From contig NC_013530.1 in NCBI RefSeq assembly GCF_000024965.1, positions 3,286,001 to 3,350,000 of the forward strand: a stretch of 64,000 nt of DNA. Reading direction: 5' to 3'. This DNA comes from Xylanimonas cellulosilytica DSM 15894. Its GTDB lineage: Bacteria > Actinomycetota > Actinomycetes > Actinomycetales > Cellulomonadaceae. Numbering within the stretch: position 1 is the first letter of the stretch; each line of letters starts with the position of its first letter. The notes below the pieces were generated by a model. That model saw only the letters and a program-made list of their open reading frames with translations, searched no databases and was not told the DNA's origin. The position numbers were made by a program, and so were the translations under genes. Below are positions 1-64,000 of the stretch, piece by piece.

Positions 1-1251
1 GTGCGGGCCCGCGGGGCCGGGCACTCGTTCACCCCGGTGGCGGTCACCGACGGCCTCCAGGTGGACCTCGAGCACCTGGCCGGGCTGGAGGCCGTCGAAC
101 GTCGCCAGGACGGCACCGCCCGTGTGACCGTGCTCGCCGGCACCCGCCTGTACCACCTGCACCATCTGCTCGGTGCGCGCGGGCTGGCGATGACGAACCT
201 CGGGGACATCGACCGGCAGACCATCGCCGGTGCGATCTCCACCGGCACCCACGGCACAGGGCTGCGGCACGGCGGCCTGGCCACGCAGGTGTGCGGCGTC
301 CGCGTGGTGCTGCCGGACGGCACGGTCCGCGCGGTGAGCGTCGACGACGCGCCCGGCTCCCCGGAGCGCGAGCTGTTCGAGGTGGCCCGGCTGGGACTCG
401 GCACGGTGGGCGTCCTGTCGGCCGTCACGCTCGAGGTGGTGCCCGCGTTCTGGTTGCGCTGCCGGGAGCGCCCCGAGCGCCTGGACGCCTTCCTCGAGGA
501 CCCGGACGCGTACGCCGCCTCCGCCGACCACGCCGAGCTCTACTGGTTCCCCGGCACGCGCAGCATCCTGACGATCCGCAACGACCGTCTCACCCCCGAC
601 GACGCGGCCCGCTGGGGCACCGAACGCTCCGGTCTCAAGGGGCGCGTGCGCCTGCTGGGCCAGGAGGTGCGCGGGCTGGTGGACGACGAGGTGATCGCCA
701 ACGGCCTGTTCGAGGTGGCCAACCGCCTGGCCACCGCGGCGCCGGGGCTCACCGCGGGCATCAACCGGGTCTCCGCCCGTGCGCTCGCGGCCCGCGAGCG
801 GGTCGCGCCGTCGTACCAGCTCTTCTGCCACAAGCGCCGCGTGCGGTTCCGCGAGCAGGAGTACGCCGTGCCGCGCGCCGCCGTCGGCGACGTGGTGCGC
901 GAGCTGGCGGCCTGGCACCGGCGCACGGGCGAGCCCGTCCCGTTCCCCGTCGAGGTGCGCTTCGCGCCGTCGGACGACGTGTGGCTGTCCACCGCCCGCG
1001 ACCGCGACACGGCGTACGTGGCGGTGCACCAGTACGTGCGCATGCAGTACCGCCGGTGGTTCGACGCCGCGGAGGCCATCTTCGTCGCCGCCGACGGACG
1101 ACCGCACTGGGGCAAGCTGCACCGCCGCACGGCCGCGGACCTCGCGCACCACTACCCGCTGGACGACGTCGCCCGCGTGCGCCGCACCGTCGACCCCGGC
1201 GGGGTGTTCGCGAACGCCTACTCGGACACGGTGCTGGGCGCCGCCACGTAG
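1..1251 (+). CDS. FAD-linked lactone oxidase-type oxidoreductase, 5' end missing
   Basis: This is a D-arabinono/L-gulono-1,4-lactone oxidase-type flavoprotein. The visible 416 residues open inside the FAD-binding domain with RGAGHSFTPVA, followed by ISTGTHGTG near residue 80. The family C-terminal signature appears as EVRFAPSDD near residue 315 and HWGK near residue 373. The family is usually about 430-450 residues, so roughly 25-50 N-terminal residues lie left of the window, and the GTG at base 1 is internal. The family oxidises an aldonolactone or polyol with FAD; the substrate cannot be read here. The last 34 bp overlap the 3' end of the convergent TetR gene. Confidence 0.85.
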   Translation: MRARGAGHSFTPVAVTDGLQVDLEHLAGLEAVERRQDGTARVTVLAGTRLYHLHHLLGARGLAMTNLGDIDRQTIAGAISTGTHGTGLRHGGLATQVCGVRVVLPDGTVRAVSVDDAPGSPERELFEVARLGLGTVGVLSAVTLEVVPAFWLRCRERPERLDAFLEDPDAYAASADHAELYWFPGTRSILTIRNDRLTPDDAARWGTERSGLKGRVRLLGQEVRGLVDDEVIANGLFEVANRLATAAPGLTAGINRVSARALAARERVAPSYQLFCHKRRVRFREQEYAVPRAAVGDVVRELAAWHRRTGEPVPFPVEVRFAPSDDVWLSTARDRDTAYVAVHQYVRMQYRRWFDAAEAIFVAADGRPHWGKLHRRTAADLAHHYPLDDVARVRRTVDPGGVFANAYSDTVLGAAT

Positions 1252-1841
1252 CCGGAGATCAGGTCGGCCAGCGCGCCGAACCCTTCGAGGGCGCGGTCGT
1301 CGTCCTCGTCCACGAGCCAGGCCAGCTCGATGCCGTCGATGAGCGCGGTGGTGATGCGGGCGATGACGCCGCGGTCGACGGCGAACTGCACGCCGGAGGC
1401 GTCCGCGAGGGTGTTGACGAGCTGGTAGGCCATCTGGGTGGACTGCTCGAGGTGGGATCGTGCGGTGGGCCGCAGCGCGCTGTTGCGGGCACCCGTGGTG
1501 GCGATCTCGAGCAGCAGCAGGCGCACCTGACGGTACCGCTTCAGCCCCGCGAGCAGGGCGGGGGCGCACTGCTGGAGCAGGCTGGGGAAGTCGAGCCCGG
1601 CCTGCACGCCCGCACCGATCGCGGCCCGGATCTGGTCCGAGGCCTCCACGCTGATGGACTGCCCCATCGCGTCGAGCAGCTCGTCCTTGTCGTGAAAGCA
1701 GTAGTGCACGGTGCCCAGGGAGACCCCGGCCTCGTGCGCGACGGCGCGGATGGTCACCGCCTCGACGCCCGACTGGGCCGCCACCCGCAACGCGGCGTCG
1801 ACGAGCTGGGCGCGGCGCACGGCCAGCGGCATGCGGTTCAT
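1218..1841 (-). CDS. TetR family transcriptional regulator
   Basis: A 207-residue protein with an N-terminal TetR helix-turn-helix (about residues 10-55; [20 protein letters not shown], then [11 protein letters not shown]) and an alpha-helical ligand-binding C-terminus resembling the BetI/TetR_C_6 type. The ATG overlaps the TGA of ispF (ATGA), so it is the last gene of the ispD-ispF transcript and translationally coupled to it. Its 3' end runs 34 bp into the convergent flavoprotein gene, a possible target by proximity. The ligand is unknown. Confidence 0.85.
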
Positions 1842-2347
1842 GCGGCGCCCTCGCTGCCCGGCGCGACGGCCACGACCAGCGCCGTCGCGATCGCCGCCAC
1901 CCCTTCGCCGCGGCCCGTGAGCCCCAGCCCGTCGGTGGTGGTGGCGCTCAGCGAGACGGGCGCTCCGGCCGCCGCGCTCAGCGCCGCGACCGCCTCGGCC
2001 CGCCGCGGTCCCAGCCGCGGGCGGTTGCCGATCACCTGGACGGCGACGTTGCCGATCTCGAACCCCGCGGCGCGCACCCGCCGGGCGGCCTCGGCCAGCA
2101 GCCGCGTCCCGGACGCCCCGGCCCACTCGGGCTCGCTGGTGCCGAAGTGCTGCCCCAGGTCTCCGATCCCTGCCGCGGAGAACAGGGCGTCGGCCGCGGC
2201 GTGCGCCGCGACGTCGGCGTCGGAGTGACCTGCCAGGCCGCGCTCCCCGGGCCAGACGAGGCCCGCGAGCCACAGCTCGCGGCCCGAGTCCTCGTCGGCG
2301 AAGGCGTGCACGTCGACACCGATACCGGTGCGGGGCAGGGCGCTCAT
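1838..2347 (-). CDS. ispF: 2-C-methyl-D-erythritol 2,4-cyclodiphosphate synthase
   Basis: IspF of the MEP isoprenoid pathway converts CDP-methylerythritol 2-phosphate to the 2,4-cyclodiphosphate and CMP. The 169 residues include the metal-binding DVHAF near residue 12, [16 protein letters not shown] near residue 40 and [20 protein letters not shown] near residue 135. Family length is about 155-165. The ATG overlaps the ispD stop (ATGA) and its own TGA overlaps the TetR start, giving the coupled order ispD-ispF-tetR. IspD and IspF are adjacent steps of the pathway and are commonly paired or fused. Confidence 0.95.
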
Positions 2348-3075
2348 AGCGGCGCCTCCGCGTACAGGCCGGCGAGGTACAGGTCGCGCTCCGTGGTGAT
2401 CTTCAGCGCCGCCTCCTCGCCCAGGACGACGACGACCTGCTCCCCCAGCGCCTCGACCAGGCCGGCGTCGTCGGTGGCGTGGGCGTCCGGGTCGCGTGCG
2501 GCCCCGGCGGCGTGCGCCCGGTCGAGGAGCGCGCGGTCGAAGCCCTGCGGCGTCTGGACCGCGCGGAGCACGGACCGGTCCGGGGTGGAGGTCACGGGTT
2601 CGACGACGGTCCCCGACGTGCGGGTGGCAGACGGCGCGGCGGACACGGCCTTGACCGTATCAACGACCGGCAGTCCCGGCACGACGGCGCCGTTCCCGGC
2701 CCGGACGGCGGCGACGACACGTCGCACCAGGTCAGCCGAGGCGAAGGGTCGTGCGGCGTCGTGGACCAGGACGACGTCGGCGCCGTCGTCGGCCTGCGCG
2801 AGCCCTGCGGCGACCGACTCCTGCCGGGTGGCTCCTCCGGCGACGACGTGGACCGGCACGGTGATCTGCGTGTCGCCGCCGACGACGTCGGACATCGCGG
2901 CGACGAGCCGGTGCGGGGCGGTGACGACGATGGCGTCGACGACGCCCGAGGCGGCGAGGCGGCGCGCGGCGTGAACCACCATCGGTGTGCCCGCGACCTC
3001 GACGAACGCCTTGGGCACGTCCCGGCCCAACCGCGTGCCCGACCCGGCCGCGGTGAGGATCGCCAGCGTCGTCAT
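2344..3075 (-). CDS. ispD: 2-C-methyl-D-erythritol 4-phosphate cytidylyltransferase
   Basis: IspD couples MEP with CTP. The 243-residue protein begins with the nucleotidyltransferase loop [10 protein letters not shown] at residue 8 and carries LVHDAARPF near residue 110 and the late motif VQTPQGF. The ATG at 3075 is preceded by CAGGGT (3082-3087) and exactly 6 nt, a spacing seen at many starts in this window that suggests a leaderless transcript. A strong terminator (3095-3128) separates it from carD, so ispD-ispF-tetR probably has its own promoter here. Confidence 0.95.
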
Positions 3076-3094
3076 ACGACTACCCTGCCCGAAC

Positions 3095-3128
3095 GACGAA
3101 GCCCCCGCCCGAGGGCGGGGGCTTCGTC
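3095..3128 (-). terminator. strong hairpin terminator after carD
   Basis: Perfect 16-bp inverted repeat (GACGAAGCCCCCGCCC and its complement) with a 2-nt centre, between the carD stop and the ispD start. It ends carD transcription. No U-tract follows, which is usual at this GC content. It lies immediately beyond the putative ispD -10 element, so the ispD promoter sits in the terminator region. Confidence 0.85.
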
Positions 3129-3163
3129 TCACAATGCTCGATGTCCGTCCGGTTCGACCCGGG

Positions 3164-3646
3164 TCAGGACGCGAGAACCTCGTCGAGGATGGCCTCGGCC
3201 TTGTCCTCCTCCGTGTGCTCGGCCAGCGCGAGCTCGGAGACCAGGATCTGACGCGCCTTGGACAGCATGCGCTTCTCACCTGCGGAGAGGCCACGGTCGG
3301 CGTCACGGCGGGAGAGGTCACGCACGACCTCGGCCACCTTGATGACGTCACCCGACGCGAGCTTCTCCAGGTTGGCCTTGTAACGCCGTGACCAGTTGGT
3401 CGGCTCCTCGGTGTACGGAGCGCGCAGCACCTCGAAGACGCGGTCCAGACCCTGCTGGTCCACCACGTCGCGCACACCCACGAGGTCGACGTTCTCCGCC
3501 GGAACCTCGATGGTCAGGTCACCCTGGGCGACCTTGAGCTTGAGGTACATCTTCTCTTCGCCACGGATCGTGCGAACCTTGATCTCCTCGATCAGGGCGG
3601 CACCGTGGTGCGGGTAGACAACCGTCTCGCCTACTTCGAAAGTCAT
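3164..3646 (-). CDS. carD: CarD family RNA polymerase-binding transcription regulator
   Basis: 160 residues matching mycobacterial CarD in length and layout. The N-terminal RNAP-interaction domain begins [16 protein letters not shown] and includes [20 protein letters not shown]. The basic helical C-terminal DNA-binding domain includes the conserved [13 protein letters not shown] near residue 88. CarD binds the RNAP beta subunit and stabilises open complexes at rRNA and housekeeping promoters; it is usually essential in mycobacteria. It stands alone, with a strong terminator downstream. A possible -10 hexamer TAGACT lies on the minus strand at 3675-3680. Confidence 0.95.
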
Positions 3647-3772
3647 CTGCAGATGTCCCCTTTCCCAGCGGCCGAGTCTACCACGGGGGATGGGCTACTC
3701 TACGGCCCGTCCATGCGCTCCCACGGCAGAGGCGATGCCGTCGGCGCAGGTCAGCGGTTAGCACCCGGATGT

Positions 3773-3800
3773 CTCGACGTCAAGATTCTCGATCTAAAAT
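3773..3800 (+). promoter_or_regulatory. candidate promoter of the lipoprotein gene
   Basis: CTCGAC (3773-3778), a 16-nt spacer and TAAAAT (3795-3800), about 45 nt before the TTG start at 3846. The AT-rich -10 stands out against its surroundings. It is not experimentally supported. Confidence 0.45.
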
Positions 3801-3845
3801 GCGGGGCGGGGCGAGCGCCCCCGCGCCACGACCGAGGAGAGCACG

Positions 3846-4310
3846 TTGCACCGCACGCCCCGCACCGCCCGCACCATCGCCCTGGCCGCTGCCGGCCTCC
3901 TCGCCCTCACCGCCTGCGCACCGGCGCTGACGATCAACGCCTACGCGCCGTCCGACGGCACCCGCGTCGACCTCACGAACGAGCTGCGCGGCCTGAACCT
4001 GCTGATCCTGGCCGCGGAGCAGGGGGGCGAGGGCCTGGTGCAGGGCGCGTTGGCCAACCGCACCGGCGGCACGGTGACCTTCACGCTCACGGTCGACGGC
4101 GCGGCGCCCGTCGAGGTCGAGGTCGACCCGGCGACGACGGTCTACCTGGGCACCGCGGACGGTGAGCAGGTGCTCCTGGACACGGTGGCCAAGGCGCCCG
4201 GCACGTTCCTCGAGGCCACCCTGGACGCCGACGGCGAGAGCGCGTCGTTCCAGCTCCCCGTGCTGGACGGGACCCTGCCCGAGTACGCCGGGTCGGTGCC
4301 GCAGGGCTGA
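3846..4310 (+). CDS. small secreted lipoprotein of unknown function
   Basis: 154 residues with a lipoprotein signal peptide: basic start, hydrophobic stretch and lipobox LTAC with the modified Cys near residue 24. The mature part is acidic and beta-rich, without recognised catalytic motifs. It resembles small DNA/periplasmic-type actinobacterial lipoproteins of unknown role. The TTG start is chosen because a GAGGAGA ribosome site (3834-3840) sits upstream and because it gives an intact signal peptide. It is monocistronic and rightward, and its 3' side carries tandem VVEPVETT repeats. Confidence 0.75.
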   Translation: MHRTPRTARTIALAAAGLLALTACAPALTINAYAPSDGTRVDLTNELRGLNLLILAAEQGGEGLVQGALANRTGGTVTFTLTVDGAAPVEVEVDPATTVYLGTADGEQVLLDTVAKAPGTFLEATLDADGESASFQLPVLDGTLPEYAGSVPQG

Positions 4311-4328
4311 CGGGGGTTTCGGCGCTGG

Positions 4329-4432
4329 GTGGTTTCGACAGGCTCAACCACCGGAGGAGGGCTCAACCACCGGAGGGCGAGTGGTTTCGACAGGCTCAAC
4401 CACCGGAGGAGGGCTCAACCACCCGGGGGTGG
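4329..4432. repeat. two tandem 52-bp copies of the VVEPVETT intergenic repeat
   Basis: Two direct copies (4329-4380 and 4381-4432) identical over the first 42 bp. The core is GTGGTTTCGACAGGCTCAAC followed by CACCGG and a shortened second GGCTCAACCAC. Read on the minus strand the core translates as VVEPVETT. The same core occurs as an inverted pair at 15522-15585 and inside folB-folK at 27818-27840. It fills the convergent gap between the lipoprotein gene and pstB. Confidence 0.85.
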
Positions 4433-5117
4433 GTCAGCCGAAGCGGCCCGAGACGTAGTCCTCGGTCGACTTCTCCCGCGGGGTCGAGAACATCACCGGG
4501 GTGTCGTCCATCTCGATCAACCGGCCCGGCTTGCCCGTGCCCGCGATGTTGAAGAACGCCGTCTTGTCCGAGACCCGCGCCGCCTGCTGCATGTTGTGCG
4601 TCACGATCACGATCGTGTACTCCGACTTCAGATCCTGGATCAAATCCTCGATCGCCAACGTCGAGATCGGGTCCAACGCCGAGCACGGCTCATCCATCAA
4701 CAACACCTGCGGCTTGACCGCGATCGCCCGCGCGATGCACAACCGCTGCTGCTGACCACCCGAGAGCCCCGACCCCGGCTTGTCCAACCGGTCCTTGACC
4801 TCGTTCCACAGATTCGCCCCCCGCAACGAGGACTCCACCAGCTCGTCCGCCGCCGACCGGCTGATCTTCTTGTTGTTCAGCTTCACCCCGGCCAGCACGT
4901 TGTCCCGGATCGACATCGTCGGGAACGGGTTCGGCCGCTGGAACACCATCCCGATGTTCCGCCGCACCGCCACCGGATCCACGTCCGACCCGTACAGATC
5001 CACACCCTCCATCAAGATCTCACCCTTGACGTACGCCCCCGGAATCACCTCGTGCATCCGATTGATGCTCCGCAGGAACGTCGACTTCCCACACCCCGAC
5101 GGACCGATGAACGCCGT
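4432..5117 (-). repeat. 686-bp tract nearly identical to 8586-9271 (pstB copy 1)
   Basis: Base-by-base reading finds one difference (A at 4643, G at 8797), a silent Leu codon change, over 686 bp. The tract starts 2 bp beyond the stop codon and ends abruptly about 96 bp short of the start codon, beyond which the two genes differ at many positions. The neighbouring pstS, pstC and pstA paralogues are clearly diverged. This is the footprint expected of gene conversion. Confidence 0.95.
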
Positions 5118-5213
5118 GACGGAGCGGGGGTCGATGGACATGGTCACCCCCTCGACCGCGAGGAAGTCGCCGTAGTAGATGTTCAGGTCCTTGACATCGA
5201 TGCGCTGGGACAT
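4434..5213 (-). CDS. pstB: phosphate ABC transporter ATP-binding protein, copy 1
   Basis: PstB powers high-affinity phosphate uptake on the inner face of the membrane with PstA/PstC. The 259 residues hold Walker [10 protein letters not shown] (residue 36), ABC signature LSGGQQQR and Walker [14 protein letters not shown]. It is last in operon pstS1-pstC1-pstA1-pstB1, 29 nt after pstA1 with GAGAAGAGAG as ribosome site. It differs from the second PstB (8588-9367) only in about five residues around 23-30 ([10 protein letters not shown] against [10 protein letters not shown]). Confidence 0.95.
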
Positions 5214-5242
5214 CTGGGTTCTCTCTTCTCGGGTCGACGTTC

Positions 5243-6211
5243 TCAGCGCAGCTTGGGCGCGAACAGGCGGGTCACCAGGCGGCCCAGCAGGTTGAGCAGC
5301 ATGACGATGAGGATCAGGGTGAGGGCCGCGGCCCACGCGCGCAGCTCGTTGATGTTCACGAGGCAGTTCTCGACGTCCGCCCGGCAGGGCACGACGCCCT
5401 GGCGGTACTGGCTGAAGATGAACACGGGCAGCGTCGCCATGCGGCCCTCGAACGGGTTGAAGTTGATCGAGTTCGCGATGCCGGCGGTGATGAGGATCGG
5501 CGCCGTCTCGCCGATGACGCGTGCCACGGAGAGCAACACCCCCGTCGTCAGACCCGCCACGGAGGTGCGCAGCACGACCTTGATGATCGTCAGCCACCGG
5601 GGCACGCCCAGGGCGTACGACGCCTCGCGCAGCTCGTTCGGCACCAGCCGCAGCATCTCCTCGCAGGAGCGCACGACGACGGGGATCATCAGCACCGACA
5701 GGGCCACGCCCGCGGCGATGCCCAGGCGGACACCGGGCCCGAAGAAGATCGCGAACAGCGCGTACGCGAACAGGCCGGCGACGATCGACGGGATGCCCGT
5801 CATGACGTCCACGAAGAAGGTCGTGGCCCGCGCGAGGGCGCCGTGGCCGTACTCCACGAGGTAGATCGCGGTCAGCAGCCCGATCGGCACCGAGATGACC
5901 GCCGCGCACAGGGTGATGAGCAGGGTGCCGACGATGGCGTGATAGATGCCGCCGGAGTCCATGCCGCCGAAGACGCCGCGCATCGAGACCGACAGGAAGT
6001 ACGGGCCGAACTTCTCGGCCCCGCGCACGGCGACGGTCCACAGGAGCGAGACCAGCGGGATCATCGCCAGGGCGAACGCGCTGCAGACCAGCACCGTCAC
6101 GAGGCGGTCCGTGCGCCGGCGGCCGGCGTCGGCCGTGGTGAGCATCGCACGCACGCGCGCACCGGAGTCGTCCGAGGGGGCCGCGACGGGAGGGAAGGTG
6201 GTCGCGCTCAT
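5243..6211 (-). CDS. pstA: phosphate ABC transporter permease PstA, copy 1
   Basis: 322-residue integral membrane permease with six predicted helices after a polar N-terminus. The cytoplasmic coupling loop [15 protein letters not shown] lies near residue 195 and [11 protein letters not shown] near residue 240. The ATG at 6211 shares one base with the TGA of pstC1, and GGGAG lies about 8 nt upstream. Together with PstC it forms the phosphate channel. It is alignable along its length with PstA of the second operon but differs at many positions, unlike the pstB genes. Confidence 0.95.
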
Positions 6212-7206
6212 CAGTTGGCTCCCGAGAAGTCCTTGCGACGCGCGACGATCCACCGCGCGAGCATGTTGACGGCCATCGTGATGACGAACAGCGCCAGACC
6301 AGTCGCGATCAGCGTGTTCACGGCGAGGCCGGAGGCCTCCGGGAACTTGGAGGCGATGTTCGCGGCGATGGTCTGCTGCTGACCCGCGTCGAAGATCTGG
6401 AACGAGTACAGCAGGCCGGGAGACAGGATCATGAGCACGGCCATGGTCTCGCCGAGCGCGCGGCCCAGGCCCAGCATCGCGGCCGAGATGACGCCCGAGC
6501 GGCCGAAGGGCAGGACCGCGGTCTTGATGACCTCCCAACGCGTCGCACCGAGGGCCAGGGCGGCCTCCTCGTGCAGGCGCGGCGTCTGGAGGAACACCTC
6601 GCGGGCGACGGCCGTGATGATCGGCAGGACCATCACGGCGAGGACGACCGCTGCCGTCGCGAGCGAGCGACCGGTCCGGGTGGCCTGGACCTCCAGGAAC
6701 GGCAGCGCGTCGAGCACGCCGGCGAGCCACACCCACAGCGTCGAGATCACCGGGGCGAGCGTGCTGCCGCCCCACAGGCCGAACACGACCGACGGGATCG
6801 CCGCGAGCAGGTCGACCACGTAGCCGATGCCCGCGGCGAGCCGCCGGGGCGCGTAGTGGGAGATGAACAGCGCGATCCCCACGGCCACCGGGGTGGCCAG
6901 GGCCAACGCCATCGCGGCGGCGAGCAGCGTGCCGAAGACGAGCGGCCCGATGTACTGCGCGAAGGTGTCCACGCCCTGCGGCAGGCCGCCCTCGGCCCGC
7001 ATCCGCTCCGCGGGCGCCGTCAGCGCGGGCAGCCCGCGCTGGACCAGGAAGATCGCGACGGCGGCGAGCACTGCGAGAAGCAGGACTGCGGACCCGGTCG
7101 AGACCCAGCGGAAGACGCGGCTCACGCCGCGTTCGGTGTCGCCGCGCCGGCGTCGCCGGACGGGCGCCGGCGGTTCCGTGTCCGGCAGATGGGCGGTGGT
7201 CGTCAC
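6211..7206 (-). CDS. pstC: phosphate ABC transporter permease PstC, copy 1
   Basis: 331 residues. A basic cytoplasmic N-terminus ([13 protein letters not shown]) precedes the membrane helices; the coupling loop reads [19 protein letters not shown] and [13 protein letters not shown] follows. An ATG exists 18 nt upstream in frame, but the GTG at 7206 is chosen because GAGGAGA lies about 5 nt before it and the protein then starts like PstC2 (VTTTA). Product forms the transmembrane channel with PstA. It follows pstS1 after a 100-bp gap that may allow differential expression of the binding protein. Confidence 0.93.
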
Positions 7207-7306
7207 GATTCTCCTCAAGCTCACGTCGCGGTCGTCACGGACCGCTGCGCCTGCGGCCGGGCCACCCCGCGTTCGGGCGGCCCGGCCACGGCACCGAAGG
7301 TCGGCG

Positions 7307-8461
7307 TCAGCCGACCGTGATGGCAGCGATCGCGGCCTGGACCTTGGACTCGAGGTCGCCCGAGATCGGGGCCGAGCCGGCGGCCTGCGCTGCGGCCTCC
7401 TGGCCGGGCGCCGACGCGATGAAGCCGAGGAACGCCTTCACGAAGTCGCCGGTCGCCTCGTCCGAGTAGTTCTGGCAGGCGATGGCGTAGGAGATGAGCA
7501 CCAGCGGGTAGGCGCTCGGGTCGGTGGTGGTGCGGTCGAGCTCGAAGGCGAGGTCGTTCGCGTGGCGGCCCTCGACGAGCGGCGAGGCGTCCACCGCGGC
7601 GGCAGCGGCCTCGGGCGTGAACGCGACCCACTCCTCACCGACCTTGACGGCAGCGGTACCGATGCCCTCGCCGACCTTCGAGGCGTCGACGTAGGTCACG
7701 GCACCCTCGGTCTGCCGGACGACGCCGATCACGCCGGACGAACCCTCGGCGGAGTCGCCGCCCTCCACGGGGAAGACGCCGTCGGGCTCGAAGGTCCACA
7801 CCTCGGACGCGGTGGCGGCGAGGTAGTCGGTGAAGTTCTCGGTCGTCCCCGAGTCGTCCGAGCGGTGCACGGCGGTGATCTCCGTGGCCGGGAGCTCGAC
7901 GCCCGGGTTGTCCGCCGCGATCTCCGGGGCGTCCCACGTGGTGATCGCACCCGTGAAGATGCCGGCGATCGTGGCCGGGGCGAGGTTGAGGGAGTCGATG
8001 CCCGGCAGGTTGAACGCCACCGCGATCGGGGAGACGTAGACCGGGAGGCTGATGGCACCGTCAGGGCCGCAGACGGTACGGGAGGTCTCGATCTCCTCGT
8101 CCTTGAGCACGGCGTCCGAGCCGGCCCACGCGACACCGCCGGCCAGGAACTGCCCGCGGCCCGCACCCGAGCCGGCCGGGTCGTAGTTGATCGTGACGTC
8201 CGGGTTGGTCGTCTGGAAGCCGGCGATCCAGGCCTCCATGGCCGACTCCTGCGAGCTGGCGCCCGCACCGGAGAACTCGCCGCTGATGGCGGCGGCGTCG
8301 ACGGCGGCGGCGGCGTCGGCGGTGGCCGCGCCCTCGGTGGGGGTCTCCGACGTGTCGTTCCCGCTACCGGTCGGGTCGTCGGAGCCGCAGCCGGCGAGTG
8401 CCAGCGCGAGCGCACCGACCATGACTGCCGAACCGGCGCGGGTGATACGGCTGAGCTTCAC
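7307..8461 (-). CDS. pstS: phosphate ABC transporter substrate-binding lipoprotein PstS, copy 1
   Basis: PstS captures phosphate outside the membrane. About 384 residues with a lipoprotein signal (ALALAGC, Cys near residue 24), an acidic low-complexity stretch, then phosphate-contact motifs GAGASSQ, DPAGSGAGRGQF, AGSD and HRSDDSGTTENF. I favour the GTG at 8461 (VKLSRITRAG) over the in-frame ATG at 8473, because it aligns with the PstS2 start and GGGATGGAC sits upstream of it. First gene of pst operon 1, behind a PHO box. Confidence 0.93.
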   Translation of the reverse strand: MKLSRITRAGSAVMVGALALALAGCGSDDPTGSGNDTSETPTEGAATADAAAAVDAAAISGEFSGAGASSQESAMEAWIAGFQTTNPDVTINYDPAGSGAGRGQFLAGGVAWAGSDAVLKDEEIETSRTVCGPDGAISLPVYVSPIAVAFNLPGIDSLNLAPATIAGIFTGAITTWDAPEIAADNPGVELPATEITAVHRSDDSGTTENFTDYLAATASEVWTFEPDGVFPVEGGDSAEGSSGVIGVVRQTEGAVTYVDASKVGEGIGTAAVKVGEEWVAFTPEAAAAAVDASPLVEGRHANDLAFELDRTTTDPSAYPLVLISYAIACQNYSDEATGDFVKAFLGFIASAPGQEAAAQAAGSAPISGDLESKVQAAIAAITVG

Positions 8462-8520
8462 AAGTCTGTCCATCCCTTGGCGACGTCTGTCGCGCCGGCA
8501 GTGCACCGGCGTCGTGCCGA

Positions 8521-8575
8521 AAGTAGGCACGCAAGGTGGCGCGCTCTGCGCGTCGGGATGAACGCTGGGTGAACA
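8521..8575 (-). promoter_or_regulatory. PHO box and -10 of pst operon 1
   Basis: Two adjacent 11-nt direct repeats on the minus strand, GTTCACCCAGC (8575-8565) and GTTCATCCCGA (8564-8554), match the Streptomyces PhoP box form. The -10 candidate TACTTT (8526-8521) lies 27 nt downstream, close to the 25 nt of pst operon 2. The box is only 12 bp beyond the pstB2 stop, so operon 1 has its own phosphate-controlled promoter rather than depending on read-through. Confidence 0.8.
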
Positions 8576-8585
8576 GTGGATGAGT

Positions 8586-9271
8586 GGTCAGCCGAAGCGG
8601 CCCGAGACGTAGTCCTCGGTCGACTTCTCCCGCGGGGTCGAGAACATCACCGGGGTGTCGTCCATCTCGATCAACCGGCCCGGCTTGCCCGTGCCCGCGA
8701 TGTTGAAGAACGCCGTCTTGTCCGAGACCCGCGCCGCCTGCTGCATGTTGTGCGTCACGATCACGATCGTGTACTCCGACTTCAGATCCTGGATCAGATC
8801 CTCGATCGCCAACGTCGAGATCGGGTCCAACGCCGAGCACGGCTCATCCATCAACAACACCTGCGGCTTGACCGCGATCGCCCGCGCGATGCACAACCGC
8901 TGCTGCTGACCACCCGAGAGCCCCGACCCCGGCTTGTCCAACCGGTCCTTGACCTCGTTCCACAGATTCGCCCCCCGCAACGAGGACTCCACCAGCTCGT
9001 CCGCCGCCGACCGGCTGATCTTCTTGTTGTTCAGCTTCACCCCGGCCAGCACGTTGTCCCGGATCGACATCGTCGGGAACGGGTTCGGCCGCTGGAACAC
9101 CATCCCGATGTTCCGCCGCACCGCCACCGGATCCACGTCCGACCCGTACAGATCCACACCCTCCATCAAGATCTCACCCTTGACGTACGCCCCCGGAATC
9201 ACCTCGTGCATCCGATTGATGCTCCGCAGGAACGTCGACTTCCCACACCCCGACGGACCGATGAACGCCGT
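8586..9271 (-). repeat. 686-bp tract nearly identical to 4432-5117 (pstB copy 2)
   Basis: Partner of the tract in pstB copy 1, offset 4154 bp, in the same orientation, with one silent mismatch at 8797. Homologous recombination between the two would delete or duplicate one complete pst operon. Confidence 0.95.
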
Positions 9272-9367
9272 CACCGACTTCGGCTCGATCACCATCGACA
9301 CACCTTCCACGGCGAGGAAGTCGCCGTAGTAGATGTTCAGATCCTTCACATCGATGCGCTGGGACAT
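8588..9367 (-). CDS. pstB: phosphate ABC transporter ATP-binding protein, copy 2
   Basis: 259 residues with the same Walker A, signature and Walker B motifs as copy 1 and near-identical overall. An upstream in-frame GTG at 9376 (adding MAE) is closer to the AAGGG ribosome site and may be the real start; the ATG at 9367 is the position conserved between copies. It closes operon pstS2-pstC2-pstA2-pstB2, 28 nt after pstA2. The operon 1 promoter follows immediately downstream. Confidence 0.95.
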
Positions 9368-9395
9368 CTCAGCCACACACCCTTCTCAAGACGAC

Positions 9396-10349
9396 TCAAC
9401 GCAGCTTCGGCGCGAACAGGCGGGTCACCAGGCGACCCACCAGGTTCAGGACAAGAACGATCACGATCAACGTCAGCGCCGCCGCCCACGCGCGCAGGAA
9501 GTTGATGTCGGGCACGCAGTAGAGGTCTGCCGGGTCGCAGGGGACCAGGCCGACGCGGTACTGGGTGTAGATGAACACGGGCAGCGTCATCATGCGGCCC
9601 TCGAACGGGTTGAAGTTGATCGAGTCCGCGAACCCGGCCGTGATGAGGATCGGTGCGGTCTCGCCGATGACGCGGGCGATGGCGAGCAGGATGCCCGTGG
9701 TGATGCCGGCCACCGAGGTGCGCAGCACCACCTTGACGATGGTCAGCCATCGGGGCACGCCCAGGGCGAGCGCGGCCTCGCGCAGCTCGTTCGGCACCAG
9801 CCGCAGCATCTCCTCGCAGGAGCGCACGACGACGGGGATCATCAGCACCGACACGGCGACGGCGGCCGCGATGCCGAGGCGGACGCCGGGCCCGAAGAAC
9901 AGCGAGAACAGCGTGAAGCTGAACAGGCCGGCGACGATCGACGGGATGCCCGTCATGACGTCCACGAAGAACGTCAGGGCGCGGGCCAGCGGGCCCCCCT
10001 TGCCGTACTCCACGAGGTAGATCGCGGTGAACAGGCCGATGGGCACCGAGATGACGGTCGCGATGAGGGTGATCACCACGGTGCCGACCATGGCGTGGTA
10101 GATGCCGCCGGCGTCGATGCCGCCGAAGACGCCGCGCATCGACACGGTCAGGAAGTACGGCGAGAGCCGCACGATGCCGCGGACGGCCACCGTCCACAGC
10201 AGCCACACGAGCGGCACCATGGCGACGGCGAAGGCCGCGTAGATCAGGCCCTTCATCACGCGGTTGACGCGCTTGCGGCCGATGTCGCCCGAGGCGAGCA
10301 TCGCGCGCACCTCGTCCTGCTTGGCCAGGACTGCGGTCGAGTCGCTCAT
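9396..10349 (-). CDS. pstA: phosphate ABC transporter permease PstA, copy 2
   Basis: 317-residue membrane permease with the loop NELREAALALGVPRW and motif [14 protein letters not shown] 10349 overlaps the pstC2 TGA by one base, the same junction as in operon 1. Compared with copy 1, the N-terminus, the first external loop and the region before the last helix (DPADLYCVPDINFLRAW) differ, while the coupling loops are conserved, as expected of old paralogues both under functional constraint. Confidence 0.95.
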   Translation of the reverse strand: MSDSTAVLAKQDEVRAMLASGDIGRKRVNRVMKGLIYAAFAVAMVPLVWLLWTVAVRGIVRLSPYFLTVSMRGVFGGIDAGGIYHAMVGTVVITLIATVISVPIGLFTAIYLVEYGKGGPLARALTFFVDVMTGIPSIVAGLFSFTLFSLFFGPGVRLGIAAAVAVSVLMIPVVVRSCEEMLRLVPNELREAALALGVPRWLTIVKVVLRTSVAGITTGILLAIARVIGETAPILITAGFADSINFNPFEGRMMTLPVFIYTQYRVGLVPCDPADLYCVPDINFLRAWAAALTLIVIVLVLNLVGRLVTRLFAPKLR

Positions 10350-11341
10350 CAGTTGGCCCCCGAGAATTCCTTGCGGCGCGAGACGATCCAGCGCGCCGCC
10401 ATGTTGACCAGCATCGTGATGACGAACAGCGCCAGGCCGGTCGCGATGAGCACGTTGACGCGCAGGCCCGCGGCCTCCGGGAACTGCGAGGCGATGAATG
10501 CCGCGATGGTCTGCTGCTGGCCGCCGTCGAAGATCTGGAAGGAGACGAGGATGCCGGGCGACAGGATCATCAGCACCGCCATCGTCTCGCCGAGCGCACG
10601 GCCCAGGCCCAGCATCGCGGCCGAGATCACGCCCGAGCGACCGAACGGCAGCACCGCCGTCCTGATGACCTCCCACTCGGTGGCGCCGAGCGCCAGCGCG
10701 GCCTCCTCGTGCAGGCGCGGGGTCTGCTTGAACACCTCGCGGCTCACGGCCGTGATGATCGGCAGGATCATCACGGCGAGCACGACGGCGGCGGTGGCCA
10801 CGGAGCGCCCCGTGGCGGTCGCACGGACCTCCAGGAACGGCAGCAGGCTGAGCGTCTCGGCGATCCACGTCCAGAAGGTGCGGATGAACGGGGCGAGCAC
10901 GGCGCCGCCCCACAGGCCGTAGACCACCGACGGGATGGCGGCGAGCAGGTCGACCAGGTAGCCCACCGTGGAGGCCACGCGCCGGGGCGCGTAGTGCGAG
11001 ATGAACAGCGCGATCCCGACGGCGACGGGCGTCGCGATGGTGAGCGCGATCAGGGCGGCGAGCAGCGTGCCGAACACCAGCGGGACGACGAGGTCCCACA
11101 GGCTGTTCATGCCCTGCGGCAGCACGCCCTGCGCGACCAGCTCGTCCGAGCCGGCGGTCAGGGCGGGCAGCGCCTGCTGCACGAGGAAGATCGCGACGGC
11201 CGCCAGGACGACGAGCAGGGCGATGCCCGACCCCGTCGAGATCCAGCGGAACCCGCGGCTGAAGCCGCGTTCTGCCCCGCGGCTGCGGCGGCGGCGCGTA
11301 CTGCCCTCAGGGAGGGAGTCGGTGCCGGCGGTGGTAGTCAC
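10349..11341 (-). CDS. pstC: phosphate ABC transporter permease PstC, copy 2
   Basis: 330 residues with a basic N-terminus (STRRRRSRGAERG), about six helices, coupling loop [19 protein letters not shown] and [13 protein letters not shown]. The GTG start overlaps the pstS2 stop (GTGA) and is preceded by AGGAGA. The tight coupling to pstS2 contrasts with the 100-bp gap in operon 1. Confidence 0.95.
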   Translation of the reverse strand: MTTTAGTDSLPEGSTRRRRSRGAERGFSRGFRWISTGSGIALLVVLAAVAIFLVQQALPALTAGSDELVAQGVLPQGMNSLWDLVVPLVFGTLLAALIALTIATPVAVGIALFISHYAPRRVASTVGYLVDLLAAIPSVVYGLWGGAVLAPFIRTFWTWIAETLSLLPFLEVRATATGRSVATAAVVLAVMILPIITAVSREVFKQTPRLHEEAALALGATEWEVIRTAVLPFGRSGVISAAMLGLGRALGETMAVLMILSPGILVSFQIFDGGQQQTIAAFIASQFPEAAGLRVNVLIATGLALFVITMLVNMAARWIVSRRKEFSGAN

Positions 11342-12474
11342 AGCTCTCCTTCGACGGACGTGATCGCTGCCAGCGACGTCTGGATGTCGGCGGCCAGCCG
11401 CCCGGAGATGGGCGCGGACCCGGCGATCTGCGCCGCGATCTGCTGACCCGCCTCCGACGTGACGAAGCCGAGGAACTGACGGACGAAGTCGGCGTCCGCC
11501 TCACTCTGGTACTGCAGGCAGACCACCGCGAACGAGACGAGCACGAGCGGGTAGGCCCCGGGGACGTCCGTGGCGCGGTCGACGGCGATCGCCAGGTCGA
11601 GCTCGTGCCGCCCCTCGTACAGCGGCGAGGCGTCCACGGCGAGCGCGGCACCCTCCGCCGAGATGCCGACCCACTCGTCGCCGACCAGGATCTTGGCGGT
11701 GCCCAGCGCCCCCACGCGCGAGGCGTCGGCGTAGGTGATGCCGCCGACGGTCTGCTGCACGGCGTTGATGACGCCCGAGGTGCCCTGGGCGGAGTCGCCA
11801 CCGGTCAGCGGCCACTGGCCCGAGACGTCCCAGATCCACACGTCGGGGGCGACGGAGGAGAGGTAGTCGACGAAGTTCGCCGTCGTGCCGGAGTCGTCGG
11901 AGCGGTGGACCGGCGTGATCCGCAGGTCGGGCAGGTCGACGCCGGGGTTGTCGGCGGCGATGGCCGGGTCGTCCCAGCGCGTCAGGTCGCGGCTGAAGAT
12001 GCGGGCCAGGTTGTCCGGCGACAGGTTGACGGTGTCGATGCCCGGCAGGTTGAACGTCACCGCGATGGGCGAGATGTAGATCGGCAGGTCGATCGCGCCC
12101 TCGGGGCCGCACACCGCGCGGGACTCCGCGATCTCCGCGTCCGAGAGCACCATGTCCGAGCCCGCGAACACGGCGCCGCCCGCGATGAGCTGGCGGCGGC
12201 CGCCGCCGGACCCGATGGGGTCGTAGTTCACGGTGGCGCTCGTGTGGGCGCCCTGGAACACGGCACGCCAGGCGTCCATGGCCGCCTCGATCGAGGAGGC
12301 GCCGGCGCCCGCGAACGTGCCGACGACGGACGGTCCGGTGAGCTCGACGACGAGGCCCTCGGGCACGCCCGGCCGCCCCTCGAGCGGGTTGTCCGAGCCG
12401 CAGGCGGCGAGGGTCAGCGCGAGCGCACCGGCCAGCACGGCGGCGCCGGCTCGGGTGAAGCGGCTGGTCTTCAC
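11338..12474 (-). CDS. pstS: phosphate ABC transporter substrate-binding lipoprotein PstS, copy 2
   Basis: 378 residues with a lipoprotein signal (LALTLAAC, Cys near residue 25) and the motifs GAGASSIE, DPIGSGGGRRQL, AGSD and HRSDDSGTTANF. GTG 12474 is the start: AGGATGGAC precedes it, and the nearby ATG is out of frame. Diverged from PstS1 along its whole length, so the two operons may differ in affinity. First gene of pst operon 2 and nearest to the senX3-regX3 genes. Confidence 0.95.
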   Translation of the reverse strand: MKTSRFTRAGAAVLAGALALTLAACGSDNPLEGRPGVPEGLVVELTGPSVVGTFAGAGASSIEAAMDAWRAVFQGAHTSATVNYDPIGSGGGRRQLIAGGAVFAGSDMVLSDAEIAESRAVCGPEGAIDLPIYISPIAVTFNLPGIDTVNLSPDNLARIFSRDLTRWDDPAIAADNPGVDLPDLRITPVHRSDDSGTTANFVDYLSSVAPDVWIWDVSGQWPLTGGDSAQGTSGVINAVQQTVGGITYADASRVGALGTAKILVGDEWVGISAEGAALAVDASPLYEGRHELDLAIAVDRATDVPGAYPLVLVSFAVVCLQYQSEADADFVRQFLGFVTSEAGQQIAAQIAGSAPISGRLAADIQTSLAAITSVEGEL

Positions 12475-12526
12475 GAGGGTCCATCCTGTTCACGGCGTGG
12501 GTGCACCGGGCGGGGCACGGCACCGA

Positions 12527-12579
12527 CGTTAGGCAGCAAAGGAAACCCGCTCCAGACGGAAGGTGAACACCAGGTGAAC
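12527..12579 (-). promoter_or_regulatory. PHO box and -10 of pst operon 2
   Basis: Two contiguous 11-nt direct repeats on the minus strand, GTTCACCTGGT (12579-12569) and GTTCACCTTCC (12568-12558), each with a perfect GTTCACC core. A -10 candidate TAACGT (12532-12527) lies 25 nt further on. It has more consensus-like cores than the operon 1 box. This 231-bp gap between regX3 and pstS2 holds nothing else I recognise. Confidence 0.85.
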
Positions 12580-12705
12580 ACGCTCCACGCCACCGCCACC
12601 TCGGTGTCCTGTGACCAGCGTAGGAGCGTCCCCCGTGATGAGCGACACAGGCGCAGCGCACTGCCGAAACCGGTCAGCGCGCGCCCGCACGAGGCTCGCG
12701 GCGCG

Positions 12706-13446
12706 TCAGCCCTCGCTGTCCGCGAGCTTGTAGCCCAGGCCGCGCACCGTGAGCAGGAAGCGCGGCGTGCCGGGGTCCGGCTCGATCTTGGCGCGCAGCC
12801 GCTTGACGTGGACGTCGAGCGTCTTGGTGTCCCCCACGTAGTCGGCGCCCCACACGCGGTCGATGAGCTGCCCACGGGTCAGCACCCGGCCGGCGTTGCG
12901 CAGCAGCAGCTCGAGCAGGTCGAACTCCTTGAGCGGCAGCGCCACCGGGGCGCCGTCGACCGTCACCGTGTGCCGGTCGACGTCCATCCGCACCGGTCCG
13001 ACGTCGAGCACGCCGTCGTCGTCCTCCCATCCGTGCCGTCCGTCGTCGGGCCGCGCACGGCCCGACGGGTCGACGGCGACAGGCGCGCGACGGCGCAGCA
13101 CGGCGCGCACGCGCGCGAGCAGCTCGCGGAACGAGTACGGCTTGGTGACGTAGTCGTCCGCGCCGAGCTCGAGACCCACCACCTTGTCGATCTCGGTGTC
13201 CTTGGCCGTCAGCATGATCACCGGGACGTCGCTGACCAGCCGCAGACGGCGGCACACCTCGGTGCCCGAGAGGCCCGGGAGCATGAGGTCGAGCAGCACG
13301 ATGTCGATGCCGCCGTCGGCCTCGAACTTCTCGATCGCCTCCAGACCGTCGGCCGCCGCGACGACGTCGAAGCCCTCCCGCGCGAGCTGGTACGTCAGCG
13401 GATCACGGTAGGACTCCTCGTCCTCGACCACGAGGATGCGTGTCAC
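12706..13446 (-). CDS. regX3: OmpR-family phosphate response regulator RegX3/PhoP
   Basis: 246 residues. Receiver domain (1-120) starts TRILVVEDEES and carries the phospho-Asp in LLDLMLPG and the Lys in VTKPYSF. The winged-helix effector domain ends RFLLTVRGLGYKLADSEG. The GTG start lies 8 nt after AGGAGG and overlaps the senX3 stop (GTGA). In mycobacteria RegX3, and in Streptomyces PhoP, activate pst genes under phosphate limitation. Its place between the pst operons and phoU, and the PHO boxes at both pst promoters, support that role. Confidence 0.92.
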   Translation of the reverse strand: MTRILVVEDEESYRDPLTYQLAREGFDVVAAADGLEAIEKFEADGGIDIVLLDLMLPGLSGTEVCRRLRLVSDVPVIMLTAKDTEIDKVVGLELGADDYVTKPYSFRELLARVRAVLRRRAPVAVDPSGRARPDDGRHGWEDDDGVLDVGPVRMDVDRHTVTVDGAPVALPLKEFDLLELLLRNAGRVLTRGQLIDRVWGADYVGDTKTLDVHVKRLRAKIEPDPGTPRFLLTVRGLGYKLADSEG

Positions 13447-14606
13447 GCACCCACCTCCTTGAGTGTCGGTTGCGGCACGTCGGCCGCGGGGATGCGCAGG
13501 GTGAAGGTCGAGCCGCGCCCCGGCTCGGACCACATCTGCACGTCGCCACCGTGGTCGGCGGCGACGTGCTTGACGATCGACAGGCCCAGCCCGGTGCCGC
13601 CCGTGTCCCGCGACCGTGCCGGGTCGACCCGGTAGAACCGCTCGAAGACGCGATCCTGCTCGTCCAGGGCGATGCCGACGCCCTGGTCGACGACGGTGAT
13701 CTCGACGAGCCCTGCCCGTTCGCTCACCCCGACCCCGACCCGGGTGTTGGACGGCGAGTACGACACGGCGTTGTCGAGCAGGTTGCGCACGGCGGTGACC
13801 AGCAGGTTGTGATCGCCGAACACGAGCGCGTCCTGGACCCCGCCGACCGTGATCACGATGTTCTTCGCCGCCGCGGTGGTCCGGGCGCGGTCCACCGCCT
13901 CCTCGACGACGGCGGCGACGTCGACCGAGCGCACGTCGGACAGCGCGCCCGTGGCCTGGAGGCGGGAGAGCTCGATGATCTCGTGGACGAGCGCCGACAG
14001 GCGCCTGGCCTCACGCTGCATGCGCTCGGTGAACCGGCGCACCGCCACCGGGTCGTCCGCGGCGTCGGCCACGGTCTCGGCGAGCAGCGCGATCGCCCCG
14101 ACCGGCGTCTTGAGCTCGTGCGAGACGTTGACGACGAAGTCGCGCCGGATCGCCTCGACCCGGCGGGCCTCCGTGCGGTCCTCCGCGAGCACCAGCACGC
14201 GATCGACGCCCAGCGGCGCCACACGGACCTGCAGCAGCACCGTGCCCGAGCCGATCGGGCCGCGCGGCAGCTCGACCTCCTGCTCGCGGATCACCCCGTC
14301 GCGCCGCACCCGGGCGACGAGGTCGCGCACCGCCGCGTGCGTGAGCTGGTCCGTGCGCACCAGACCCAGCGCGTACGCCGGCGGGGAGGCGCGCAGCACG
14401 TCGTCCTCGGCGTCGAGCACCACGGCCGCCGAGCGCAGCACCGACAGCACGCGGACGAGCCCGTCGTCCAGCTCCGGCTCCGGGTGCGGCGGGAGCCGGC
14501 GCTGCTCACGGTCCGAGAGCTTGAAGGCGATGGCGGCGATGACGCCGACCACCACGCCCAGGAAGCCGGCGATGGTCACCGACACCCCGGAGATGATTCC
14601 GTCCAC
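13443..14606 (-). CDS. senX3: phosphate-sensing histidine kinase SenX3/PhoR
   Basis: 387 residues: one N-terminal membrane helix (about 4-28), a PAS-like region (50-160), the H-box VNVSHELKTPVGAI with phospho-His near residue 175, then NLLDNAVSYSPS, DQGVGI and GGTGLGLSI of the ATPase domain. There is no extracytoplasmic sensor domain, as in mycobacterial SenX3, which reads phosphate status through PstSCAB/PhoU. GTG 14606 is chosen over an upstream ATG (14690) because TACTCT lies exactly 6 nt before it, suggesting a leaderless transcript. Confidence 0.9.
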   Translation of the reverse strand: MDGIISGVSVTIAGFLGVVVGVIAAIAFKLSDREQRRLPPHPEPELDDGLVRVLSVLRSAAVVLDAEDDVLRASPPAYALGLVRTDQLTHAAVRDLVARVRRDGVIREQEVELPRGPIGSGTVLLQVRVAPLGVDRVLVLAEDRTEARRVEAIRRDFVVNVSHELKTPVGAIALLAETVADAADDPVAVRRFTERMQREARRLSALVHEIIELSRLQATGALSDVRSVDVAAVVEEAVDRARTTAAAKNIVITVGGVQDALVFGDHNLLVTAVRNLLDNAVSYSPSNTRVGVGVSERAGLVEITVVDQGVGIALDEQDRVFERFYRVDPARSRDTGGTGLGLSIVKHVAADHGGDVQMWSEPGRGSTFTLRIPAADVPQPTLKEVGA

Positions 14607-14612
14607 GACCCC

Positions 14613-14618
14613 AGAGTA
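14613..14618 (-). promoter_or_regulatory. leaderless -10 of senX3
   Basis: TACTCT on the minus strand, then 6 nt, then the GTG start at 14606. Transcription would begin at the start codon. Confidence 0.6.
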
Positions 14619-14678
14619 GGGGCCGCGATCGACCGTCCGACGCCCAGGAACCACCCTGGTCCCGGCCTGTCGACTCGT

Positions 14679-14711
14679 GTTCACCGCCAAGGCACCTAGA
14701 GTTCATGGGAG
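14679..14711 (+). promoter_or_regulatory. PHO-box-like triple repeat and -10 of phoU
   Basis: Three consecutive 11-nt units: GTTCACCGCCA, AGGCACCTAGA (degenerate) and GTTCATGGGAG. A TANNNT -10 (TAGAGT, 14697-14702) lies across units two and three. phoU is PhoP-dependent in Streptomyces, so the arrangement is plausible, but the -10 inside the box is unlike the two pst boxes. Confidence 0.55.
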
Positions 14712-14799
14712 GAGTCCTGGTGCGTGAGACGGTGTGGTCGACGCGCCCCCGCGTCATCGACGCATGCCGGGGCTCGGGCACACGTGGGAGAGGAATCAC

Positions 14800-15459
14800 A
14801 TGCGACAGATCTTCGAAGCCGAGCTCCGGCAGATCGGAGACGACCTGGTCGAGATGGCCCAGCTCGTCGAGCAGGCCGTGGCCGGGGCCGGAAAGGCGCT
14901 GCTCGAGGCCGACCTGCAGACCGCGCAGCAGGTCATCGCCGGCGACCACGAGATCGACGCGCTGCACCGCGCCCTGGACGAACGGTGCGTCCACATCCTC
15001 GCCCAGCAGGCGCCCGTCGCCACCGACCTGCGCGTCGTCGTCTCCGCGCTGCGCATGAGCGCCACGCTGGAGCGCATGGGCGACCTGGCCCGCCACGTCG
15101 CCGAGGTGGCCCGCGGCCGCTACCCCGCGCACGCGATCCGCGCGACGGCGCAGCCGACCTTCGCCGGCATGGCCGAGGCGGCCGCCGAGGTGGCCCGTGA
15201 GGTCACCGTGCTGCTCAGCACCCGCGACCTCGAGCTCGCCGGCGAGATCGAGAAGAACGACGACGTGCTCGACAACCTGCACGCCCAGACGTTCGCGACG
15301 ATCCTCGGCCCCGAGTGGGACGGCACCACGCAGGAGGCCGTCGACATCACGCTCGTGGGCCGCTACCTGGAGCGCTTCGGCGACCACGCGACCTCGATCG
15401 CACGCCGCATCGTGTTCCTCGTGACCGGCGACGTCGACGAAGGCCCGACGCACGACTGA
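14800..15459 (+). CDS. phoU: phosphate signalling regulator PhoU
   Basis: 219 residues forming two PhoU three-helix repeats (about 1-105 and 110-215), each with an acidic metal-site motif of the E/DXXXD type (LERMGDLARHVAEVA near 90; LERFGDHATSIARRI near 190). PhoU links the Pst transporter to the SenX3 kinase and damps the phosphate response. The ATG at 14800 follows GAGAGGA by about 7 nt. It is divergent from senX3-regX3 and ends in a strong hairpin. Confidence 0.95.
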   Translation: MRQIFEAELRQIGDDLVEMAQLVEQAVAGAGKALLEADLQTAQQVIAGDHEIDALHRALDERCVHILAQQAPVATDLRVVVSALRMSATLERMGDLARHVAEVARGRYPAHAIRATAQPTFAGMAEAAAEVAREVTVLLSTRDLELAGEIEKNDDVLDNLHAQTFATILGPEWDGTTQEAVDITLVGRYLERFGDHATSIARRIVFLVTGDVDEGPTHD

Positions 15460-15476
15460 CGGCCCTGCAGAGACGC

Positions 15477-15518
15477 GCGAACGGCGCCGCACCTCGAACG
15501 AGGTGCGGCGCCGTTCGC
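15477..15518 (+). terminator. phoU terminator hairpin
   Basis: Perfect inverted repeat of about 20 bp (starting GCGAACGGCGCCGCACCT) centred on AA, 17 nt after the phoU stop. Confidence 0.85.
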
Positions 15519-15521
15519 CTA

Positions 15522-15585
15522 CCGGTGGTTGAGCCTGTCGAAACCACCCCACGCTGGAAGTGGTTTCGACAGGCTCAACCACCGG
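15522..15585. repeat. inverted pair of VVEPVETT repeats
   Basis: Two perfectly complementary 26-nt arms (15522-15547 and 15560-15585) with a 12-nt spacer. Each arm contains the GTGGTTTCGACAGGCTCAAC core also seen at 4329. Placed between the ends of convergent phoU and gpmA, it can fold into a long hairpin and may act as a terminator for gpmA. Confidence 0.85.
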
Positions 15586-15598
15586 GGGCGGTGTGCGG

Positions 15599-16336
15599 CT
15601 ACTTGCCCTGGTTGGCGACCGCGGCGATCGCGTCGGCCGCGGCGGCGGGGTCGAGGTAGGTGCCGCCGGGCGTGACCGGCGTGAAGTCCTCGTCCAGCTC
15701 GTAGACCAGCGGGATGCCCGTGGGGATGTTGAGGCCCGCGATGGTCGCGTCGTCGATGCCGTCGAGGTGCTTGACGATGGCGCGCAGCGAGTTGCCGTGC
15801 GCGGCCACCAGCACCGTCTTGCCCGCCTTGAGGTCGGGGACGATCTCGGACTCCCAGTACGGCAGGGCCCGGACGAGCACCTGCGCGAGCGCCTCGGCGC
15901 GCGGGATCGGCTCCCCGGCGTAGCGCACGTCGGCGTCCTGCGAGAACTCCGAGCCGAGCTCGATCTCGGGCGGCGGCACGTCGTAGGAACGGCGCCACAG
16001 CATGAACTGGTCGTCGCCGTACTGGTCGCGGACCTGCTTCTTGTCCTTGCCCTGGAGGTCACCGTAGTGACGCTCGTTGAGGCGCCACGACCGCTTGACC
16101 GGGATCCAGTGCCGGTCGGCGGAGTCGAGGGCCAGGTTGGCGGTCATGATGGCGCGGCGCAGGAGCGACGTGTGGACGACGTCGGGGTTGACGCCCGCCT
16201 CCTTGAGGAGCTCGCCACCACGGGTGGCCTCCCCGCGGCCCTTCTCGGACAGGGGCACGTCGACCCAGCCGGTGAAGAGGTTCTTGGCGTTCCACTCGCT
16301 CTCGCCATGGCGGAGCAGCACGAGGGTGTAGGTCAT
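15599..16336 (-). CDS. gpmA: 2,3-bisphosphoglycerate-dependent phosphoglycerate mutase
   Basis: 245 residues. It begins with the phospho-His motif LRHGESEWN (His near residue 9); [19 protein letters not shown] and [17 protein letters not shown] are also present, all diagnostic of cofactor-dependent PGM of glycolysis. CAAGAT lies exactly 6 nt before the ATG at 16336, so that start is preferred over the ATG at 16342. Leftward, separated from mshA by about 60 bp. Confidence 0.95.
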
Positions 16337-16395
16337 GCCCATATCTTGCCCCCACCTGGCCCGGCCCCGCGCGGGGGTGTCATCGCCGGGGCGGG

Positions 16396-17649
16396 TCAGC
16401 GGGCGGGACGACGCTTCGTGGCCTGGGCGTACACGTCGAGCATCGCCGCCGCGGCCTCGTCCCAGCCGAAGCGCCGCGACGCGGCACGAGCCCCCGCGGC
16501 CAGCCGGGCGCGTCGCCCGTCGTCCGCCAGCAGCGCGCCCAGCACGTCCGCCCAGGCCAGCGGGTCGTGGCCGTCCACCAGCACGCCGTTGACGTCGTCG
16601 AGCACCACCGTGCGCAGCCCGCCGACGGCGGCGGCCACGACCGGGGTGCCGCACGCCTGCGCCTCCGCGGCGACCAGCCCGAACGACTCGTTGTGGGACG
16701 GCACGGCGACGACGTCGGCGGCCCGGTACCAGTCCGCGAGACGGCGTCGCTCGACCGGCGGGTGGACCAGCACGCGGTCCCGCACGCCGCACTGGTGGGC
16801 GAGCGCCTCCAGCTCGCGCACCGCCGTCGGGCGCCCGCTCGCACCTCCGAGGACGACGAGGCGCACCTCCTCGGGCAGGTGCTCGAGCGCCTGGACCAGC
16901 ACGTCCGGGCCCTTGAGGAGCTGCACACGCCCCGCGAAGAGGATCAGCGGGGAGTCCACGGGCAGGCCGAGCCGCTCGCGGAGGGCAGTGCGCGCGGTGG
17001 CGTCGGACGGGACCGGCGGCGTGAACGTGTCGAGGTCGACGCCGGGCGGGACGACGTGGATCCGGTCCAGGTCCGCGCCGTACAGGCGCACCAGGTCCTC
17101 GGCCTCCTCGCGCGTGCTGGCCACGAGCGCGTCGCTCGCGGCGACCACCTGCTCCTCGCCGATGACGCGGCCCTGCGGCTCGGGGACGTCCCCGGGAGCG
17201 AGCGCGGCGTTCTTGACGCGCGCCATCGTGTGCATGGTGTGGACGAGCGGCACGTCCCAGCGCTCCGCGGCGAGCCAGCCCGCCTGCCCGGACAGCCAGT
17301 AGTGCGTGTGCACGACGTCGTACCAGCCCTCGGACCGGTGCGCCTCGGCGCGCAGGACGCCCGCCGTGAAGGCGCAGAGCTGGCCGGGCAGGTCGTTCTT
17401 GTCGAGGCCCTCGAACGGCCCCGCCGGGACGTGCAGCACGCGGATGCCCGGCTGGACGTCGACGACGGGCGGCTGGGCGGAGCTCGTGGCGCGCGTGAAG
17501 ATCTCGACCTCCGCGCCCCGCCGCGCCAGCGCCCGGGACAGCTCCAGGACGTAGACGTTCATGCCGCCGGCGTCGCCCGTGCCGGGCTGGTCGAGCGGGC
17601 TCGTGTGCACGCTGAGCATCGCCACGCGGGGGCCGCGGGTGCCGGGCAT
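16396..17649 (-). CDS. mshA: D-inositol-3-phosphate glycosyltransferase
   Basis: MshA transfers GlcNAc from UDP-GlcNAc to inositol 3-phosphate, the first step of mycothiol synthesis. 417-residue GT-B protein with [18 protein letters not shown] near residue 17, [22 protein letters not shown] near 245 and the C-terminal donor-site motif [19 protein letters not shown]. Mycothiol is restricted to actinobacteria, which supports the taxonomic call. The ATG overlaps the lactonase-like stop (TGATG). gpmA and mshA are neighbours in several actinobacteria. Confidence 0.93.
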
Positions 17650-18734
17650 CAGGCCTCCAGCACGCAGGCGGGCGGCGTCGGGAGCGCGAGCCGGTCCACG
17701 ACCTCGCCCTTGCCGGTCGCGGCGTCGACCAGGACGGCCGCGAGGTCGCTGGTGCCCTGGTGGGCGACGACGACGAGGAGGCGGCCGTCCGCTGCCTCGC
17801 CCAGCACCGCGTGGTGCCGGGGCCAGGCACCCGCGCCGAGGTCGATGTCGGCGAGCGGTGCGACGACGGTTCCGCCGTCCGGACCTGTGACCACCCGGTG
17901 CGCCGCGAGCACGTCCGCGCCGCGCACACCGAGCAGCAGCAGGTCGCCCGTGGCGGTGAGGTGAGAGGGCAGGGAGCCGTCCGCGCCGCTCGCCGCGGCG
18001 GCAGTAACCGCGGTGGCGGGCACCGCCGACGACGGCATCCACGTCCCGTCGCCCGACGGGGTCAGCACGTGCAGGGCGACGTCGAGCTCCCCGGCGACGG
18101 CGATCCCGCCGCCCGGGAGGCCGACGAGGTGGCGGGGGCCGGTGCCGGGCGGGAGGGTCGCGGCCGACGTCACGGGCAACGGGGCGCCGGTCAGGCGCGC
18201 CGGGTAGCGGCGGATGACGTCGGCGCCCAGGTCGACCACGAGCACGTCGTCGCCGGCCGACGCGGTGAAGTGCGCGTGCGGGCCCTCCTGGCGGTCGGCA
18301 CGCGGGCCGGTGCCGCTGCCGCGGTGACGCACGGGCTCGGCGGTGGCGAACGAGCCGGTCACCGGGTCGAGCCGCACCGCGGCGGCCACCCCGTCCATGT
18401 AGTTGGCCACCCACAGGACGTCGTCGAGGGCCAGCAGGTGACAGGGCGAGTCGCCGCCCGAGGCGACCGTGACCGGCTCCCCCAGGGCGCCGTCGTCGAG
18501 GAGCGGGAACGCGGCGACCGCGCCGTCGGCCCGCTCGGCGACGGCGTAGAGCGTGCGGCCGGACGGGTGCAGGGCGAGGAACGAGGGGGCGGGTGTCTCG
18601 GCCACCAGCCTGGCCGTGCCGAACCGGCCGCCCGCGTCGACCTCGACGTGCCAGACGCCCTCGCCCGAGCCGGCGGCGCTGCCCGGTGCGGGGTAGGTGC
18701 CGATCCAGAGCGCGCGGGGCGCGGGTGCAGTCAT
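17649..18734 (-). CDS. beta-propeller lactonase family protein
   Basis: 361 residues resembling the 7-bladed 6-phosphogluconolactonase-like family (Lactonase/PF10282): WIGTYP near the N-terminus, [34 protein letters not shown], and a late PRHHAVL. No signal peptide, so probably cytoplasmic. Catalytic competence for 6-phosphogluconolactone is unproven. ATG 18734 is chosen because TACGCT sits 6 nt before it and the homologous region starts there. Coupled to mshA by a one-base overlap, a link I cannot explain functionally. Confidence 0.8.
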
Positions 18735-18740
18735 GGGGGA

Positions 18741-18746
18741 AGCGTA
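18741..18746 (-). promoter_or_regulatory. leaderless -10 of the lactonase-like gene
   Basis: TACGCT on the minus strand with a 6-nt gap to the ATG at 18734. Probably the promoter for the lactonase-like gene and mshA. Confidence 0.6.
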
Positions 18747-18761
18747 GAGCGGGACACACGA

Positions 18762-18800
18762 ACGGCGGGTGCACCGTCCCTGGGACGATGCACCCGCCGT
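18762..18800 (-). terminator. lsr2 terminator hairpin
   Basis: 12-bp perfect stem (ACGGCGGGTGCA and complement) around a 15-nt region that can itself pair further, 23 nt after the lsr2 stop. Confidence 0.75.
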
Positions 18801-18822
18801 GCGCGTGCTGAGTGGTGCTGCG

Positions 18823-19158
18823 TCAGTGCGCGGCCTCGAAGGCGGCGATGACCTCAGCGGAGATGCGGCCGCGGTCGGAGACCTTGAAGCCGTTGTCACG
18901 GGCCCACTCGCGGATCTTGGCGAGCTGGGCGCGGTCGGCGCTGGTGCGACGACCGGTCGAACGCGGGGCGGCCGCGGCGCGGGCCGAGGACTTGCGCCCG
19001 TGCCCGATCCACGACGCGAGAGCCTCGCGCAGCTCGGCAGCGTGCGCCGAGGTGAGATCGATCTCGTACGACACGCCGTCGAGAGCGAAGGTGACGGTTT
19101 CGTCGGCCTCCGTCCCGTCGATGTCGTCGATGAGCACGACCTGAGTCTTCTGGACCAC
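18823..19158 (-). CDS. lsr2: Lsr2 nucleoid-associated protein
   Basis: 111 residues, the usual Lsr2 size. N-terminal dimerisation domain (VVQKTQVVLIDDIDGTEADE) and C-terminal AT-hook-like DNA-binding domain with IREWARDNGFKVSDRGRIS; RGR inserts into the minor groove of AT-rich DNA. Lsr2 is the actinobacterial xenogeneic silencer. The GTG at 19158 is chosen over upstream starts because it matches the conserved N-terminus and AAAGGCGG precedes it. Monocistronic, with its own promoter and terminator. Confidence 0.96.
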   Translation of the reverse strand: MVQKTQVVLIDDIDGTEADETVTFALDGVSYEIDLTSAHAAELREALASWIGHGRKSSARAAAAPRSTGRRTSADRAQLAKIREWARDNGFKVSDRGRISAEVIAAFEAAH

Positions 19159-19201
19159 GAAGGACCGCCTTTCCCGAAGGGGATTGTGTCTGTCGCGGTC
19201 G

Positions 19202-19231
19202 AGCATGGACGAAAAGCAATGGTCTTGTCAA
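19202..19231 (-). promoter_or_regulatory. candidate lsr2 promoter
   Basis: Consensus -35 TTGACA (19231-19226), 18-nt spacer, -10 CATGCT (19207-19202), giving a leader of about 37 nt. A perfect TTGACA is rare in DNA of this composition. Confidence 0.6.
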
Positions 19232-19250
19232 TGCAACACGCGCGCGCCGC

Positions 19251-19436
19251 TTAGGAAGCCTCGGCGGCCTTCCGCTGCTCCTCGCGATAGCGTTCGGCTT
19301 CCTCGGCGTCGAGCTTCGCCAGCGCCGCACGCTCGTTGCGATCGGCACGGACGATCTTGCGCATCGCGAACCAGAAGAGCAGCCCGACGCCGATTGACGG
19401 GACGACACCCGCCAGGATGGCCCAGAACGTGTCCAT
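19251..19436 (-). CDS. small membrane protein downstream of lysS
   Basis: 61 residues: one membrane helix (about 4-24, GVVPSIGVGLLFWFAM) followed by a charged, helical C-terminal tail rich in Glu, Lys and Arg. The ATG overlaps the lysS TGA by one base. Short proteins of this form follow lysS in other actinobacteria; the function is unknown. Translational coupling and a clean N-in helix make it a believable gene. Confidence 0.7.
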   Translation of the reverse strand: MDTFWAILAGVVPSIGVGLLFWFAMRKIVRADRNERAALAKLDAEEAERYREEQRKAAEAS

Positions 19437-20950
19437 CAGGCGTTCGGCTTCACGAGCGGGAACAGAATCGTCTCGCGAATACCGAGCCCGGTCAGTGCCA
19501 TGAGCAACCGGTCCAGCCCCATTCCCATACCGCCGGTGGGCGGCATCGCGTGCTCCATCGCCACGAGGAAGTCCTCGTCGATACGCATCGCCTCGTCGTC
19601 CCCGGCCGCCGCCAGCAGCGCCTGCGCCTCGAAGCGTTCCCGCTGGATGACGGGGTCCACGAGCTCCGAATACCCCGTGGCGAGCTCGAAACCGCGCACG
19701 TACAGGTCCCACTTCTCGACCTGGCCGGGCACCTCGCGATGGGCGCGCACCAGCGGGCTGGTCTCGACCGGGAAGTCGCGCACGAACGTCGGGGCGGTGA
19801 GATGGTCGCCCACGCAGTGCTCCCACAGCGTCTCGACGAGCTTTCCGTGATTGACCGCCTTGTGCTCGAGCTCCAGGTCAAGACGCCTGCCGATCTTCAG
19901 CAGATCCTCGACCGACGTCTCGGGCGTGATCTCCTCGCCCAACGACTGCGACAGCGAGCCGTACATCGTCAGCTGAGCCCATTGCCCGCCCAGGTCGTAC
20001 TCCTCGCCGTCGGGCAGCGTGATCACCGTGGTGCCCAGCACCTCCTGCGCGGCCGTCTGCACCAGATTCTGCGTGAGCGCACCGATGGTGTTGTAGTCGC
20101 CGTACGCCTCGTAAGCCTCGAGCATCGCGAACTCGGGCGAGTGCGTGGAGTCCGCGCCTTCGTTGCGGAAGTTCCGGTTGATCTCGAAGACGCGTTCGAC
20201 GCCGCCCACGACCGCCCGCTTGAGGAACAGCTCGGGTGCGATACGCATGAACAGCTCCATGTCGTACGCATTCATGTGCGTCGTGAACGGTCGTGCCGTG
20301 GCGCCGGACGCGATGGTCTGGAGCATCGGCGTCTCGACCTCGATGAAGTCGCGCCGGTGGAAGTTCTCCCGCAGCGAGCGGACCACGTCGGCGCGCAGAC
20401 GCACCATGTCGCGGGCGGCCGGGCGCGCGATGAGGTCGACATAGCGCTGGCGGACGCGCGACTCCTCGCTGAGGTCCTTGTGCAGCACGGGCAGCGGGCG
20501 CAGCGACTTGGCGGCCAGCCGCCACTCGTCGGCGAAGACGCTCAGCTCCCCGCGGCGCGAGGCGCCGATGCGGCCGTGCACGAACAGGTGGTCGCCGAGG
20601 TCGACGTCCGACTTGAACGCCGCGAGCGCCTCCTCCCCCACGACGGCGAGGCTCAGCATCGCCTGGAGGCGGTTGCCCGCACCGTCCTGCAGGGTGACGA
20701 AGCACAGCTTGCCGGTGTTGCGCAGGAACACGACACGTCCGGCGACGCCTGCGACGTCGTCGGTCTCCTGTCCCGCCTCGAGGTGGCCGTAGCCGGCGCG
20801 GACCTGCGCGATCGTGTGGGTCACGGGGACCGTGACGGGGTACGCCTCGCCCCCCTGGGCGATGAGCCGCTCGCGCTTCTCCCGGCGGATCCGGAGCTGC
20901 TCGGGCAGGTCGTCGACGCCCTCGCCGGGGGTGGGGTTCAGGGAAGTCAC
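19436..20950 (-). CDS. lysS: lysyl-tRNA synthetase, class II
   Basis: 504 residues: OB-fold anticodon-binding domain (about 60-170), then the class II catalytic core with motif 2 ([20 protein letters not shown] near residue 275) and motif 3 ([12 protein letters not shown] near residue 480). It charges tRNA-Lys. The GTG start is preceded by TAGAAT and a 6-nt gap, so the transcript is probably leaderless. A 61-bp palindrome lies just upstream. Confidence 0.96.
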
Positions 20951-20956
20951 CCCCAG

Positions 20957-20962
20957 ATTCTA
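20957..20962 (-). promoter_or_regulatory. leaderless -10 of lysS
   Basis: TAGAAT on the minus strand, 6 nt before the GTG at 20950. One of the best -10 matches in the window. Confidence 0.65.
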
Positions 20963-20984
20963 CGAGCGCGCGCCAAACCCTCCG

Positions 20985-21045
20985 TTTGAACGTACGCCCC
21001 GGTGGCGTTCTGGCGGCCAGAACGCCAGCGGGGCGTACGTTCAAA
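20985..21045. repeat. 61-bp near-perfect palindrome, copy A
   Basis: Two 30-nt arms around a single central G, one mismatch (position 18). Termini read TTTGAACGTACGCC and its complement. A second 61-bp palindrome with the same termini and same central TTCTGGC is at 54917-54977. The right end overlaps the DUF2520 gene stop by 5 bp. Its left end is 22 nt upstream of the lysS -10. Confidence 0.9.
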
Positions 21046-21769
21046 GGGGGGTCGGGGGGTCCTGGACCGCCGCCGCGTTGCGGTCCGCGGCGTGGGTGGC
21101 GGCGTCCAGGGCGGACGCCAGCAGCGGGTGCAGCAGCCGTCCCGGACGTTCGACGCCCGCCGCCTCGAGGGCCTGCGCGGCCCGCGCGACGAGCGCGGCG
21201 AGCTGGTGCGTGCCGTCGTCGAGCGCCGCGTGGTAGACGGCGCGGGCGTCCTCGGCGACGACGACGGGCTCGCCGCCCAGCTCGATGACCAGCGCCTGCC
21301 CGATCGGCAGGACCGGGCCCGGGGCGGTCACCGCGAAGGTGGTGCCGTCGAGCCGGGCGAGGTCGAGCGAGGTGCCCGTGAACGCCATCGCCGGGTGGAT
21401 CGCCAGCGGGATCGCGCCCGCTCGCAGCGCGGGTTCGAGCACGGCCGTGCCGTAGCGCCCCGCCGTGTGGACGACGAGCTGGCCCGGCTGCCAGCCGCCC
21501 AGGCTCGCGATGCCCTGCACCAGGTCGGCCAGGACGTCGTCGGGCACGGCGAGCAGCACCAGCTCGGCACGTTCGACGACGTCCGCGACGTCGAGCAGCG
21601 GGACGCCCGGCAGCAGCGCCTCGGCCCGCTCACGCGAGTCGGCGCTGATGCCGCTGGCGCCGACGACGACGTGGCCGACCGCCCGCAGCGCGCTGCCCAG
21701 CACGGCCCCGACCCTGCCCGTTCCGACGACGCCGACACCGAGCCGGCCGGGGCGGCGCGCATCGTTCAC
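21041..21769 (-). CDS. Rossmann-like and DUF2520 domain-containing protein
   Basis: 242 residues. N-terminal NAD(P)-binding Rossmann domain with GVVGTGRVGAVLG at residue 12, then a helical DUF2520 domain (from about 125, IHPAMAFTGT). The layout resembles 6-phosphogluconate/ketopantoate-type dehydrogenases, but the substrate is unknown. These proteins often sit beside panC or folate genes in actinobacteria; no panC follows here. GTG 21769 overlaps the preceding stop (GTGA), with GAGGAG upstream. Confidence 0.8.
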   Translation of the reverse strand: MNDARRPGRLGVGVVGTGRVGAVLGSALRAVGHVVVGASGISADSRERAEALLPGVPLLDVADVVERAELVLLAVPDDVLADLVQGIASLGGWQPGQLVVHTAGRYGTAVLEPALRAGAIPLAIHPAMAFTGTSLDLARLDGTTFAVTAPGPVLPIGQALVIELGGEPVVVAEDARAVYHAALDDGTHQLAALVARAAQALEAAGVERPGRLLHPLLASALDAATHAADRNAAAVQDPPTPL

Positions 21770-23433
21770 GGGGCCTCCTCGGCGCGCCCGGCCTCCGGGA
21801 AGGTCTCCACCGGGCCACCGGTCGGCGCCGGTTCCGGCCTTTCCATCCACCGTTCCGGTCCGGCCGTCGCGCGGGCGGCGCGGGCCCGTGCGGCCTGCTC
21901 GTCCAGGAGGCGTGCGGCGTCGTCGGCGGCGAGGTGCTGCACGATCGCGGTGACCGGCCCGGGCGTCGAGTGCACGGCGAACGAGGCCAGGGCGAACCGG
22001 CGCTGCAGCGGACCCTGGCTGATCCCGAGGGACTGGGTGCGCTCGTGCGGCACGACGGCGAGGCTGCGCACCAGGCGGCCGCCGCGCAGCAGCAGGGCGC
22101 GGTCGGTCACGGCGAACGCGTCGCGCCGCCAGGACAGCGGGTCGAGCCAGCGGGCGCGGCGGGGCGCGTTGGTGAAGCGCCGGACGACGTCGTCGGACGC
22201 CCCCTCCCGGGCCGGGACCATGCCCGCAAGCCCTTCGTCGAGCAGGGCGAGCGGGTCGTCGACGCCGAGGTCGGGCAGCACGAGCCACAGCGCGGTGAGG
22301 GCGTCGGCGCGCGTCCCCACGGGCAGCAGCACCGACTGGTTCTGCGCGCCGTTGGCCTCGTGGCCGTACCCGGCCACGTTGACGCGCACGCGCCACCAGT
22401 CGGGCCCGCGCCACAGCGGGCCCTGGGTGAGCGAGACGGCCTGGACGCGGCCGGGCGGGATGGTCTGGGCGCGCGTCTCCAGCAGGCCGTGACGCAGCCG
22501 GATGCCGTCCGGGGACAGGGCCGCGCGGAAGCCGAACTCGCCCGTGAACCGCTGGAAGAGGTAGCTGCCGCCGGCCAGGAGTCCGGGGAACGCCGAGACG
22601 AGGATGCTCGGCTGCCCCGTGACGACGACGGCGATGACGACGCCGGCGATCATCGCGACGACGATCCACACCACGGGTGTGCGCACGAGCGAGCGCACCA
22701 GAAGCCCGGGAGTCACCTCGTAGAGCTGCTCCTCAGGCGCCTCGACGATCTCCTCGGGACCCGCCTCCCCCGCCGGGCTGGCCACCACAGCGTCGGCCAC
22801 CACGGCGGCCGCCACCGCGGCGCCGTCCCCCGCAGCGTTGCCCTCCCCCGCAGCGTCGTCGTCCCCCGCCGGGGTGTCAGACGCAGGCAAGACCCTGGGC
22901 TGGGGTGCCTCTGACACCGGGTGGGGGGCGGCGCGGACACCCGCGGCGCGGGCCAGGAGCTCCGCGCGCAGCCGGCGGGCGTCCTCGTCCTTGAGGAAGC
23001 CGATGGCGACGGCCGAACCGCTGCCGCCCGCGACCTCCAGGGTCAGCTCGGCCAGGCCGAACAGGCGGGCCAGCACCGGCTGTCGGATGTCGACGGCCTG
23101 CAGACGGTCGAGCCGTGCGCGCCGCTGCTGACGGAAGAGCACGCCCTTGCGCATGTACACGCTGTCGTCTCCGATGGCGTACGCCGTCATGCGCCATGCG
23201 AGCGCCGCGTAGCCGAACGCGACGGCCGCCAGACCGACGACGCCGAGCAGGATCTTCCACCACAGCCCGGTGACGGCGTCGTTCAGCTCGCCGGCCGCGC
23301 TGAACTGCTCGATCGACTGCTGGCCCACGAACAGGAGCGCGACGGCGACGACGGTCCACCCGCGGACCAGCGGGGTCACCGGGTGCAGGCGGCGCCACTC
23401 GAGATCGGCGGCCACCGGCTCGGGCGTGCTCAC
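21766..23433 (-). CDS. YdbT-like PH-domain membrane protein, copy 1
   Basis: 555 residues with paired membrane helices near the N-terminus, near residue 255 and beyond, and two to three bacterial PH (bPH_2, PF03703, formerly DUF304) segments: YMRKGVLFRQQRRARLDRLQ near 95, LRHGLLETRAQTIPPGRVQA near 330 and LLLRGGRLVRSLAVVPHERT near 470. Bacillus YdbST, a similar long/short pair, is linked to envelope stress. An Ala/Asp-rich linker (about 170-235) contains an in-frame 42-bp palindromic element (22875-22916). GTGA coupled to the short partner. Confidence 0.8.
   Translation of the reverse strand: MSTPEPVAADLEWRRLHPVTPLVRGWTVVAVALLFVGQQSIEQFSAAGELNDAVTGLWWKILLGVVGLAAVAFGYAALAWRMTAYAIGDDSVYMRKGVLFRQQRRARLDRLQAVDIRQPVLARLFGLAELTLEVAGGSGSAVAIGFLKDEDARRLRAELLARAAGVRAAPHPVSEAPQPRVLPASDTPAGDDDAAGEGNAAGDGAAVAAAVVADAVVASPAGEAGPEEIVEAPEEQLYEVTPGLLVRSLVRTPVVWIVVAMIAGVVIAVVVTGQPSILVSAFPGLLAGGSYLFQRFTGEFGFRAALSPDGIRLRHGLLETRAQTIPPGRVQAVSLTQGPLWRGPDWWRVRVNVAGYGHEANGAQNQSVLLPVGTRADALTALWLVLPDLGVDDPLALLDEGLAGMVPAREGASDDVVRRFTNAPRRARWLDPLSWRRDAFAVTDRALLLRGGRLVRSLAVVPHERTQSLGISQGPLQRRFALASFAVHSTPGPVTAIVQHLAADDAARLLDEQAARARAARATAGPERWMERPEPAPTGGPVETFPEAGRAEEAP
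22875..22916 (-). repeat. 42-bp palindromic element inside PH-protein gene
   Basis: Ends TGTCAGA/TCTGACA are perfect inverted repeats around 28 bp. The element at 32925-32966 in tilS has the same ends, same length and matches at 18 of the 28 inner positions. In both genes it is read in the same frame, giving a peptide that starts SE and ends SD (here SEAPQPRVLPASD). Confidence 0.8.
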
Positions 23434-23927
23434 AGGCCCGCCAGCCGGGCCTCGCCGCGCGCGGACAGCCGGTCGCGCAGGCGGGCCGCCTCCTCGGGCG
23501 GCAGGCCCGGGATGGTCGCGTCGGTCGCCGCGGAGGCCGTGTGGAGCTGCACCTTGGCGATGTCGAGCTTACGGTCGAGCGGGCCCGCGCCCACGTCCAC
23601 GTACTGCATGCGACCGTAGGGCACGACGACGAGCTGGCGGAAGAGGATGCCCTTGCGCACCAGCAGGTCGTCGTCGCGCTCCGCGTACCCGATGGCGCGC
23701 ACCTGGCGGGGCACCAGCAGCACCGCCCACACGAACAGCGCCGCGGGCACGGCCGCGAGGAGCCAGAACCACGGCGAGAAGATGATCGCGAGCACGGCAC
23801 CCGCGAGGAACGGCACCGCGGCGGTGATGCCGCCCGAGATGAGGCGGGCCGTCACCAGCCGGGGCGAGACCCTGCGGAACTCGACGCCGGCGGGGTCGAA
23901 CGGGCCGGGGGCAGGAGGGCTGGTCAT
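23430..23927 (-). CDS. YdbS-like PH-domain membrane protein, copy 1
   Basis: 165 residues with two adjacent membrane helices (about 30-75) and one bPH_2 domain (LLVRKGILFRQLVVVPYGRM near 88, then VDVGAGPLDRKLDIAKVQLHT). This is the short partner of the YdbST-like pair. The ATG at 23927 is chosen over 23936 because AAGGATGGGCGG gives usable spacing only for the former. About 60 bp separate it from the second pair. Confidence 0.8.
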   Translation of the reverse strand: MTSPPAPGPFDPAGVEFRRVSPRLVTARLISGGITAAVPFLAGAVLAIIFSPWFWLLAAVPAALFVWAVLLVPRQVRAIGYAERDDDLLVRKGILFRQLVVVPYGRMQYVDVGAGPLDRKLDIAKVQLHTASAATDATIPGLPPEEAARLRDRLSARGEARLAGL

Positions 23928-23987
23928 GCCGCCCATCCTTGCATCGCGCCCACGCGCACCGCAGAGCCACACGCCCCGGCGCCCCGG

Positions 23988-25391
23988 TCACGTGGCGTCG
24001 GTGCGGCGCCGCCCCTCACGCGCGGCCAGGGTGCGCAGCAGGCGCCGCGCGTCGTCGACGTCAAGGTGCGGCACCTGCGTGCTCGCCGTGCCGGGCTGGT
24101 GCAGGGTCAGCGTCGCCAGCCGGAGCCGGCGTTGCAGCCAGCCCTGCGAGATCGCGAGCGCCTCGGTGCGGCCGTGGACGACGACGGCGACCTCGCGCCG
24201 GACGATGCCCCCGCGGGCGGCGACGAGGACGTGCTCGGCGTCCGCGACGGCGTGGCGCCGACTGCCGACCGGTGCCCGCCACCGTGCGCGGACGGGCGGC
24301 CGGATCACGCCCGCGCCGTCGGGCATCCGTCCCGGCGCCGCGAGGAAGGCGGCCAGGAGGTCGCCGGGGACGGCGGGGACCGCGACGGTCGCCGCGCGCA
24401 CCGCCTCCTCGGGCGTGGCGATCGGGACCAGCACACCGTTCGCGTCGTCGTCGTCGGACCCCTGGTCGGAGGCCATGACCGCCTGGACCGACCACCAGCC
24501 GGGCGTGTTCCACGGGCGCCAGCGCGAGATCGTCAGCCCCTGGACGCGCGAGCGCCGCAGGGTGCGACGGCTGCGGTTCGCGATGCCGTGGGCGACCCGC
24601 AGCAGCTCGCCGTCGCGCGCCAGACGGAACCCCGCGGCGCGTTCGAGGACGCCGAAGACCGCCGAGCCCAGGTGGACCAGGGCGCCGCCCAGCAGCAGCA
24701 CGCCGCCGGAGACGAGCGGGAGCCTGACGGCCGAGGTGACGATGTCGGCCACCATCAGGACGGCGGCCCCGAGCACGCCGACGGCGGCACCCCACACGCC
24801 CAGGGAGCGGCGGACCGCGCGCCGCGCGCGGCTCATCGGCACGACGACGACCTCCTGGCCGCGCTCGTCCGTGCCCGGCCCGAGGAGCCGTGTGCGCAGC
24901 GCCTCCGCCTCCTCCGGGCGCAGGTACGCCAGGGTGACGGTCGCGGCGCCGTCGCCCGGCCGCACGTCCAGCCGGGTCAGCCCGACGACGCGGGCCGGGA
25001 GCGGCAGCCCGACGTCGACCGCCTGGATCTTGCTCACGCGCACCGTGGTGCGGGTCCGGGTGACGAGCCCCGAGCGCACGTGCAACGCCCCCGGCGTGAG
25101 CGCGTAGCCGCGGCGGCGGACGCTCACCCACCCGCCGGCGCTCACGGCGACGACCAGGAGCACGATCCCGGCGGTGGCCCAGCGCAGCGCCGGCTCGTGC
25201 AGCGCGGCCGACCACGTGCCGGCGTCGTCGAGCGCCTCCCGGAAGACGCGGGCCAGGAGCGCCGCACCCGACCCGACCGCGCCGCCCGCGACCACGAGCG
25301 CGGAGCGGGCGTGGAGGCGCTGCCAGCGGGGGTCGTCGTCCGGGGGCGCGGCCTCCACGGACAGCGCGACCTCCGCCGGCGGGTCCGTCAC
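23988..25391 (-). CDS. YdbT-like PH-domain membrane protein, copy 2
   Basis: 467 residues, two pairs of membrane helices (about 35-85 and 205-250) alternating with bPH_2 segments (LHVRSGLVTRTRTTVRVSKI near 100; LLRVAHGIANRSRRTLRRSR near 285; LVAARGGIVRREVAVVVHGR near 385). Paralogue of 21766-23433, lacking its long Ala/Asp linker and the 42-bp element. GTG overlaps the stop of its short partner (GTGA). Confidence 0.8.
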   Translation of the reverse strand: MTDPPAEVALSVEAAPPDDDPRWQRLHARSALVVAGGAVGSGAALLARVFREALDDAGTWSAALHEPALRWATAGIVLLVVAVSAGGWVSVRRRGYALTPGALHVRSGLVTRTRTTVRVSKIQAVDVGLPLPARVVGLTRLDVRPGDGAATVTLAYLRPEEAEALRTRLLGPGTDERGQEVVVVPMSRARRAVRRSLGVWGAAVGVLGAAVLMVADIVTSAVRLPLVSGGVLLLGGALVHLGSAVFGVLERAAGFRLARDGELLRVAHGIANRSRRTLRRSRVQGLTISRWRPWNTPGWWSVQAVMASDQGSDDDDANGVLVPIATPEEAVRAATVAVPAVPGDLLAAFLAAPGRMPDGAGVIRPPVRARWRAPVGSRRHAVADAEHVLVAARGGIVRREVAVVVHGRTEALAISQGWLQRRLRLATLTLHQPGTASTQVPHLDVDDARRLLRTLAAREGRRRTDAT

Positions 25392-25939
25392 GTCGAGGCC
25401 TGCGAGGCGTCGGGCTCGTCGTCGGCGGGGGGCGTCGCGTCGCGCACGCCCCGCGCGACGAGCCGGTCCCGCAGCGCCTCCGCGTCGGCGCGAGGAAGCC
25501 CGGGGATGGTGGCGTCGGCCATCGCCGCGGCCGTCTCGACCTTCAGCGTCGCCAGGCCGTGGGCGCGCAGCAGCGGGCCCTCGCTCACCTCGACGGTCTG
25601 GAGGCGGTGGTAGGGCACGACGAGCGTCGTGCGGGAGATCGGCCCCGACCGCAGGGCGAGGTCCTGCGGACGCTCCGCCCACGCGATGGCGCGCACGGTG
25701 GCTCGCCCCAGCACGACCCGGACGGCCAGGCCGAGCGCGAACGGCGCGGCGAGGAACCACCACCACGGCGAGACCACCAGCGCCAGGACGGCACCGGCGA
25801 CGATGAACGGAGGGCATGCGACGAGCGCGCCGAGCAGCCGGACCCGGACCAGCCGGGGGGACACCGGCTGCCAGTCGGCGTCGAAGCCGTCGAGGTCCAG
25901 GCTCTCGGCGTCCGCTCCCCGGACGGCGTCGCGTGGCAC
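25388..25939 (-). CDS. YdbS-like PH-domain membrane protein, copy 2
   Basis: 183 residues: two membrane helices (about 34-75) and a bPH_2 domain (ALRSGPISRTTLVVPYHRLQ, then VEVSEGPLLRAHGLATLKVET). Both short copies contain the phrase ATIPGLP near the end, showing they are paralogues. CAGGAT with a 6-nt gap precedes the GTG at 25939. The short-then-long order is the same in both pairs. Confidence 0.8.
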   Translation of the reverse strand: MPRDAVRGADAESLDLDGFDADWQPVSPRLVRVRLLGALVACPPFIVAGAVLALVVSPWWWFLAAPFALGLAVRVVLGRATVRAIAWAERPQDLALRSGPISRTTLVVPYHRLQTVEVSEGPLLRAHGLATLKVETAAAMADATIPGLPRADAEALRDRLVARGVRDATPPADDEPDASQAST

Positions 25940-25963
25940 GCCGCCATCCTGGTGCCCGGTGGA

Positions 25964-26452
25964 TCAGCCCGCAAGGGCCTCCGGGCCGCGGTTGTCCTCG
26001 CGCTCGGCGTCGTCGTCGGGCGGGGGCAGCTCGCAGAACTTCTCCGCGACGAGGCCGACGACGGTCAGCGCCACCGAGCACAGCGCGGCGACGCCCGCGG
26101 CGACGGCCCGCTCGCGCTGGGCGGCGATGCCCAGGTCGCCGACGACGACGAGCAGCGTCGCCAGGTACCGGCCGGTGAGGATCGCGCCCGTGAGCGAACC
26201 AGCCTTGGCCAGCACGAACGTGCGCGCCGCGCGCAGCGGGTCGAGGTTCGGCTTGCGGCCCTTCTGGTAGGCGCGGACCGCCCAGCCGAGCCAGAAGATG
26301 AGCCCTGCGAGCAGCAGGATCGCGACGTCCTCGATCCACGGGACGGGCGGCAGCCGGTACCCCTGCGCGTCGAGCACGCGCATCACCAGCAGGCCGAGGA
26401 CGGTGACCCCCGCGACCGTCAGGAGCAGGACGCGGATCGAGGTGCGGCGCAC
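25964..26452 (-). CDS. DUF3180 domain-containing membrane protein
   Basis: 162 residues with four predicted helices (about 6-25, 42-58, 85-105, 120-137) and conserved charged stretch YQKGRKPNLDPLRAARTFVL between helices two and three, typical of DUF3180, which is found after folK in actinobacteria. Function unknown. The GTG start is 4 nt upstream of the folB-folK stop region; GAGGA directly abuts it, so the exact start is less certain. Confidence 0.75.
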   Translation of the reverse strand: MRRTSIRVLLLTVAGVTVLGLLVMRVLDAQGYRLPPVPWIEDVAILLLAGLIFWLGWAVRAYQKGRKPNLDPLRAARTFVLAKAGSLTGAILTGRYLATLLVVVGDLGIAAQRERAVAAGVAALCSVALTVVGLVAEKFCELPPPDDDAEREDNRGPEALAG

Positions 26453-26455
26453 TCC

Positions 26456-28294
26456 TCAGCGCTCCTTGTCCGGGTCGTAGGGGATCCAGCGCTCGGCGTC
26501 GTCGGGCTCGGGGGCGGGCTCGACGGCGGGCTCCGCCTCCGGCGACGTGCCGGCGGCGACCGGCTGCCACACGAGACCCGGCGCGGGCGGGATCGGCGCA
26601 GGCGGGATCGGCGCGTGCTGCTGCCCGGCGGGCGGCGTCGGCGCGACCGGCGGCGCGGGAGCAGGCTCCACAGGGGCCGACGGCGCAGGAGCGGGCTGCG
26701 CGGGGAGCACCGGCGCGAACGGCGAGACCGGGGTGTGGACCCGCCCGGGCTGCTCGTCCACGGCCGACGCCAGCGGCGTCGGCGCAGGCGGCTGGGACGG
26801 CACGGGCACGGGCGCCGGCTCGGCCAGGAAGGGTGGCGGCGTCACCACGGCAGGCTCGACGGGCTCCGCCGCCGGTGCCGGCGCAGGCGCGGCGAGGGGC
26901 GCATACGCGGCGCCGTGCGCGGGAGTGGGAGTGGGAGTGGGCGCGTACGGCGCGCCGTCAAGGGCATGGTTCCCGACCGCCCCGTCGTCGGCAGGCACCG
27001 CGTCGTCGGCAGCCGCCACGTCGTCCGCAGGCACCGGCTCGGGCGCGGGCGTGGTGGGGTACGAGCCGGTGCGGACGCCGGTCTCGGTCAGCCAGTCGAG
27101 CGCCATCCACCGGATGCCGCCGCGGTCGGGCGCGGTCTCGGCGAGCTGGGCGACGGGGCCGCCGCCCAGGCCGGGCAGGTCGGCGTCGGGCTGCACCTCG
27201 GCCCACGGGACCAGCACGAACGCGCGCTCGTGGGCGCGCGGGTGCGGCAGCACGAGGTCGTCGGAGACGGCGACGAGCGACCCGTACCGCACGATGTCGA
27301 CGTCGAGCGTGCGCGGGCCCCAGCGCTCCTCGCGGACCCGGCCGTGCGCGTTCTCCACGGCCTGCGTGGCGCGCAGGAGCGCGCGCGGCGAGAGGGTGGT
27401 GCGGGCGATCAGCACCGCGTTGAGGTAGTCGGGCTGCTCGTCGGGCCCGCCGACGGCGGTGGTCCGCGCGAGCGGCGACACCTCGGTGACCTGGATGCCG
27501 GGCAGGCGGTCGAGGTCGGTGACCGCCGCGCGCAGGCTGGCCTGCGGGTCGCCGAGGTTGCCGCCGATGGCGAGCACCACCTCGACCGGCTCGGCCGGGT
27601 CGACGTCCAGGCGGTCGACGACGGGTTCGGGCTCGGGCTCCGGGACGGGCGGCGCCGGGGGCGCTGCCTCCGCATGAGCCGGCACGGGGGTGGGCGCCGG
27701 GATCGGCAGCGAGACGGGCAGCGGCGGCGGCACGGGGAGCGGAGCCGGCAGCGGCGCGGGCACCGGGAGGGCGGTCAGGGTCTCGACGGCCTCGACCGCC
27801 AAGGGCTCAGCCACCGGGGTCTCGACAGGCTCGACCACCGCGGGCTCGACCACCGCAGGCTCGACCAACGACGCGGTCACGACCGGCACCTTCACGCGGT
27901 CGCGGCGGATCGCCACCTCGACGTCGTCGAACGGCACGGTGATGGGGGCCTGCGGCTTGTGCACGCGCACGTCCACGGCGACGACGGCTGGTCGTTCGAG
28001 CACGACGGCGGCGATGCGCTCGGCGACGGTCTCCACGAGGTCGGCGGGCGACCCGGCGAGCACGGCGTGCACCTCCTCGGCCACCTCGGCGTAGCTCACG
28101 GTGTCGGCGAGCGCGTCCCCGGCGGCCGCGGGTCGCGTGTCCAGGTGGAGCACGACGTCGGCACCGAACTCCTGCCCCTCCGCGCGCTCGTGCGGCAGCA
28201 CGCCGTGGTGGCCCGTGGCGGTGACGCCGGTCAGCCGGATCTGGTCGAGCGGCAGCCCGTCCGGACCGAGCACTGGGCTGGCGAAGATCGTCAT
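26456..28294 (-). CDS. folBK: FolB-FolK fusion: dihydroneopterin aldolase / HPPK
   Basis: 612 residues. FolB domain (about 17-130; IRLTGVTATGHHGVLPHERA, then KPQAPITVPFDDVEVAIRR) converts dihydroneopterin to 6-hydroxymethyldihydropterin. FolK domain (about 245-400; AIGGNLGDPQASL, GPRTLDVDIVRYG, LPHPRAHERAFVLVPW) pyrophosphorylates that product. A Pro/Val/Ala/Glu-rich linker (about 135-240) includes VVEPVETP, a coding copy of the intergenic repeat. A second low-complexity Pro/Ala tail fills about 410-600. Consecutive steps on one chain suggest channelling. ATGA-coupled to folP. Confidence 0.9.
   Translation of the reverse strand: MTIFASPVLGPDGLPLDQIRLTGVTATGHHGVLPHERAEGQEFGADVVLHLDTRPAAAGDALADTVSYAEVAEEVHAVLAGSPADLVETVAERIAAVVLERPAVVAVDVRVHKPQAPITVPFDDVEVAIRRDRVKVPVVTASLVEPAVVEPAVVEPVETPVAEPLAVEAVETLTALPVPAPLPAPLPVPPPLPVSLPIPAPTPVPAHAEAAPPAPPVPEPEPEPVVDRLDVDPAEPVEVVLAIGGNLGDPQASLRAAVTDLDRLPGIQVTEVSPLARTTAVGGPDEQPDYLNAVLIARTTLSPRALLRATQAVENAHGRVREERWGPRTLDVDIVRYGSLVAVSDDLVLPHPRAHERAFVLVPWAEVQPDADLPGLGGGPVAQLAETAPDRGGIRWMALDWLTETGVRTGSYPTTPAPEPVPADDVAAADDAVPADDGAVGNHALDGAPYAPTPTPTPAHGAAYAPLAAPAPAPAAEPVEPAVVTPPPFLAEPAPVPVPSQPPAPTPLASAVDEQPGRVHTPVSPFAPVLPAQPAPAPSAPVEPAPAPPVAPTPPAGQQHAPIPPAPIPPAPGLVWQPVAAGTSPEAEPAVEPAPEPDDAERWIPYDPDKER
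27818..27840 (-). repeat. VVEPVETT repeat core inside folB-folK
   Basis: GGTCTCGACAGGCTCGACCA followed by CCG, differing from the intergenic core at two or three bases. The partial unit GCTCGACCACCG is repeated just beyond (27844-27870). In frame it gives VVEPVETP in the linker between the two enzymes. Confidence 0.75.
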
Positions 28295-29238
28295 GGCGTT
28301 GGCACCTCTCCGTCGAAATCCGGGCCGCCAGGGGCCCTACGGGTCCCCGCAGCGGCCCATGCTGCCGCGACCCGCACCGCATCGTGGCTCGCACGCGCCG
28401 CGTGGACGCGCACTGCCCAGGCCCCGGCCGCGGCGGCGAGCGCCGAGATCGCGGCGGTCGCGTCGTCGCGGGCGAGCGGGGGCGCGGGTTCCGCGACGTC
28501 GATGCCGCCGTCCCGGCGCCCGCTGGCCAGGAGCCGCCCGAGGAACCGCTTGCGCGACGCCCCGACGAGCACCGGCCGCCCGAGCGCCTGGAGCGCGTCG
28601 AGGTGGGCCAGCAGCGGCCAGTTGAGGTCGCCGGACTTGGCGAACCCGAGCCCGGGGTCGAGCACGATCTGCTCGCGGCGCACGCCGTCGGCCTCCAGGG
28701 CGGCCATCTGGGCGGCGAGCTCGTCGCGGACGTCGGTGACGACGTCGTCGTACACCTCGAGGGAGTCCATGACGTCGGCGTGCCCGCGCCAGTGCATGCA
28801 CACGTACGCGGCGCCCGTCTCGGCGACGGCGCGGCCCATCTCCGGGTCGGCGAGGCCGCCGGAGACGTCGTTGACGATGCGGGCGCCCGCGGCGACGGCC
28901 CGTTCGGCCACGCGGGCCCGGGTGGTGTCCACCGAGACGACGGCGCCGGCGGCGGCGAGCCGCTCGATCACGGGCATGACGCGGGCGAGCTCCTGCTCCT
29001 CGGGCACGCGCGCGGAGCCGGGGCGGGTGGACTCCCCGCCGACGTCGACGATGTCGGCGCCCTCCCCGAGCAGCTCGAGCCCGTGGCGCACCCCGGCCTC
29101 GGGCGAGAACCACTCGCCGCCGTCGGAGAACGAGTCGGGCGTGACGTTGACGACGCCCATCACCAGGCACCGGCCGACGCCGGAGAGCTCGGGCACGCCC
29201 GCGACGGGGACGTCGCGGGACCAGGTGGGGGCCGGCAC
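28291..29238 (-). CDS. folP: dihydropteroate synthase
   Basis: FolP joins the FolK product to p-aminobenzoate and is the sulfonamide target. 315 residues with MGVVNVTPDSFSDGG near residue 28, DVGGESTRPG, NDVSGG, DPGLGFAKSGDLNW and the phosphate-binding GASRKRFLG near 235. The GTG at 29238, 8 nt after the folE stop, is the only start compatible with a complete first strand. Ends in ATGA overlap with folB-folK. Confidence 0.95.
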   Translation of the reverse strand: MPAPTWSRDVPVAGVPELSGVGRCLVMGVVNVTPDSFSDGGEWFSPEAGVRHGLELLGEGADIVDVGGESTRPGSARVPEEQELARVMPVIERLAAAGAVVSVDTTRARVAERAVAAGARIVNDVSGGLADPEMGRAVAETGAAYVCMHWRGHADVMDSLEVYDDVVTDVRDELAAQMAALEADGVRREQIVLDPGLGFAKSGDLNWPLLAHLDALQALGRPVLVGASRKRFLGRLLASGRRDGGIDVAEPAPPLARDDATAAISALAAAAGAWAVRVHAARASHDAVRVAAAWAAAGTRRAPGGPDFDGEVPTP

Positions 29239-29246
29239 GGCCCGGC

Positions 29247-29851
29247 CTACTTCCCGATGACGAGGCTCATGGCCTCGGCGCGGGTCGCGGGGTCGCGCAT
29301 CTGCCCGCGGACGGCGCTGGTCACGGTGCGCGACCCGGGCTTGTGCACGCCGCGCATCGACATGCACAGGTGCTCGCACTCGATCACGACGATCACGCCG
29401 CGGGGGCGCAGGATCTTGACCAGCGCGTCCGCGACCTGCGAGGTGAGTCGCTCCTGCACCTGGGGGCGGCGGGCGTACACGTCGACGAGCCGGGCGATCT
29501 TGGACAGCCCGGTGATGACGCCGTCGGTGCTGGGGATGTAGCCCACGTGGGCGACGCCGTGGAAGGGCACGAGGTGGTGCTCGCAGGTGGAGTACACCTC
29601 GATGTCCTTGACCAGCACCATCTCCTCGTGACCGATGTCGAAGGTGGTGGTCAGGACGTCCTCGGGCTCCTGGCGCAGCCCGGCGAAGACCTCCTGGTAG
29701 GCGCGGGCCACGCGGGCGGGCGTCTCGCGCAGGCCCTCGCGGTCGGGGTTCTCGCCGACGGCGAGGAGCAGCTCGCGCACCGCGGCCTCGGCCCGGGCCA
29801 GGTCGACGGGCGGCACCTCGGTGGCCGGGCGGGTCACGCCGTCGGTCGCCG

Positions 29852-29855
<4 letters not shown>
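29247..29855 (-). CDS. folE: GTP cyclohydrolase I
   Basis: First enzyme of folate synthesis: GTP to dihydroneopterin triphosphate. 202 residues with zinc motif [12 protein letters not shown] near residue 90, [20 protein letters not shown], and [12 protein letters not shown] supplying the third zinc ligand Cys. The GTG overlaps the ftsH stop (GTGA). The order folE-folP-folBK downstream of ftsH is the standard actinobacterial one. Confidence 0.96.
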
Positions 29856-31861
<2,006 letters not shown>

Positions 31862-32044
31862 CGGTGGCGGGGCCGGCCCCGCATCCCTTCGTTCGCAGGC
31901 TTTCCGACGAAACTACACGTCGGCGCTGGGAGTCCGGCGAGTGTTCGCGCAGGGCAGGACGGCGGCGGGTACGTCACGCGCCAGGCGCTGGCGTCGTCGT
32001 CGGTCCGTTCTCAGGGCAACGCACGACCCGGCGCTCCGGTTCCG
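31862..32044. other. 183-bp gap between hpt and ftsH
   Basis: Contains the ftsH -10 candidate TAGTTT (31910-31915) and an 8-codon reading frame (31884-31858) whose TGA overlaps the ftsH ATG; its lack of ribosome-site spacing makes translation doubtful. No hairpin terminator is obvious after hpt. Confidence 0.4.
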
Positions 32045-32596
32045 TCAGGAGTAGACGTGCGGCGCGAGCGTCGCCACGAACGGCAGGTTGCGGTACTTCT
32101 CGGCGTAGTCGAGGCCGTACCCGACGACGAACTCCGTGGGGATGTCGAAGCCCACGTACTTGACGTCGACCTGGACCTTCGCGGCGTCGGGCTTGCGCAG
32201 CGCGGCGGCGATCTCGACGGACTCCGGGCCGCGCGAGCGCAGGTTCGCGACCAGCCAGGACAGCGTCAGGCCCGAGTCGATGATGTCCTCGACGATGAGC
32301 ACGTTGCGGCCGGTCAGGTCGGTGTCGAGGTCCTTGAGGATGCGGACCACGCCGCTCGACTTGGTGCCCGACCCGTAGGACGACACGGCCATCCAGTCCA
32401 TCTCGGCCTTGGTGTGCAGACGGCGGGACAGGTCGGCCATGACCATGACCGCACCCTTGAGCACGCCGACCAGGAGGAGGTCCTTGCCCGCGTAGTCCTT
32501 GTCGATCTGCGCGGCGATCTCGTCGAGCTTGGCGCCGATCTGCTCCTCGGTGAGCAGGATGCTGGCGATGTCGCCGGCGACGTCCGCGTGGTCCAC
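32045..32596 (-). CDS. hpt: hypoxanthine phosphoribosyltransferase
   Basis: 183 residues. PRPP-binding motif [15 protein letters not shown] near residue 98, catalytic-loop region [23 protein letters not shown] near 42 and the late [17 protein letters not shown]. Salvages hypoxanthine (and guanine) to IMP/GMP. The GTG at 32596 follows GAGGAG by 7 nt. Lies between tilS and ftsH, a conserved bacterial trio. Confidence 0.95.
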
Positions 32597-32658
32597 GGGT
32601 TACTCCTCAGGTTTGCGATCTCAGGTGTCGGCGGGCACGCCAGCCCATGTCGACAGGC

Positions 32659-33813
32659 TCAGGAGGGACCGGGCCCTCGGTGCAGGACCAGGGTGCCACA
32701 CGCGCGGCGTGCGCTCGCACCGGACGGCAGCCCGACGGCCCCCTGCCCGTGCCAGCCGACCACCAGCGCGTCGAGCGCGTCGACGTGCTTCGCGCCGGTC
32801 GCCCCGGGAGGCGCCCCGACGGCGAGGGCCGCCGCCCGCAGCGCCCGCCGCCGCACGGCCGCGGGCGCCGCCGCCAGCACCCCCACGTCGAGCCGCACCT
32901 CCGCCGGGTTGTCAGATGCCGGGTTGTCAGAGGGTGGCGAGGCCAAGGGCTCGCGTGGCTCTGACAGGTCGGGTGCGGGTGGGGGTGTAGGGCGCTTGGC
33001 GTCCGCCAGGAGGGTGGCAGCCGCGTCGTCGAGGGCGTCGGCGTCGGCGCGGAGCTGGGTGGCCGAGCGGGCCAGGGACTCCGCCGTGCCGGGGCCGAGC
33101 ACGTCCTCCAGCAGGGGCAGCACCTCGTGGCGCACCCGGGTGCGCAGCGGCACCGGTCCGTGCGGCATGTCACGGTCCGACGACGGCGGCAGGTCGTTGG
33201 TCGGGTCGTCCCACCAGTCCAGCCCTTGCGCGGCGCAGGCGGCGCGGAGCTGCGCCCGGCGCAGGCCCAGCAGGGGGCGCCGGTAGATCCCGCGGGCCGG
33301 CGGGATACCGGCCAGGGTGCGGGCCCCGCTCCCCCGCGCCAGACCCAGCAGCACCTGCTCGGCCTGGTCGTCGAGGGTGTGGCCCAGCAGCACGGCGACC
33401 GCACCGGTCGACGCTGCGACGTCGTCGAACGCCGCGTAGCGCGCCCGCCGTGCGGCATCCTCCAGCCCGGTCACGCCGTCGTGCCCGACGACGACGCGGC
33501 GCACCACGACCGGGTCGAGGCCCAGCCCGCGGCACTGCTGCGCGGCGGCCGCGGCGACGTCGTCCGACCCGGGCTGCAGGCCGTGGTCGACGACGACGGC
33601 GGCGGCGCGCACCGCGAACCCCCGTGACCGGACCGACCGCCCGACGCGACGCGACTCGTGCGCGACGGCGGCCGCGAGCGCCAGCGAGTCGGACCCGCCG
33701 GAGCAGGCGACGAGCACGAGGTCGCCGGGGCCGAGCCCGGCGGCGACGAGGTCGGCGAGCGTGGCACGCACGGCGACCCGCACGGCCAGGACGGAGCGGT
33801 CGACGTGGCCCAT
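32659..33813 (-). CDS. tilS: tRNA(Ile)-lysidine synthase
   Basis: TilS modifies C34 of tRNA-Ile2 with lysine so it reads AUA. 384 residues with the PP-loop ATP site ACSGGSDSLAL near residue 36, VDHGLQPGSDD near 75, GHTLDDQAEQVLLGLARGSG near 145 and DDPTN near 210. Residues about 280-296 are an in-frame 42-bp palindromic element (32925-32966), with a duplicated SDNPASDNPA beside it. The ATG follows three 14-bp tandem repeats; the upstream ATGs in them soon reach stops. Confidence 0.92.
   Translation of the reverse strand: MGHVDRSVLAVRVAVRATLADLVAAGLGPGDLVLVACSGGSDSLALAAAVAHESRRVGRSVRSRGFAVRAAAVVVDHGLQPGSDDVAAAAAQQCRGLGLDPVVVRRVVVGHDGVTGLEDAARRARYAAFDDVAASTGAVAVLLGHTLDDQAEQVLLGLARGSGARTLAGIPPARGIYRRPLLGLRRAQLRAACAAQGLDWWDDPTNDLPPSSDRDMPHGPVPLRTRVRHEVLPLLEDVLGPGTAESLARSATQLRADADALDDAAATLLADAKRPTPPPAPDLSEPREPLASPPSDNPASDNPAEVRLDVGVLAAAPAAVRRRALRAAALAVGAPPGATGAKHVDALDALVVGWHGQGAVGLPSGASARRACGTLVLHRGPGPS
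32925..32966 (-). repeat. 42-bp palindromic element inside tilS
   Basis: TGTCAGA and TCTGACA ends, 28-bp interior with an inner GCGAG/CTCGC stem. Encodes SEPREPLASPPSD in frame. A partial end (TTGTCAGATGCCGGG) is duplicated just upstream at 32910-32924. Partner of 22875-22916. Confidence 0.8.
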
Positions 33814-33851
33814 CAGACGCCGCCCATCAGACGTGACCCATCAGACGTGGC
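33810..33851. repeat. three 14-bp tandem repeats at the tilS start
   Basis: CCATCAGACG recurs at 33810, 33824 and 33838 with 14-bp period. On the minus strand each unit presents an ATG-GGC/GGT start-like triplet. Only the last leads into tilS (MGHVDRS); the others give four-codon frames (MGGV, MGHV) then TGA. Confidence 0.75.
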
Positions 33852-33854
33852 TCA

Positions 33855-35051
33855 TCACCCGTGGACGCGACGCACCCAGGCGGCGGCGTCGGCGATCTCG
33901 CGGGCCGTCGGCAGCGCGTCCGCGGAGGTCCACACGGCGTTGAGGCCGCGTCGGCCGACCTTCCGCTCGACGGCGCGGACGAACGCCGCCCCGTCGCGGT
34001 ACTGGGCGAGCTTGGCGTCCATGCCCAGGAGGCGGCGCAGGACGATGTCGAGGCGGGGTGCGCCCTCGCCGTCGCGCCGCTTGTCGAAGCGGTGGCGGAT
34101 CTGCCGCACGGAGCGCACGACGCGCGGGCCGACGGCGTCCATCATGACGTCGGCGTGCCCTTCGAGCAGGGCCATGACGGCGGTGATCGCGGCGAGCTCG
34201 TCCTTCTGGGCGGGGGTCATCAGGTGCTCGAACGGGGCGGCGGTGCCCGGCCGGAGCACGCCGGTGACGACGTCGGCGACGGTGCGTCCGGCCGTGGCGA
34301 GCTTCTGGTGCAGGGGCGCCTTGGCCAGGCCGACGGCGGTGCGGGTGACGTCCTCCAGGAGGCCGCCGACGCGGTCGCGCAGGTGTGCGGCCAGCCAGGG
34401 TGCGGCGGAGAACTGGAGGGCGTGGGTCTGCTCGTGCAGGCACACCCACAGGCGGAAGTCGCGGGGGTCGACGCCCATCGTGCGTTCGGCGTGCAGCACG
34501 TTCGGGGCGACGAGCAGCAGGCGACCGGGCCCGGGCTCCCCGTCGCCCGCACCGTCGTCGTCGTTGCCGGTACCGGTGCCGAGCCGCGCGTACGGGTCGA
34601 ACTGGCCGAGCACGCGCGGAGCGAGCAGCGCGAGCAGCCCGCCCACCTCGAGCGCGCCGCCGAGGCGTGCGCTCTGCGACGTCGGCACGGACTCCTCGCC
34701 GAGCGCCGCGGCGACGGGCGCGGTCATCGCGGCCATGACCTGCGTGTTCGCGAGCGCCCAGCGTGCGCGGTCGACGACGTGCACGCTGCCGAGCTCCGCG
34801 GCGCCGTCCCGCGGACCGCCGACGACGCGGCGCACTCCGCCGTCCGGGCGCGTGGACACGGGCGTCATGCGGGTGGTGGTCAGGACGTGCTCGACGGCGT
34901 CGGAGGCGGCGTCACGCAGGCCGCCCACGAGCGCGGCGAGCTCGTCGCGGGTGGCGCGGGGCCCGGGCGGGGCGACGCGGGCGGCGAGCTCGGCGGCCGC
35001 GGACCAGTCCACGACCTCCGGGGTGGGGGCGGGCCGCGGGTCGGTGGTCAC
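33855..35051 (-). CDS. zinc-dependent metalloprotease, DUF2342 family
   Basis: 398 residues. Zinc motif HEQTH in LWVCLHEQTHALQFSAAPW near residue 195 with a downstream glutamate in LLEGHADVMMDAVGP near 285, the pattern of the DUF2342 (coenzyme F420 biosynthesis-associated / zincin-like) family. No signal peptide. Substrate unknown. It is commonly found before tilS-hpt-ftsH in actinobacteria. TACGGT precedes the GTG at 35051 by 6 nt, indicating a leaderless start. Confidence 0.85.
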   Translation of the reverse strand: MTTDPRPAPTPEVVDWSAAAELAARVAPPGPRATRDELAALVGGLRDAASDAVEHVLTTTRMTPVSTRPDGGVRRVVGGPRDGAAELGSVHVVDRARWALANTQVMAAMTAPVAAALGEESVPTSQSARLGGALEVGGLLALLAPRVLGQFDPYARLGTGTGNDDDGAGDGEPGPGRLLLVAPNVLHAERTMGVDPRDFRLWVCLHEQTHALQFSAAPWLAAHLRDRVGGLLEDVTRTAVGLAKAPLHQKLATAGRTVADVVTGVLRPGTAAPFEHLMTPAQKDELAAITAVMALLEGHADVMMDAVGPRVVRSVRQIRHRFDKRRDGEGAPRLDIVLRRLLGMDAKLAQYRDGAAFVRAVERKVGRRGLNAVWTSADALPTAREIADAAAWVRRVHG

Positions 35052-35057
35052 CGGCCC

Positions 35058-35063
35058 ACCGTA
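35058..35063 (-). promoter_or_regulatory. leaderless -10 of the DUF2342 gene
   Basis: TACGGT on the minus strand, 6 nt before GTG 35051. Back to back with the kinase promoter at 35084. Confidence 0.6.
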
Positions 35064-35083
35064 ACCGTCCCGGCGGTCCCGTC

Positions 35084-35089
35084 TACCCT
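35084..35089 (+). promoter_or_regulatory. leaderless -10 of the kinase-regulator operon
   Basis: TACCCT followed by 7 nt and the GTG at 35097. The two divergent -10 elements are only 20 bp apart, so the polymerases would compete. Confidence 0.55.
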
Positions 35090-35096
35090 GGCGTGC

Positions 35097-35918
35097 GTGC
35101 CCGACGTCGTGAGCCTGTCCGCCCCGGTCGCCGGGACTCTCGGCGCGGTGCTGGTGGTCCTGGTGCTCGGCGCGGCCCTGCTCGGGCGCTGGGTGCGGCG
35201 TCTGCGCGCCCACGTGCGCGAACGGTCGGCCGAGGCCGAGCGGCTGCGCGCGCTGGCCAAGGAGCGGGCCGACCGCGTGTCGGTGCTCGCCCACGAGATC
35301 CGCACGCCGCTGGCCCTCGTCAAGGGGGCGGGCGAGCTGCTCGCCGAACGGACCCCGGGGGCGCTGAACGACATCCAGAGCACGTTCGTCGAGACGATCA
35401 CGCAGAACACGGAGGCCGTCATCGCGATGGCGGAGGACCTGCTCACCGAGGCGCGGCTCGAGGCCGACCTGTTCACGCTCCAGCTCGAGGAGACGGACCT
35501 GCGCCACCTGGTGCGGCGCACGGTGCGCGAGCTGCGGCAGGTGAACCAGATGTCGATCTCGCTCGACTCGCGCGGTGCGCCCGTGACGGTGATGGTCGAC
35601 CGGCGGCTCATGCGGCAGGCGCTGTGGAACCTCGTGACGAACGCGGGCCGCCACGCGGGCTCGGCGGCCCCCGTCGTCGTGCGGATCACCCCCGGTGAGG
35701 AGTCGGTGCTGGTCGCCGTCAGCGATGCGGGGCGCGGCATGGACGCCGACGAGCGGCGCGACCTGTTCACCCCGTTCGCGCCCCACCACCGCGGCACCGG
35801 GCTGGGGCTCGTCATCACCCGGCGGATCGTCGAGCTGCACGGCGGGCGCGTGTTCGTGGACACCGTCGCCCGCCGCGGCACCACCGTCCTGCTCAGCGTG
35901 CCGGTGGTGGCCCGATGA
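35097..35918 (+). CDS. sensor histidine kinase with minimal input region
   Basis: 273 residues. One membrane helix (about 10-30), a short helical linker, H-box VSVLAHEIRTPLALVKG with phospho-His near residue 67, N-box LWNLVTNAGRH, G1 VSDAGRGM and G2 GTGLGLVITRRIV. There is no external sensor domain, so the signal is read in the membrane, in the cytoplasm or through a partner, possibly the adjacent transporter. ATGA overlap with the response regulator. Opposite in orientation to its neighbours on both sides. Confidence 0.9.
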   Translation: MPDVVSLSAPVAGTLGAVLVVLVLGAALLGRWVRRLRAHVRERSAEAERLRALAKERADRVSVLAHEIRTPLALVKGAGELLAERTPGALNDIQSTFVETITQNTEAVIAMAEDLLTEARLEADLFTLQLEETDLRHLVRRTVRELRQVNQMSISLDSRGAPVTVMVDRRLMRQALWNLVTNAGRHAGSAAPVVVRITPGEESVLVAVSDAGRGMDADERRDLFTPFAPHHRGTGLGLVITRRIVELHGGRVFVDTVARRGTTVLLSVPVVAR

Positions 35919-36610
35919 GCGCGGCACCGCGGGCCCTCGTCGTCGACGACGAACCGCAGATGCTCGCGATCGTCGAGTTCGCGCTGCAGACGCAGGGCTT
36001 CGAGTGCGTGACCGCCCCGGACGCCGAGCGTGCCTGGCGCGTGCTCCTGACCCAGGACGTCGACCTCGCCGTGCTCGACGTCATGCTGCCGGGCGCGAGC
36101 GGCATCGAGCTGTGCCGCCGCATCCGCAGCAGGCTCGACGTCCCGGTGCTGCTCCTGACCGCCCGCGGCGAGACCGAGGACCGCATCGCAGGGCTCGAGG
36201 CCGGCGCCGACGACTACGTCCCCAAGCCGTTCAGCCCGCGCGAGGTGGCGCTGCGCGCCCAGGCGCTCGTCCGGCGCACCGGGGCCCGGCACGAGCCGCG
36301 CGACGTCGTCGTCAACGGCCCCGTCCGGGTGGACGTCCTGCGCCGGACGCTGACCTCCGGGGGCGAGGTGGTGCACCTCAGCGAGCTCGAGACACGCCTG
36401 CTCGCGACCCTCGCGGAGCGGGCCGGCGAGGTCGTCACCTGGCGTGACCTGCTCAACGACGTGTGGTCCACGGCGTCGGTCGCCGGCGGGCGCGAGATGG
36501 TCAAGACCGCCGTCTACCGGGTGCGGCAGCGCCTCCCCGAGCGGGCCGGGGAACCGCTCGTGGTGACCGTGCGCGGGCGCGGCTACCTGATGCCGCGCCT
36601 CGACCGCTGA
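35915..36610 (+). CDS. OmpR-family response regulator
   Basis: 231 residues. Receiver (about 5-118): VVDDEPQM, phospho-Asp in LAVLDVMLPGASG, Lys in VPKPFSPRE. Winged-helix DNA-binding domain (about 130-228) ending VVTVRGRGYLMPRLD. Coupled to the kinase by ATGA. GGTCAC half-sites and palindromes start at its stop codon, just before the transporter genes, the obvious candidate target. Confidence 0.92.
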   Translation: MSAAPRALVVDDEPQMLAIVEFALQTQGFECVTAPDAERAWRVLLTQDVDLAVLDVMLPGASGIELCRRIRSRLDVPVLLLTARGETEDRIAGLEAGADDYVPKPFSPREVALRAQALVRRTGARHEPRDVVVNGPVRVDVLRRTLTSGGEVVHLSELETRLLATLAERAGEVVTWRDLLNDVWSTASVAGGREMVKTAVYRVRQRLPERAGEPLVVTVRGRGYLMPRLDR

Positions 36611-36661
36611 CCACCTGTGGTCACCGCCGTGCTTGGTCACCGCGCTGTGACCGTCCGTGAC
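36608..36661 (+). promoter_or_regulatory. candidate operator of the ABC transporter operon
   Basis: A perfect palindrome TGACCACCTGTGGTCA (36608-36623, beginning with the regulator's stop codon) and an inverted pair GGTCAC-6 nt-GTGACC (36635-36652). Half-site GGTCAC also starts at 36619, 16 nt from the next, with a further GTGAC at 36657. Binding by the adjacent response regulator is inferred from position only. Confidence 0.5.
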
Positions 36662-36749
36662 GAACGCGTGATCGGCCCGGGCTCTGCCGCGTGGAACAGT
36701 GGCGGCCGCAGGGCAAAGAGGCCTTGCACATGCCAACGGAGGACATGAG

Positions 36750-37802
36750 ATGAACGTGCACCGCAAGGTGATGACAGGAGCGGCGGCCGCGGCCCTCGTG
36801 CTGGCCGTCGCCGGGTGCGCCTCGGACGCCGAGCCCGGCGCCGACGGCGGCCTGTCGGGCGAGCTGACCGTCGCGTGCGGCGCGATGGACGACCTGTGCC
36901 AGGCCTGGACCGAGGCGTTCCAGGACAAGACCGGAGTCCGGACGAGCTTCGTGCGGCTGTCGTCCGGCGAGACCGTCGCCCGGCTGGCGGCCGCCAAGAA
37001 CAGCCCCGAGTTCGACGTCTGGCACGGCGGCCCGGTCGACGGGTTCGGCGCCGCGGTGCAGCAGGACCTGCTCGAGGCCTACGAGTCCCCGACCGCCGCC
37101 GAGATCCCCGAGAAGTACCGGGACCCGGACCACTACTGGACCGGCGTGTACGTCGGCGTCCTCGGCTTCTGCTCGAACCAGACCCTGCTCGACCGGCTCG
37201 GCGTCGACGTGCCGACCGCGTGGGACGACCTGCTCGACCCGAACCTCAAGGGCCAGGTGTCCACCGCCCACCCGTCGACCTCCGGCACGGCGTTCACCAC
37301 GCTGTGGACGCAGGTGACGCGGCTCGGCGGCGTCGAGCCCGCGTTCGAGTTCATGACCAAGCTCCACCAGAACGTCCTGCAGTACTCCAAGTCCGGCACC
37401 GCGCCCGGGCAGATCGCCGGCCGCGGCGAGGCCGCCGTCGGGCTCGTCTTCAGCCACGACTGCGTCAAGTACCAGGAGGAAGGCATGGACGACCTCGTCG
37501 TCTCCTTCCCCGAGGACGGCACCGGCTTCGAGGTCGGCGGCGTCGCGCTCGTCAAGGGCGGCAAGAACCCCGACGCGGCCAAGGCGTACGTCGACTGGGC
37601 CATCTCGGCCGAGGCGCAGGAGATCGGCCCGACCGTCGGGTCGTACCAGCTCCACACCAACCCGAACGCGGCCTCCGACGAGCGGATGGTCGACCTCGAC
37701 TCCGTCAACCTGGTCGACTACGACTTCGCCGCCGCAGCCGAGGCGAAGTCCGAGCTGACGGCCCGCTTCGACGAGGAGATCGCGGCCCAGCCGCGCGAGT
37801 GA
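36750..37802 (+). CDS. ferric-type ABC transporter substrate-binding lipoprotein
   Basis: 350 residues with a lipoprotein signal (VLAVAGC, Cys near residue 23) and a two-lobed binding fold like the Fe(III)/AfuA-FutA and polyamine-type group: RLSSGETVARLAAAKNSPEFD near 70, YWTGVYVGVLGFCSNQ near 130, EVGGVALVKGGKNPDAAKAY near 255. Ligand is uncertain: iron(III), another chelate or a phosphonate all fit. GGAGG precedes the ATG by 7 nt. First of three transporter genes, with coupled starts after it. Confidence 0.85.
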   Translation: MNVHRKVMTGAAAAALVLAVAGCASDAEPGADGGLSGELTVACGAMDDLCQAWTEAFQDKTGVRTSFVRLSSGETVARLAAAKNSPEFDVWHGGPVDGFGAAVQQDLLEAYESPTAAEIPEKYRDPDHYWTGVYVGVLGFCSNQTLLDRLGVDVPTAWDDLLDPNLKGQVSTAHPSTSGTAFTTLWTQVTRLGGVEPAFEFMTKLHQNVLQYSKSGTAPGQIAGRGEAAVGLVFSHDCVKYQEEGMDDLVVSFPEDGTGFEVGGVALVKGGKNPDAAKAYVDWAISAEAQEIGPTVGSYQLHTNPNAASDERMVDLDSVNLVDYDFAAAAEAKSELTARFDEEIAAQPRE

Positions 37803-39547
37803 CGACGATGACCATCACCGCACCTCCCGCCGCCGCCCCCGAGACTCCCGTGGGGCGGCGGCGCCGCAGGACCGTCCGCCAGGACCCCGTCACCGTCTCG
37901 CTCGTCGTGACCGTCGTCGTCGTGCTGCTCGTGATCGTCGGCATCCCGCTGGCCACCATCCTGTCCACCGCCGTCGGCCCCGAGGGCCTCGCGGTCCTGC
38001 GGGCCATGGTGAGGTCGTCGGTGAACCGGACGATCCTGACCAACACGGTCGTCCTCGGCCTCGTGGTGGGCGTCGTCGGCACCGCCGTCGGCTTCCTCCT
38101 GGCGTACGTCCAGGCCCGGGTCCAGTTCCGGGGCAAGAAGATCCTCCACCTGCTCGCGCTCATGCCGATCGTGTCCCCGCCGTTCGCCGTCGCCACCGCG
38201 AGCATCACGCTGTTCGGCCGCAACGGGATGATCTCGCGCCAGCTCCTCGGCCAGGAGTGGAACATCTACGGGCTGCCCGGCCTGACGCTCGTGCTGTCCC
38301 TGTCGTTCTTCCCCGTCGCCTACATGAACCTGCTCGGGATGCTGCGCAGCCTCGACCCGGCGCTCGACGAAGCAGCCTCGAGCCTCGGCGCGAACCGGTG
38401 GCAGATCTTCCGCACCGTGACCGTCCCGATGCTGATCCCGGGCCTCGCGTCGTCGTTCCTGCTGCTGTTCGTCGAGGCCATCGCCGACCTCGCGAACCCG
38501 CTCGTCATCGGCGGCGACTACACCGTGCTCGCCTCGCGCGCCTACATCGCCATCACCGGCGAGTACAACGTGCCCGCCGGTGCCGCCTACTCGCTCGTGC
38601 TGCTCGTCCCGGCCATCGCCGTCTTCCTCGTGCAGCGCTACTGGGCGGGCCGCACCTCGGCCGTCTCCGTGACCGGCAAGCCGTCCGGGGCCGCGACGCT
38701 CACCACCGGACGGTGGGCACGCGTGCCGCTGCTCGTCCTCGCCTGGGGCATCGGGCTGCTGGTGGTCACCATCTACGGCGCCGTGCTCGTCGGCGGCTTC
38801 GTGAAGATCCTCGGCGTGAACAACGAGCTCACGCTGAAGAACTACCGGTACCTGCTGTCCGGCATCGGCAACGACGCCATCGTCGACACGACCGTCCTCG
38901 CCCTCATCGCGACGCCCATCGCGGCCGTCCTCGGCATGCTCGTCGCCTGGCTCGTGGTCCAGCGCGTGCGCCGCGGCCGCGGCCTGCTCGACTTCCTCGG
39001 GATGGCGGGCCTCGCCGTGCCCGGGACCGTGCTCGGCATCGGCTACGCCGTCACCTTCAACGGACCCGTGACCATCGCGGGCGTCAACGTCCTGCCGGCG
39101 CTCGCGGGCGGCGGGGCGGTCCTGGGCGGCGCGGTCGCGATCGTCATGGTCTACGTCGCGCGGTCGATGCCGGCCGGCCAGCGCTCGGGCATCGCGGCCC
39201 TCCAGCAGATCGACCCCGCGATCGACGAGGCGTCGACGTCGCTCGGCGCCTCGGGCCTGCAGACCTTCCGGCGCGTCACCCTGCCGCTCGTGCGACCGGC
39301 GTTCCTCGCCGGGCTCACGTACGCGTTCGCCCGCTCGATGACGACGATCTCCCCGATCATCTTCATCACCACGCCGCGCACCCGGATCATGACGTCGCAG
39401 ATCCTCTCGGAGGTCGACGCCGGCCGGTTCGGGAACGCGTTCGCGTACTGCACCATCCTCATCGTCATCGTGCTGGCCGTCATGGGCCTGCTCAACCTCG
39501 CCGTGCGAGACCGCTCCGTCCGGGGCCCGCTCTCGCTCCAGCCGTGA
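37799..39547 (+). CDS. ABC transporter permease, two fused FbpB-like domains
   Basis: 582 residues with about 12 membrane helices. Two binding-protein-dependent permease halves, each with an EAA-type loop: LDEAASSLGANRWQIFRTVT near 185 and IDEASTSLGASGLQTFRRVT near 480. Single-chain permeases of this size are typical of ferric iron (FbpB/AfuB) importers. GTG 37799 overlaps the preceding stop (GTGA); an ATG at 37808 is an alternative. Confidence 0.88.
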   Translation: MTTMTITAPPAAAPETPVGRRRRRTVRQDPVTVSLVVTVVVVLLVIVGIPLATILSTAVGPEGLAVLRAMVRSSVNRTILTNTVVLGLVVGVVGTAVGFLLAYVQARVQFRGKKILHLLALMPIVSPPFAVATASITLFGRNGMISRQLLGQEWNIYGLPGLTLVLSLSFFPVAYMNLLGMLRSLDPALDEAASSLGANRWQIFRTVTVPMLIPGLASSFLLLFVEAIADLANPLVIGGDYTVLASRAYIAITGEYNVPAGAAYSLVLLVPAIAVFLVQRYWAGRTSAVSVTGKPSGAATLTTGRWARVPLLVLAWGIGLLVVTIYGAVLVGGFVKILGVNNELTLKNYRYLLSGIGNDAIVDTTVLALIATPIAAVLGMLVAWLVVQRVRRGRGLLDFLGMAGLAVPGTVLGIGYAVTFNGPVTIAGVNVLPALAGGGAVLGGAVAIVMVYVARSMPAGQRSGIAALQQIDPAIDEASTSLGASGLQTFRRVTLPLVRPAFLAGLTYAFARSMTTISPIIFITTPRTRIMTSQILSEVDAGRFGNAFAYCTILIVIVLAVMGLLNLAVRDRSVRGPLSLQP

Positions 39548-40713
39548 TCGGAACCGACATGTCGAACCTGGACGCCGCCGTCCGCCTCACCGAGCCCGCC
39601 CGTGACACCGCCACCGCCTCGGGGCGCCTGAACCTGCGGGGCCTGACCAAGCAGTTCGCGGGAGGGGTCGTCGCCGTCGACGACGTCGACCTCGAGATCG
39701 CCCCCGGCGAGTTCGTCACCCTGCTCGGCCCGTCCGGCTGCGGGAAGACGACCACCCTGCGGATGATCGCCGGCTTCGAGAGCCCGACGTCGGGTGCCGT
39801 GGACCTCGACGGCGTGCCGATGATCTCGGTGCCGCCGAGCAAGCGGCCCATGGCCATGGTCTTCCAGTCCTACGCCCTGTTCCCGCACATGAGCGTGCGT
39901 GACAACGTGGCGTACGGGCTGCGGCTGCGGCGCACGCCCGCCGCGCAGCTCAAGGAGGACGTCGAGCTCGCGCTCACGTCGATGAACCTGCTGACCATGG
40001 CCGACCGCGCCCCCAGCCAGCTCTCGGGCGGGCAGCAGCAGCGCGTCGCGCTCGCACGCGCGATGGTGATGCGGCCCAACGTGCTGCTGTTCGACGAACC
40101 GCTGAGCAACCTCGACGCGAAGCTGCGCGAGCTGATGCGCCTGGAGATCCGGCGCCTGCAGCACCGCCTCGGGATCACCTCGGTGTACGTCACGCACGAC
40201 CAGGCCGAGGCGATGGCGATGTCGGACCGCGTCGTCGTCATGAACAGCGGGCGGATCGAGCAGGCCGCGGCGCCCGACGTGATCTACCGCCGCCCGGCCT
40301 CGGTGTTCGTCGCGGACTTCATCGGGCGGGCCAACTTCCTGTCCGCGGACGTGCTGGGTGCGGCCGGGCCGGGCGAGGCACGCGTCGAGGTGTTCGGCGA
40401 GGAGCTGGTGGTGCCCGCGCACCCGGCAGCCCTGGCGGAGCGCGAGGCGGTGCTGCTGGTGCGCCCCGAGTCGGTGCGCGTCCGGCCGGTGGGCGCTCCC
40501 GGTACGGCGGACAACGCCGACCCGCAGGGCCGGCGCGGGCGGGTTCTCGCCACGGTGTTCTACGGCGAGCACGTCGAGTACGAGATCGAGACCGAGCACG
40601 GGACCGTGCTGGCCGTCGTCTCCGACCCCGAGGTCGCCGACATCCCGTCCGAGGGGGAGATCGTGGAGGTCTCGTTCGCCCCGTCGAGGGCGTGGCTGCT
40701 GCCGCGGCGGTGA
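39544..40713 (+). CDS. ABC transporter ATP-binding protein (FbpC/PotA type)
   Basis: 389 residues: Walker A GPSGCGKTT near residue 62, signature [15 protein letters not shown], Walker B VLLFDEPLSNLD, then a C-terminal TOBE-type regulatory region (from about 270). Belongs to the Fe(III)/spermidine/putrescine importer group. GTG 39544 overlaps the permease stop (GTGA); ATG 39559 is the alternative start. Its stop is 2 bp from the convergent dacB stop with no visible terminator between. Confidence 0.9.
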   Translation: MIGTDMSNLDAAVRLTEPARDTATASGRLNLRGLTKQFAGGVVAVDDVDLEIAPGEFVTLLGPSGCGKTTTLRMIAGFESPTSGAVDLDGVPMISVPPSKRPMAMVFQSYALFPHMSVRDNVAYGLRLRRTPAAQLKEDVELALTSMNLLTMADRAPSQLSGGQQQRVALARAMVMRPNVLLFDEPLSNLDAKLRELMRLEIRRLQHRLGITSVYVTHDQAEAMAMSDRVVVMNSGRIEQAAAPDVIYRRPASVFVADFIGRANFLSADVLGAAGPGEARVEVFGEELVVPAHPAALAEREAVLLVRPESVRVRPVGAPGTADNADPQGRRGRVLATVFYGEHVEYEIETEHGTVLAVVSDPEVADIPSEGEIVEVSFAPSRAWLLPRR

Positions 40714-40715
40714 GG

Positions 40716-42122
40716 TCAGCCGCCGAGCGCGGCCAGCTCCCCCACGAACTGGTCGAAGATCATGCGGGCGCCCACGGTGGCGCCGGACTCGATCTCGTCG
40801 GCGGCCAGGGAGAACACGAGCAGCCGGTCCTCCTCGGTGACGACGGTGCCGGCGAGGCCCACGATGTTCGGCAGCGACCCGGTCTTGGCCCGCACGAGCC
40901 CGCGGGCCGGGTTGTCGCCCCCGAAGCGGGAGTCGAGCGTCCCGGTCAGCGCGCCGATCGGCAGGCCGGTCATGACGTCGCGGAGCTCCGGGTGGGTGGG
41001 GTCGACGGTCAGGCGCAGCACGTCGGCGAGGTGCCGCGGGGTGAGGTGCGACCCGCGGCCCAGACCCGAGAGGTCGACGAGCACCGCGCCGTCGAGGTCC
41101 ACCCCGAGCTGACGGACGACGGCGAGCACCGCCTGGATCGCGCCCTCGGCCGAGCCGGGCCGGCCCGTCTCGACCGCCACGAGACGGCCCAGCACCTCGG
41201 TGATCGTGTTGTCGGAGTGCTGCATCGCCCAGGCGGAGATCTCCCGGACCGGGGCCGAGCTCACGGTGCCGAGCACGCGCGCGCCCGAGCGGGCCGTGGC
41301 CTTCCCGATGTCGCCGGTCACGGTGACCCCCTGGTCCGCGAGCGCCCGGCCGAACGCCTGCGCGGCCGCCTTCGCGGGGTCGGGGGCGCGCGGGCCCCAG
41401 CTCCCCTCGCCGAGCATGGCGATGTCGACCGCCATCGACGCGACGGGGGCGACGAAGCCCATCTCGGCCTCGACAGGCGGCACGGCCGCGGCGACGGCGG
41501 GGCCGGTGAACAGGGAGTCGTCGTATGCGAGCCGGATGGTGTCCTGGCCGGTCAGGCGCAGGCTGGCGGCCACCTGCGCGGCGAGGTCGGCGAGCCCGGC
41601 CCGGCCGTTGACGGCCTGCGGGTCGCCCGGCCCGGCGGCGAGCATCATGTCGCCGCCGCCCACCAGGACGAGGCGTTCGCCGTCGAGCAGCACCTGCGTG
41701 TCGAGGGTGGCGTCGGGGTTGAGCTCGGTGAGCGCGGCGACGGCGGTGAGGACCTTCTGCGTCGATGCCGGGGCGAACGTCGTGGTCGCGGCGGTGCCGC
41801 CCAGCGTCTCGCCGGTGACGGCGTCGACGACGACGGCGCCGACCCGTGGTCCGAGCCGGGTGTCGTCGGCCAGGGCGCGCACGAGCGCTCCGACGTCGTC
41901 GGCCGACGGTGCGGGGGCGTCGTCGGGCAGCGGGTCGAGGACGGGCGCGGGCGCCGGGCCGGCCACGGCGCCGGGCGCCGTCGGGAACGGGGCGGGCTCG
42001 GGGTGCGGCGGTGCGAGCGTGAGCAGGCCGGGCACGACGTCGTACGCGTCGGCGACGAGGTAGCCCCCCACGAGCGCGACGACGGCGAAGGCGGTCGCAC
42101 CTGCACGAACCCGCCACCCCAT
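40716..42122 (-). CDS. dacB: D-alanyl-D-alanine carboxypeptidase/endopeptidase (peptidase S13)
   Basis: 468 residues. N-terminal membrane anchor (about 5-30), Pro/Ala linker, then the three penicillin-binding motifs: SxxK as STQK near residue 118, SDN in MQHSDNTITEVLG near 300 and KTG in VRAKTGSLPNIVGLAGTV near 405. Class C low-molecular-weight PBP, trimming or cleaving peptidoglycan outside the membrane. The ATG at 42122 follows GAGGAG by 7 nt. Divergent from ppa; canonical neighbour of DUF2342-tilS, from which it is separated here by the transporter cassette. Confidence 0.93.
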   Translation of the reverse strand: MGWRVRAGATAFAVVALVGGYLVADAYDVVPGLLTLAPPHPEPAPFPTAPGAVAGPAPAPVLDPLPDDAPAPSADDVGALVRALADDTRLGPRVGAVVVDAVTGETLGGTAATTTFAPASTQKVLTAVAALTELNPDATLDTQVLLDGERLVLVGGGDMMLAAGPGDPQAVNGRAGLADLAAQVAASLRLTGQDTIRLAYDDSLFTGPAVAAAVPPVEAEMGFVAPVASMAVDIAMLGEGSWGPRAPDPAKAAAQAFGRALADQGVTVTGDIGKATARSGARVLGTVSSAPVREISAWAMQHSDNTITEVLGRLVAVETGRPGSAEGAIQAVLAVVRQLGVDLDGAVLVDLSGLGRGSHLTPRHLADVLRLTVDPTHPELRDVMTGLPIGALTGTLDSRFGGDNPARGLVRAKTGSLPNIVGLAGTVVTEEDRLLVFSLAADEIESGATVGARMIFDQFVGELAALGG

Positions 42123-42333
42123 GTGTCGTCTCCTCACCGTTCGTCGAGCGCTCACGCGCCTGCTTCCCTCAAGGGTCGGCCACACCGCGATGGCCTCGGT
42201 GCATCCTGGCACGTCGGGCGCGTCGTCCGGGCGCCGGCGGGGGCGCCCGGCGGCGTGACGGCCGTGTCACGGTGGCGGTGTCGGTGCATGGCAGACTTGT
42301 CCCCGCGTACGCACCCCCGCATCAGGAGGAACA

Positions 42334-42828
42334 GTGGAGTTCGACGTCACGATCGAGATCCCGAAGGGGCAGCGGAACAAGTACGAGGTGGACCACGAGT
42401 CTGGTCGCATCCGGCTGGACCGCATGCTCTTCACGTCGACCCGCTACCCGGACGACTACGGGTTCATCGAGGGCACCCTCGGTGAGGACGGCGACCCGCT
42501 GGACGCCATGGTGCTGCTGGAGGAGCCCACGTTCCCCGGCTGCCTGATCCGCTGCCGCGCGCTGGGCATGTTCCGCATGCGCGACGAGGCCGGCGGTGAC
42601 GACAAGGTGCTGTGCGTGCCCACTGGCGACCAGCGGGCCGCGTGGCGCCAGGACATCGACGACGTCTCCGACTTCCACCGCCTGGAGATCCAGCACTTCT
42701 TCGAGGTCTACAAGGACCTCGAGCCGGGCAAGTCGGTCGAGGGCGCCCACTGGGTGGGCCGCGCGGAGGCGGAAGCGGAGATCGACCGCTCCTTCGAGCG
42801 TGCCCGCAACGCGGGCTACCACCACTGA
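42334..42828 (+). CDS. ppa: inorganic pyrophosphatase
   Basis: Family I soluble PPase, 164 residues: [40 protein letters not shown] with the active-site aspartates near residues 50-62, and [21 protein letters not shown] near 110. Hydrolyses PPi to drive biosynthesis. GTG start with AGGAGGA 5 nt upstream. The 211-bp gap to dacB must hold both promoters; none is convincing by eye. Confidence 0.96.
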
Positions 42829-42842
42829 CCCACCGCGGCGGT

Positions 42843-42848
42843 TAGCGT
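42843..42848 (+). promoter_or_regulatory. leaderless -10 of the zinc alcohol dehydrogenase gene
   Basis: TAGCGT followed by 7 nt and the ATG at 42856. This argues against the GTG at 42847, which lies inside the hexamer. Confidence 0.6.
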
Positions 42849-42855
42849 GAGCGCC

Positions 42856-43917
42856 ATGCTTGCTGCCGTGATTCATGGGGCGCGGGACGTGCGCGCCGAG
42901 GAGCGTCCCGATCCTGTTCTGCGCACCCCGCACGACGCCGTCGTGCGGGTGGTTGCCGCCTGCGTGTGCGGGTCCGATCTGTGGCCTTATCGCGGGGTGA
43001 CTCCCACCCGGGAGCCGCATCCGATCGGGCACGAGCTCGTCGGGGTGGTCGAGGAGCTCGGCGCTGAGGTGACGTCCGCCCAGGTGGGCGACTTCGTCAT
43101 CCTGCCGTTCTCGCTGTCGTGCGGGCGGTGCCAGTCCTGCCGGGCCGGGTTCCCCGCGGCGTGCGACGTCGTCACGTTCTTCGGGTCCACCGACCGCGAC
43201 GGGCACCCCGTCGACGGCGCCCAGGGGCAGAAGGTGCGCATCCCGCTCGCGCAGCACTCGCTCTTCCCCGTCGGGCTGAGCGAGCAGGAGGTCGAGGCGC
43301 GCGGTCTGGTGCCGCACCTCCTCGCGCTCGCCGACGTCATGTCCACCGGCATGCACGCCGCCGTCTCGGCCGGGGTGCGGGAGGGCGACGTCGTCGCCGT
43401 CGTCGGGGACGGGGCCGTGGGGCTCTCCGGCGTCATCGCCGCGAAGCTCCTCGGCGCGGCACGGATCGTCGCGATGAGCCGGCACCAGGACCGGACCGCG
43501 CTCGCGCGGGCCTTCGGCGCCACCGACGTCGTCGCCGAACGCGGGCCGGACGCCCCTGCCGCGATCCGGGCCCTGCTGGACGGCAACCTCGCCGACGCCG
43601 CCCTGGAGTGCGTCGGCACCCAGGAGTCGATGGCGCAGGCGCTCGCCGTGGTGCGCGGCGGAGGACGCATCGGGTTCGTGGGCGTGCCGAACGGCGGCCC
43701 CGAGCTGCCGGTGCGCGAGCTGTTCAGCCGCAACCTCACGGTGGGCGGCGGGATGGCGTCGGCGCGCCGGTACATGGCCGAGCTGCTGCCCCACGTGCTG
43801 TCGGGGGCGATCGAGCCGGGTCGCGTGTTCGACCTGACCCTGCCGCTCGCCGAGATCGCCGAGGCCTACGCCGCGATGGACGAGCGGCGCGCGACGAAGG
43901 TGCTGGTCCGTCCGTGA
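42856..43917 (+). CDS. zinc-dependent alcohol dehydrogenase family protein
   Basis: 353-residue medium-chain dehydrogenase. Catalytic zinc ligands in CVCGSDLWPY and PIGHELVG, structural zinc cysteines in CGRCQSCRAGFPAAC near residue 90, and NAD(P)-binding VVGDGAVGLSGVIAAKLLGA near 175. Resembles the threonine dehydrogenase/sorbitol dehydrogenase side of the family; the substrate is not predictable. GTGA overlap couples it to the LLM oxidoreductase. Confidence 0.87.
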   Translation: MLAAVIHGARDVRAEERPDPVLRTPHDAVVRVVAACVCGSDLWPYRGVTPTREPHPIGHELVGVVEELGAEVTSAQVGDFVILPFSLSCGRCQSCRAGFPAACDVVTFFGSTDRDGHPVDGAQGQKVRIPLAQHSLFPVGLSEQEVEARGLVPHLLALADVMSTGMHAAVSAGVREGDVVAVVGDGAVGLSGVIAAKLLGAARIVAMSRHQDRTALARAFGATDVVAERGPDAPAAIRALLDGNLADAALECVGTQESMAQALAVVRGGGRIGFVGVPNGGPELPVRELFSRNLTVGGGMASARRYMAELLPHVLSGAIEPGRVFDLTLPLAEIAEAYAAMDERRATKVLVRP

Positions 43918-44798
43918 AGCTCTCGCTCTGGCCCAACAGCACCGACCCCGTGGCCGACATCCTGGCGGAGGCCCGCGCGGCCGACGCCGACGGCTGGCAC
44001 GGCGTCTGGCTCGCCGACCACTACATGCCGAACACTGGTGACCTGACGCGCGCCGACGGCCCCATGCACGAGGTGTGGGGGCTGCTGCCGGCCGTCGCGG
44101 CGGTGACCTCGCGGGTGCGGATCGGGCCGCTCGTCAGCCCGACGACGATCCACCACCCGGCGCTGCTGGCGAAGCGGGCGTCGGCGGTCGACCACGTCAG
44201 CGACGGCCGGTTCGTGCTGGGCGTGGGCGCCGGCTGGCAGCGCAACGAGCACGACGCGTACGGCTTCGAGCTGCCCGGCCCGCGGGTGCTCGTCGACCGG
44301 TTCGGCGAGGCGCTGCAGATCACCCGCTCGATGCTGGACGAGAAGCGCACCACGTTCCACGGCGAGCACTTCACCGTCGACGACGCCCCGGCGGAGCCCA
44401 AGCCGGTGCAGGCGCGGCTGCCGATCCTGGTGGGGGGCAAGGGCCCGCGGATGCTGCGCCTGACGGCCCGGTTCGCGCAGGAGTGGAACACGTGGGGTCT
44501 GCCCGAGCCGGCGGGAGCGGTGCGCCGTCGCCTGCTGGACGCGGCCGAGCAGGTCGGTCGCACCGACCCGCTGTGGACGACGACGAACTGGATGCTCGAC
44601 CTCGACGGCGAGACGCCGTCGAGCGGCCGGGTGGTGACCGGTTCGCGGACCGAGCTGCAGGACCTGGCGGGCGCCTGGGCGGAGCAGGGCTTCGACGAGT
44701 TCATCCTGCCCACGTGGAACCTGGGCGCGACGACGGCGGAGCGGCAGGACCGCGCCGCCCGCCTCAAGGCGGAGGTCTTCGCCCCGTTCCTGGGCTGA
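43914..44798 (+). CDS. LLM-class (luciferase-like) flavin- or F420-dependent oxidoreductase
   Basis: 294 residues, TIM-barrel luciferase-like: VWLADHYMP near residue 30, VRIGPLVSPTTIHHPALLAK near 68, LGVGAGWQRNEHDAYG near 102, LPILVGGKGPRMLRLTARFA near 165. Many actinobacterial members use F420, and cofC/cofD are in this window, but FMN is equally possible. The GTG overlaps the dehydrogenase stop, so the two are probably co-translated. Ends 4 bp from the convergent NlpC/P60 gene. Confidence 0.85.
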   Translation: MKLSLWPNSTDPVADILAEARAADADGWHGVWLADHYMPNTGDLTRADGPMHEVWGLLPAVAAVTSRVRIGPLVSPTTIHHPALLAKRASAVDHVSDGRFVLGVGAGWQRNEHDAYGFELPGPRVLVDRFGEALQITRSMLDEKRTTFHGEHFTVDDAPAEPKPVQARLPILVGGKGPRMLRLTARFAQEWNTWGLPEPAGAVRRRLLDAAEQVGRTDPLWTTTNWMLDLDGETPSSGRVVTGSRTELQDLAGAWAEQGFDEFILPTWNLGATTAERQDRAARLKAEVFAPFLG

Positions 44799-44802
44799 TC
44801 GG

Positions 44803-46194
44803 CTACGGGCGGCCCGCGTACGGCATGAGGTCGCCGTCCCAGCGGATCGGGACCTCGCGGACCGCGAGGCCCGGGCGGGGCGCCTCGATCATGCGGCCGC
44901 TGCCGCTCGCGATCGCGACGTGGCGGATGGTCGACGGGTCGTTGGGGTTGTCGGCCCAGAACAGCAGGTCGCCCGGCCGGAGCTGGGAGTAGGGGATCTT
45001 GCCGACGGTCGCGTACTGCGAGCGCGACGAGCGCGAGATGCTCACGCCCTGCGCGTGCCACGCAGCCGCGGTCAGCCCGGAGCAGTCCCAGCCGGGGTTG
45101 CCGTTGCCGCCCCACTGGTACATCACGCCCAGCTGCGTGCGCGCCCACGCGACGGCCCGCTGCCCCTGCGCCGCGCTGCCCACGCTCACGCCCGACGTCG
45201 GAGGAGCGGGTGGCTTCGGCGTCGGGGTCGGGGTGGGAGTCGGGGTGGGCGCGGGCGCGGGGGTCGGCGTGGGCGTCGGAGTCGGGGTGGGAACCGGGGC
45301 CGGAGCGGGACCCGGCGCAGGAGTCGGCGCAGGAGTCGGCGCGGAAGTCGGCGTAGGCGCCGGAGACGGCGCCGTCGTGGCCTCAGGCACCGGCACCGCC
45401 GGCACCGTCGGCGCCACGACCGGCGGGTTCTCCCGCTGCTCGCGCGCGGCGTCCTCCTCCTGCGCGCGTGCGGCGGCGTCGCGTGCGGCCTGCCGCTGCC
45501 GTTCGAGCCGCACGGAGGTGCTGCGCAGGTCGGCCAGGTGCTCGTAGAGCACCTCGCGCTCCGCCTCGGCGGCGGCGGTGCGTGTCTGGAGCCCGGCGAA
45601 GGTCTGCTCGGCGACGTCGAGCGCGCGGTGCGCCTCGGCCTGCGCGGCGTCGAGCGCGGTGCGCGCGGCCTCCCACCGGGCGCCCGAGGTGGCGGCTGCG
45701 GCGCGCGCGTCGGCGTGCGCGGCCAGGCCGGTGGCCACCCGGCGGTTGACGGCCCGGCGTGCGGCACCGTCCGCGACGACGTCGCCGACGCTCCCGGCCC
45801 CCGCCACCACGGACAGCGGGCCGAACCCGTCACCGCGCGCCTCGATCCGGTAGGCCTCGGCGAGCTGGGCCCGTGCGGCCCGCTCGGCCGCGCCGGCGGT
45901 CTCGACGGCCCGCTTCGCGTCGTCGGCCTCCGCGGTGGCGACCTCGAGACGTTCCAGGGCCTCGGAGTAGTCGGCGCCGGCGCTCTGCAGGGCCCGTTCG
46001 GCGGCGGCGAGCTCGGTGCGGAGCTGGTCGAGCCGCGCCTGCGCCCCGGCGACGTCGAGGGCGGCGGCGTCGGCGGCGTCCTGCGCGGCGGCGACGTCGT
46101 CGTCGGTGGGCGGGGCGCCGACGGCGGTGTGCCCGCCGAGCATGACCGCGCCGACGACGGCGAACGCGATCATGCCGCGTCGCGCACTGCGCAC
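44803..46194 (-). CDS. secreted NlpC/P60 peptidoglycan hydrolase with coiled coil
   Basis: 463 residues. Signal peptide (about 1-28, MIAFAVVGAVMLGG, cleavage near GAP), a long Ala/Glu/Arg coiled coil (about 35-245), a Pro-Thr linker with runs of PT (about 265-330), and a C-terminal NlpC/P60 domain with catalytic Cys in GWDCSGLTAAAW and His in IRHVAIASGSG. RipA/RipC-like architecture: the coiled coil usually gates a D,L-endopeptidase active in cell separation. The GTG at 46194 follows GGAGGTGA by 5 nt. Confidence 0.9.
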   Translation of the reverse strand: MRSARRGMIAFAVVGAVMLGGHTAVGAPPTDDDVAAAQDAADAAALDVAGAQARLDQLRTELAAAERALQSAGADYSEALERLEVATAEADDAKRAVETAGAAERAARAQLAEAYRIEARGDGFGPLSVVAGAGSVGDVVADGAARRAVNRRVATGLAAHADARAAAATSGARWEAARTALDAAQAEAHRALDVAEQTFAGLQTRTAAAEAEREVLYEHLADLRSTSVRLERQRQAARDAAARAQEEDAAREQRENPPVVAPTVPAVPVPEATTAPSPAPTPTSAPTPAPTPAPGPAPAPVPTPTPTPTPTPAPAPTPTPTPTPTPKPPAPPTSGVSVGSAAQGQRAVAWARTQLGVMYQWGGNGNPGWDCSGLTAAAWHAQGVSISRSSRSQYATVGKIPYSQLRPGDLLFWADNPNDPSTIRHVAIASGSGRMIEAPRPGLAVREVPIRWDGDLMPYAGRP

Positions 46195-46375
46195 GGTCTC
46201 ACCTCCGTCCGGGCACGGTTGCGCCGCTCCAGGGCGCACCGGTCCCCCAGCCTCACCTGCCGCGACAGGTCCCGCCAATCGGTGCTGGCGCCCGCTGATC
46301 GGCCACGCATCGGCCCGTCTCAAATCTGCGTCTCACGATCTGGGATCACGGTTGGCCGCCGCCGCGCCGTGCGGC

Positions 46376-46381
46376 TACGGT
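46376..46381 (+). promoter_or_regulatory. leaderless -10 of the metY leader
   Basis: TACGGT, then exactly six C residues, then ATG at 46388. Confidence 0.6.
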
Positions 46382-46387
46382 CCCCCC

Positions 46388-46411
46388 ATGACTCGTCGAA
46401 TGTGCCGCTGA
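46388..46411 (+). CDS. candidate leader peptide MTRRMCR of the metY-metX operon
   Basis: Seven codons (Met-Thr-Arg-Arg-Met-Cys-Arg) and TGA, 160 nt before metY. The ATG is placed exactly as in the leaderless genes of this window. It carries Met and Cys, the sulfur amino acids related to the downstream enzymes. Cysteine-responsive leader peptides upstream of sulfur genes are known in actinobacteria; this one is inferred from position and content. Confidence 0.5.
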   Translation: MTRRMCR

Positions 46412-46571
46412 CCCAGCGCACGTTCGCCTGCCCGGAACCTCCGCCCCTGGAACCTCCGGCATCGCGTGCGCAGATGCTCGTCGCGGACCTCCCGGCCATG
46501 CAGCAGGCCCTCGCAGGGACCTCCGCGACACGCACCCCCACCCTCGCAGTTGCCCCGTTCGGAGGAACCCC

Positions 46572-47957
46572 ATGAGCACCCCCGCCAACCCCCCGGCCCA
46601 GTGGTCGTTCGAGACCCGCCAGATCCACGCCGGCCAGACCCCGGACCCCGTCACCGGGGCCCGCGCCCTGCCGATCTACCAGTCGACGTCGTTCGTCTTC
46701 CCGAGCGCGGAGGTCGCCGCGGACCGGTTCGCGCTGAAGGACCTCGGCCCGATCTACACCCGCATCGGCAACCCCACGCAGGAGGTCGTCGAGAACCGCC
46801 TGGCGAACCTCGAGGGCGGCGTCGGCGCGCTGCTCACCGCGAGCGGCGCGTCCGCGATCCACCTCGCCGTGCTGAACGTCGCGCAGGCGGGCGACCACAT
46901 CGTGAGCTCGTCGTCGCTCTACGGCGGCACGTACAACCTGTTCCACCACACGCTGCCCAAGCTGGGCATCGAGACGACGTTCGTCGACGACCCGCACGAC
47001 CCGCAGCAGTGGCGCGACGCCGTCCGCCCGAACACCAAGCTGTTCTTCGGCGAGTCGATTCCCAACCCCAAGTCCGACGTGCTCGACGTCGCGGCCGTCG
47101 CGGGTGTCGCGCACGAGGCCGGCGTCCCGCTCATCGTCGACAACACCGTCCCGACGCCGTACCTGCTGCGGCCCATCGAGCACGGCGCCGACGTCGTCGT
47201 GCACTCGGCCACCAAGTACCTCGGCGGGCACGGCTCGTCGATCGGCGGCGTGATCATCGACGGCGGCACGTTCGACTACGCGCAGCACCCGGACCGCTTC
47301 CCCGGCTTCAACGAGCCCGACCCGTCGTACCACGGCCTGGTCTACGCCCGTGACCTGGGCGTGGGCGGGGCGTTCGGCGTGAACCTGTCCTACATCCTCA
47401 AGGCGCGCGTGCAGCTCCTGCGCGACCTGGGCCCCGCCATCAGCCCGTTCAACGCGTTCCTGCTGGCCCAGGGCCTGGAGACGCTCTCGCTGCGCATCGA
47501 GCGGCACGTCGCCAACGCACAGCACGTGGCGCGGTGGCTCGAGGCGCGCGACGACGTCGCCGTCGTGCACTACGCGGGCCTGGAGTCCTCGCCGTACTAC
47601 GCCAACGCGCAGAGGTACACGCCGAAGGGCGCGGGCGCCGTGCTCGCGTTCGAGCTGGCCACGACGTCGGACGACGACGCCCGCGCCGCCGGGCAGGCCT
47701 TCGTCAGCGCGCTCGAGCTCCACTCCAACGTGGCGAACATCGGCGACGTGCGGTCGCTGGTGATCCACCCGGCGTCCACCACGCACTCGCAGCTCACGCC
47801 GGACGAGCAGCGCCTGTCCAGCGTCACCCCGGGCCTGGTGCGCCTCGCCGTCGGCATCGAGAACGTCGAGGACATCCTCGCGGACCTCGAGCTGGGCTTC
47901 ACGGCCGCGAAGGGGTCGCTGGCGCAGACGCCGACCACGTCCGACGCCGGCGCGTGA
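46572..47957 (+). CDS. metY: O-acetylhomoserine sulfhydrylase (aminocarboxypropyltransferase)
   Basis: 461-residue PLP enzyme of the Cys/Met metabolism class. YQSTSFVF near residue 36, YTRIGNPTQEVVENRLANLE near 58, ASGASAIHLAVLNVAQAGDH, and PLP lysine in VVHSATKYLGGHGSSIGG near 218. Length over 425 with the extra loop marks MetY (sulfide to homocysteine) rather than MetB. The ATG follows GGAGGA by 6 nt. metX begins 40 bp after its stop, so the two form an operon. Confidence 0.93.
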   Translation: MSTPANPPAQWSFETRQIHAGQTPDPVTGARALPIYQSTSFVFPSAEVAADRFALKDLGPIYTRIGNPTQEVVENRLANLEGGVGALLTASGASAIHLAVLNVAQAGDHIVSSSSLYGGTYNLFHHTLPKLGIETTFVDDPHDPQQWRDAVRPNTKLFFGESIPNPKSDVLDVAAVAGVAHEAGVPLIVDNTVPTPYLLRPIEHGADVVVHSATKYLGGHGSSIGGVIIDGGTFDYAQHPDRFPGFNEPDPSYHGLVYARDLGVGGAFGVNLSYILKARVQLLRDLGPAISPFNAFLLAQGLETLSLRIERHVANAQHVARWLEARDDVAVVHYAGLESSPYYANAQRYTPKGAGAVLAFELATTSDDDARAAGQAFVSALELHSNVANIGDVRSLVIHPASTTHSQLTPDEQRLSSVTPGLVRLAVGIENVEDILADLELGFTAAKGSLAQTPTTSDAGA

Positions 47958-47997
47958 GACGCTGTACCGCCCTTCACCGACCCCGAGGATCTCGCTC

Positions 47998-49197
47998 GTG
48001 ACCGACCCCCAGCGCCCCGGCCAGGACGCGCGCGCACGCGTCAGGCCGCCCGTGCCGGCGTCGGGTGCATGGCGTCCCGGGGACGACCCCGGACGCCGGC
48101 AGTTCGCCGCGCTGGGCGGGCTCGAGCTCGAGGGCGGCTGGCTGCTGCCCGAGGTGACGCTGGCGTACGAGACCTACGGGACGCTCGACGCCGACGGCGG
48201 CAACGCCGTGCTGATCCTGCACGGCCTCACCGGCGACTCCCACGTGGCCGGGCCTGCCGGGCCCGGCCACGTGACCGGCGGCTGGTGGACGGACATGGTC
48301 GGCCCCGGCCTGCCCCTGGACACCGACCGCTACTTCGTCGTCGTGCCGAACGTGCTGGGCGGCTGCCAGGGCTCCACCGGCCCCGCGTCGACGGCCCCCG
48401 ACGGACGCCCGTGGGGCGCCCGCTTCCCCCGCCTGACGACGCGGGACCAGGTCGCGGCCGAGGTCCTCCTCGCGCGGCAGCTCGGGATCACGGGCTGGGA
48501 GCTGGTGGCCGGGCCGTCCCTGGGCGGGCTGCGCGCCCTGGAGTGGGCGGTGCTCGGCCCCGAGGCAGGCATCGAGGTGCGCGGCCTCATCGCCATCGGC
48601 ACGGCGGCGCAGGCCAGCGCCGACCAGATCGCGTGGTCGCACCCGCAGCTCGCCGCGATCCGGCTCGACCCGGGCTGGCGCGACGGCGACTACTACGACG
48701 CGCCCGACGGTCAGGGTCCGCACGCGGGGCTCGCCATCGCGCGGCAGATCGCCCACACCACGTACCGCACGGCGGGCGAGCTCGAGACCCGGTTCGGCCG
48801 CCTGCCGCAGGGCGGCGAGGATCCCTTCACGGACGGCCGGTACGCCGTCCAGTCGTACCTCGACCACCACGGCGACAAGCTCGCCCGGCGGTTCGACGCG
48901 AACTCCTACCTGGTGCTCACCGAGTCGATGAACACGCACGACCTGGGCCGCGACCGCGGCGGCGTCGACGCGGCGCTCGCGTCGATCACGGCGCGCACCC
49001 TCGTGGTGGCCATCGACTCGGACCGCCTGTTCCCCGTCGAGCTCTCGGCCCGCATCGCGGCCGGGATCCCGGAGGCGCACGACCTGCGCGTCCTGCGCAG
49101 CCCGCACGGCCACGACGGGTTCCTCATCGAGTTCGACCAGCTCGGCCCGATGGTGCGCGACTTCCTCGAGGTCGAACGGGTGCGCGCTCCCCGCTGA
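47998..49197 (+). CDS. metX: homoserine O-acetyltransferase
   Basis: 399-residue alpha/beta-hydrolase-fold enzyme making O-acetylhomoserine for MetY. Nucleophile Ser in VAGPSLGGLRALEW near residue 167, VLILHGLTGDSHVAG near 73, catalytic Asp in VVAIDSDRLFP near 340 and His in SPHGHDGFLIEFDQL near 370. GTG start at 47998 with GAGGA 8 nt upstream. In-line with metY, supplying its substrate. Confidence 0.94.
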   Translation: MTDPQRPGQDARARVRPPVPASGAWRPGDDPGRRQFAALGGLELEGGWLLPEVTLAYETYGTLDADGGNAVLILHGLTGDSHVAGPAGPGHVTGGWWTDMVGPGLPLDTDRYFVVVPNVLGGCQGSTGPASTAPDGRPWGARFPRLTTRDQVAAEVLLARQLGITGWELVAGPSLGGLRALEWAVLGPEAGIEVRGLIAIGTAAQASADQIAWSHPQLAAIRLDPGWRDGDYYDAPDGQGPHAGLAIARQIAHTTYRTAGELETRFGRLPQGGEDPFTDGRYAVQSYLDHHGDKLARRFDANSYLVLTESMNTHDLGRDRGGVDAALASITARTLVVAIDSDRLFPVELSARIAAGIPEAHDLRVLRSPHGHDGFLIEFDQLGPMVRDFLEVERVRAPR

Positions 49198-49214
49198 CGT
49201 CGCACGCTGGGGGC

Positions 49215-49643
49215 ATGACGAAACTCAACCCGTACCTCAGCTTCAAGGACCAGGCGAAGGCGGCCCTGGAGTTCTACCAGTCGGTCCTCGGCGGCGAGCT
49301 CGACGTGACGACGTTCGGCGACATGCCTGACATGCCTGGCGTGCCCGAGGGGGAGGGCGGCCTGGTCATGCACGGGCACCTCGAGACCCCCGGCGGGCTG
49401 ACGCTCATGGCGTCCGACACCGGCACGATGATGCCGTACGTGCCCGCGACGTCGGGCGTCACGGTGGCGCTGACCGGGGCCGGGGCCGCTGACCTCGACT
49501 ACGTGCGCAGCGCCTACGAGAAGCTGCTCGACGGCGCCACCGAGACCCTCCCGTTCGAGCTCGCCCCGTGGGGCGACCACTACGGCCAGCTCACCGACAA
49601 GTTCGGCGTCTCCTGGATGTTCGACGTCGGCGAGGCGGGCTGA
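49215..49643 (+). CDS. VOC family protein (PhnB/DUF1428-like)
   Basis: 142 residues beginning LNPYLSFKDQAKAALEFYQS, the usual start of PhnB-like VOC proteins, then HGHLETPGGLTLMASD and a final WGDHYGQLTDKFGVSWMFDV. Such proteins are glyoxalase-fold but mostly uncharacterised. CACGCT with a 6-nt gap precedes the ATG. Only 17 bp after metX, so possibly read through. Confidence 0.82.
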   Translation: MTKLNPYLSFKDQAKAALEFYQSVLGGELDVTTFGDMPDMPGVPEGEGGLVMHGHLETPGGLTLMASDTGTMMPYVPATSGVTVALTGAGAADLDYVRSAYEKLLDGATETLPFELAPWGDHYGQLTDKFGVSWMFDVGEAG

Positions 49644-49649
49644 CCCCGG

Positions 49650-50354
49650 CTACCGCGCCGCCGCCGCGGCGGTGAGGCGGTGCGCCCGCCGCGCGACGGC
49701 GGCGGGCGTCGGCCCGTGCGCGTCCGCGTCCGGCACCGCCACGCCGGCCACCCGGCGCAGCGGGATGTGGCCGGCCCAGCCGCCGGCCGCGACGTCCTCC
49801 GGCTCGTCGCCGGCGCCGCCCGCACGGGCCTTCATCGACGCCTCGCGCAGCGGGACCGCGAGCACCGCGGTGGCCGCGATCTCCTTGCGCGTGCTCGGCC
49901 GCAGGGTGGCCGACCGTCCCGGGATCATGTGGTCGACGATGAGGTCGAGCGCCCGGGTGCGCTCCGCGAGCTCGTCGACGATGCGGGCCGTCCCGATGAT
50001 CACCGCCGAGCGGTAGTTCATCGAGTGGTGGAACGCCGACCGGGCGGCGACGAGGCCGTCGAGCTCGGTGACGGTGACGCACACCGTGGCGTCCTCGGCG
50101 CCGCGCAGCCAGCGGGCGGCGACCGAGCCGTGCACGTAGAGCGTGCCGCCGTCGTCGGGCCCCTCGAGGTCGACGCCGAACGCGACCGGCAGCGCCAGCG
50201 GGTGCCCGGCACCCGGGACGACGACGGCGAGGTGCGCGATCAGCGCGTCGTCGAGGAGTGCGTGCAGGGCGGTGCGCTCGGTGACCAGGCGCTGGCGGCC
50301 GCGGCCCACGGTGGTGCGGGCGGTGGGCGAGAGGGGTTCGGTGGTCGTGGTCAT
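49650..50354 (-). CDS. pyridoxamine 5'-phosphate oxidase family protein
   Basis: 234 residues with a split-barrel flavin-binding fold: LDDALIAHLAVVVPGAGHPL near residue 35, TLYVHGSVAARWLRG near 70, SAFHHSMNYRSAVIIGTARI near 105. Not the true PdxH; members of this group bind flavin, F420 or haem. It is divergent from a MocR-type regulator with a 68-bp gap holding a perfect operator-like palindrome, so it is the probable target. CAGGGT lies 6 nt before the ATG. Confidence 0.83.
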   Translation of the reverse strand: MTTTTEPLSPTARTTVGRGRQRLVTERTALHALLDDALIAHLAVVVPGAGHPLALPVAFGVDLEGPDDGGTLYVHGSVAARWLRGAEDATVCVTVTELDGLVAARSAFHHSMNYRSAVIIGTARIVDELAERTRALDLIVDHMIPGRSATLRPSTRKEIAATAVLAVPLREASMKARAGGAGDEPEDVAAGGWAGHIPLRRVAGVAVPDADAHGPTPAAVARRAHRLTAAAAAR

Positions 50355-50375
50355 GGCCCTACCCTGGACCCACAG

Positions 50376-50395
50376 TGGCCCGCTGACACGGGCCA
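50376..50395. promoter_or_regulatory. candidate MocR operator between divergent genes
   Basis: TGGCCCG-6 nt-CGGGCCA, a perfect 7-bp inverted repeat, centred in the 68-bp divergent gap. GGCCACT near the regulator start (50415-50421) repeats part of the half-site. Binding by the adjacent MocR protein is inferred. Confidence 0.5.
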
Positions 50396-50422
50396 ATCCC
50401 GACCGACTTCGGCAGGCCACTC

Positions 50423-51784
50423 ATGCCCCGGACCATCCCCGTGACCCTCGACCGGCAGGCACCCGAGCCGCTCGGGACGCAGCTCGCCCACCGGATCCGC
50501 GAGCTCGTCCTGACCGGGACGCTCGGGCGGGGGGACCGCCTGCCCAGCAGCCGCGCCCTGGCCGCCGACCTGGGCGTGAGCCGGTCGGTGCCCGAGCAGG
50601 CGTACGAACAGCTCCACGCGGAAGGCTGGGTCGAGGCGCGGCAGGGTGCCGGCACGTTCGTCGCCTCGGGCACCACACCGCGCACCCCGCGGGCGCCCGC
50701 ACGGGCCCCAGCGCCGCACCCCTCCCCCGCGCCGCCGTCGGACCTCGTCCCGCTCAGCAGCGGCACCCCGTGGATCGACCCGCGGCACGCCGACGGGTGG
50801 CGGCGCGCCTGGCGGGAGGTGTCGGCGGCCCGGCCGCCGCGCGGGTACGACGACCCGCGCGGGATCCCCGAGCTGCGCGCCGCCCTCGCCGACCGGCTCG
50901 CCCGGACCCGCGGCCTCGTCGTCGACCCCGACGAGATCGTGGTCACGCAGGGCACCACCGACGGGCTACGGCACCTGCTCCAGTCGCTGCCGCCAGGGCC
51001 GGTCGCCGTCGAGGACCCCGGCTACCGCGCCGCCGTCGCCGTCGTCCGGCGGCTGGGCCGCGAGGTGCGCGACGTCCCGGCGCTCGACCCGGTCACCGAC
51101 CTGCGCGGGTGCGCCGCCGCATACGTGACTCCCGCGCACCAGCACCCGCTCGGCCGCGTCATGCCCGCCGCGGACCGGCTCGCGCTCCTCGCCGCCGCAC
51201 GCGACGCCGACGCCGTCGTCGCCGAGGACGACTACGACTCCGAGTTCCGCTACGACGTCGCCCCCGTGCCCGCCCTCGCCGCCCTCGACCGCGACCGGGT
51301 CGCCTACCTGGGCACCGCGTCGAAGTCCGTGGCCCCGTCGCTGCGGCTCGGCTGGCTGGTGCCGCCCTCGGCCCTGCTCGACGGCCTCGACGAACGCCGT
51401 CGCATCACGCACGAGGGGGCGCCCTGGCCGGTGCAGCGGGCCATGCTCGCCCTGCTGCGCGACGGTTACGTCGACAAGGTGGTGCGCAGCGCGCGGCGCG
51501 TCTACGCCGAGCGGGCGCCGCGCGTGGCGGCCGCGCTCTCGCCCTACGCCGAGCTCGCCGGGCCGCTCGCCGGCATGTACTCGACGTGGCTGCTCCCGCA
51601 CGACGACGCCGTCCGGGCCGTCGAGGCGGCACGTGCGGCCGGGTTCGACGTGCCGCTGCTGTCGACGTTCGCGCGGTCGTCGAGGGCCACAGGGCTGGTC
51701 GTCGGCTTCGGTGGCGTCACGGACGCGGAGCTGGACGCCGCCCTCACCGCGCTGGTGCGCGGGCTGCGCGGGCCAGGTCGGTAG
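50423..51784 (+). CDS. MocR/PdxR-type transcriptional regulator (GntR-aminotransferase fusion)
   Basis: 453 residues. N-terminal GntR winged helix (about 15-80; GRGDRLPSSRALAADLGVSR), Pro/Ala linker, then a fold-type I aminotransferase domain with PLP lysine in YLGTASKSVAPSLRLGWLVP near residue 300 and AEDDYDSEFRYD near 270. MocR proteins sense PLP or an amino-acid adduct and usually control a divergent gene, here the PNPOx-like gene. Confidence 0.9.
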   Translation: MPRTIPVTLDRQAPEPLGTQLAHRIRELVLTGTLGRGDRLPSSRALAADLGVSRSVPEQAYEQLHAEGWVEARQGAGTFVASGTTPRTPRAPARAPAPHPSPAPPSDLVPLSSGTPWIDPRHADGWRRAWREVSAARPPRGYDDPRGIPELRAALADRLARTRGLVVDPDEIVVTQGTTDGLRHLLQSLPPGPVAVEDPGYRAAVAVVRRLGREVRDVPALDPVTDLRGCAAAYVTPAHQHPLGRVMPAADRLALLAAARDADAVVAEDDYDSEFRYDVAPVPALAALDRDRVAYLGTASKSVAPSLRLGWLVPPSALLDGLDERRRITHEGAPWPVQRAMLALLRDGYVDKVVRSARRVYAERAPRVAAALSPYAELAGPLAGMYSTWLLPHDDAVRAVEAARAAGFDVPLLSTFARSSRATGLVVGFGGVTDAELDAALTALVRGLRGPGR

Positions 51785-51831
51785 TACCTCGCGGCTGCGT
51801 GGTGCCGCCGACGACGGCGCAGCAGCCGGGA

Positions 51832-51837
51832 TACCTT
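51832..51837 (+). promoter_or_regulatory. leaderless -10 of the quinone-reductase-like gene
   Basis: TACCTT, 6 nt, then ATG at 51844. Confidence 0.6.
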
Positions 51838-51843
51838 GGCCGC

Positions 51844-52803
51844 ATGCTCGCCGCCTACGCCGCCCGGATCTCGCCCGACTCCCCCGTCGACGCACTGGAG
51901 GTGGGGCAGCGCCCCGACCCGGTGGAGCGGGAGAACTGGTCGGTCGTCCAGGTGCGAGCCGCGAGCCTCAACCATCACGACCTGTGGTCGCTCAAGGGCG
52001 TCGGCCTGCGCGAGGACCAGCTCCCGATGATCCTCGGCACCGACGCCGCGGGCATCGCCCCGGACGGCTCCGAGGTCATCGTCCACGGCGTCGTCGGGGC
52101 GGACGGGCACGGCGTCGGGCCGCGTGAGCGACGCACGCTGCTGTCCGAGAAGTACGACGGGGCGCTCGCCGAGTACGTCACCGTGCCGACGGCGAACCTG
52201 CTGCCCAAGCCGCCCGAGCTGACCTTCGCCGAGGCCGCCTGCCTGGGCACCGCCTGGCTGACCGCCTACCGGATGCTGTTCACCGTCGCCGACCTCAAGC
52301 CTGGCCAGTCGGTGCTGGTCCAGGGCGCGGGCGGCGGCGTGGCCACCGCGGCGATCGTGCTCGGCGCCGCCGCGGGCCTGGAGGTCACCGCGACCTCCCG
52401 GTCGGGCGCCAAGCGGGAGCGCGCGCTCGCCCTCGGCGCGCGGCACGCCCTCGAGCCCGGGGCCCGCGTACCCGCCCGGGTCGACGCCGTGATCGAGTCC
52501 GTCGGGCAGGCGACATGGAGCCACTCGGTGCGGTCCGTGAAGCCCGGCGGCACGATCGCCGTGTGCGGCGCGACCTCCGGCGACGCCCCCGGCGCGGAGC
52601 TGACCCGTGTGTTCTTCCAGGAGCTCACCGTCCGCGGCGTGACCATGGGCACCCGCGAGGAGCTCGCCGCGCTCGCCGCGTTCTGCGCCCGCTCCGACGT
52701 GCGGCCCGTCATCGACTCGACCTTCGCGCTCGCGGACGCCGCGGCCGGCCTGGCCCGGCTGGCCGAGGGGGCGCAGGTGGGGAAGATCGTCATCGAGCCG
52801 TAG
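51844..52803 (+). CDS. zinc-independent medium-chain dehydrogenase (quinone-reductase-like)
   Basis: 319 residues of the MDR superfamily: substrate-domain motif VRAASLNHHDLWSLKGVGL near residue 38, ILGTDAAGI, and NADPH-binding VLVQGAGGGVATAAIVLGAA near 157. The zinc-ligand Cys of classical alcohol dehydrogenases is absent, so a quinone oxidoreductase/enoyl reductase-like activity is likely. Independent leaderless promoter. Confidence 0.85.
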   Translation: MLAAYAARISPDSPVDALEVGQRPDPVERENWSVVQVRAASLNHHDLWSLKGVGLREDQLPMILGTDAAGIAPDGSEVIVHGVVGADGHGVGPRERRTLLSEKYDGALAEYVTVPTANLLPKPPELTFAEAACLGTAWLTAYRMLFTVADLKPGQSVLVQGAGGGVATAAIVLGAAAGLEVTATSRSGAKRERALALGARHALEPGARVPARVDAVIESVGQATWSHSVRSVKPGGTIAVCGATSGDAPGAELTRVFFQELTVRGVTMGTREELAALAAFCARSDVRPVIDSTFALADAAAGLARLAEGAQVGKIVIEP

Positions 52804-52847
52804 GTCCGCGTCGTCGGGCGAAGCGGGCTGTCGGGCGAAAGAGGCCG

Positions 52848-54413
52848 TCAGGCGAAGCGGGCGCGGAAGGCCTCCGCGAGCGTCTCGCCGGTGGCTGCGA
52901 CCCGCCACACCGTCCAGCCGTCGGCCGTGTACGAGCCCGAGGCGGCCGAGGCGGCGACGTCCGGGTGGCGGTAGCGGCCGCCGCCGTACAGCTCGAGGGT
53001 GCCGTCCGGGTGCAGCGTCGCGTCGTACCGCTGCCCGCGCCGCGGGCGCTCCCACACCAGCGCCGTCGGCACGCCGAACCGGGCCGCGAGCGCCGCGAGG
53101 TCGGCGTCGGCGTCCTCGTCGAGGACCATCGGCGCCTGTTGCTGCGGCTGGGGTTCCGGCTCCCACCAGGGTGCCGGGGCGGGGGGCGGCGGGACGGCGT
53201 CCGCGAGGCGCGGCGGCTCGTACGGGGGTTCCCACGGGACGTGGTCCGACGACGACGCGGCGACGCCGTCCCAGCCCGGGTCGAGCGGGCCGCTGATCAC
53301 GGAGAACACCTCGCCGAACGCGAGCGCCTCCTGGGCGCCGGGCGACGGCGCGGGGACGGGGTCCTCGCCCGACTGGGGGTCCCAGGCCTGCGACGGCCGC
53401 CAGGCGAGCGGGTCCTCGTACGGCGAGGCGGGTCCCAGGTCGAGGTCCCGGGGGAGGCGGTAGGGCTCGTCGAGGAAGGACGGGGCGGGCGGCACCGGCG
53501 GCACGGGCGGCTCTGCAGCGGGTACGCCTGCGACGGGTGTGGCAGGCACCGCGAACCGGTCCGTGCGGGAGCGGCGGCGTGCCGAGCGGCGGGCGGGATC
53601 GGTGCGCAGCGTGGGCGGCGCCGGCGGCACGGCCTCAGGCTGGACCGGCGTCGGCGTCGGCTCGGGTGCCGGGGCAGGCTCGCGTGCCGGTGCGGGCGAC
53701 GGCGTGGGTGCCGCCGCGAGCGCGGCGGGGGCGCCGGGCAGCGGCACGGGACCGCCCTGCGGCTGGTCCTCCTGCACGACGACGGGCGCCTTCGCACTGA
53801 GCGACGTCAGCGGTGCGACGCCTTCGGGGCGGGCGACGAGCTCGGGCCGGTCGGGCGCGGAGGCGGGGTGGATGACGAGCGGTGACACGTCGACGAACCG
53901 CCGCCCGTCGGCCCCGTGCACGAGCCCGAGCCGCAGCACCTCGACGGGCATGGACGGTTGGCGCAGGAAGTCGACGGCGTTGAGCACGTCCTCGTCGGCG
54001 TCCTGGCAGATGACGATGAGGCGCACGCCGGTGCGGCCGGGCTGGGAGCGTTGGACGGGCACGGAGTCGTAGAACTCGGCGACGTCGCGCTGGAAGGCCT
54101 GGGGGCCGCCGCGGTAGAGCGAGGCGAGCTGGCCGCGGGTCATGCGGCCGGCGGCCCCGGCGTGGTCGAGCGCGCGGGACAGGGCGGCGTCGTCGAGCCT
54201 GGCGACGAGCTCGACGACGACGGGGGCGCCGGACGCGTCGAGTGCGAGGAGGTGCGGTTCGTCGGGGCCGGAGCCTGGCGCCACGGGGAAAATCTGCTCG
54301 CCGAGCAGCCCGTCGATGTGAGACTCGACGACGCGGTGGGCGGTGGTGCCCACGCCCGGGCGCGGCCCGGGGACGATCTGGGGACGGTCACCCTCGACCT
54401 CGAAGAGCGGCAA
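52848..54413 (-). CDS. RAMA-domain protein with degenerate PD-(D/E)XK-like N-terminus
   Basis: 521 residues in three parts. The N-terminus (about 1-155) has a NucS/DUF91-like pattern: HLLALDASGAPVVVELV near residue 60, where the usual E-x-K is E-L-V, then FYDSVPV and VRLIVICQDADEDVLNAVDF. A Pro/Ala-rich linker spans about 195-435. The C-terminus (about 440-520) fits a RAMA modified-DNA reader domain (YDATLHPDGTLELYGGGRYR; DGWTVWRV). The TTG at 54413 is chosen because GGAGGTG lies 9 nt upstream and the region before it shows no family similarity. Role unknown; recognition of modified DNA is inferred. Confidence 0.7.
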   Translation of the reverse strand: MPLFEVEGDRPQIVPGPRPGVGTTAHRVVESHIDGLLGEQIFPVAPGSGPDEPHLLALDASGAPVVVELVARLDDAALSRALDHAGAAGRMTRGQLASLYRGGPQAFQRDVAEFYDSVPVQRSQPGRTGVRLIVICQDADEDVLNAVDFLRQPSMPVEVLRLGLVHGADGRRFVDVSPLVIHPASAPDRPELVARPEGVAPLTSLSAKAPVVVQEDQPQGGPVPLPGAPAALAAAPTPSPAPAREPAPAPEPTPTPVQPEAVPPAPPTLRTDPARRSARRRSRTDRFAVPATPVAGVPAAEPPVPPVPPAPSFLDEPYRLPRDLDLGPASPYEDPLAWRPSQAWDPQSGEDPVPAPSPGAQEALAFGEVFSVISGPLDPGWDGVAASSSDHVPWEPPYEPPRLADAVPPPPAPAPWWEPEPQPQQQAPMVLDEDADADLAALAARFGVPTALVWERPRRGQRYDATLHPDGTLELYGGGRYRHPDVAASAASGSYTADGWTVWRVAATGETLAEAFRARFA

Positions 54414-54500
54414 GGGGATCCACCTCCGTGGTGCGTGAGTCGGTCGTCGACGGGCCCACATCGGCCCGGTGCGCTCCCATCGGAGACGCACTCGGGCCAT

Positions 54501-54506
54501 ACCTTA
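54501..54506 (-). promoter_or_regulatory. candidate -10 of the RAMA-domain gene
   Basis: TAAGGT on the minus strand, giving a leader of about 80 nt before the TTG start at 54413. Confidence 0.4.
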
Positions 54507-54571
54507 CGCGCCCGCCCGGCACCACCGGTACGGCGCCCGTCCCGGCACCTGAAACCTTTTCCATCGAGGGC

Positions 54572-54892
54572 TCAGGAGCGGCCTTCGTCGGCGGCGTCGG
54601 CCGCGAGGATCTCCTCGACGCGCTCCACCTTCGCATCGATCTGGCCCGTGGTTCCGGGGCGGATGTCGGCCTTGATGACCAGGGAGACGCGGTGGCCGTC
54701 GATGCCGACGGCGTCGGTCGCGGCCTTGATGACCGGCATCACCTCGTCCCACTCCCCCTCGATCTCGGTGAACATCGACGTGGTGCGGTTCGGCAGCCCG
54801 GACTCGCGGACGATGCGAACGGCCTCGGCGACCTGGGGTGCGACGGACTCGCCCGCACCGAGCGGGGCGACGGAGAACGCGAAGACGGCCAT
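54572..54892 (-). CDS. MTH1187-family thiamine-binding protein (UPF0045)
   Basis: 106 residues of the YkoF-like/UPF0045 fold: FAFSVAPLGAGESVAPQVAE at the start, SMFTEIEGEWDEVMPVIKAA near residue 40 and HRVSLVIKADIRPG near 67. Family members bind thiamine or its pyrimidine; cytoplasmic and small. CAGGAT with a 6-nt gap precedes the ATG. A 61-bp palindrome separates it from divergent cofD. Confidence 0.87.
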   Translation of the reverse strand: MAVFAFSVAPLGAGESVAPQVAEAVRIVRESGLPNRTTSMFTEIEGEWDEVMPVIKAATDAVGIDGHRVSLVIKADIRPGTTGQIDAKVERVEEILAADAADEGRS

Positions 54893-54916
54893 GCGGCCAT
54901 CCTGCCGGAACCTGCC

Positions 54917-54977
54917 TTTGAACGTCCGCCTCGCTGCCGTTCTGGCCGCGAGAGCGGCAGCGAGGCGTACGTTCAAA
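54917..54977. repeat. 61-bp near-perfect palindrome, copy B
   Basis: Same length, same 1-nt centre and same TTTGAACG...CGTTCAAA termini as 20985-21045, with three arm mismatches. The inner sequence differs from copy A but remains self-complementary (CTCGCTGCC and partner), so the structure is conserved more than the sequence. It sits in the divergent promoter region, 6 bp from the cofD -10. Confidence 0.9.
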
Positions 54978-54983
54978 GGCACG

Positions 54984-54989
54984 TAGGCT
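54984..54989 (+). promoter_or_regulatory. leaderless -10 of cofD
   Basis: TAGGCT, 7 nt, then GTG at 54997. Confidence 0.6.
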
Positions 54990-54996
54990 CGTCGAC

Positions 54997-55938
54997 GTGG
55001 CTGAACCTCGTGTGACCGTGCTGGCCGGTGGTGTTGGAGGGGCGCGGCTCGCGCACGGGTTCGCCCTCACGGGCACGCCGCTCGACGTCGTCGTCAACGT
55101 CGGTGACGACACCGAGCTGCACGGCCTGTGGATCTCCCCCGACCTCGACACGGTCATGTACACGCTCGCCGGGCTCAACGACGAGGAGCGCGGCTGGGGG
55201 CTGCGCGGCGAGTCGTACGCGACACTGACCCAGCTCGGCGTGCTCGGTGAGGACACCTGGTTCACCCTGGGCGACAAGGACCTGGCGACGCACGTGGCTC
55301 GCACGGCGCGGCTGCGCGCGGGCGTCCCGCTGAGCACTGTCACCGCGCAGCTCACCGCGTCCCTCGGCGTGACCGCCCGCCTGCTCCCCGTCACGGACGA
55401 CCCGGTCGCCACGGTGCTCGACACCCCGTCCGGGCGGCTCGCGTTCCAGGAGTACTTCGTGCGGCGGCACCACGCCGACGCCGTGCTCGGCATCACCTAC
55501 GAGGGTCTGGAGGCGGCCCGCCCGGCCCCGGGCGTGCTCGCGTCCGTCGCCGACGCCGACGTCGTGGTGATCGCGCCGTCGAACCCGTTCCTCTCGGTGC
55601 TGCCCGTGCTGGGCGTCGCGGGGGTGCGGGAGGCGGTGACGACGACGACGGCGCGGCGCGTCGCGGTGAGCCCGATCGTCGGCGGTCAGGCCATCAAGGG
55701 CCCGGCGGCGCAGATCCTCGAGACGCTCGGGCACGAGGTCTCCGCGCTCGGCGTCGCCCGCCTGTACACGGGGCTGGTGGACGTCATGGTGGTCGACGAC
55801 GCCGACGCCGCCCTGGAGCCCGCGATCCGCGACCTGGGCTTCGAGGTGGTCGTGACCGACACGATCATGGGCGGCCCCGACGGGCGCGAACGCCTGGCCC
55901 GCGAGCTGCTCGCGCTGGCAGGCCACCCGCAGCCGTGA
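54997..55938 (+). CDS. cofD: 2-phospho-L-lactate (phosphoenolpyruvate) transferase, F420 biosynthesis
   Basis: CofD/FbiA joins the activated phosphoenolpyruvyl or lactyl moiety to the deazaflavin Fo. 313 residues: TVLAGGVGGARLAHGF at the N-terminus, VVVNVGDDTELHGLWISPDL near residue 30, LPVTDDPVATVLDTPSG near 127, APSNPFLSVLPVL near 190 and SPIVGGQAIKGPA near 225. GTGA overlap with cofC. Shows that the organism makes F420. Confidence 0.94.
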   Translation: MAEPRVTVLAGGVGGARLAHGFALTGTPLDVVVNVGDDTELHGLWISPDLDTVMYTLAGLNDEERGWGLRGESYATLTQLGVLGEDTWFTLGDKDLATHVARTARLRAGVPLSTVTAQLTASLGVTARLLPVTDDPVATVLDTPSGRLAFQEYFVRRHHADAVLGITYEGLEAARPAPGVLASVADADVVVIAPSNPFLSVLPVLGVAGVREAVTTTTARRVAVSPIVGGQAIKGPAAQILETLGHEVSALGVARLYTGLVDVMVVDDADAALEPAIRDLGFEVVVTDTIMGGPDGRERLARELLALAGHPQP

Positions 55939-56675
55939 CGGGATCGGCACCGGTCAGCGGGTCTACTCCGGTGAGCGGGTCTGCCGCGCGCGAGCGCCCG
56001 GGCGTTTCGGGCCGCTCGGCCAGCTCGGGCAGCTCGGGCAGCTCGGGTGTGGTCGCCGTCGTGCCGCTGCGGGACGGGGCGAGCGGCAAGTCGCGGCTCG
56101 CGGCTGGGCTCACGCCGACGATGCGGCGGCGGCTCGTGACCGAGCTGGCCCGGCACGTCGTCGGCGTGCTGGCCGCGTCACCGGGCGTCGCGTGGATCGC
56201 GGTGGTGACGGCCGACCCGGGCTTCGTGACCGACGCGCTCGCCGGCCTGCCCGTGCGGGTGCTCCCCCAGCCCGCCGACCAGCCGGGCCTCAACGCGGCC
56301 CTCGACGTCGGCCGCGAGACCGTGCGTGCCGCCGCGCCCGGTGCGGCGCTGCTCGTCGCACACGCCGATCTGCCCGACCTCACGGCCGACGACGTCGCGG
56401 CGCTGCTGGCCGCGGCACATCCTTCCTCCCCCGCACCGACCGTCGTCGTCGCCACCGACCGGCACGGAGCCGGGACGAACCTCCTGCTGCTCCCCGCGGC
56501 CGTCGACTTCACGTTCCGCTTCGGCCCCGGTTCCCGCGCCGCGCACGAGGCCGAGGCAGCCCGCCGCGGGCTGCGCGCCGTCGTCGTCGACCGCCCGGGC
56601 ACGGCCGCCGACCTGGACACCCTCGACGACTGGGAGGACCTCCCCGCCGAGACCCGCACCCACCTCACGGGTTGA
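55935..56675 (+). CDS. cofC: 2-phospho-L-lactate/phosphoenolpyruvate guanylyltransferase
   Basis: CofC/FbiD makes the GTP-activated donor used by CofD. 246 residues: a variable, Ser/Gly/Pro-rich N-terminal extension (about 1-38, with APVSGS/TPVSGS and SSGSSGSSG repeats), then VVAVVPLRDGASGKSRL near residue 40, the nucleotidyl-transfer loop, HADLPDL near 142 and FGPGSRAAHEAEA near 195. The core matches family size; the extension is unusual and could be an over-called start, with no better start codon between. Confidence 0.9.
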   Translation: MTGSAPVSGSTPVSGSAARERPGVSGRSASSGSSGSSGVVAVVPLRDGASGKSRLAAGLTPTMRRRLVTELARHVVGVLAASPGVAWIAVVTADPGFVTDALAGLPVRVLPQPADQPGLNAALDVGRETVRAAAPGAALLVAHADLPDLTADDVAALLAAAHPSSPAPTVVVATDRHGAGTNLLLLPAAVDFTFRFGPGSRAAHEAEAARRGLRAVVVDRPGTAADLDTLDDWEDLPAETRTHLTG

Positions 56676-56856
56676 GGCTCTGGATCTCGGGAGCACGGCC
56701 GGCAAGAGGGTATCGAGCGTCCCGGTCTGTCACGCCACACCCCTGGTTCGCGTGACGAACCGGGCCGTTCGGCCACAGCAACGGGCCGACCGTCACAGCC
56801 GGGCCCAGATGCGAGCGCGAGTCGCCCGCGTAGCGTGGCCGAGGGAGGCGAGAACG

Positions 56857-57297
56857 ATGGCAAACCTTGTCGTGCACTTCGAGATCCACGCCACCGAGCC
56901 GGAGCGGGCCGCCGAGTTCTACTCGACGTTGTTCGGCTGGAAGATCGAACGGTACGGGGACCTGGCGTACTGGCTCGTCGACACCGGCGACGGGTCGATC
57001 CGCAACGACACGGCCCAGCCCGGACTGGGCATCAACGGCGGGATCATCCAGCGGACCCAGCAGGCGCCGCCGGTCGGCGGTCCCGTCACGGGGGCCAACC
57101 TGGTGATCGGGGTCGACCACGTCGACGCGTCGTTCGCCCGAGCCCTCGAGCTGGGCGGCATGGACGCGATGGCCCCCACGGACATGCCTGGCATCGGGCG
57201 GCTGGCCTACGTGCTGGACCCGGACAACAACATCTTCGGCATGATCTCGGGAACCCTGTCCGACGGGACGGACGGGATGACGGGCACCGGAACCTGA
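56857..57297 (+). CDS. VOC (glyoxalase/bleomycin resistance) family protein
   Basis: 146 residues: VVHFEIHATEPERAAEFYST at the N-terminus, FGWKIERYGDLAYWLVDTGD, and YVLDPDNNIFGMISG near the end, which supplies the usual metal glutamate position as an Asn/Asp-rich motif without a clear Glu. Probable small-molecule binding or resistance protein. GAGGGAGG precedes the ATG by 8 nt. TAGCGT at 56831-56836 is a candidate -10. The 181 bp before it hold nothing else recognised. Confidence 0.8.
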   Translation: MANLVVHFEIHATEPERAAEFYSTLFGWKIERYGDLAYWLVDTGDGSIRNDTAQPGLGINGGIIQRTQQAPPVGGPVTGANLVIGVDHVDASFARALELGGMDAMAPTDMPGIGRLAYVLDPDNNIFGMISGTLSDGTDGMTGTGT

Positions 57298-57307
57298 GCG
57301 GAACGGT

Positions 57308-58768
57308 TCACACGCCGGGCCCGGACGAGGAGGCGCGTACCGCCGCCGCGAGCAGCGCGACGGCCTCGTCCACGCGGGCGTCAGCGAGGTCGCCGTACCC
57401 GAGGACGAGCGTCGACGACGGCCCGGGTGCGGACCGGTAGCGCCGCAGGTCGACCACCGCGACGCCACGCCGAGCCGCCTCACGCACGACGTCGGCGGCG
57501 TCCACCGGCCCTGGCAGCTCCACCAGCAGGTGCATGCCGGCGGCGATGCCGCCCACGGTCGCGTTCGGCAGCTCGCGCGCGAGGGCGGCGACGACGGCGT
57601 CCCGTCGTCGTCGGTATCTCCCCCGCTGGGCGCGCAGGTGCCGGTCGTACCCGCCCGACTCGACGAGCCGCGCGAACGTGAGCTGGTCGACGACGGACGG
57701 CCCGGCACCTGGACCTGCCGCCACCTCGAAGGCCGCCTGCCAGCCGCGCGGCACCACCGCCCACCCCAGCCCGAAGACGGGTCCGAACGTCTTGCTCAGG
57801 GAGCCGAGCAGCAGCACCCGCTCGGGGTCCGCCCCCTGGAGCGCCGCGACGGGCCGCCGGTCGTAGCGGAACTCGGCGTCGTAGTCGTCCTCGATGAGCA
57901 GCCCGTCGGCGGTGCGCGCCCACTCCAGCAGCCGGTGCCGCCGCTGCGGGGCGAGCGCCTCGCCAGTGGGGAACTGGTGGGCCGGGGTCAGCAGCGCGGC
58001 CCGAGCGCCGGTCCGCGCGGCGGCCGCCTCGAACGCGTCGACGTCGATGCCGCCCGGGCCGACGGGCACGCTGACGGGTTCCAGCCCCGCGCTCCGCGCG
58101 ACGTCCCGCAGCACCGGCCAGCACGGCTGCTCGACCAGCAGGTGCGTGTGGCCGGCACCGGCCAGGGCCGTCGATGCGATCGTCATCCCGTGGGTGGCCC
58201 CGTGCGTGAGCACGACGTCGTCGGCGGTGGCGGAGACGAGGCGGGAGCGCCGCAGGTGCCCGGCGACGACGGCGCGTGCACCCGGGTGGCCCGCCCACGG
58301 ACGGTCGAACAGGTCGTCACGCGAGACGGCCGCGAGCGCCTCACGCGTCGCGCGCGCCCAGGCGTCGAGCGGCGCGTGCCGCAGGTCCGGGACGCCCGGG
58401 GCAAGGTTCCAGCGGGCGCCCGACGACGGTGCCCGGCGCGTCGGGCGCGCACCGTCGTCGGGCGGCACCGGCAGTGCTCCCCCCGGCGCGACCCGCGTCG
58501 CGGAACCCGCCCGTGCCTCCAGCACCCCCTCGGCGACGAGCTGCCCGTAGACCTCGGTGACCACCCACCGGGACACACCGAGCGTCTCCGCGAGGCTCCG
58601 GCTCGCGGGCAGCGCGGCACCGGCGGGTGCCCGCCCGGAGCGCACGGCGTCGCGCAGCGCACGTTCGAGCCGCACGACGAGCGGCCCGGGTCCGTCGCGG
58701 ACGTCCAGCAGCGTCTCCCACGCGAGCCGCGGCTCCCCGGCACGCGAAGTGGTCTGGTCAGAAGCCAT
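57308..58768 (-). CDS. MocR/PdxR-type transcriptional regulator, second copy
   Basis: 486 residues: GntR winged helix (about 25-95; LPASRSLAETLGVSRWVVTE), linker, aminotransferase domain with IEDDYDAEFRYDRRPVA near residue 300 and PLP lysine in LLLGSLSKTFGPVFGLGW near 320. Divergent from the aldo/keto reductase across 81 bp, so that gene is its likely target. TACGAT lies 8 nt before the ATG at 58768. Distantly related to the regulator at 50423. Confidence 0.88.
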   Translation of the reverse strand: MASDQTTSRAGEPRLAWETLLDVRDGPGPLVVRLERALRDAVRSGRAPAGAALPASRSLAETLGVSRWVVTEVYGQLVAEGVLEARAGSATRVAPGGALPVPPDDGARPTRRAPSSGARWNLAPGVPDLRHAPLDAWARATREALAAVSRDDLFDRPWAGHPGARAVVAGHLRRSRLVSATADDVVLTHGATHGMTIASTALAGAGHTHLLVEQPCWPVLRDVARSAGLEPVSVPVGPGGIDVDAFEAAAARTGARAALLTPAHQFPTGEALAPQRRHRLLEWARTADGLLIEDDYDAEFRYDRRPVAALQGADPERVLLLGSLSKTFGPVFGLGWAVVPRGWQAAFEVAAGPGAGPSVVDQLTFARLVESGGYDRHLRAQRGRYRRRRDAVVAALARELPNATVGGIAAGMHLLVELPGPVDAADVVREAARRGVAVVDLRRYRSAPGPSSTLVLGYGDLADARVDEAVALLAAAVRASSSGPGV

Positions 58769-58802
58769 CGAACTGGATCGTATGCCCGGACCGAACCCTT
58801 CG

Positions 58803-58808
58803 TAGCGT
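58803..58808 (+). promoter_or_regulatory. candidate -10 of the aldo/keto reductase gene
   Basis: TAGCGT, 41 nt before the ATG at 58850. It is identical to the candidate -10 at 56831. Confidence 0.45.
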
Positions 58809-58849
58809 GGCGGAATCACAACCAGGCATCACGACCACGAGGAGGACAC

Positions 58850-59842
58850 ATGCGGTACCGCACCATCGGCAGCGGCGACAACGCCTTCGAGGCCTCCGCC
58901 CTCTGCCTCGGCACGATGCTCTACGGCTGGCGTACCGACGAGGAGACGTCGTTCGCGATCCTCGACCGGTACGTCGAGCGCGGCGGGACGTTCCTCGACA
59001 CCGCCAACAACTACGGCGACTGGGAGTGGCCGGAGGGCGGCTGGAAGGGCGCCGGCCGCATCAGCGAGGCGGTGCTCGGCCGCTGGCTCACCGCGCGCGG
59101 ACCCCGCGCACGGGACCAGGTCCGGATCGCCACCAAGCTCGGCGCCGCCCGGAAGGACTCCACGCGCCCGCTGAGCTACTCGAACTTCGAGGGCCTGAGC
59201 CAGCAGGTCGTCGCGACCTCCGCCCGTGAGAGCCTCCGGCTCCTCGGCATCGACCGTATCGACCTGCTCTACGGGCACGTCGACGACCGCGAGACGCCGC
59301 TGGCCGAGACCGTCGGCGCGTTCGGCAAGCTCCAGGCCGAAGGGCTGGTGGGGGTCACGGGCATCTCGAACGTCTCGCTGTGGCGGGTCGTCGAGGCCCG
59401 GGAGGAGGCGGCCCGGCAGGGCATCGACCCGTACGCCGTCGTCCAGCAGAACTTCACCTACGCCTACCCGACCCCGAAGGCGGAGCGCTTCAACTGGGCG
59501 TCGCCCGAGCTGCTCAGCTACGCCGCCTCGACCGGCGTGCCGGGACGCCCCGCGCTCACCGTCGTCGGGTACTCGCCGCTCCTGCAGGGCGCGTACACGC
59601 GGAGCGACAAGCCGCTCTTCGGCGGCTACGACCACCCGACGACGCACGCGCGCGTCCAGGCGCTGCACGACGTCGGGCGCGAGCTCGGCGCCACCCCGAA
59701 CCAGGTGGTCATCGCGTGGATCCTCGCCCAGGACGTCGTCCCGCTGGTCGGCGCGAGCACCGTCGCCCAGCTCGACGAGGCGCTCGACGCCGTCGACCTC
59801 GACCTGGGCGAGGAGGTGCTGGCCCGCCTGGACGCGGTGTGA
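58850..59842 (+). CDS. aldo/keto reductase
   Basis: 330-residue TIM-barrel NADPH reductase: GRFLDTANNYGD-like region (FLDTANNYGDWE near residue 50, catalytic Asp and Tyr), IATKLGAARK near 90, LLGIDRIDLLYGHVDDRETP near 130, GVTGISNVSLWRV and late VVPLVGASTVAQLDEAL for NADP binding. Substrate unknown. GAGGAGGA precedes the ATG. Divergent from, and probably controlled by, the MocR protein. Confidence 0.9.
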   Translation: MRYRTIGSGDNAFEASALCLGTMLYGWRTDEETSFAILDRYVERGGTFLDTANNYGDWEWPEGGWKGAGRISEAVLGRWLTARGPRARDQVRIATKLGAARKDSTRPLSYSNFEGLSQQVVATSARESLRLLGIDRIDLLYGHVDDRETPLAETVGAFGKLQAEGLVGVTGISNVSLWRVVEAREEAARQGIDPYAVVQQNFTYAYPTPKAERFNWASPELLSYAASTGVPGRPALTVVGYSPLLQGAYTRSDKPLFGGYDHPTTHARVQALHDVGRELGATPNQVVIAWILAQDVVPLVGASTVAQLDEALDAVDLDLGEEVLARLDAV

Positions 59843-59865
59843 CACGACGACGCGGTGTAGCGCGA

Positions 59866-59890
59866 GCGGCCGGCCCTCACCACCGGCCGC
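59866..59890. terminator. possible bidirectional terminator
   Basis: GCGGCCGG/CCGGCCGC stem (8 bp) with a 9-nt loop between convergent aldo/keto reductase and nitroreductase genes; its right arm lies inside the nitroreductase 3' end. Confidence 0.5.
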
Positions 59891-60515
59891 GGTGCACCAC
59901 GTCGTCCACCGGCTTGCGGGGGCGGCGGGTCGGCGATCCCGCCGCCCCCGTCCCCGGCTCCTCCGGGTGCCCGACGGCGATGACCCCCGTGGGGTCCCAC
60001 TCGTCCGGCACGCCGAACGCCGCGCGGAACGCCGGGCGCTCGGGGCCGCCGATGCCGAAGAAGCACGCACCCAGGCCCAGGTCCACCGCCGTCTGGAGCA
60101 TCAGCAGCGACGCCATCCCGACGTCGACGTGCCAGTACGGCACCGGCCACCGCGCCTCGTCGTCGGGCATCCACGCGCCCGGGGTAGCGAGGCGGGCGCC
60201 CGCCTTGTCGGGCTCGGCGTAGCGCCGCAGATAGGCGTCACGTGACGCCATCGGCACGACGACGAGGGGCGCCCGCCGCAGCCCGGCCTTCCAGGCGGAC
60301 AGGTCCCGTGCGGACGACGCCGGTGACGCCGCCGCCCAGAAGCGGTCCCGGTCCGCCGCGGACTCCAGCACGAGGAACGCCCAGCCCTGCGTGAACCCTG
60401 CCGACGGCCCGCGCACCGCGTTCGCCAGCAGGCGGTCGACCTGCGCGGCCGTCAGCGGCTCGTCGGTGAAGGACCGCACCATCCGCCGTCGTCGGACGAC
60501 GTCCTGGAACTCCAT
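59877..60515 (-). CDS. nitroreductase family protein
   Basis: 212 residues: VVRRRRMVRSFTDEPLTAAQ at the N-terminus, NAVRGPSAGFTQGWAFLVLE near residue 33, HVDVGMASLLMLQTAVDLGLG near 128 and FFGIGG. Flavin reductase fold, resembling the FbiB C-terminal domain that reduces dehydro-F420, but there is no FbiB ligase domain, so a standalone nitroreductase is the safer call. Starts 10 bp after the GNAT stop, in the same operon. Confidence 0.85.
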   Translation of the reverse strand: MEFQDVVRRRRMVRSFTDEPLTAAQVDRLLANAVRGPSAGFTQGWAFLVLESAADRDRFWAAASPASSARDLSAWKAGLRRAPLVVVPMASRDAYLRRYAEPDKAGARLATPGAWMPDDEARWPVPYWHVDVGMASLLMLQTAVDLGLGACFFGIGGPERPAFRAAFGVPDEWDPTGVIAVGHPEEPGTGAAGSPTRRPRKPVDDVVHRGRW

Positions 60516-60525
60516 GCGGGCCCCG

Positions 60526-61476
60526 TCAGCGCGGCCCGGTCACCGGCGGCGCCGGCTCCACCGGGTGGCGCAGCGCCTCCATGACGACGGTGTAGCCCAG
60601 CGACTCGTACAGCTCGCGCGCCACGGTGTTGCGGCCGAACACGCTCAGGCCCAGCACGCCGATCCCCCGCTCCCGGCACCAGGCGGCACCGGCGAGCATC
60701 GCCGCCCGGCCCAGCCCGCGCCCGCGCGCGGACGCCATGAGGTAGACGTCGTAGACAAACGCGGCCGACGGCGGTCGCAGCCCCAGCCACAGGGTGCCGA
60801 CGGTCTCCCCGGTGGCCGTCTCGACGACGTCGAGCAGCACCTGGCCCGGGGTCGCCAGGCCCTGCGGCAGCAGCGCGTCGTAGTCGGCGCGCGAGTGGTC
60901 GAGCGCCTCGTCCCACGGCAGGTGGTCCGTGCGCTGGATCTCGTGGGCGTACTCGTCGATCGCGGCGGCGAGGTAGGCGTCGAACGTCAGCTGGGTCATG
61001 GGGTGCAGCGCGACGCGGTCGCTGCCAGGCGTGTCCGTGGCCCGCAGGTCGAGCACCATCGTCTGGCTCAGCACGGTGAACGCGCCGAGCTCGGCGAGGG
61101 CCGCCGTCGTCGGCGCGGCGATCATCCGGTCGAGGACGAGCTGGCGCGCGTCGGCGGCGCGGGCGCGGGCCTCGAGCAGGGCGAGCAGCGCCTCGGCGGG
61201 GGCGTCGATCTCGGCGTCGAGCACCAGCAGGTCGCCGTCCTGGCGGGAGAGCCACAGCCACCCGGCGTCGCCGCCCGGGCCGAGCACACGGTGCAGGTAG
61301 GTGCCGGACAGCCCGTCGGCCGGGGCCAGGTCATCGACGGCCGCACGCGCCTGGACGGTGGCGGCGTCGTCGTCGGACCACAGGGGGCCGAACTGCCAGC
61401 GGCGGCGTCGCTCCACCTGGGCCGCACGCCAGGTGGCGTAGTCGGCCGCGGGGAACGGCAGCAGCTGGAGATTCAC
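60526..61476 (-). CDS. GNAT family N-acetyltransferase
   Basis: 316 residues. The C-terminal GNAT domain (about 165-305) shows the acetyl-CoA loop VYLMASARGRGLGRAAML near residue 247, AGAAWCRERGIGVLGLSVFG and NTVARELYESLGYTVV. The N-terminal half is a second, degenerate GNAT-like region. Substrate unknown. The GTG at 61476 is preceded by TAGTCT and 6 nt, a leaderless start. Confidence 0.85.
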   Translation of the reverse strand: MNLQLLPFPAADYATWRAAQVERRRRWQFGPLWSDDDAATVQARAAVDDLAPADGLSGTYLHRVLGPGGDAGWLWLSRQDGDLLVLDAEIDAPAEALLALLEARARAADARQLVLDRMIAAPTTAALAELGAFTVLSQTMVLDLRATDTPGSDRVALHPMTQLTFDAYLAAAIDEYAHEIQRTDHLPWDEALDHSRADYDALLPQGLATPGQVLLDVVETATGETVGTLWLGLRPPSAAFVYDVYLMASARGRGLGRAAMLAGAAWCRERGIGVLGLSVFGRNTVARELYESLGYTVVMEALRHPVEPAPPVTGPR

Positions 61477-61482
61477 TGGTGC

Positions 61483-61488
61483 AGACTA
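61483..61488 (-). promoter_or_regulatory. leaderless -10 of the GNAT gene
   Basis: TAGTCT on the minus strand, 6 nt before GTG 61476. Confidence 0.6.
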
Positions 61489-61501
61489 CGGGACGCCGCC
61501 C

Positions 61502-64000
61502 TCACAGCCGCTCGGCGATGACCTCGACCAGCGCCTTGCCCTCGACGCCGGCGAGCTGCACCGCCTGGGTGCGGCACGAGAACCCGTCCGCGAGGTACTC
61601 GGTGCCCTCCTCGGCGGACCGCAGCGCGGGCAGCAGCGCGTTCTCCGCGACCGCGACCGACACGTCGTAGTGGCCCTTCTGCATGCCGAAGTTCCCCGCG
61701 AGGCCGCAGCAGCCGGCCAGCACCTCGATCTGCGCGCCGCCGTCGCGCAGCAGCTTCTCGTCGGCCTGGTAGCCCATCACCGAGTGGTGGTGGCAGTGCG
61801 GCTGCACCACGGCCGTCAGGTCGGACAGGTCGGGCAGCTGCCACTCGTCGACGTCGGGGGCGGTCTCGGGCTCGGTGAGCAGCTCGGCGAGCGTGCGCGT
61901 CGCGGCGGCGACGGCCGCGGCGCGCGGGTCGTCGGGGAACAGGTCCAGCAGGTCGGAGCGCAGCACGGCGGTGCACGACGGCTCCAGCCCGAGGATCGGG
62001 ATGCCGTTGACGGCGTACGGGCCCAGCACCTTCAGCAGGTTGTCCAGGCGGCGGCGGGCGCCGTCGAGCTGGCCCGTGGAGATCCAGGTCAGGCCGCAGC
62101 ACGCCTCGTCCTCGGGCACGACGACGTCGTAGCCCGCGGCGGTGAGCACCCGGACGGCGGCCTGGGGCACGGACGGGGCCATCGCGTCGCTGAACGAGTC
62201 CGTCCACAGGACGACCTTCTGCCGCCCCTCGGGGGCGGGCCGCCCGGGCACCTGGCGGTGCGCGAGGCCGGGCACGCCGTGCGTCGCCCCGCCGCGGCGC
62301 CACCAGGTGCGGAACGGCACCTCGGCGAACGTCATCATCTCGCGGCGCGGGTCCATGCCGCCCAGCCACAGCACGGTCTTGGCGATCCACCGCACCCCGA
62401 GCACCTTGTTGACCAGGGGGGCGAACGGCCCGATGAGCCGGGTCCAGCGGGGCAGCCAGCCGAGCACGTAGTGGTCGATCGGGCGCAGCTTGCCCTTGTA
62501 GGTGCGGTGCAGCACCTCCGACTTGTACTGGGCCATGTCGACGCCGGCCGGGCAGTCCGCGGAGCACGCCTTGCACGAGAGGCACAGGTCGAGCGACTGG
62601 CGCACCTCGGGGGCGTTGAGGCCGCCGATCAGGGTGCCGTTGACGGCGTCCTGCAGCACGCGGGCACGGCCGCGCGTGACGTCCTTCTCGTCCTTGGTCG
62701 CCTGGTAGCTGGGGCACATGAAGCCGCCGCTGGCGTGGTTGTCGGCGCGGCACTTGCCGACGCCCACGCAGCGGTGCACCGCCGTCGTCAGGTCGTGGTG
62801 GTCGTGCCGGAACGAGAAGCCCGCGTGACCGGCCTTCTTCTCGATGCCCTGGAGCGCGCCGCCGGAGCGCGCACCGCCGTCGCGCGGGTCGACGGGCCGC
62901 GTCGACGGCACCGGGCGCGCCGCCGGGCGCCGCAGGTTCGCGTCCACCGCGGCGGGGCGGACGACGACGCCGGGGTTGAGCACGTCCTGCGGGTCGAACA
63001 GCGCCTTGAACCGTTCGAGCAGCGCGATCGCCTCGGGGCTGTACATGAGCGGCAGCAGCTCGGAGCGGGCGCGGCCGTCGCCGTGCTCACCGGACAGCGA
63101 GCCGCCGTAACGGGCCACGAGCTCCGCGGCCTCCGTCATGAAGGTGCGCAGCACCGAGCCCGACGCCTCCAGCGGGAAGTCGATGCGCAGGTGCACGCAG
63201 CCGTCGCCGAAGTGCCCGTAGGGCAGCCCGTCGACGCCGTACCGGGCCATCAGCGCGTCCAGGTCGCGCAGGTAGGCGCCCAGCTTCTCTGGCGGCACCG
63301 CCGAGTCCTCCCAGCCCGGCCACGCCTGCTCGCCCGACGGCGTGCGCCCGGCCAGGCCTGCGCCGTCGGCCCGGATGCGCCACATCTTGGTGGCGTCCGG
63401 TCCGGGCGGCAGGATCTGCGAGGCCTTGGCGTTCGACGCCGCCACGACGGCCTCCGCGTGGACGAGCGCCTCCTCCACGGTCGACCCGGCGACCTCGATC
63501 ATCAGCCACCCCGCGCCGTCGGGCAGCGGCGGCACCGCGTCGGCGCCGTGGGCGTTGCGCACGACGTCGACCAGGCGGGCGTCGAGACCCTCGATCGCGA
63601 GCGGGGCACCGGCACCGGTGACCCCCAGCAGGGCCGGGACGTCGTCGGCGGCCGACGGCATGTCGGGGTACCCGAGGACCACGAGCGTGGGCTGGAGCGG
63701 CAGCGGCACGAGCCGCAGGGTCGCCTCGAGCACGGTCACGCACGTGCCCTCGGTGCCCACCAGCGCCTTGGCCAGGTCGGAGCCGTTCTCCGGCAGCAGG
63801 TGCTCGAGCGAGTACCCCGAGACCTGGCGGCCGAACCGCCCGAACTGCGTGCGGATCAGCGCGAGGTTCTCGCGCACGAGCTCCTTGAGGCCCGGCACCT
63901 GCGGGAAGTCGGGGTCGCCGGCCCCGGCGACGAAGCGGCGTCCGCGACCGTCGACGACGTCGAGCGCGATCACGTTGTCGGCGGTGCGCCCGTAGGCGAC
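61502..64000 (-). CDS. FAD-binding and 4Fe-4S dehydrogenase, 5' end missing
   Basis: 832 residues visible, running off the right edge. Remnant of the FAD_binding_4 domain first, then the FAD-oxidase C-terminal domain (LPYGHFGDGCVHLRIDFPL; GGSLSGEHGDGRARSELLPL), then an Fe-S module with CLSCKACSADCPAGVDMAQY near residue 470, and CCG-type cysteine domains (EACCGLTW; LAGCCGLAGNFGMQKGHYD). The order matches D-lactate or D-2-hydroxyglutarate dehydrogenase-like proteins (YdiJ type, about 950-1000 aa), so about 130 N-terminal residues are missing. Membrane-associated electron donor; the acid substrate is uncertain. Confidence 0.88.
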   Translation of the reverse strand, partial: VAYGRTADNVIALDVVDGRGRRFVAGAGDPDFPQVPGLKELVRENLALIRTQFGRFGRQVSGYSLEHLLPENGSDLAKALVGTEGTCVTVLEATLRLVPLPLQPTLVVLGYPDMPSAADDVPALLGVTGAGAPLAIEGLDARLVDVVRNAHGADAVPPLPDGAGWLMIEVAGSTVEEALVHAEAVVAASNAKASQILPPGPDATKMWRIRADGAGLAGRTPSGEQAWPGWEDSAVPPEKLGAYLRDLDALMARYGVDGLPYGHFGDGCVHLRIDFPLEASGSVLRTFMTEAAELVARYGGSLSGEHGDGRARSELLPLMYSPEAIALLERFKALFDPQDVLNPGVVVRPAAVDANLRRPAARPVPSTRPVDPRDGGARSGGALQGIEKKAGHAGFSFRHDHHDLTTAVHRCVGVGKCRADNHASGGFMCPSYQATKDEKDVTRGRARVLQDAVNGTLIGGLNAPEVRQSLDLCLSCKACSADCPAGVDMAQYKSEVLHRTYKGKLRPIDHYVLGWLPRWTRLIGPFAPLVNKVLGVRWIAKTVLWLGGMDPRREMMTFAEVPFRTWWRRGGATHGVPGLAHRQVPGRPAPEGRQKVVLWTDSFSDAMAPSVPQAAVRVLTAAGYDVVVPEDEACCGLTWISTGQLDGARRRLDNLLKVLGPYAVNGIPILGLEPSCTAVLRSDLLDLFPDDPRAAAVAAATRTLAELLTEPETAPDVDEWQLPDLSDLTAVVQPHCHHHSVMGYQADEKLLRDGGAQIEVLAGCCGLAGNFGMQKGHYDVSVAVAENALLPALRSAEEGTEYLADGFSCRTQAVQLAGVEGKALVEVIAERL

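Follow-up and report, generated by a model that had tools for sequence, protein, structure and literature searches.

A conserved Arg-Met-Cys leader upstream of metY-metX in Xylanimonas cellulosilytica and its relatives: a candidate ribosome-mediated attenuator

What is the function of the seven-codon reading frame that precedes the metY and metX genes of Xylanimonas cellulosilytica DSM 15894, and could it sense the supply of sulfur amino acids? The locus belongs to the 64,000-nt stretch of DNA analysed here (positions 3,286,001 to 3,350,000 of NC_013530.1; hereafter the window). The original prediction described a TACGGT box, six C residues, an ATG, seven codons and a TGA, followed by three CCTCCG copies and the metY ribosome site CGGAGG, and all of these elements are indeed present in the sequence. 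The leader (ATG ACT CGT CGA ATG TGC CGC TGA, encoding MTRRMCR) directly follows the six C residues (46382–46387) and ends 160 nt before the metY start; the CCTCCG copies occupy positions 46438–46443, 46453–46458 and 46520–46525. The product of metY was recognized by NCBIfam as a bifunctional O-acetylhomoserine/O-acetylserine sulfhydrylase (750 bits, with a cut-off of 703), and the next gene was named MetX by the same resource. The features of the locus are listed in Table 1.

Table 1. Observed and predicted features of the metY-metX upstream region (positions are those of the window).
Feature	Position	Strand	Basis or remark
TTGGCC, weak −35-like hexamer	46352–46357	+	18 nt before the −10 box; missed by consensus scan
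TACGGT, predicted −10 box	46376–46381	+	TANNNT kept in relatives
Leader ORF MTRRMCR	46388–46411	+	Predicted start at transcript 5′ end
CGA-ATG-TGC, invariant codon core and hairpin A 5′ arm	46397–46405	+	Conservation, fold
GCGCACGTTCG, shared arm	46416–46426	+	Folds, conservation
Hairpin A	46418–46426 with 46397–46405	+	Folds
Helix B	46416–46423 with 46464–46471	+	Folds
GCGTGCGC, helix B 3′ arm	46464–46471	+	Fold; CGTGCGC enrichment
Local hairpin, stem GTCGCGGA (46480–46487) with TCCGCGAC (46522–46529)	46480–46529	+	Centroid fold and consensus fold of nine close relatives
C-rich stretch, candidate Rho-loading region	46530–46556	+	Inferred from base composition
CGGAGG, metY ribosome-binding site	46560–46565	+	Sequence
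metY, O-acetylhomoserine/O-acetylserine sulfhydrylase	46572–47957	+	NCBIfam
metX, homoserine O-acetyltransferase	47998–49197	+	NCBIfam

Distribution and genomic context of the leader

MetY relatives came from two sources: 200 genomes belonging to the window's family, of which 30 loci were retained, and a set of named genomes, of which 80 loci were retained and which included Cellulosimicrobium, Isoptericola, Cellulomonas, Actinotalea, Paraoerskovia, Demequina and Georgenia. A TANNNT box located 6 or 7 nt upstream of the ATG of a short ORF encoding Arg-Met-Cys was found in 48 of the 51 nearest metY loci (L004–L054, a set in which the window's own locus and several species are counted twice) and in 8 of 60 further loci. 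The exceptions among the nearest loci were L028 and L048, which are cut by contig ends, and L042, which genuinely has no leader. The latter locus, from Miniimonas arenae, encodes a close MetY relative (79%), and both the leader and a SAM-IV riboswitch are missing upstream of it. The leader is therefore real and conserved, and the peptide proposed in the original prediction, which named absent conservation in relatives as grounds for refutation, has come through that check, being kept at the position expected of a leaderless gene.

Whole genomes were searched with the pattern TANNNT-N5-8-ATG-N3-12-CGNATGTGY, with the reversed pattern as a control. Matches were seen in 109 of 121 genomes of the family (102 of the 112 good ones), compared with 11 matches in all for the control. 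Within the order sample, 74 of 297 genomes had matches, a number of which fall in families other than the leader-bearing ones and seem fortuitous (the reversed controls gave 12 matches); a leader followed by metY was read in families f1, f77, f82, f85, f86 and f91 of the order. Exact patterns returned the own genome and three out-of-frame matches in the class sample (246 genomes), and the own genome and one match with an in-frame stop in the phylum sample (396 genomes), so that no coherent leader was detected outside the order with these exact patterns, which looser variants would escape.

The C directly before the leader ATG is present in 98% of 91 dereplicated promoters. A general scan for sigma-70 promoters (9 of 12 bases required) found none at the leader and the start-site prediction thus rests on the conserved −10-like box, its spacing and this C; the leader transcript is predicted to be leaderless, with its 5′ end at ATG 46388. 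Further upstream, the promoters are enriched in repeats, namely GTCTCA, centred near −71 and again near −58, and GAGAC near −47, with GTCTCA found in 37 of the 91 promoters versus 1.9 expected. Given this enrichment, the promoter is probably also under the control of a DNA-binding regulator. In the window, GTCTCA (46317–46322), GTCTCAC (46330–46336) and TGGGAT (46341–46346) form an operator-like arrangement of the kind enriched in homologous promoters. A simple inverted-repeat pattern matched 19 of 104 promoters, the window's own not being among them.

The leader is associated with genes of sulfur amino acid metabolism. MetY was matched by 54 of the downstream ORFs extracted after leaders; the leader also stands separately before metX (L171, L172, L174, L235, L236 and L239) and, as MRIVRMCRLCR or a close form, before cysK (L173, L234 and L237). 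These metX and cysK assignments were made by tblastn and, for L173 and L174, by NCBIfam as well. The cysK gene of the own genome (L191, G000:C1:1197028-1197948, minus strand) is preceded by a different Cys-rich upstream ORF (uORF), VRIAVAPHAVPANRTPSCCRACR, which begins with GTG and has its own ribosome site. A cysK uORF with two or more Cys among its last eight codons was found in 17 of 26 loci (those of 30 that passed the start filter), a count made without a chance control. In L175 (G069:C12:519000-524500) the leader region occurs twice, at 3036 on the plus strand and at about 1879 on the minus strand, in opposed orientation ∼1.1 kb apart; the second copy precedes a fragment that we take to resemble an NlpC/P60-type cell-wall gene.

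Codon core and predicted alternative RNA pairings

The leader appears, from its pattern of conservation, to be under selection as a coding sequence. In all 103 leaders that have the conserved RNA arm described below, the start codon shares its reading frame with CGA-ATG-TGY, and indels comprise whole codons, whereas the spacer between the stop codon and the arm varies from 1 to 8 nt with no respect for frame. Among 107 distinct leaders, which were chosen by exact CGAATGTGY, the wobble position of the Cys codon is free (54 TGC and 53 TGT). The core CGA-ATG-TGY (Arg-Met-Cys) is invariant and CGA stays fixed even in searches allowing CGN: the five rows without CGA among the family genomes comprised two in G012, neither near metY, one each in G085 and G060, which carry a CGA leader before metY, and one in G024, which has a CGA match besides. 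CGA accounts for 38 of the 1115 Arg codons (3.4%) in 30 probable genes of the window and for none of the 56 in metY plus metX. An invariant Met-Cys before metY, metX or cysK is what would be expected of the codons of an attenuator. Most leaders have a single Cys codon, and relatives have up to three; contiguous Cys runs of the MTRRMCCC type occur in some relatives only and are absent from the window leader, which has one Cys.

The strongly conserved sequence GCGCACGTTCG lies directly 3′ of the leader stop and, according to the folds, can take part in either of two pairings that would exclude each other. In hairpin A (−17.9 kcal/mol, z −3.96), its portion GCACGUUCG pairs with the leader codons CGAAUGUGC. 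In helix B, GCGCACG pairs with CGUGCGC, located 5–131 nt further downstream wherever that exact sequence is present. A k-mer ranking of 67 dereplicated downstream regions, run without a preset target, placed CGTGCGC first among 7-mers (48 regions versus 5.3 expected), together with GTGCGC (55 regions versus 9.7 expected). The original prediction had directed attention to alternative pairings of 46560–46565; masking of this site is not conserved, and the conserved pairings involve the shared arm, which it did not name.

Of the 107 distinct leaders, 98 had a recognizable metY start and 96 a recognizable arm. Folding of these 96 homologues paired the shared arm with the leader in free RNA (median probability 0.84) and with the downstream sequence when stalling was imitated (median probability 0.81). 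Consensus folds contained hairpin A in eight of eight clades and, after removal of the part that a ribosome would cover, helix B in five of eight. Pairs were counted on 15 aligned sequences because the 3′ arm is misaligned in some clades of the 30- and 23-sequence alignments; a 17-sequence alignment was also left out. Paired cells made up 99.2% for hairpin A and 89.2% for helix B in these 15 sequences, and no pair of either helix had changed on both sides.

An exact 7-nt complement of the own arm is present in 69 of the 96 sequences. The arm GCACACG is accompanied by CGTGTGC in 4 of 4 cases versus 0 of 92 others, in a register shifted by two bases; GCGCACA has its exact complement in 2 of 2 versus 5 of 94 others and GCGCACC in 1 of 6, and no exact 7-nt complement was found for CCGCACG (0/2), ACGCACT (0/2), GAGCACG (0/1) or ACGCACC (0/1). 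Covariation was considered as proof of helix B and set aside as weak, the best case, GCACACG, having proved to be register-shifted.

Proposed mechanism and competing explanations

We consider it fairly likely that the leader is part of a ribosome-mediated attenuator of metY-metX that responds to the supply of Cys and perhaps Met. Transcription would start at ATG 46388, so that a 70S ribosome could load on the leader at once. With plentiful charged tRNA-Cys (and perhaps tRNA-Met), the ribosome would complete MTRRMCR and depart, and the leader codons would then be free to form hairpin A and thereby exclude helix B; the C-rich RNA before metY would be left open, probably to Rho, and transcription would end early. 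Under Cys shortage, it would instead stall with TGC in the A site, covering the 5′ arm of hairpin A. If the ribosome is assumed to reach 15 nt beyond the P site, its leading edge in this stalled state would lie at 46415, one base before GCGCACG, leaving this arm free for helix B, upon whose formation metY-metX would be transcribed. Several points speak against this scheme: a sensor would hardly be expected to rely on a single Cys codon, neither helix shows two-sided covariation, complements of changed arms are kept in part only, and the g19 loci described below retain the peptide while lacking the arm.

The output step is suspected to involve Rho. No intrinsic terminator was found by scan, TTTT being present in only 3 of 96 homologous regions. 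The excess of C over G in 46412–46556 ranks at the 99.4th percentile among stretches of equal length, a base composition compatible with Rho loading.

The main rival, which we regard as rather unlikely, is timing or arrest at the codon level: the rare CGA followed by AUG would slow or hold the ribosome, and the switch would be set by this step rather than by charging of tRNA-Cys alone. CGA decoding places an inosine–A wobble pair in the P site. In genus g19 (L228–L233), all six loci keep the leader peptide and CGA-ATG-TGY (MTTRMCC, MTKRMCC, MTMRMCC and MTKRMCS) and have lost the GCGCACGTTCG arm; hairpin A alone therefore cannot account for the fixed CGA. The rarity of CGA in the window is in line with such timing, as is the presence of CGA in nine Cys-containing uORFs linked to SAM-IV riboswitches (see below), although these were selected for containing CGAATG and three comparable uORFs do without it. 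The Cys codon and the sulfur-gene context, however, indicate an amino-acid signal.

It is quite unlikely that stalling on the leader acts on translation, by opening or closing the metY ribosome site. This possibility is suggested by the CCTCCG copies in the window and by the translation attenuation of Mycobacterium smegmatis Cys genes that is cited in the accessible text of PMC13236596. The original prediction had the CCTCCG copies masking CGGAGG, and in this respect it is not supported: 71 of 96 homologous regions contain no CCTCCG, only 13 of 89 have an exact 6-nt match to the complement of their metY ribosome site, and masking was rejected as not conserved among relatives. Masking by the leader codons was rejected as well, since CGTTCGGAGG could pair with CGAATG in the window and relatives do not keep this pairing. 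Nor did the accessibility of the ribosome site change consistently, simulated stalling making it more open in 20 and less open in 8 of the 96 folded regions. In the folding models, the CCTCCG copies seem rather to belong to the stems of local hairpins. What stands of the earlier interpretation is a short sulfur-gene leader with a conserved Met-Cys and alternative pairings.

A leader that merely keeps ribosomes on the young message, giving constant protection against Rho and sensing nothing, seems very improbable. C exceeds G in all 96 homologous regions, and an expression-raising role has been proposed for leader genes (PMC4833913, accessible text), but constant protection would not explain why Arg-Met-Cys is fixed, why the leader accompanies sulfur genes or why there are two exclusive pairings. 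We give hardly any credence to a ligand- or protein-binding RNA element with an incidental ORF, for which the strongly conserved RNA right after the stop might speak, given the frame kept in 103 of 103 leaders with whole-codon indels, the retention of the peptide without the RNA arm in g19 and the absence of an Rfam match at the gathering score.

SAM-IV riboswitches and other known systems

The place that the leader holds before metY is taken in other loci by the SAM-IV riboswitch (RF00634). When 40 leader-free metY loci were scanned with Rfam, 33 proved to have it, 18 of 20 in one set (19 of 54 loci plus L055) and 15 of 20 in the other (20 of 29 distant loci), compared with none of 20 leader-bearing metY loci. 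At the gathering score, neither the window nor these 20 leader-bearing loci had any Rfam match, and no SAM family was matched in 46250–46620 at a relaxed threshold. A relaxed-threshold match on the other strand to a human lncRNA model was dismissed as implausible. Six SAM-IV matches do lie in other parts of the own genome.

In 9 of the 33 SAM-IV loci, a Cys-containing uORF with in-frame CGA-ATG lies 34–41 nt after the aptamer and before metY: L055 (VCTSRMCSSR), L060 (MCCCCRMTSR), L061 (MHSCCCRMPRR), L062 (MSCCRRMLLR), L065 (VSCCRRMHSR), L253 (MCRCRMTGVAGA), L254 (MCCCCRMTRR), L259 (MCCCRMQQVTGA) and L271 (MCIRRMCCR, 38 nt after the aptamer). SAM-IV-linked Cys uORFs without CGA-ATG were seen in L058, L256 and L260. 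The nine uORFs show that CGA-AUG next to Cys also occurs outside the leaderless form, and the loci that carry them might be double sensors of SAM and Cys. From this comparison of loci, the leaderless leader may be what remained after loss of the riboswitch. We tentatively suggest, as a possibility rather than an expectation, that Arg(CGA)-Met(AUG) by Cys forms a device common to the metY leaders of actinomycetes that goes beyond a Cys counter, either a slow-codon step or a joint Met/Cys sensor, and that it was born downstream of SAM-IV, in an arrangement like that of L271; in the window's lineage the riboswitch would have been lost, the leader would have become 5′-terminal and its own codons would have come to serve as the switch strand. 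If the leader works as proposed, loci with SAM-IV alone, with SAM-IV plus a Cys leader and with the leader alone, all before one gene, would allow a comparison of how riboswitch and peptide sensors are combined or replaced, and the invariant CGA-AUG-UGY poses the question of what the leader senses besides tRNA charging.

The leader appears to be undescribed in the literature searched, most subscription papers lying outside that search; it is not described in the accessible text of PMC8079986, PMC1262725, PMC4633059, PMC9031893, PMC13236596, PMC9094748, PMC2965389, PMC12810186 or PMC11260477. The nine SAM-IV loci with Cys uORFs resemble two aptamer-then-uORF pairs of Mycobacterium tuberculosis: the Mbox riboswitch with a translated uORF, for which Rho-dependent termination has been shown (PMC12810186, accessible text), and the B12 riboswitch of ppe2 with a uORF, for which it has been suggested (PMC11260477, accessible text). 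These pairs have other ligands, and the words SAM-IV and cysteine are absent from both main texts.

Candidate Cys leader peptides have been reported for cys operons of Mycobacterium and Propionibacterium acnes and for cbs of Bifidobacterium longum (PMC1262725). As far as the accessible text of that paper goes, these are, like the window leader, short Cys-containing ORFs with no clear terminator, for which Rho was suggested, but they have runs of Cys codons near the stop, and no conserved RNA structure is reported for methionine genes. The LEU element of actinobacterial leuA, described in the same accessible text, likewise has leader codons in an RNA stem; there, however, the run of codons is paired with the ribosome site of leuA, whereas the codons of the window leader would pair with the sequence after their own stop. 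The metL leader of metNIQ in Streptomyces lividans (...CMCRRMCAF; PMC8079986, accessible text) is described as leaderless and has a similar Arg-Arg-Met-Cys ending; compared by peptide, it differs in having 29 codons and in preceding a methionine importer.

A close parallel is offered by the mycobacterial polycysteine leaderless short ORFs (Canestrari et al., 2020, as cited in the accessible text of PMC9031893, PMC9094748 and PMC13236596), of which first examples are given in PMC4633059 (accessible text). Judging from these texts, they resemble the window leader, itself predicted to be leaderless, in being short ORFs that contain Cys codons and precede genes of sulfur metabolism, and in both the speed of the ribosome is proposed to report Cys. 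Unlike the polycysteine ORFs, the window leader shows no conserved masking of the ribosome site and has a single Cys beside a fixed Arg(CGA)-Met in seven codons, its own codons would be the switch strand, and its genes are metY, metX and sometimes cysK. If the proposed attenuation is correct, leaderless, ribosome-sensed control of sulfur metabolism would no longer be limited to mycobacteria but would include a further group of actinobacteria, for whose leader of only seven codons there is a concrete model of alternative pairing.
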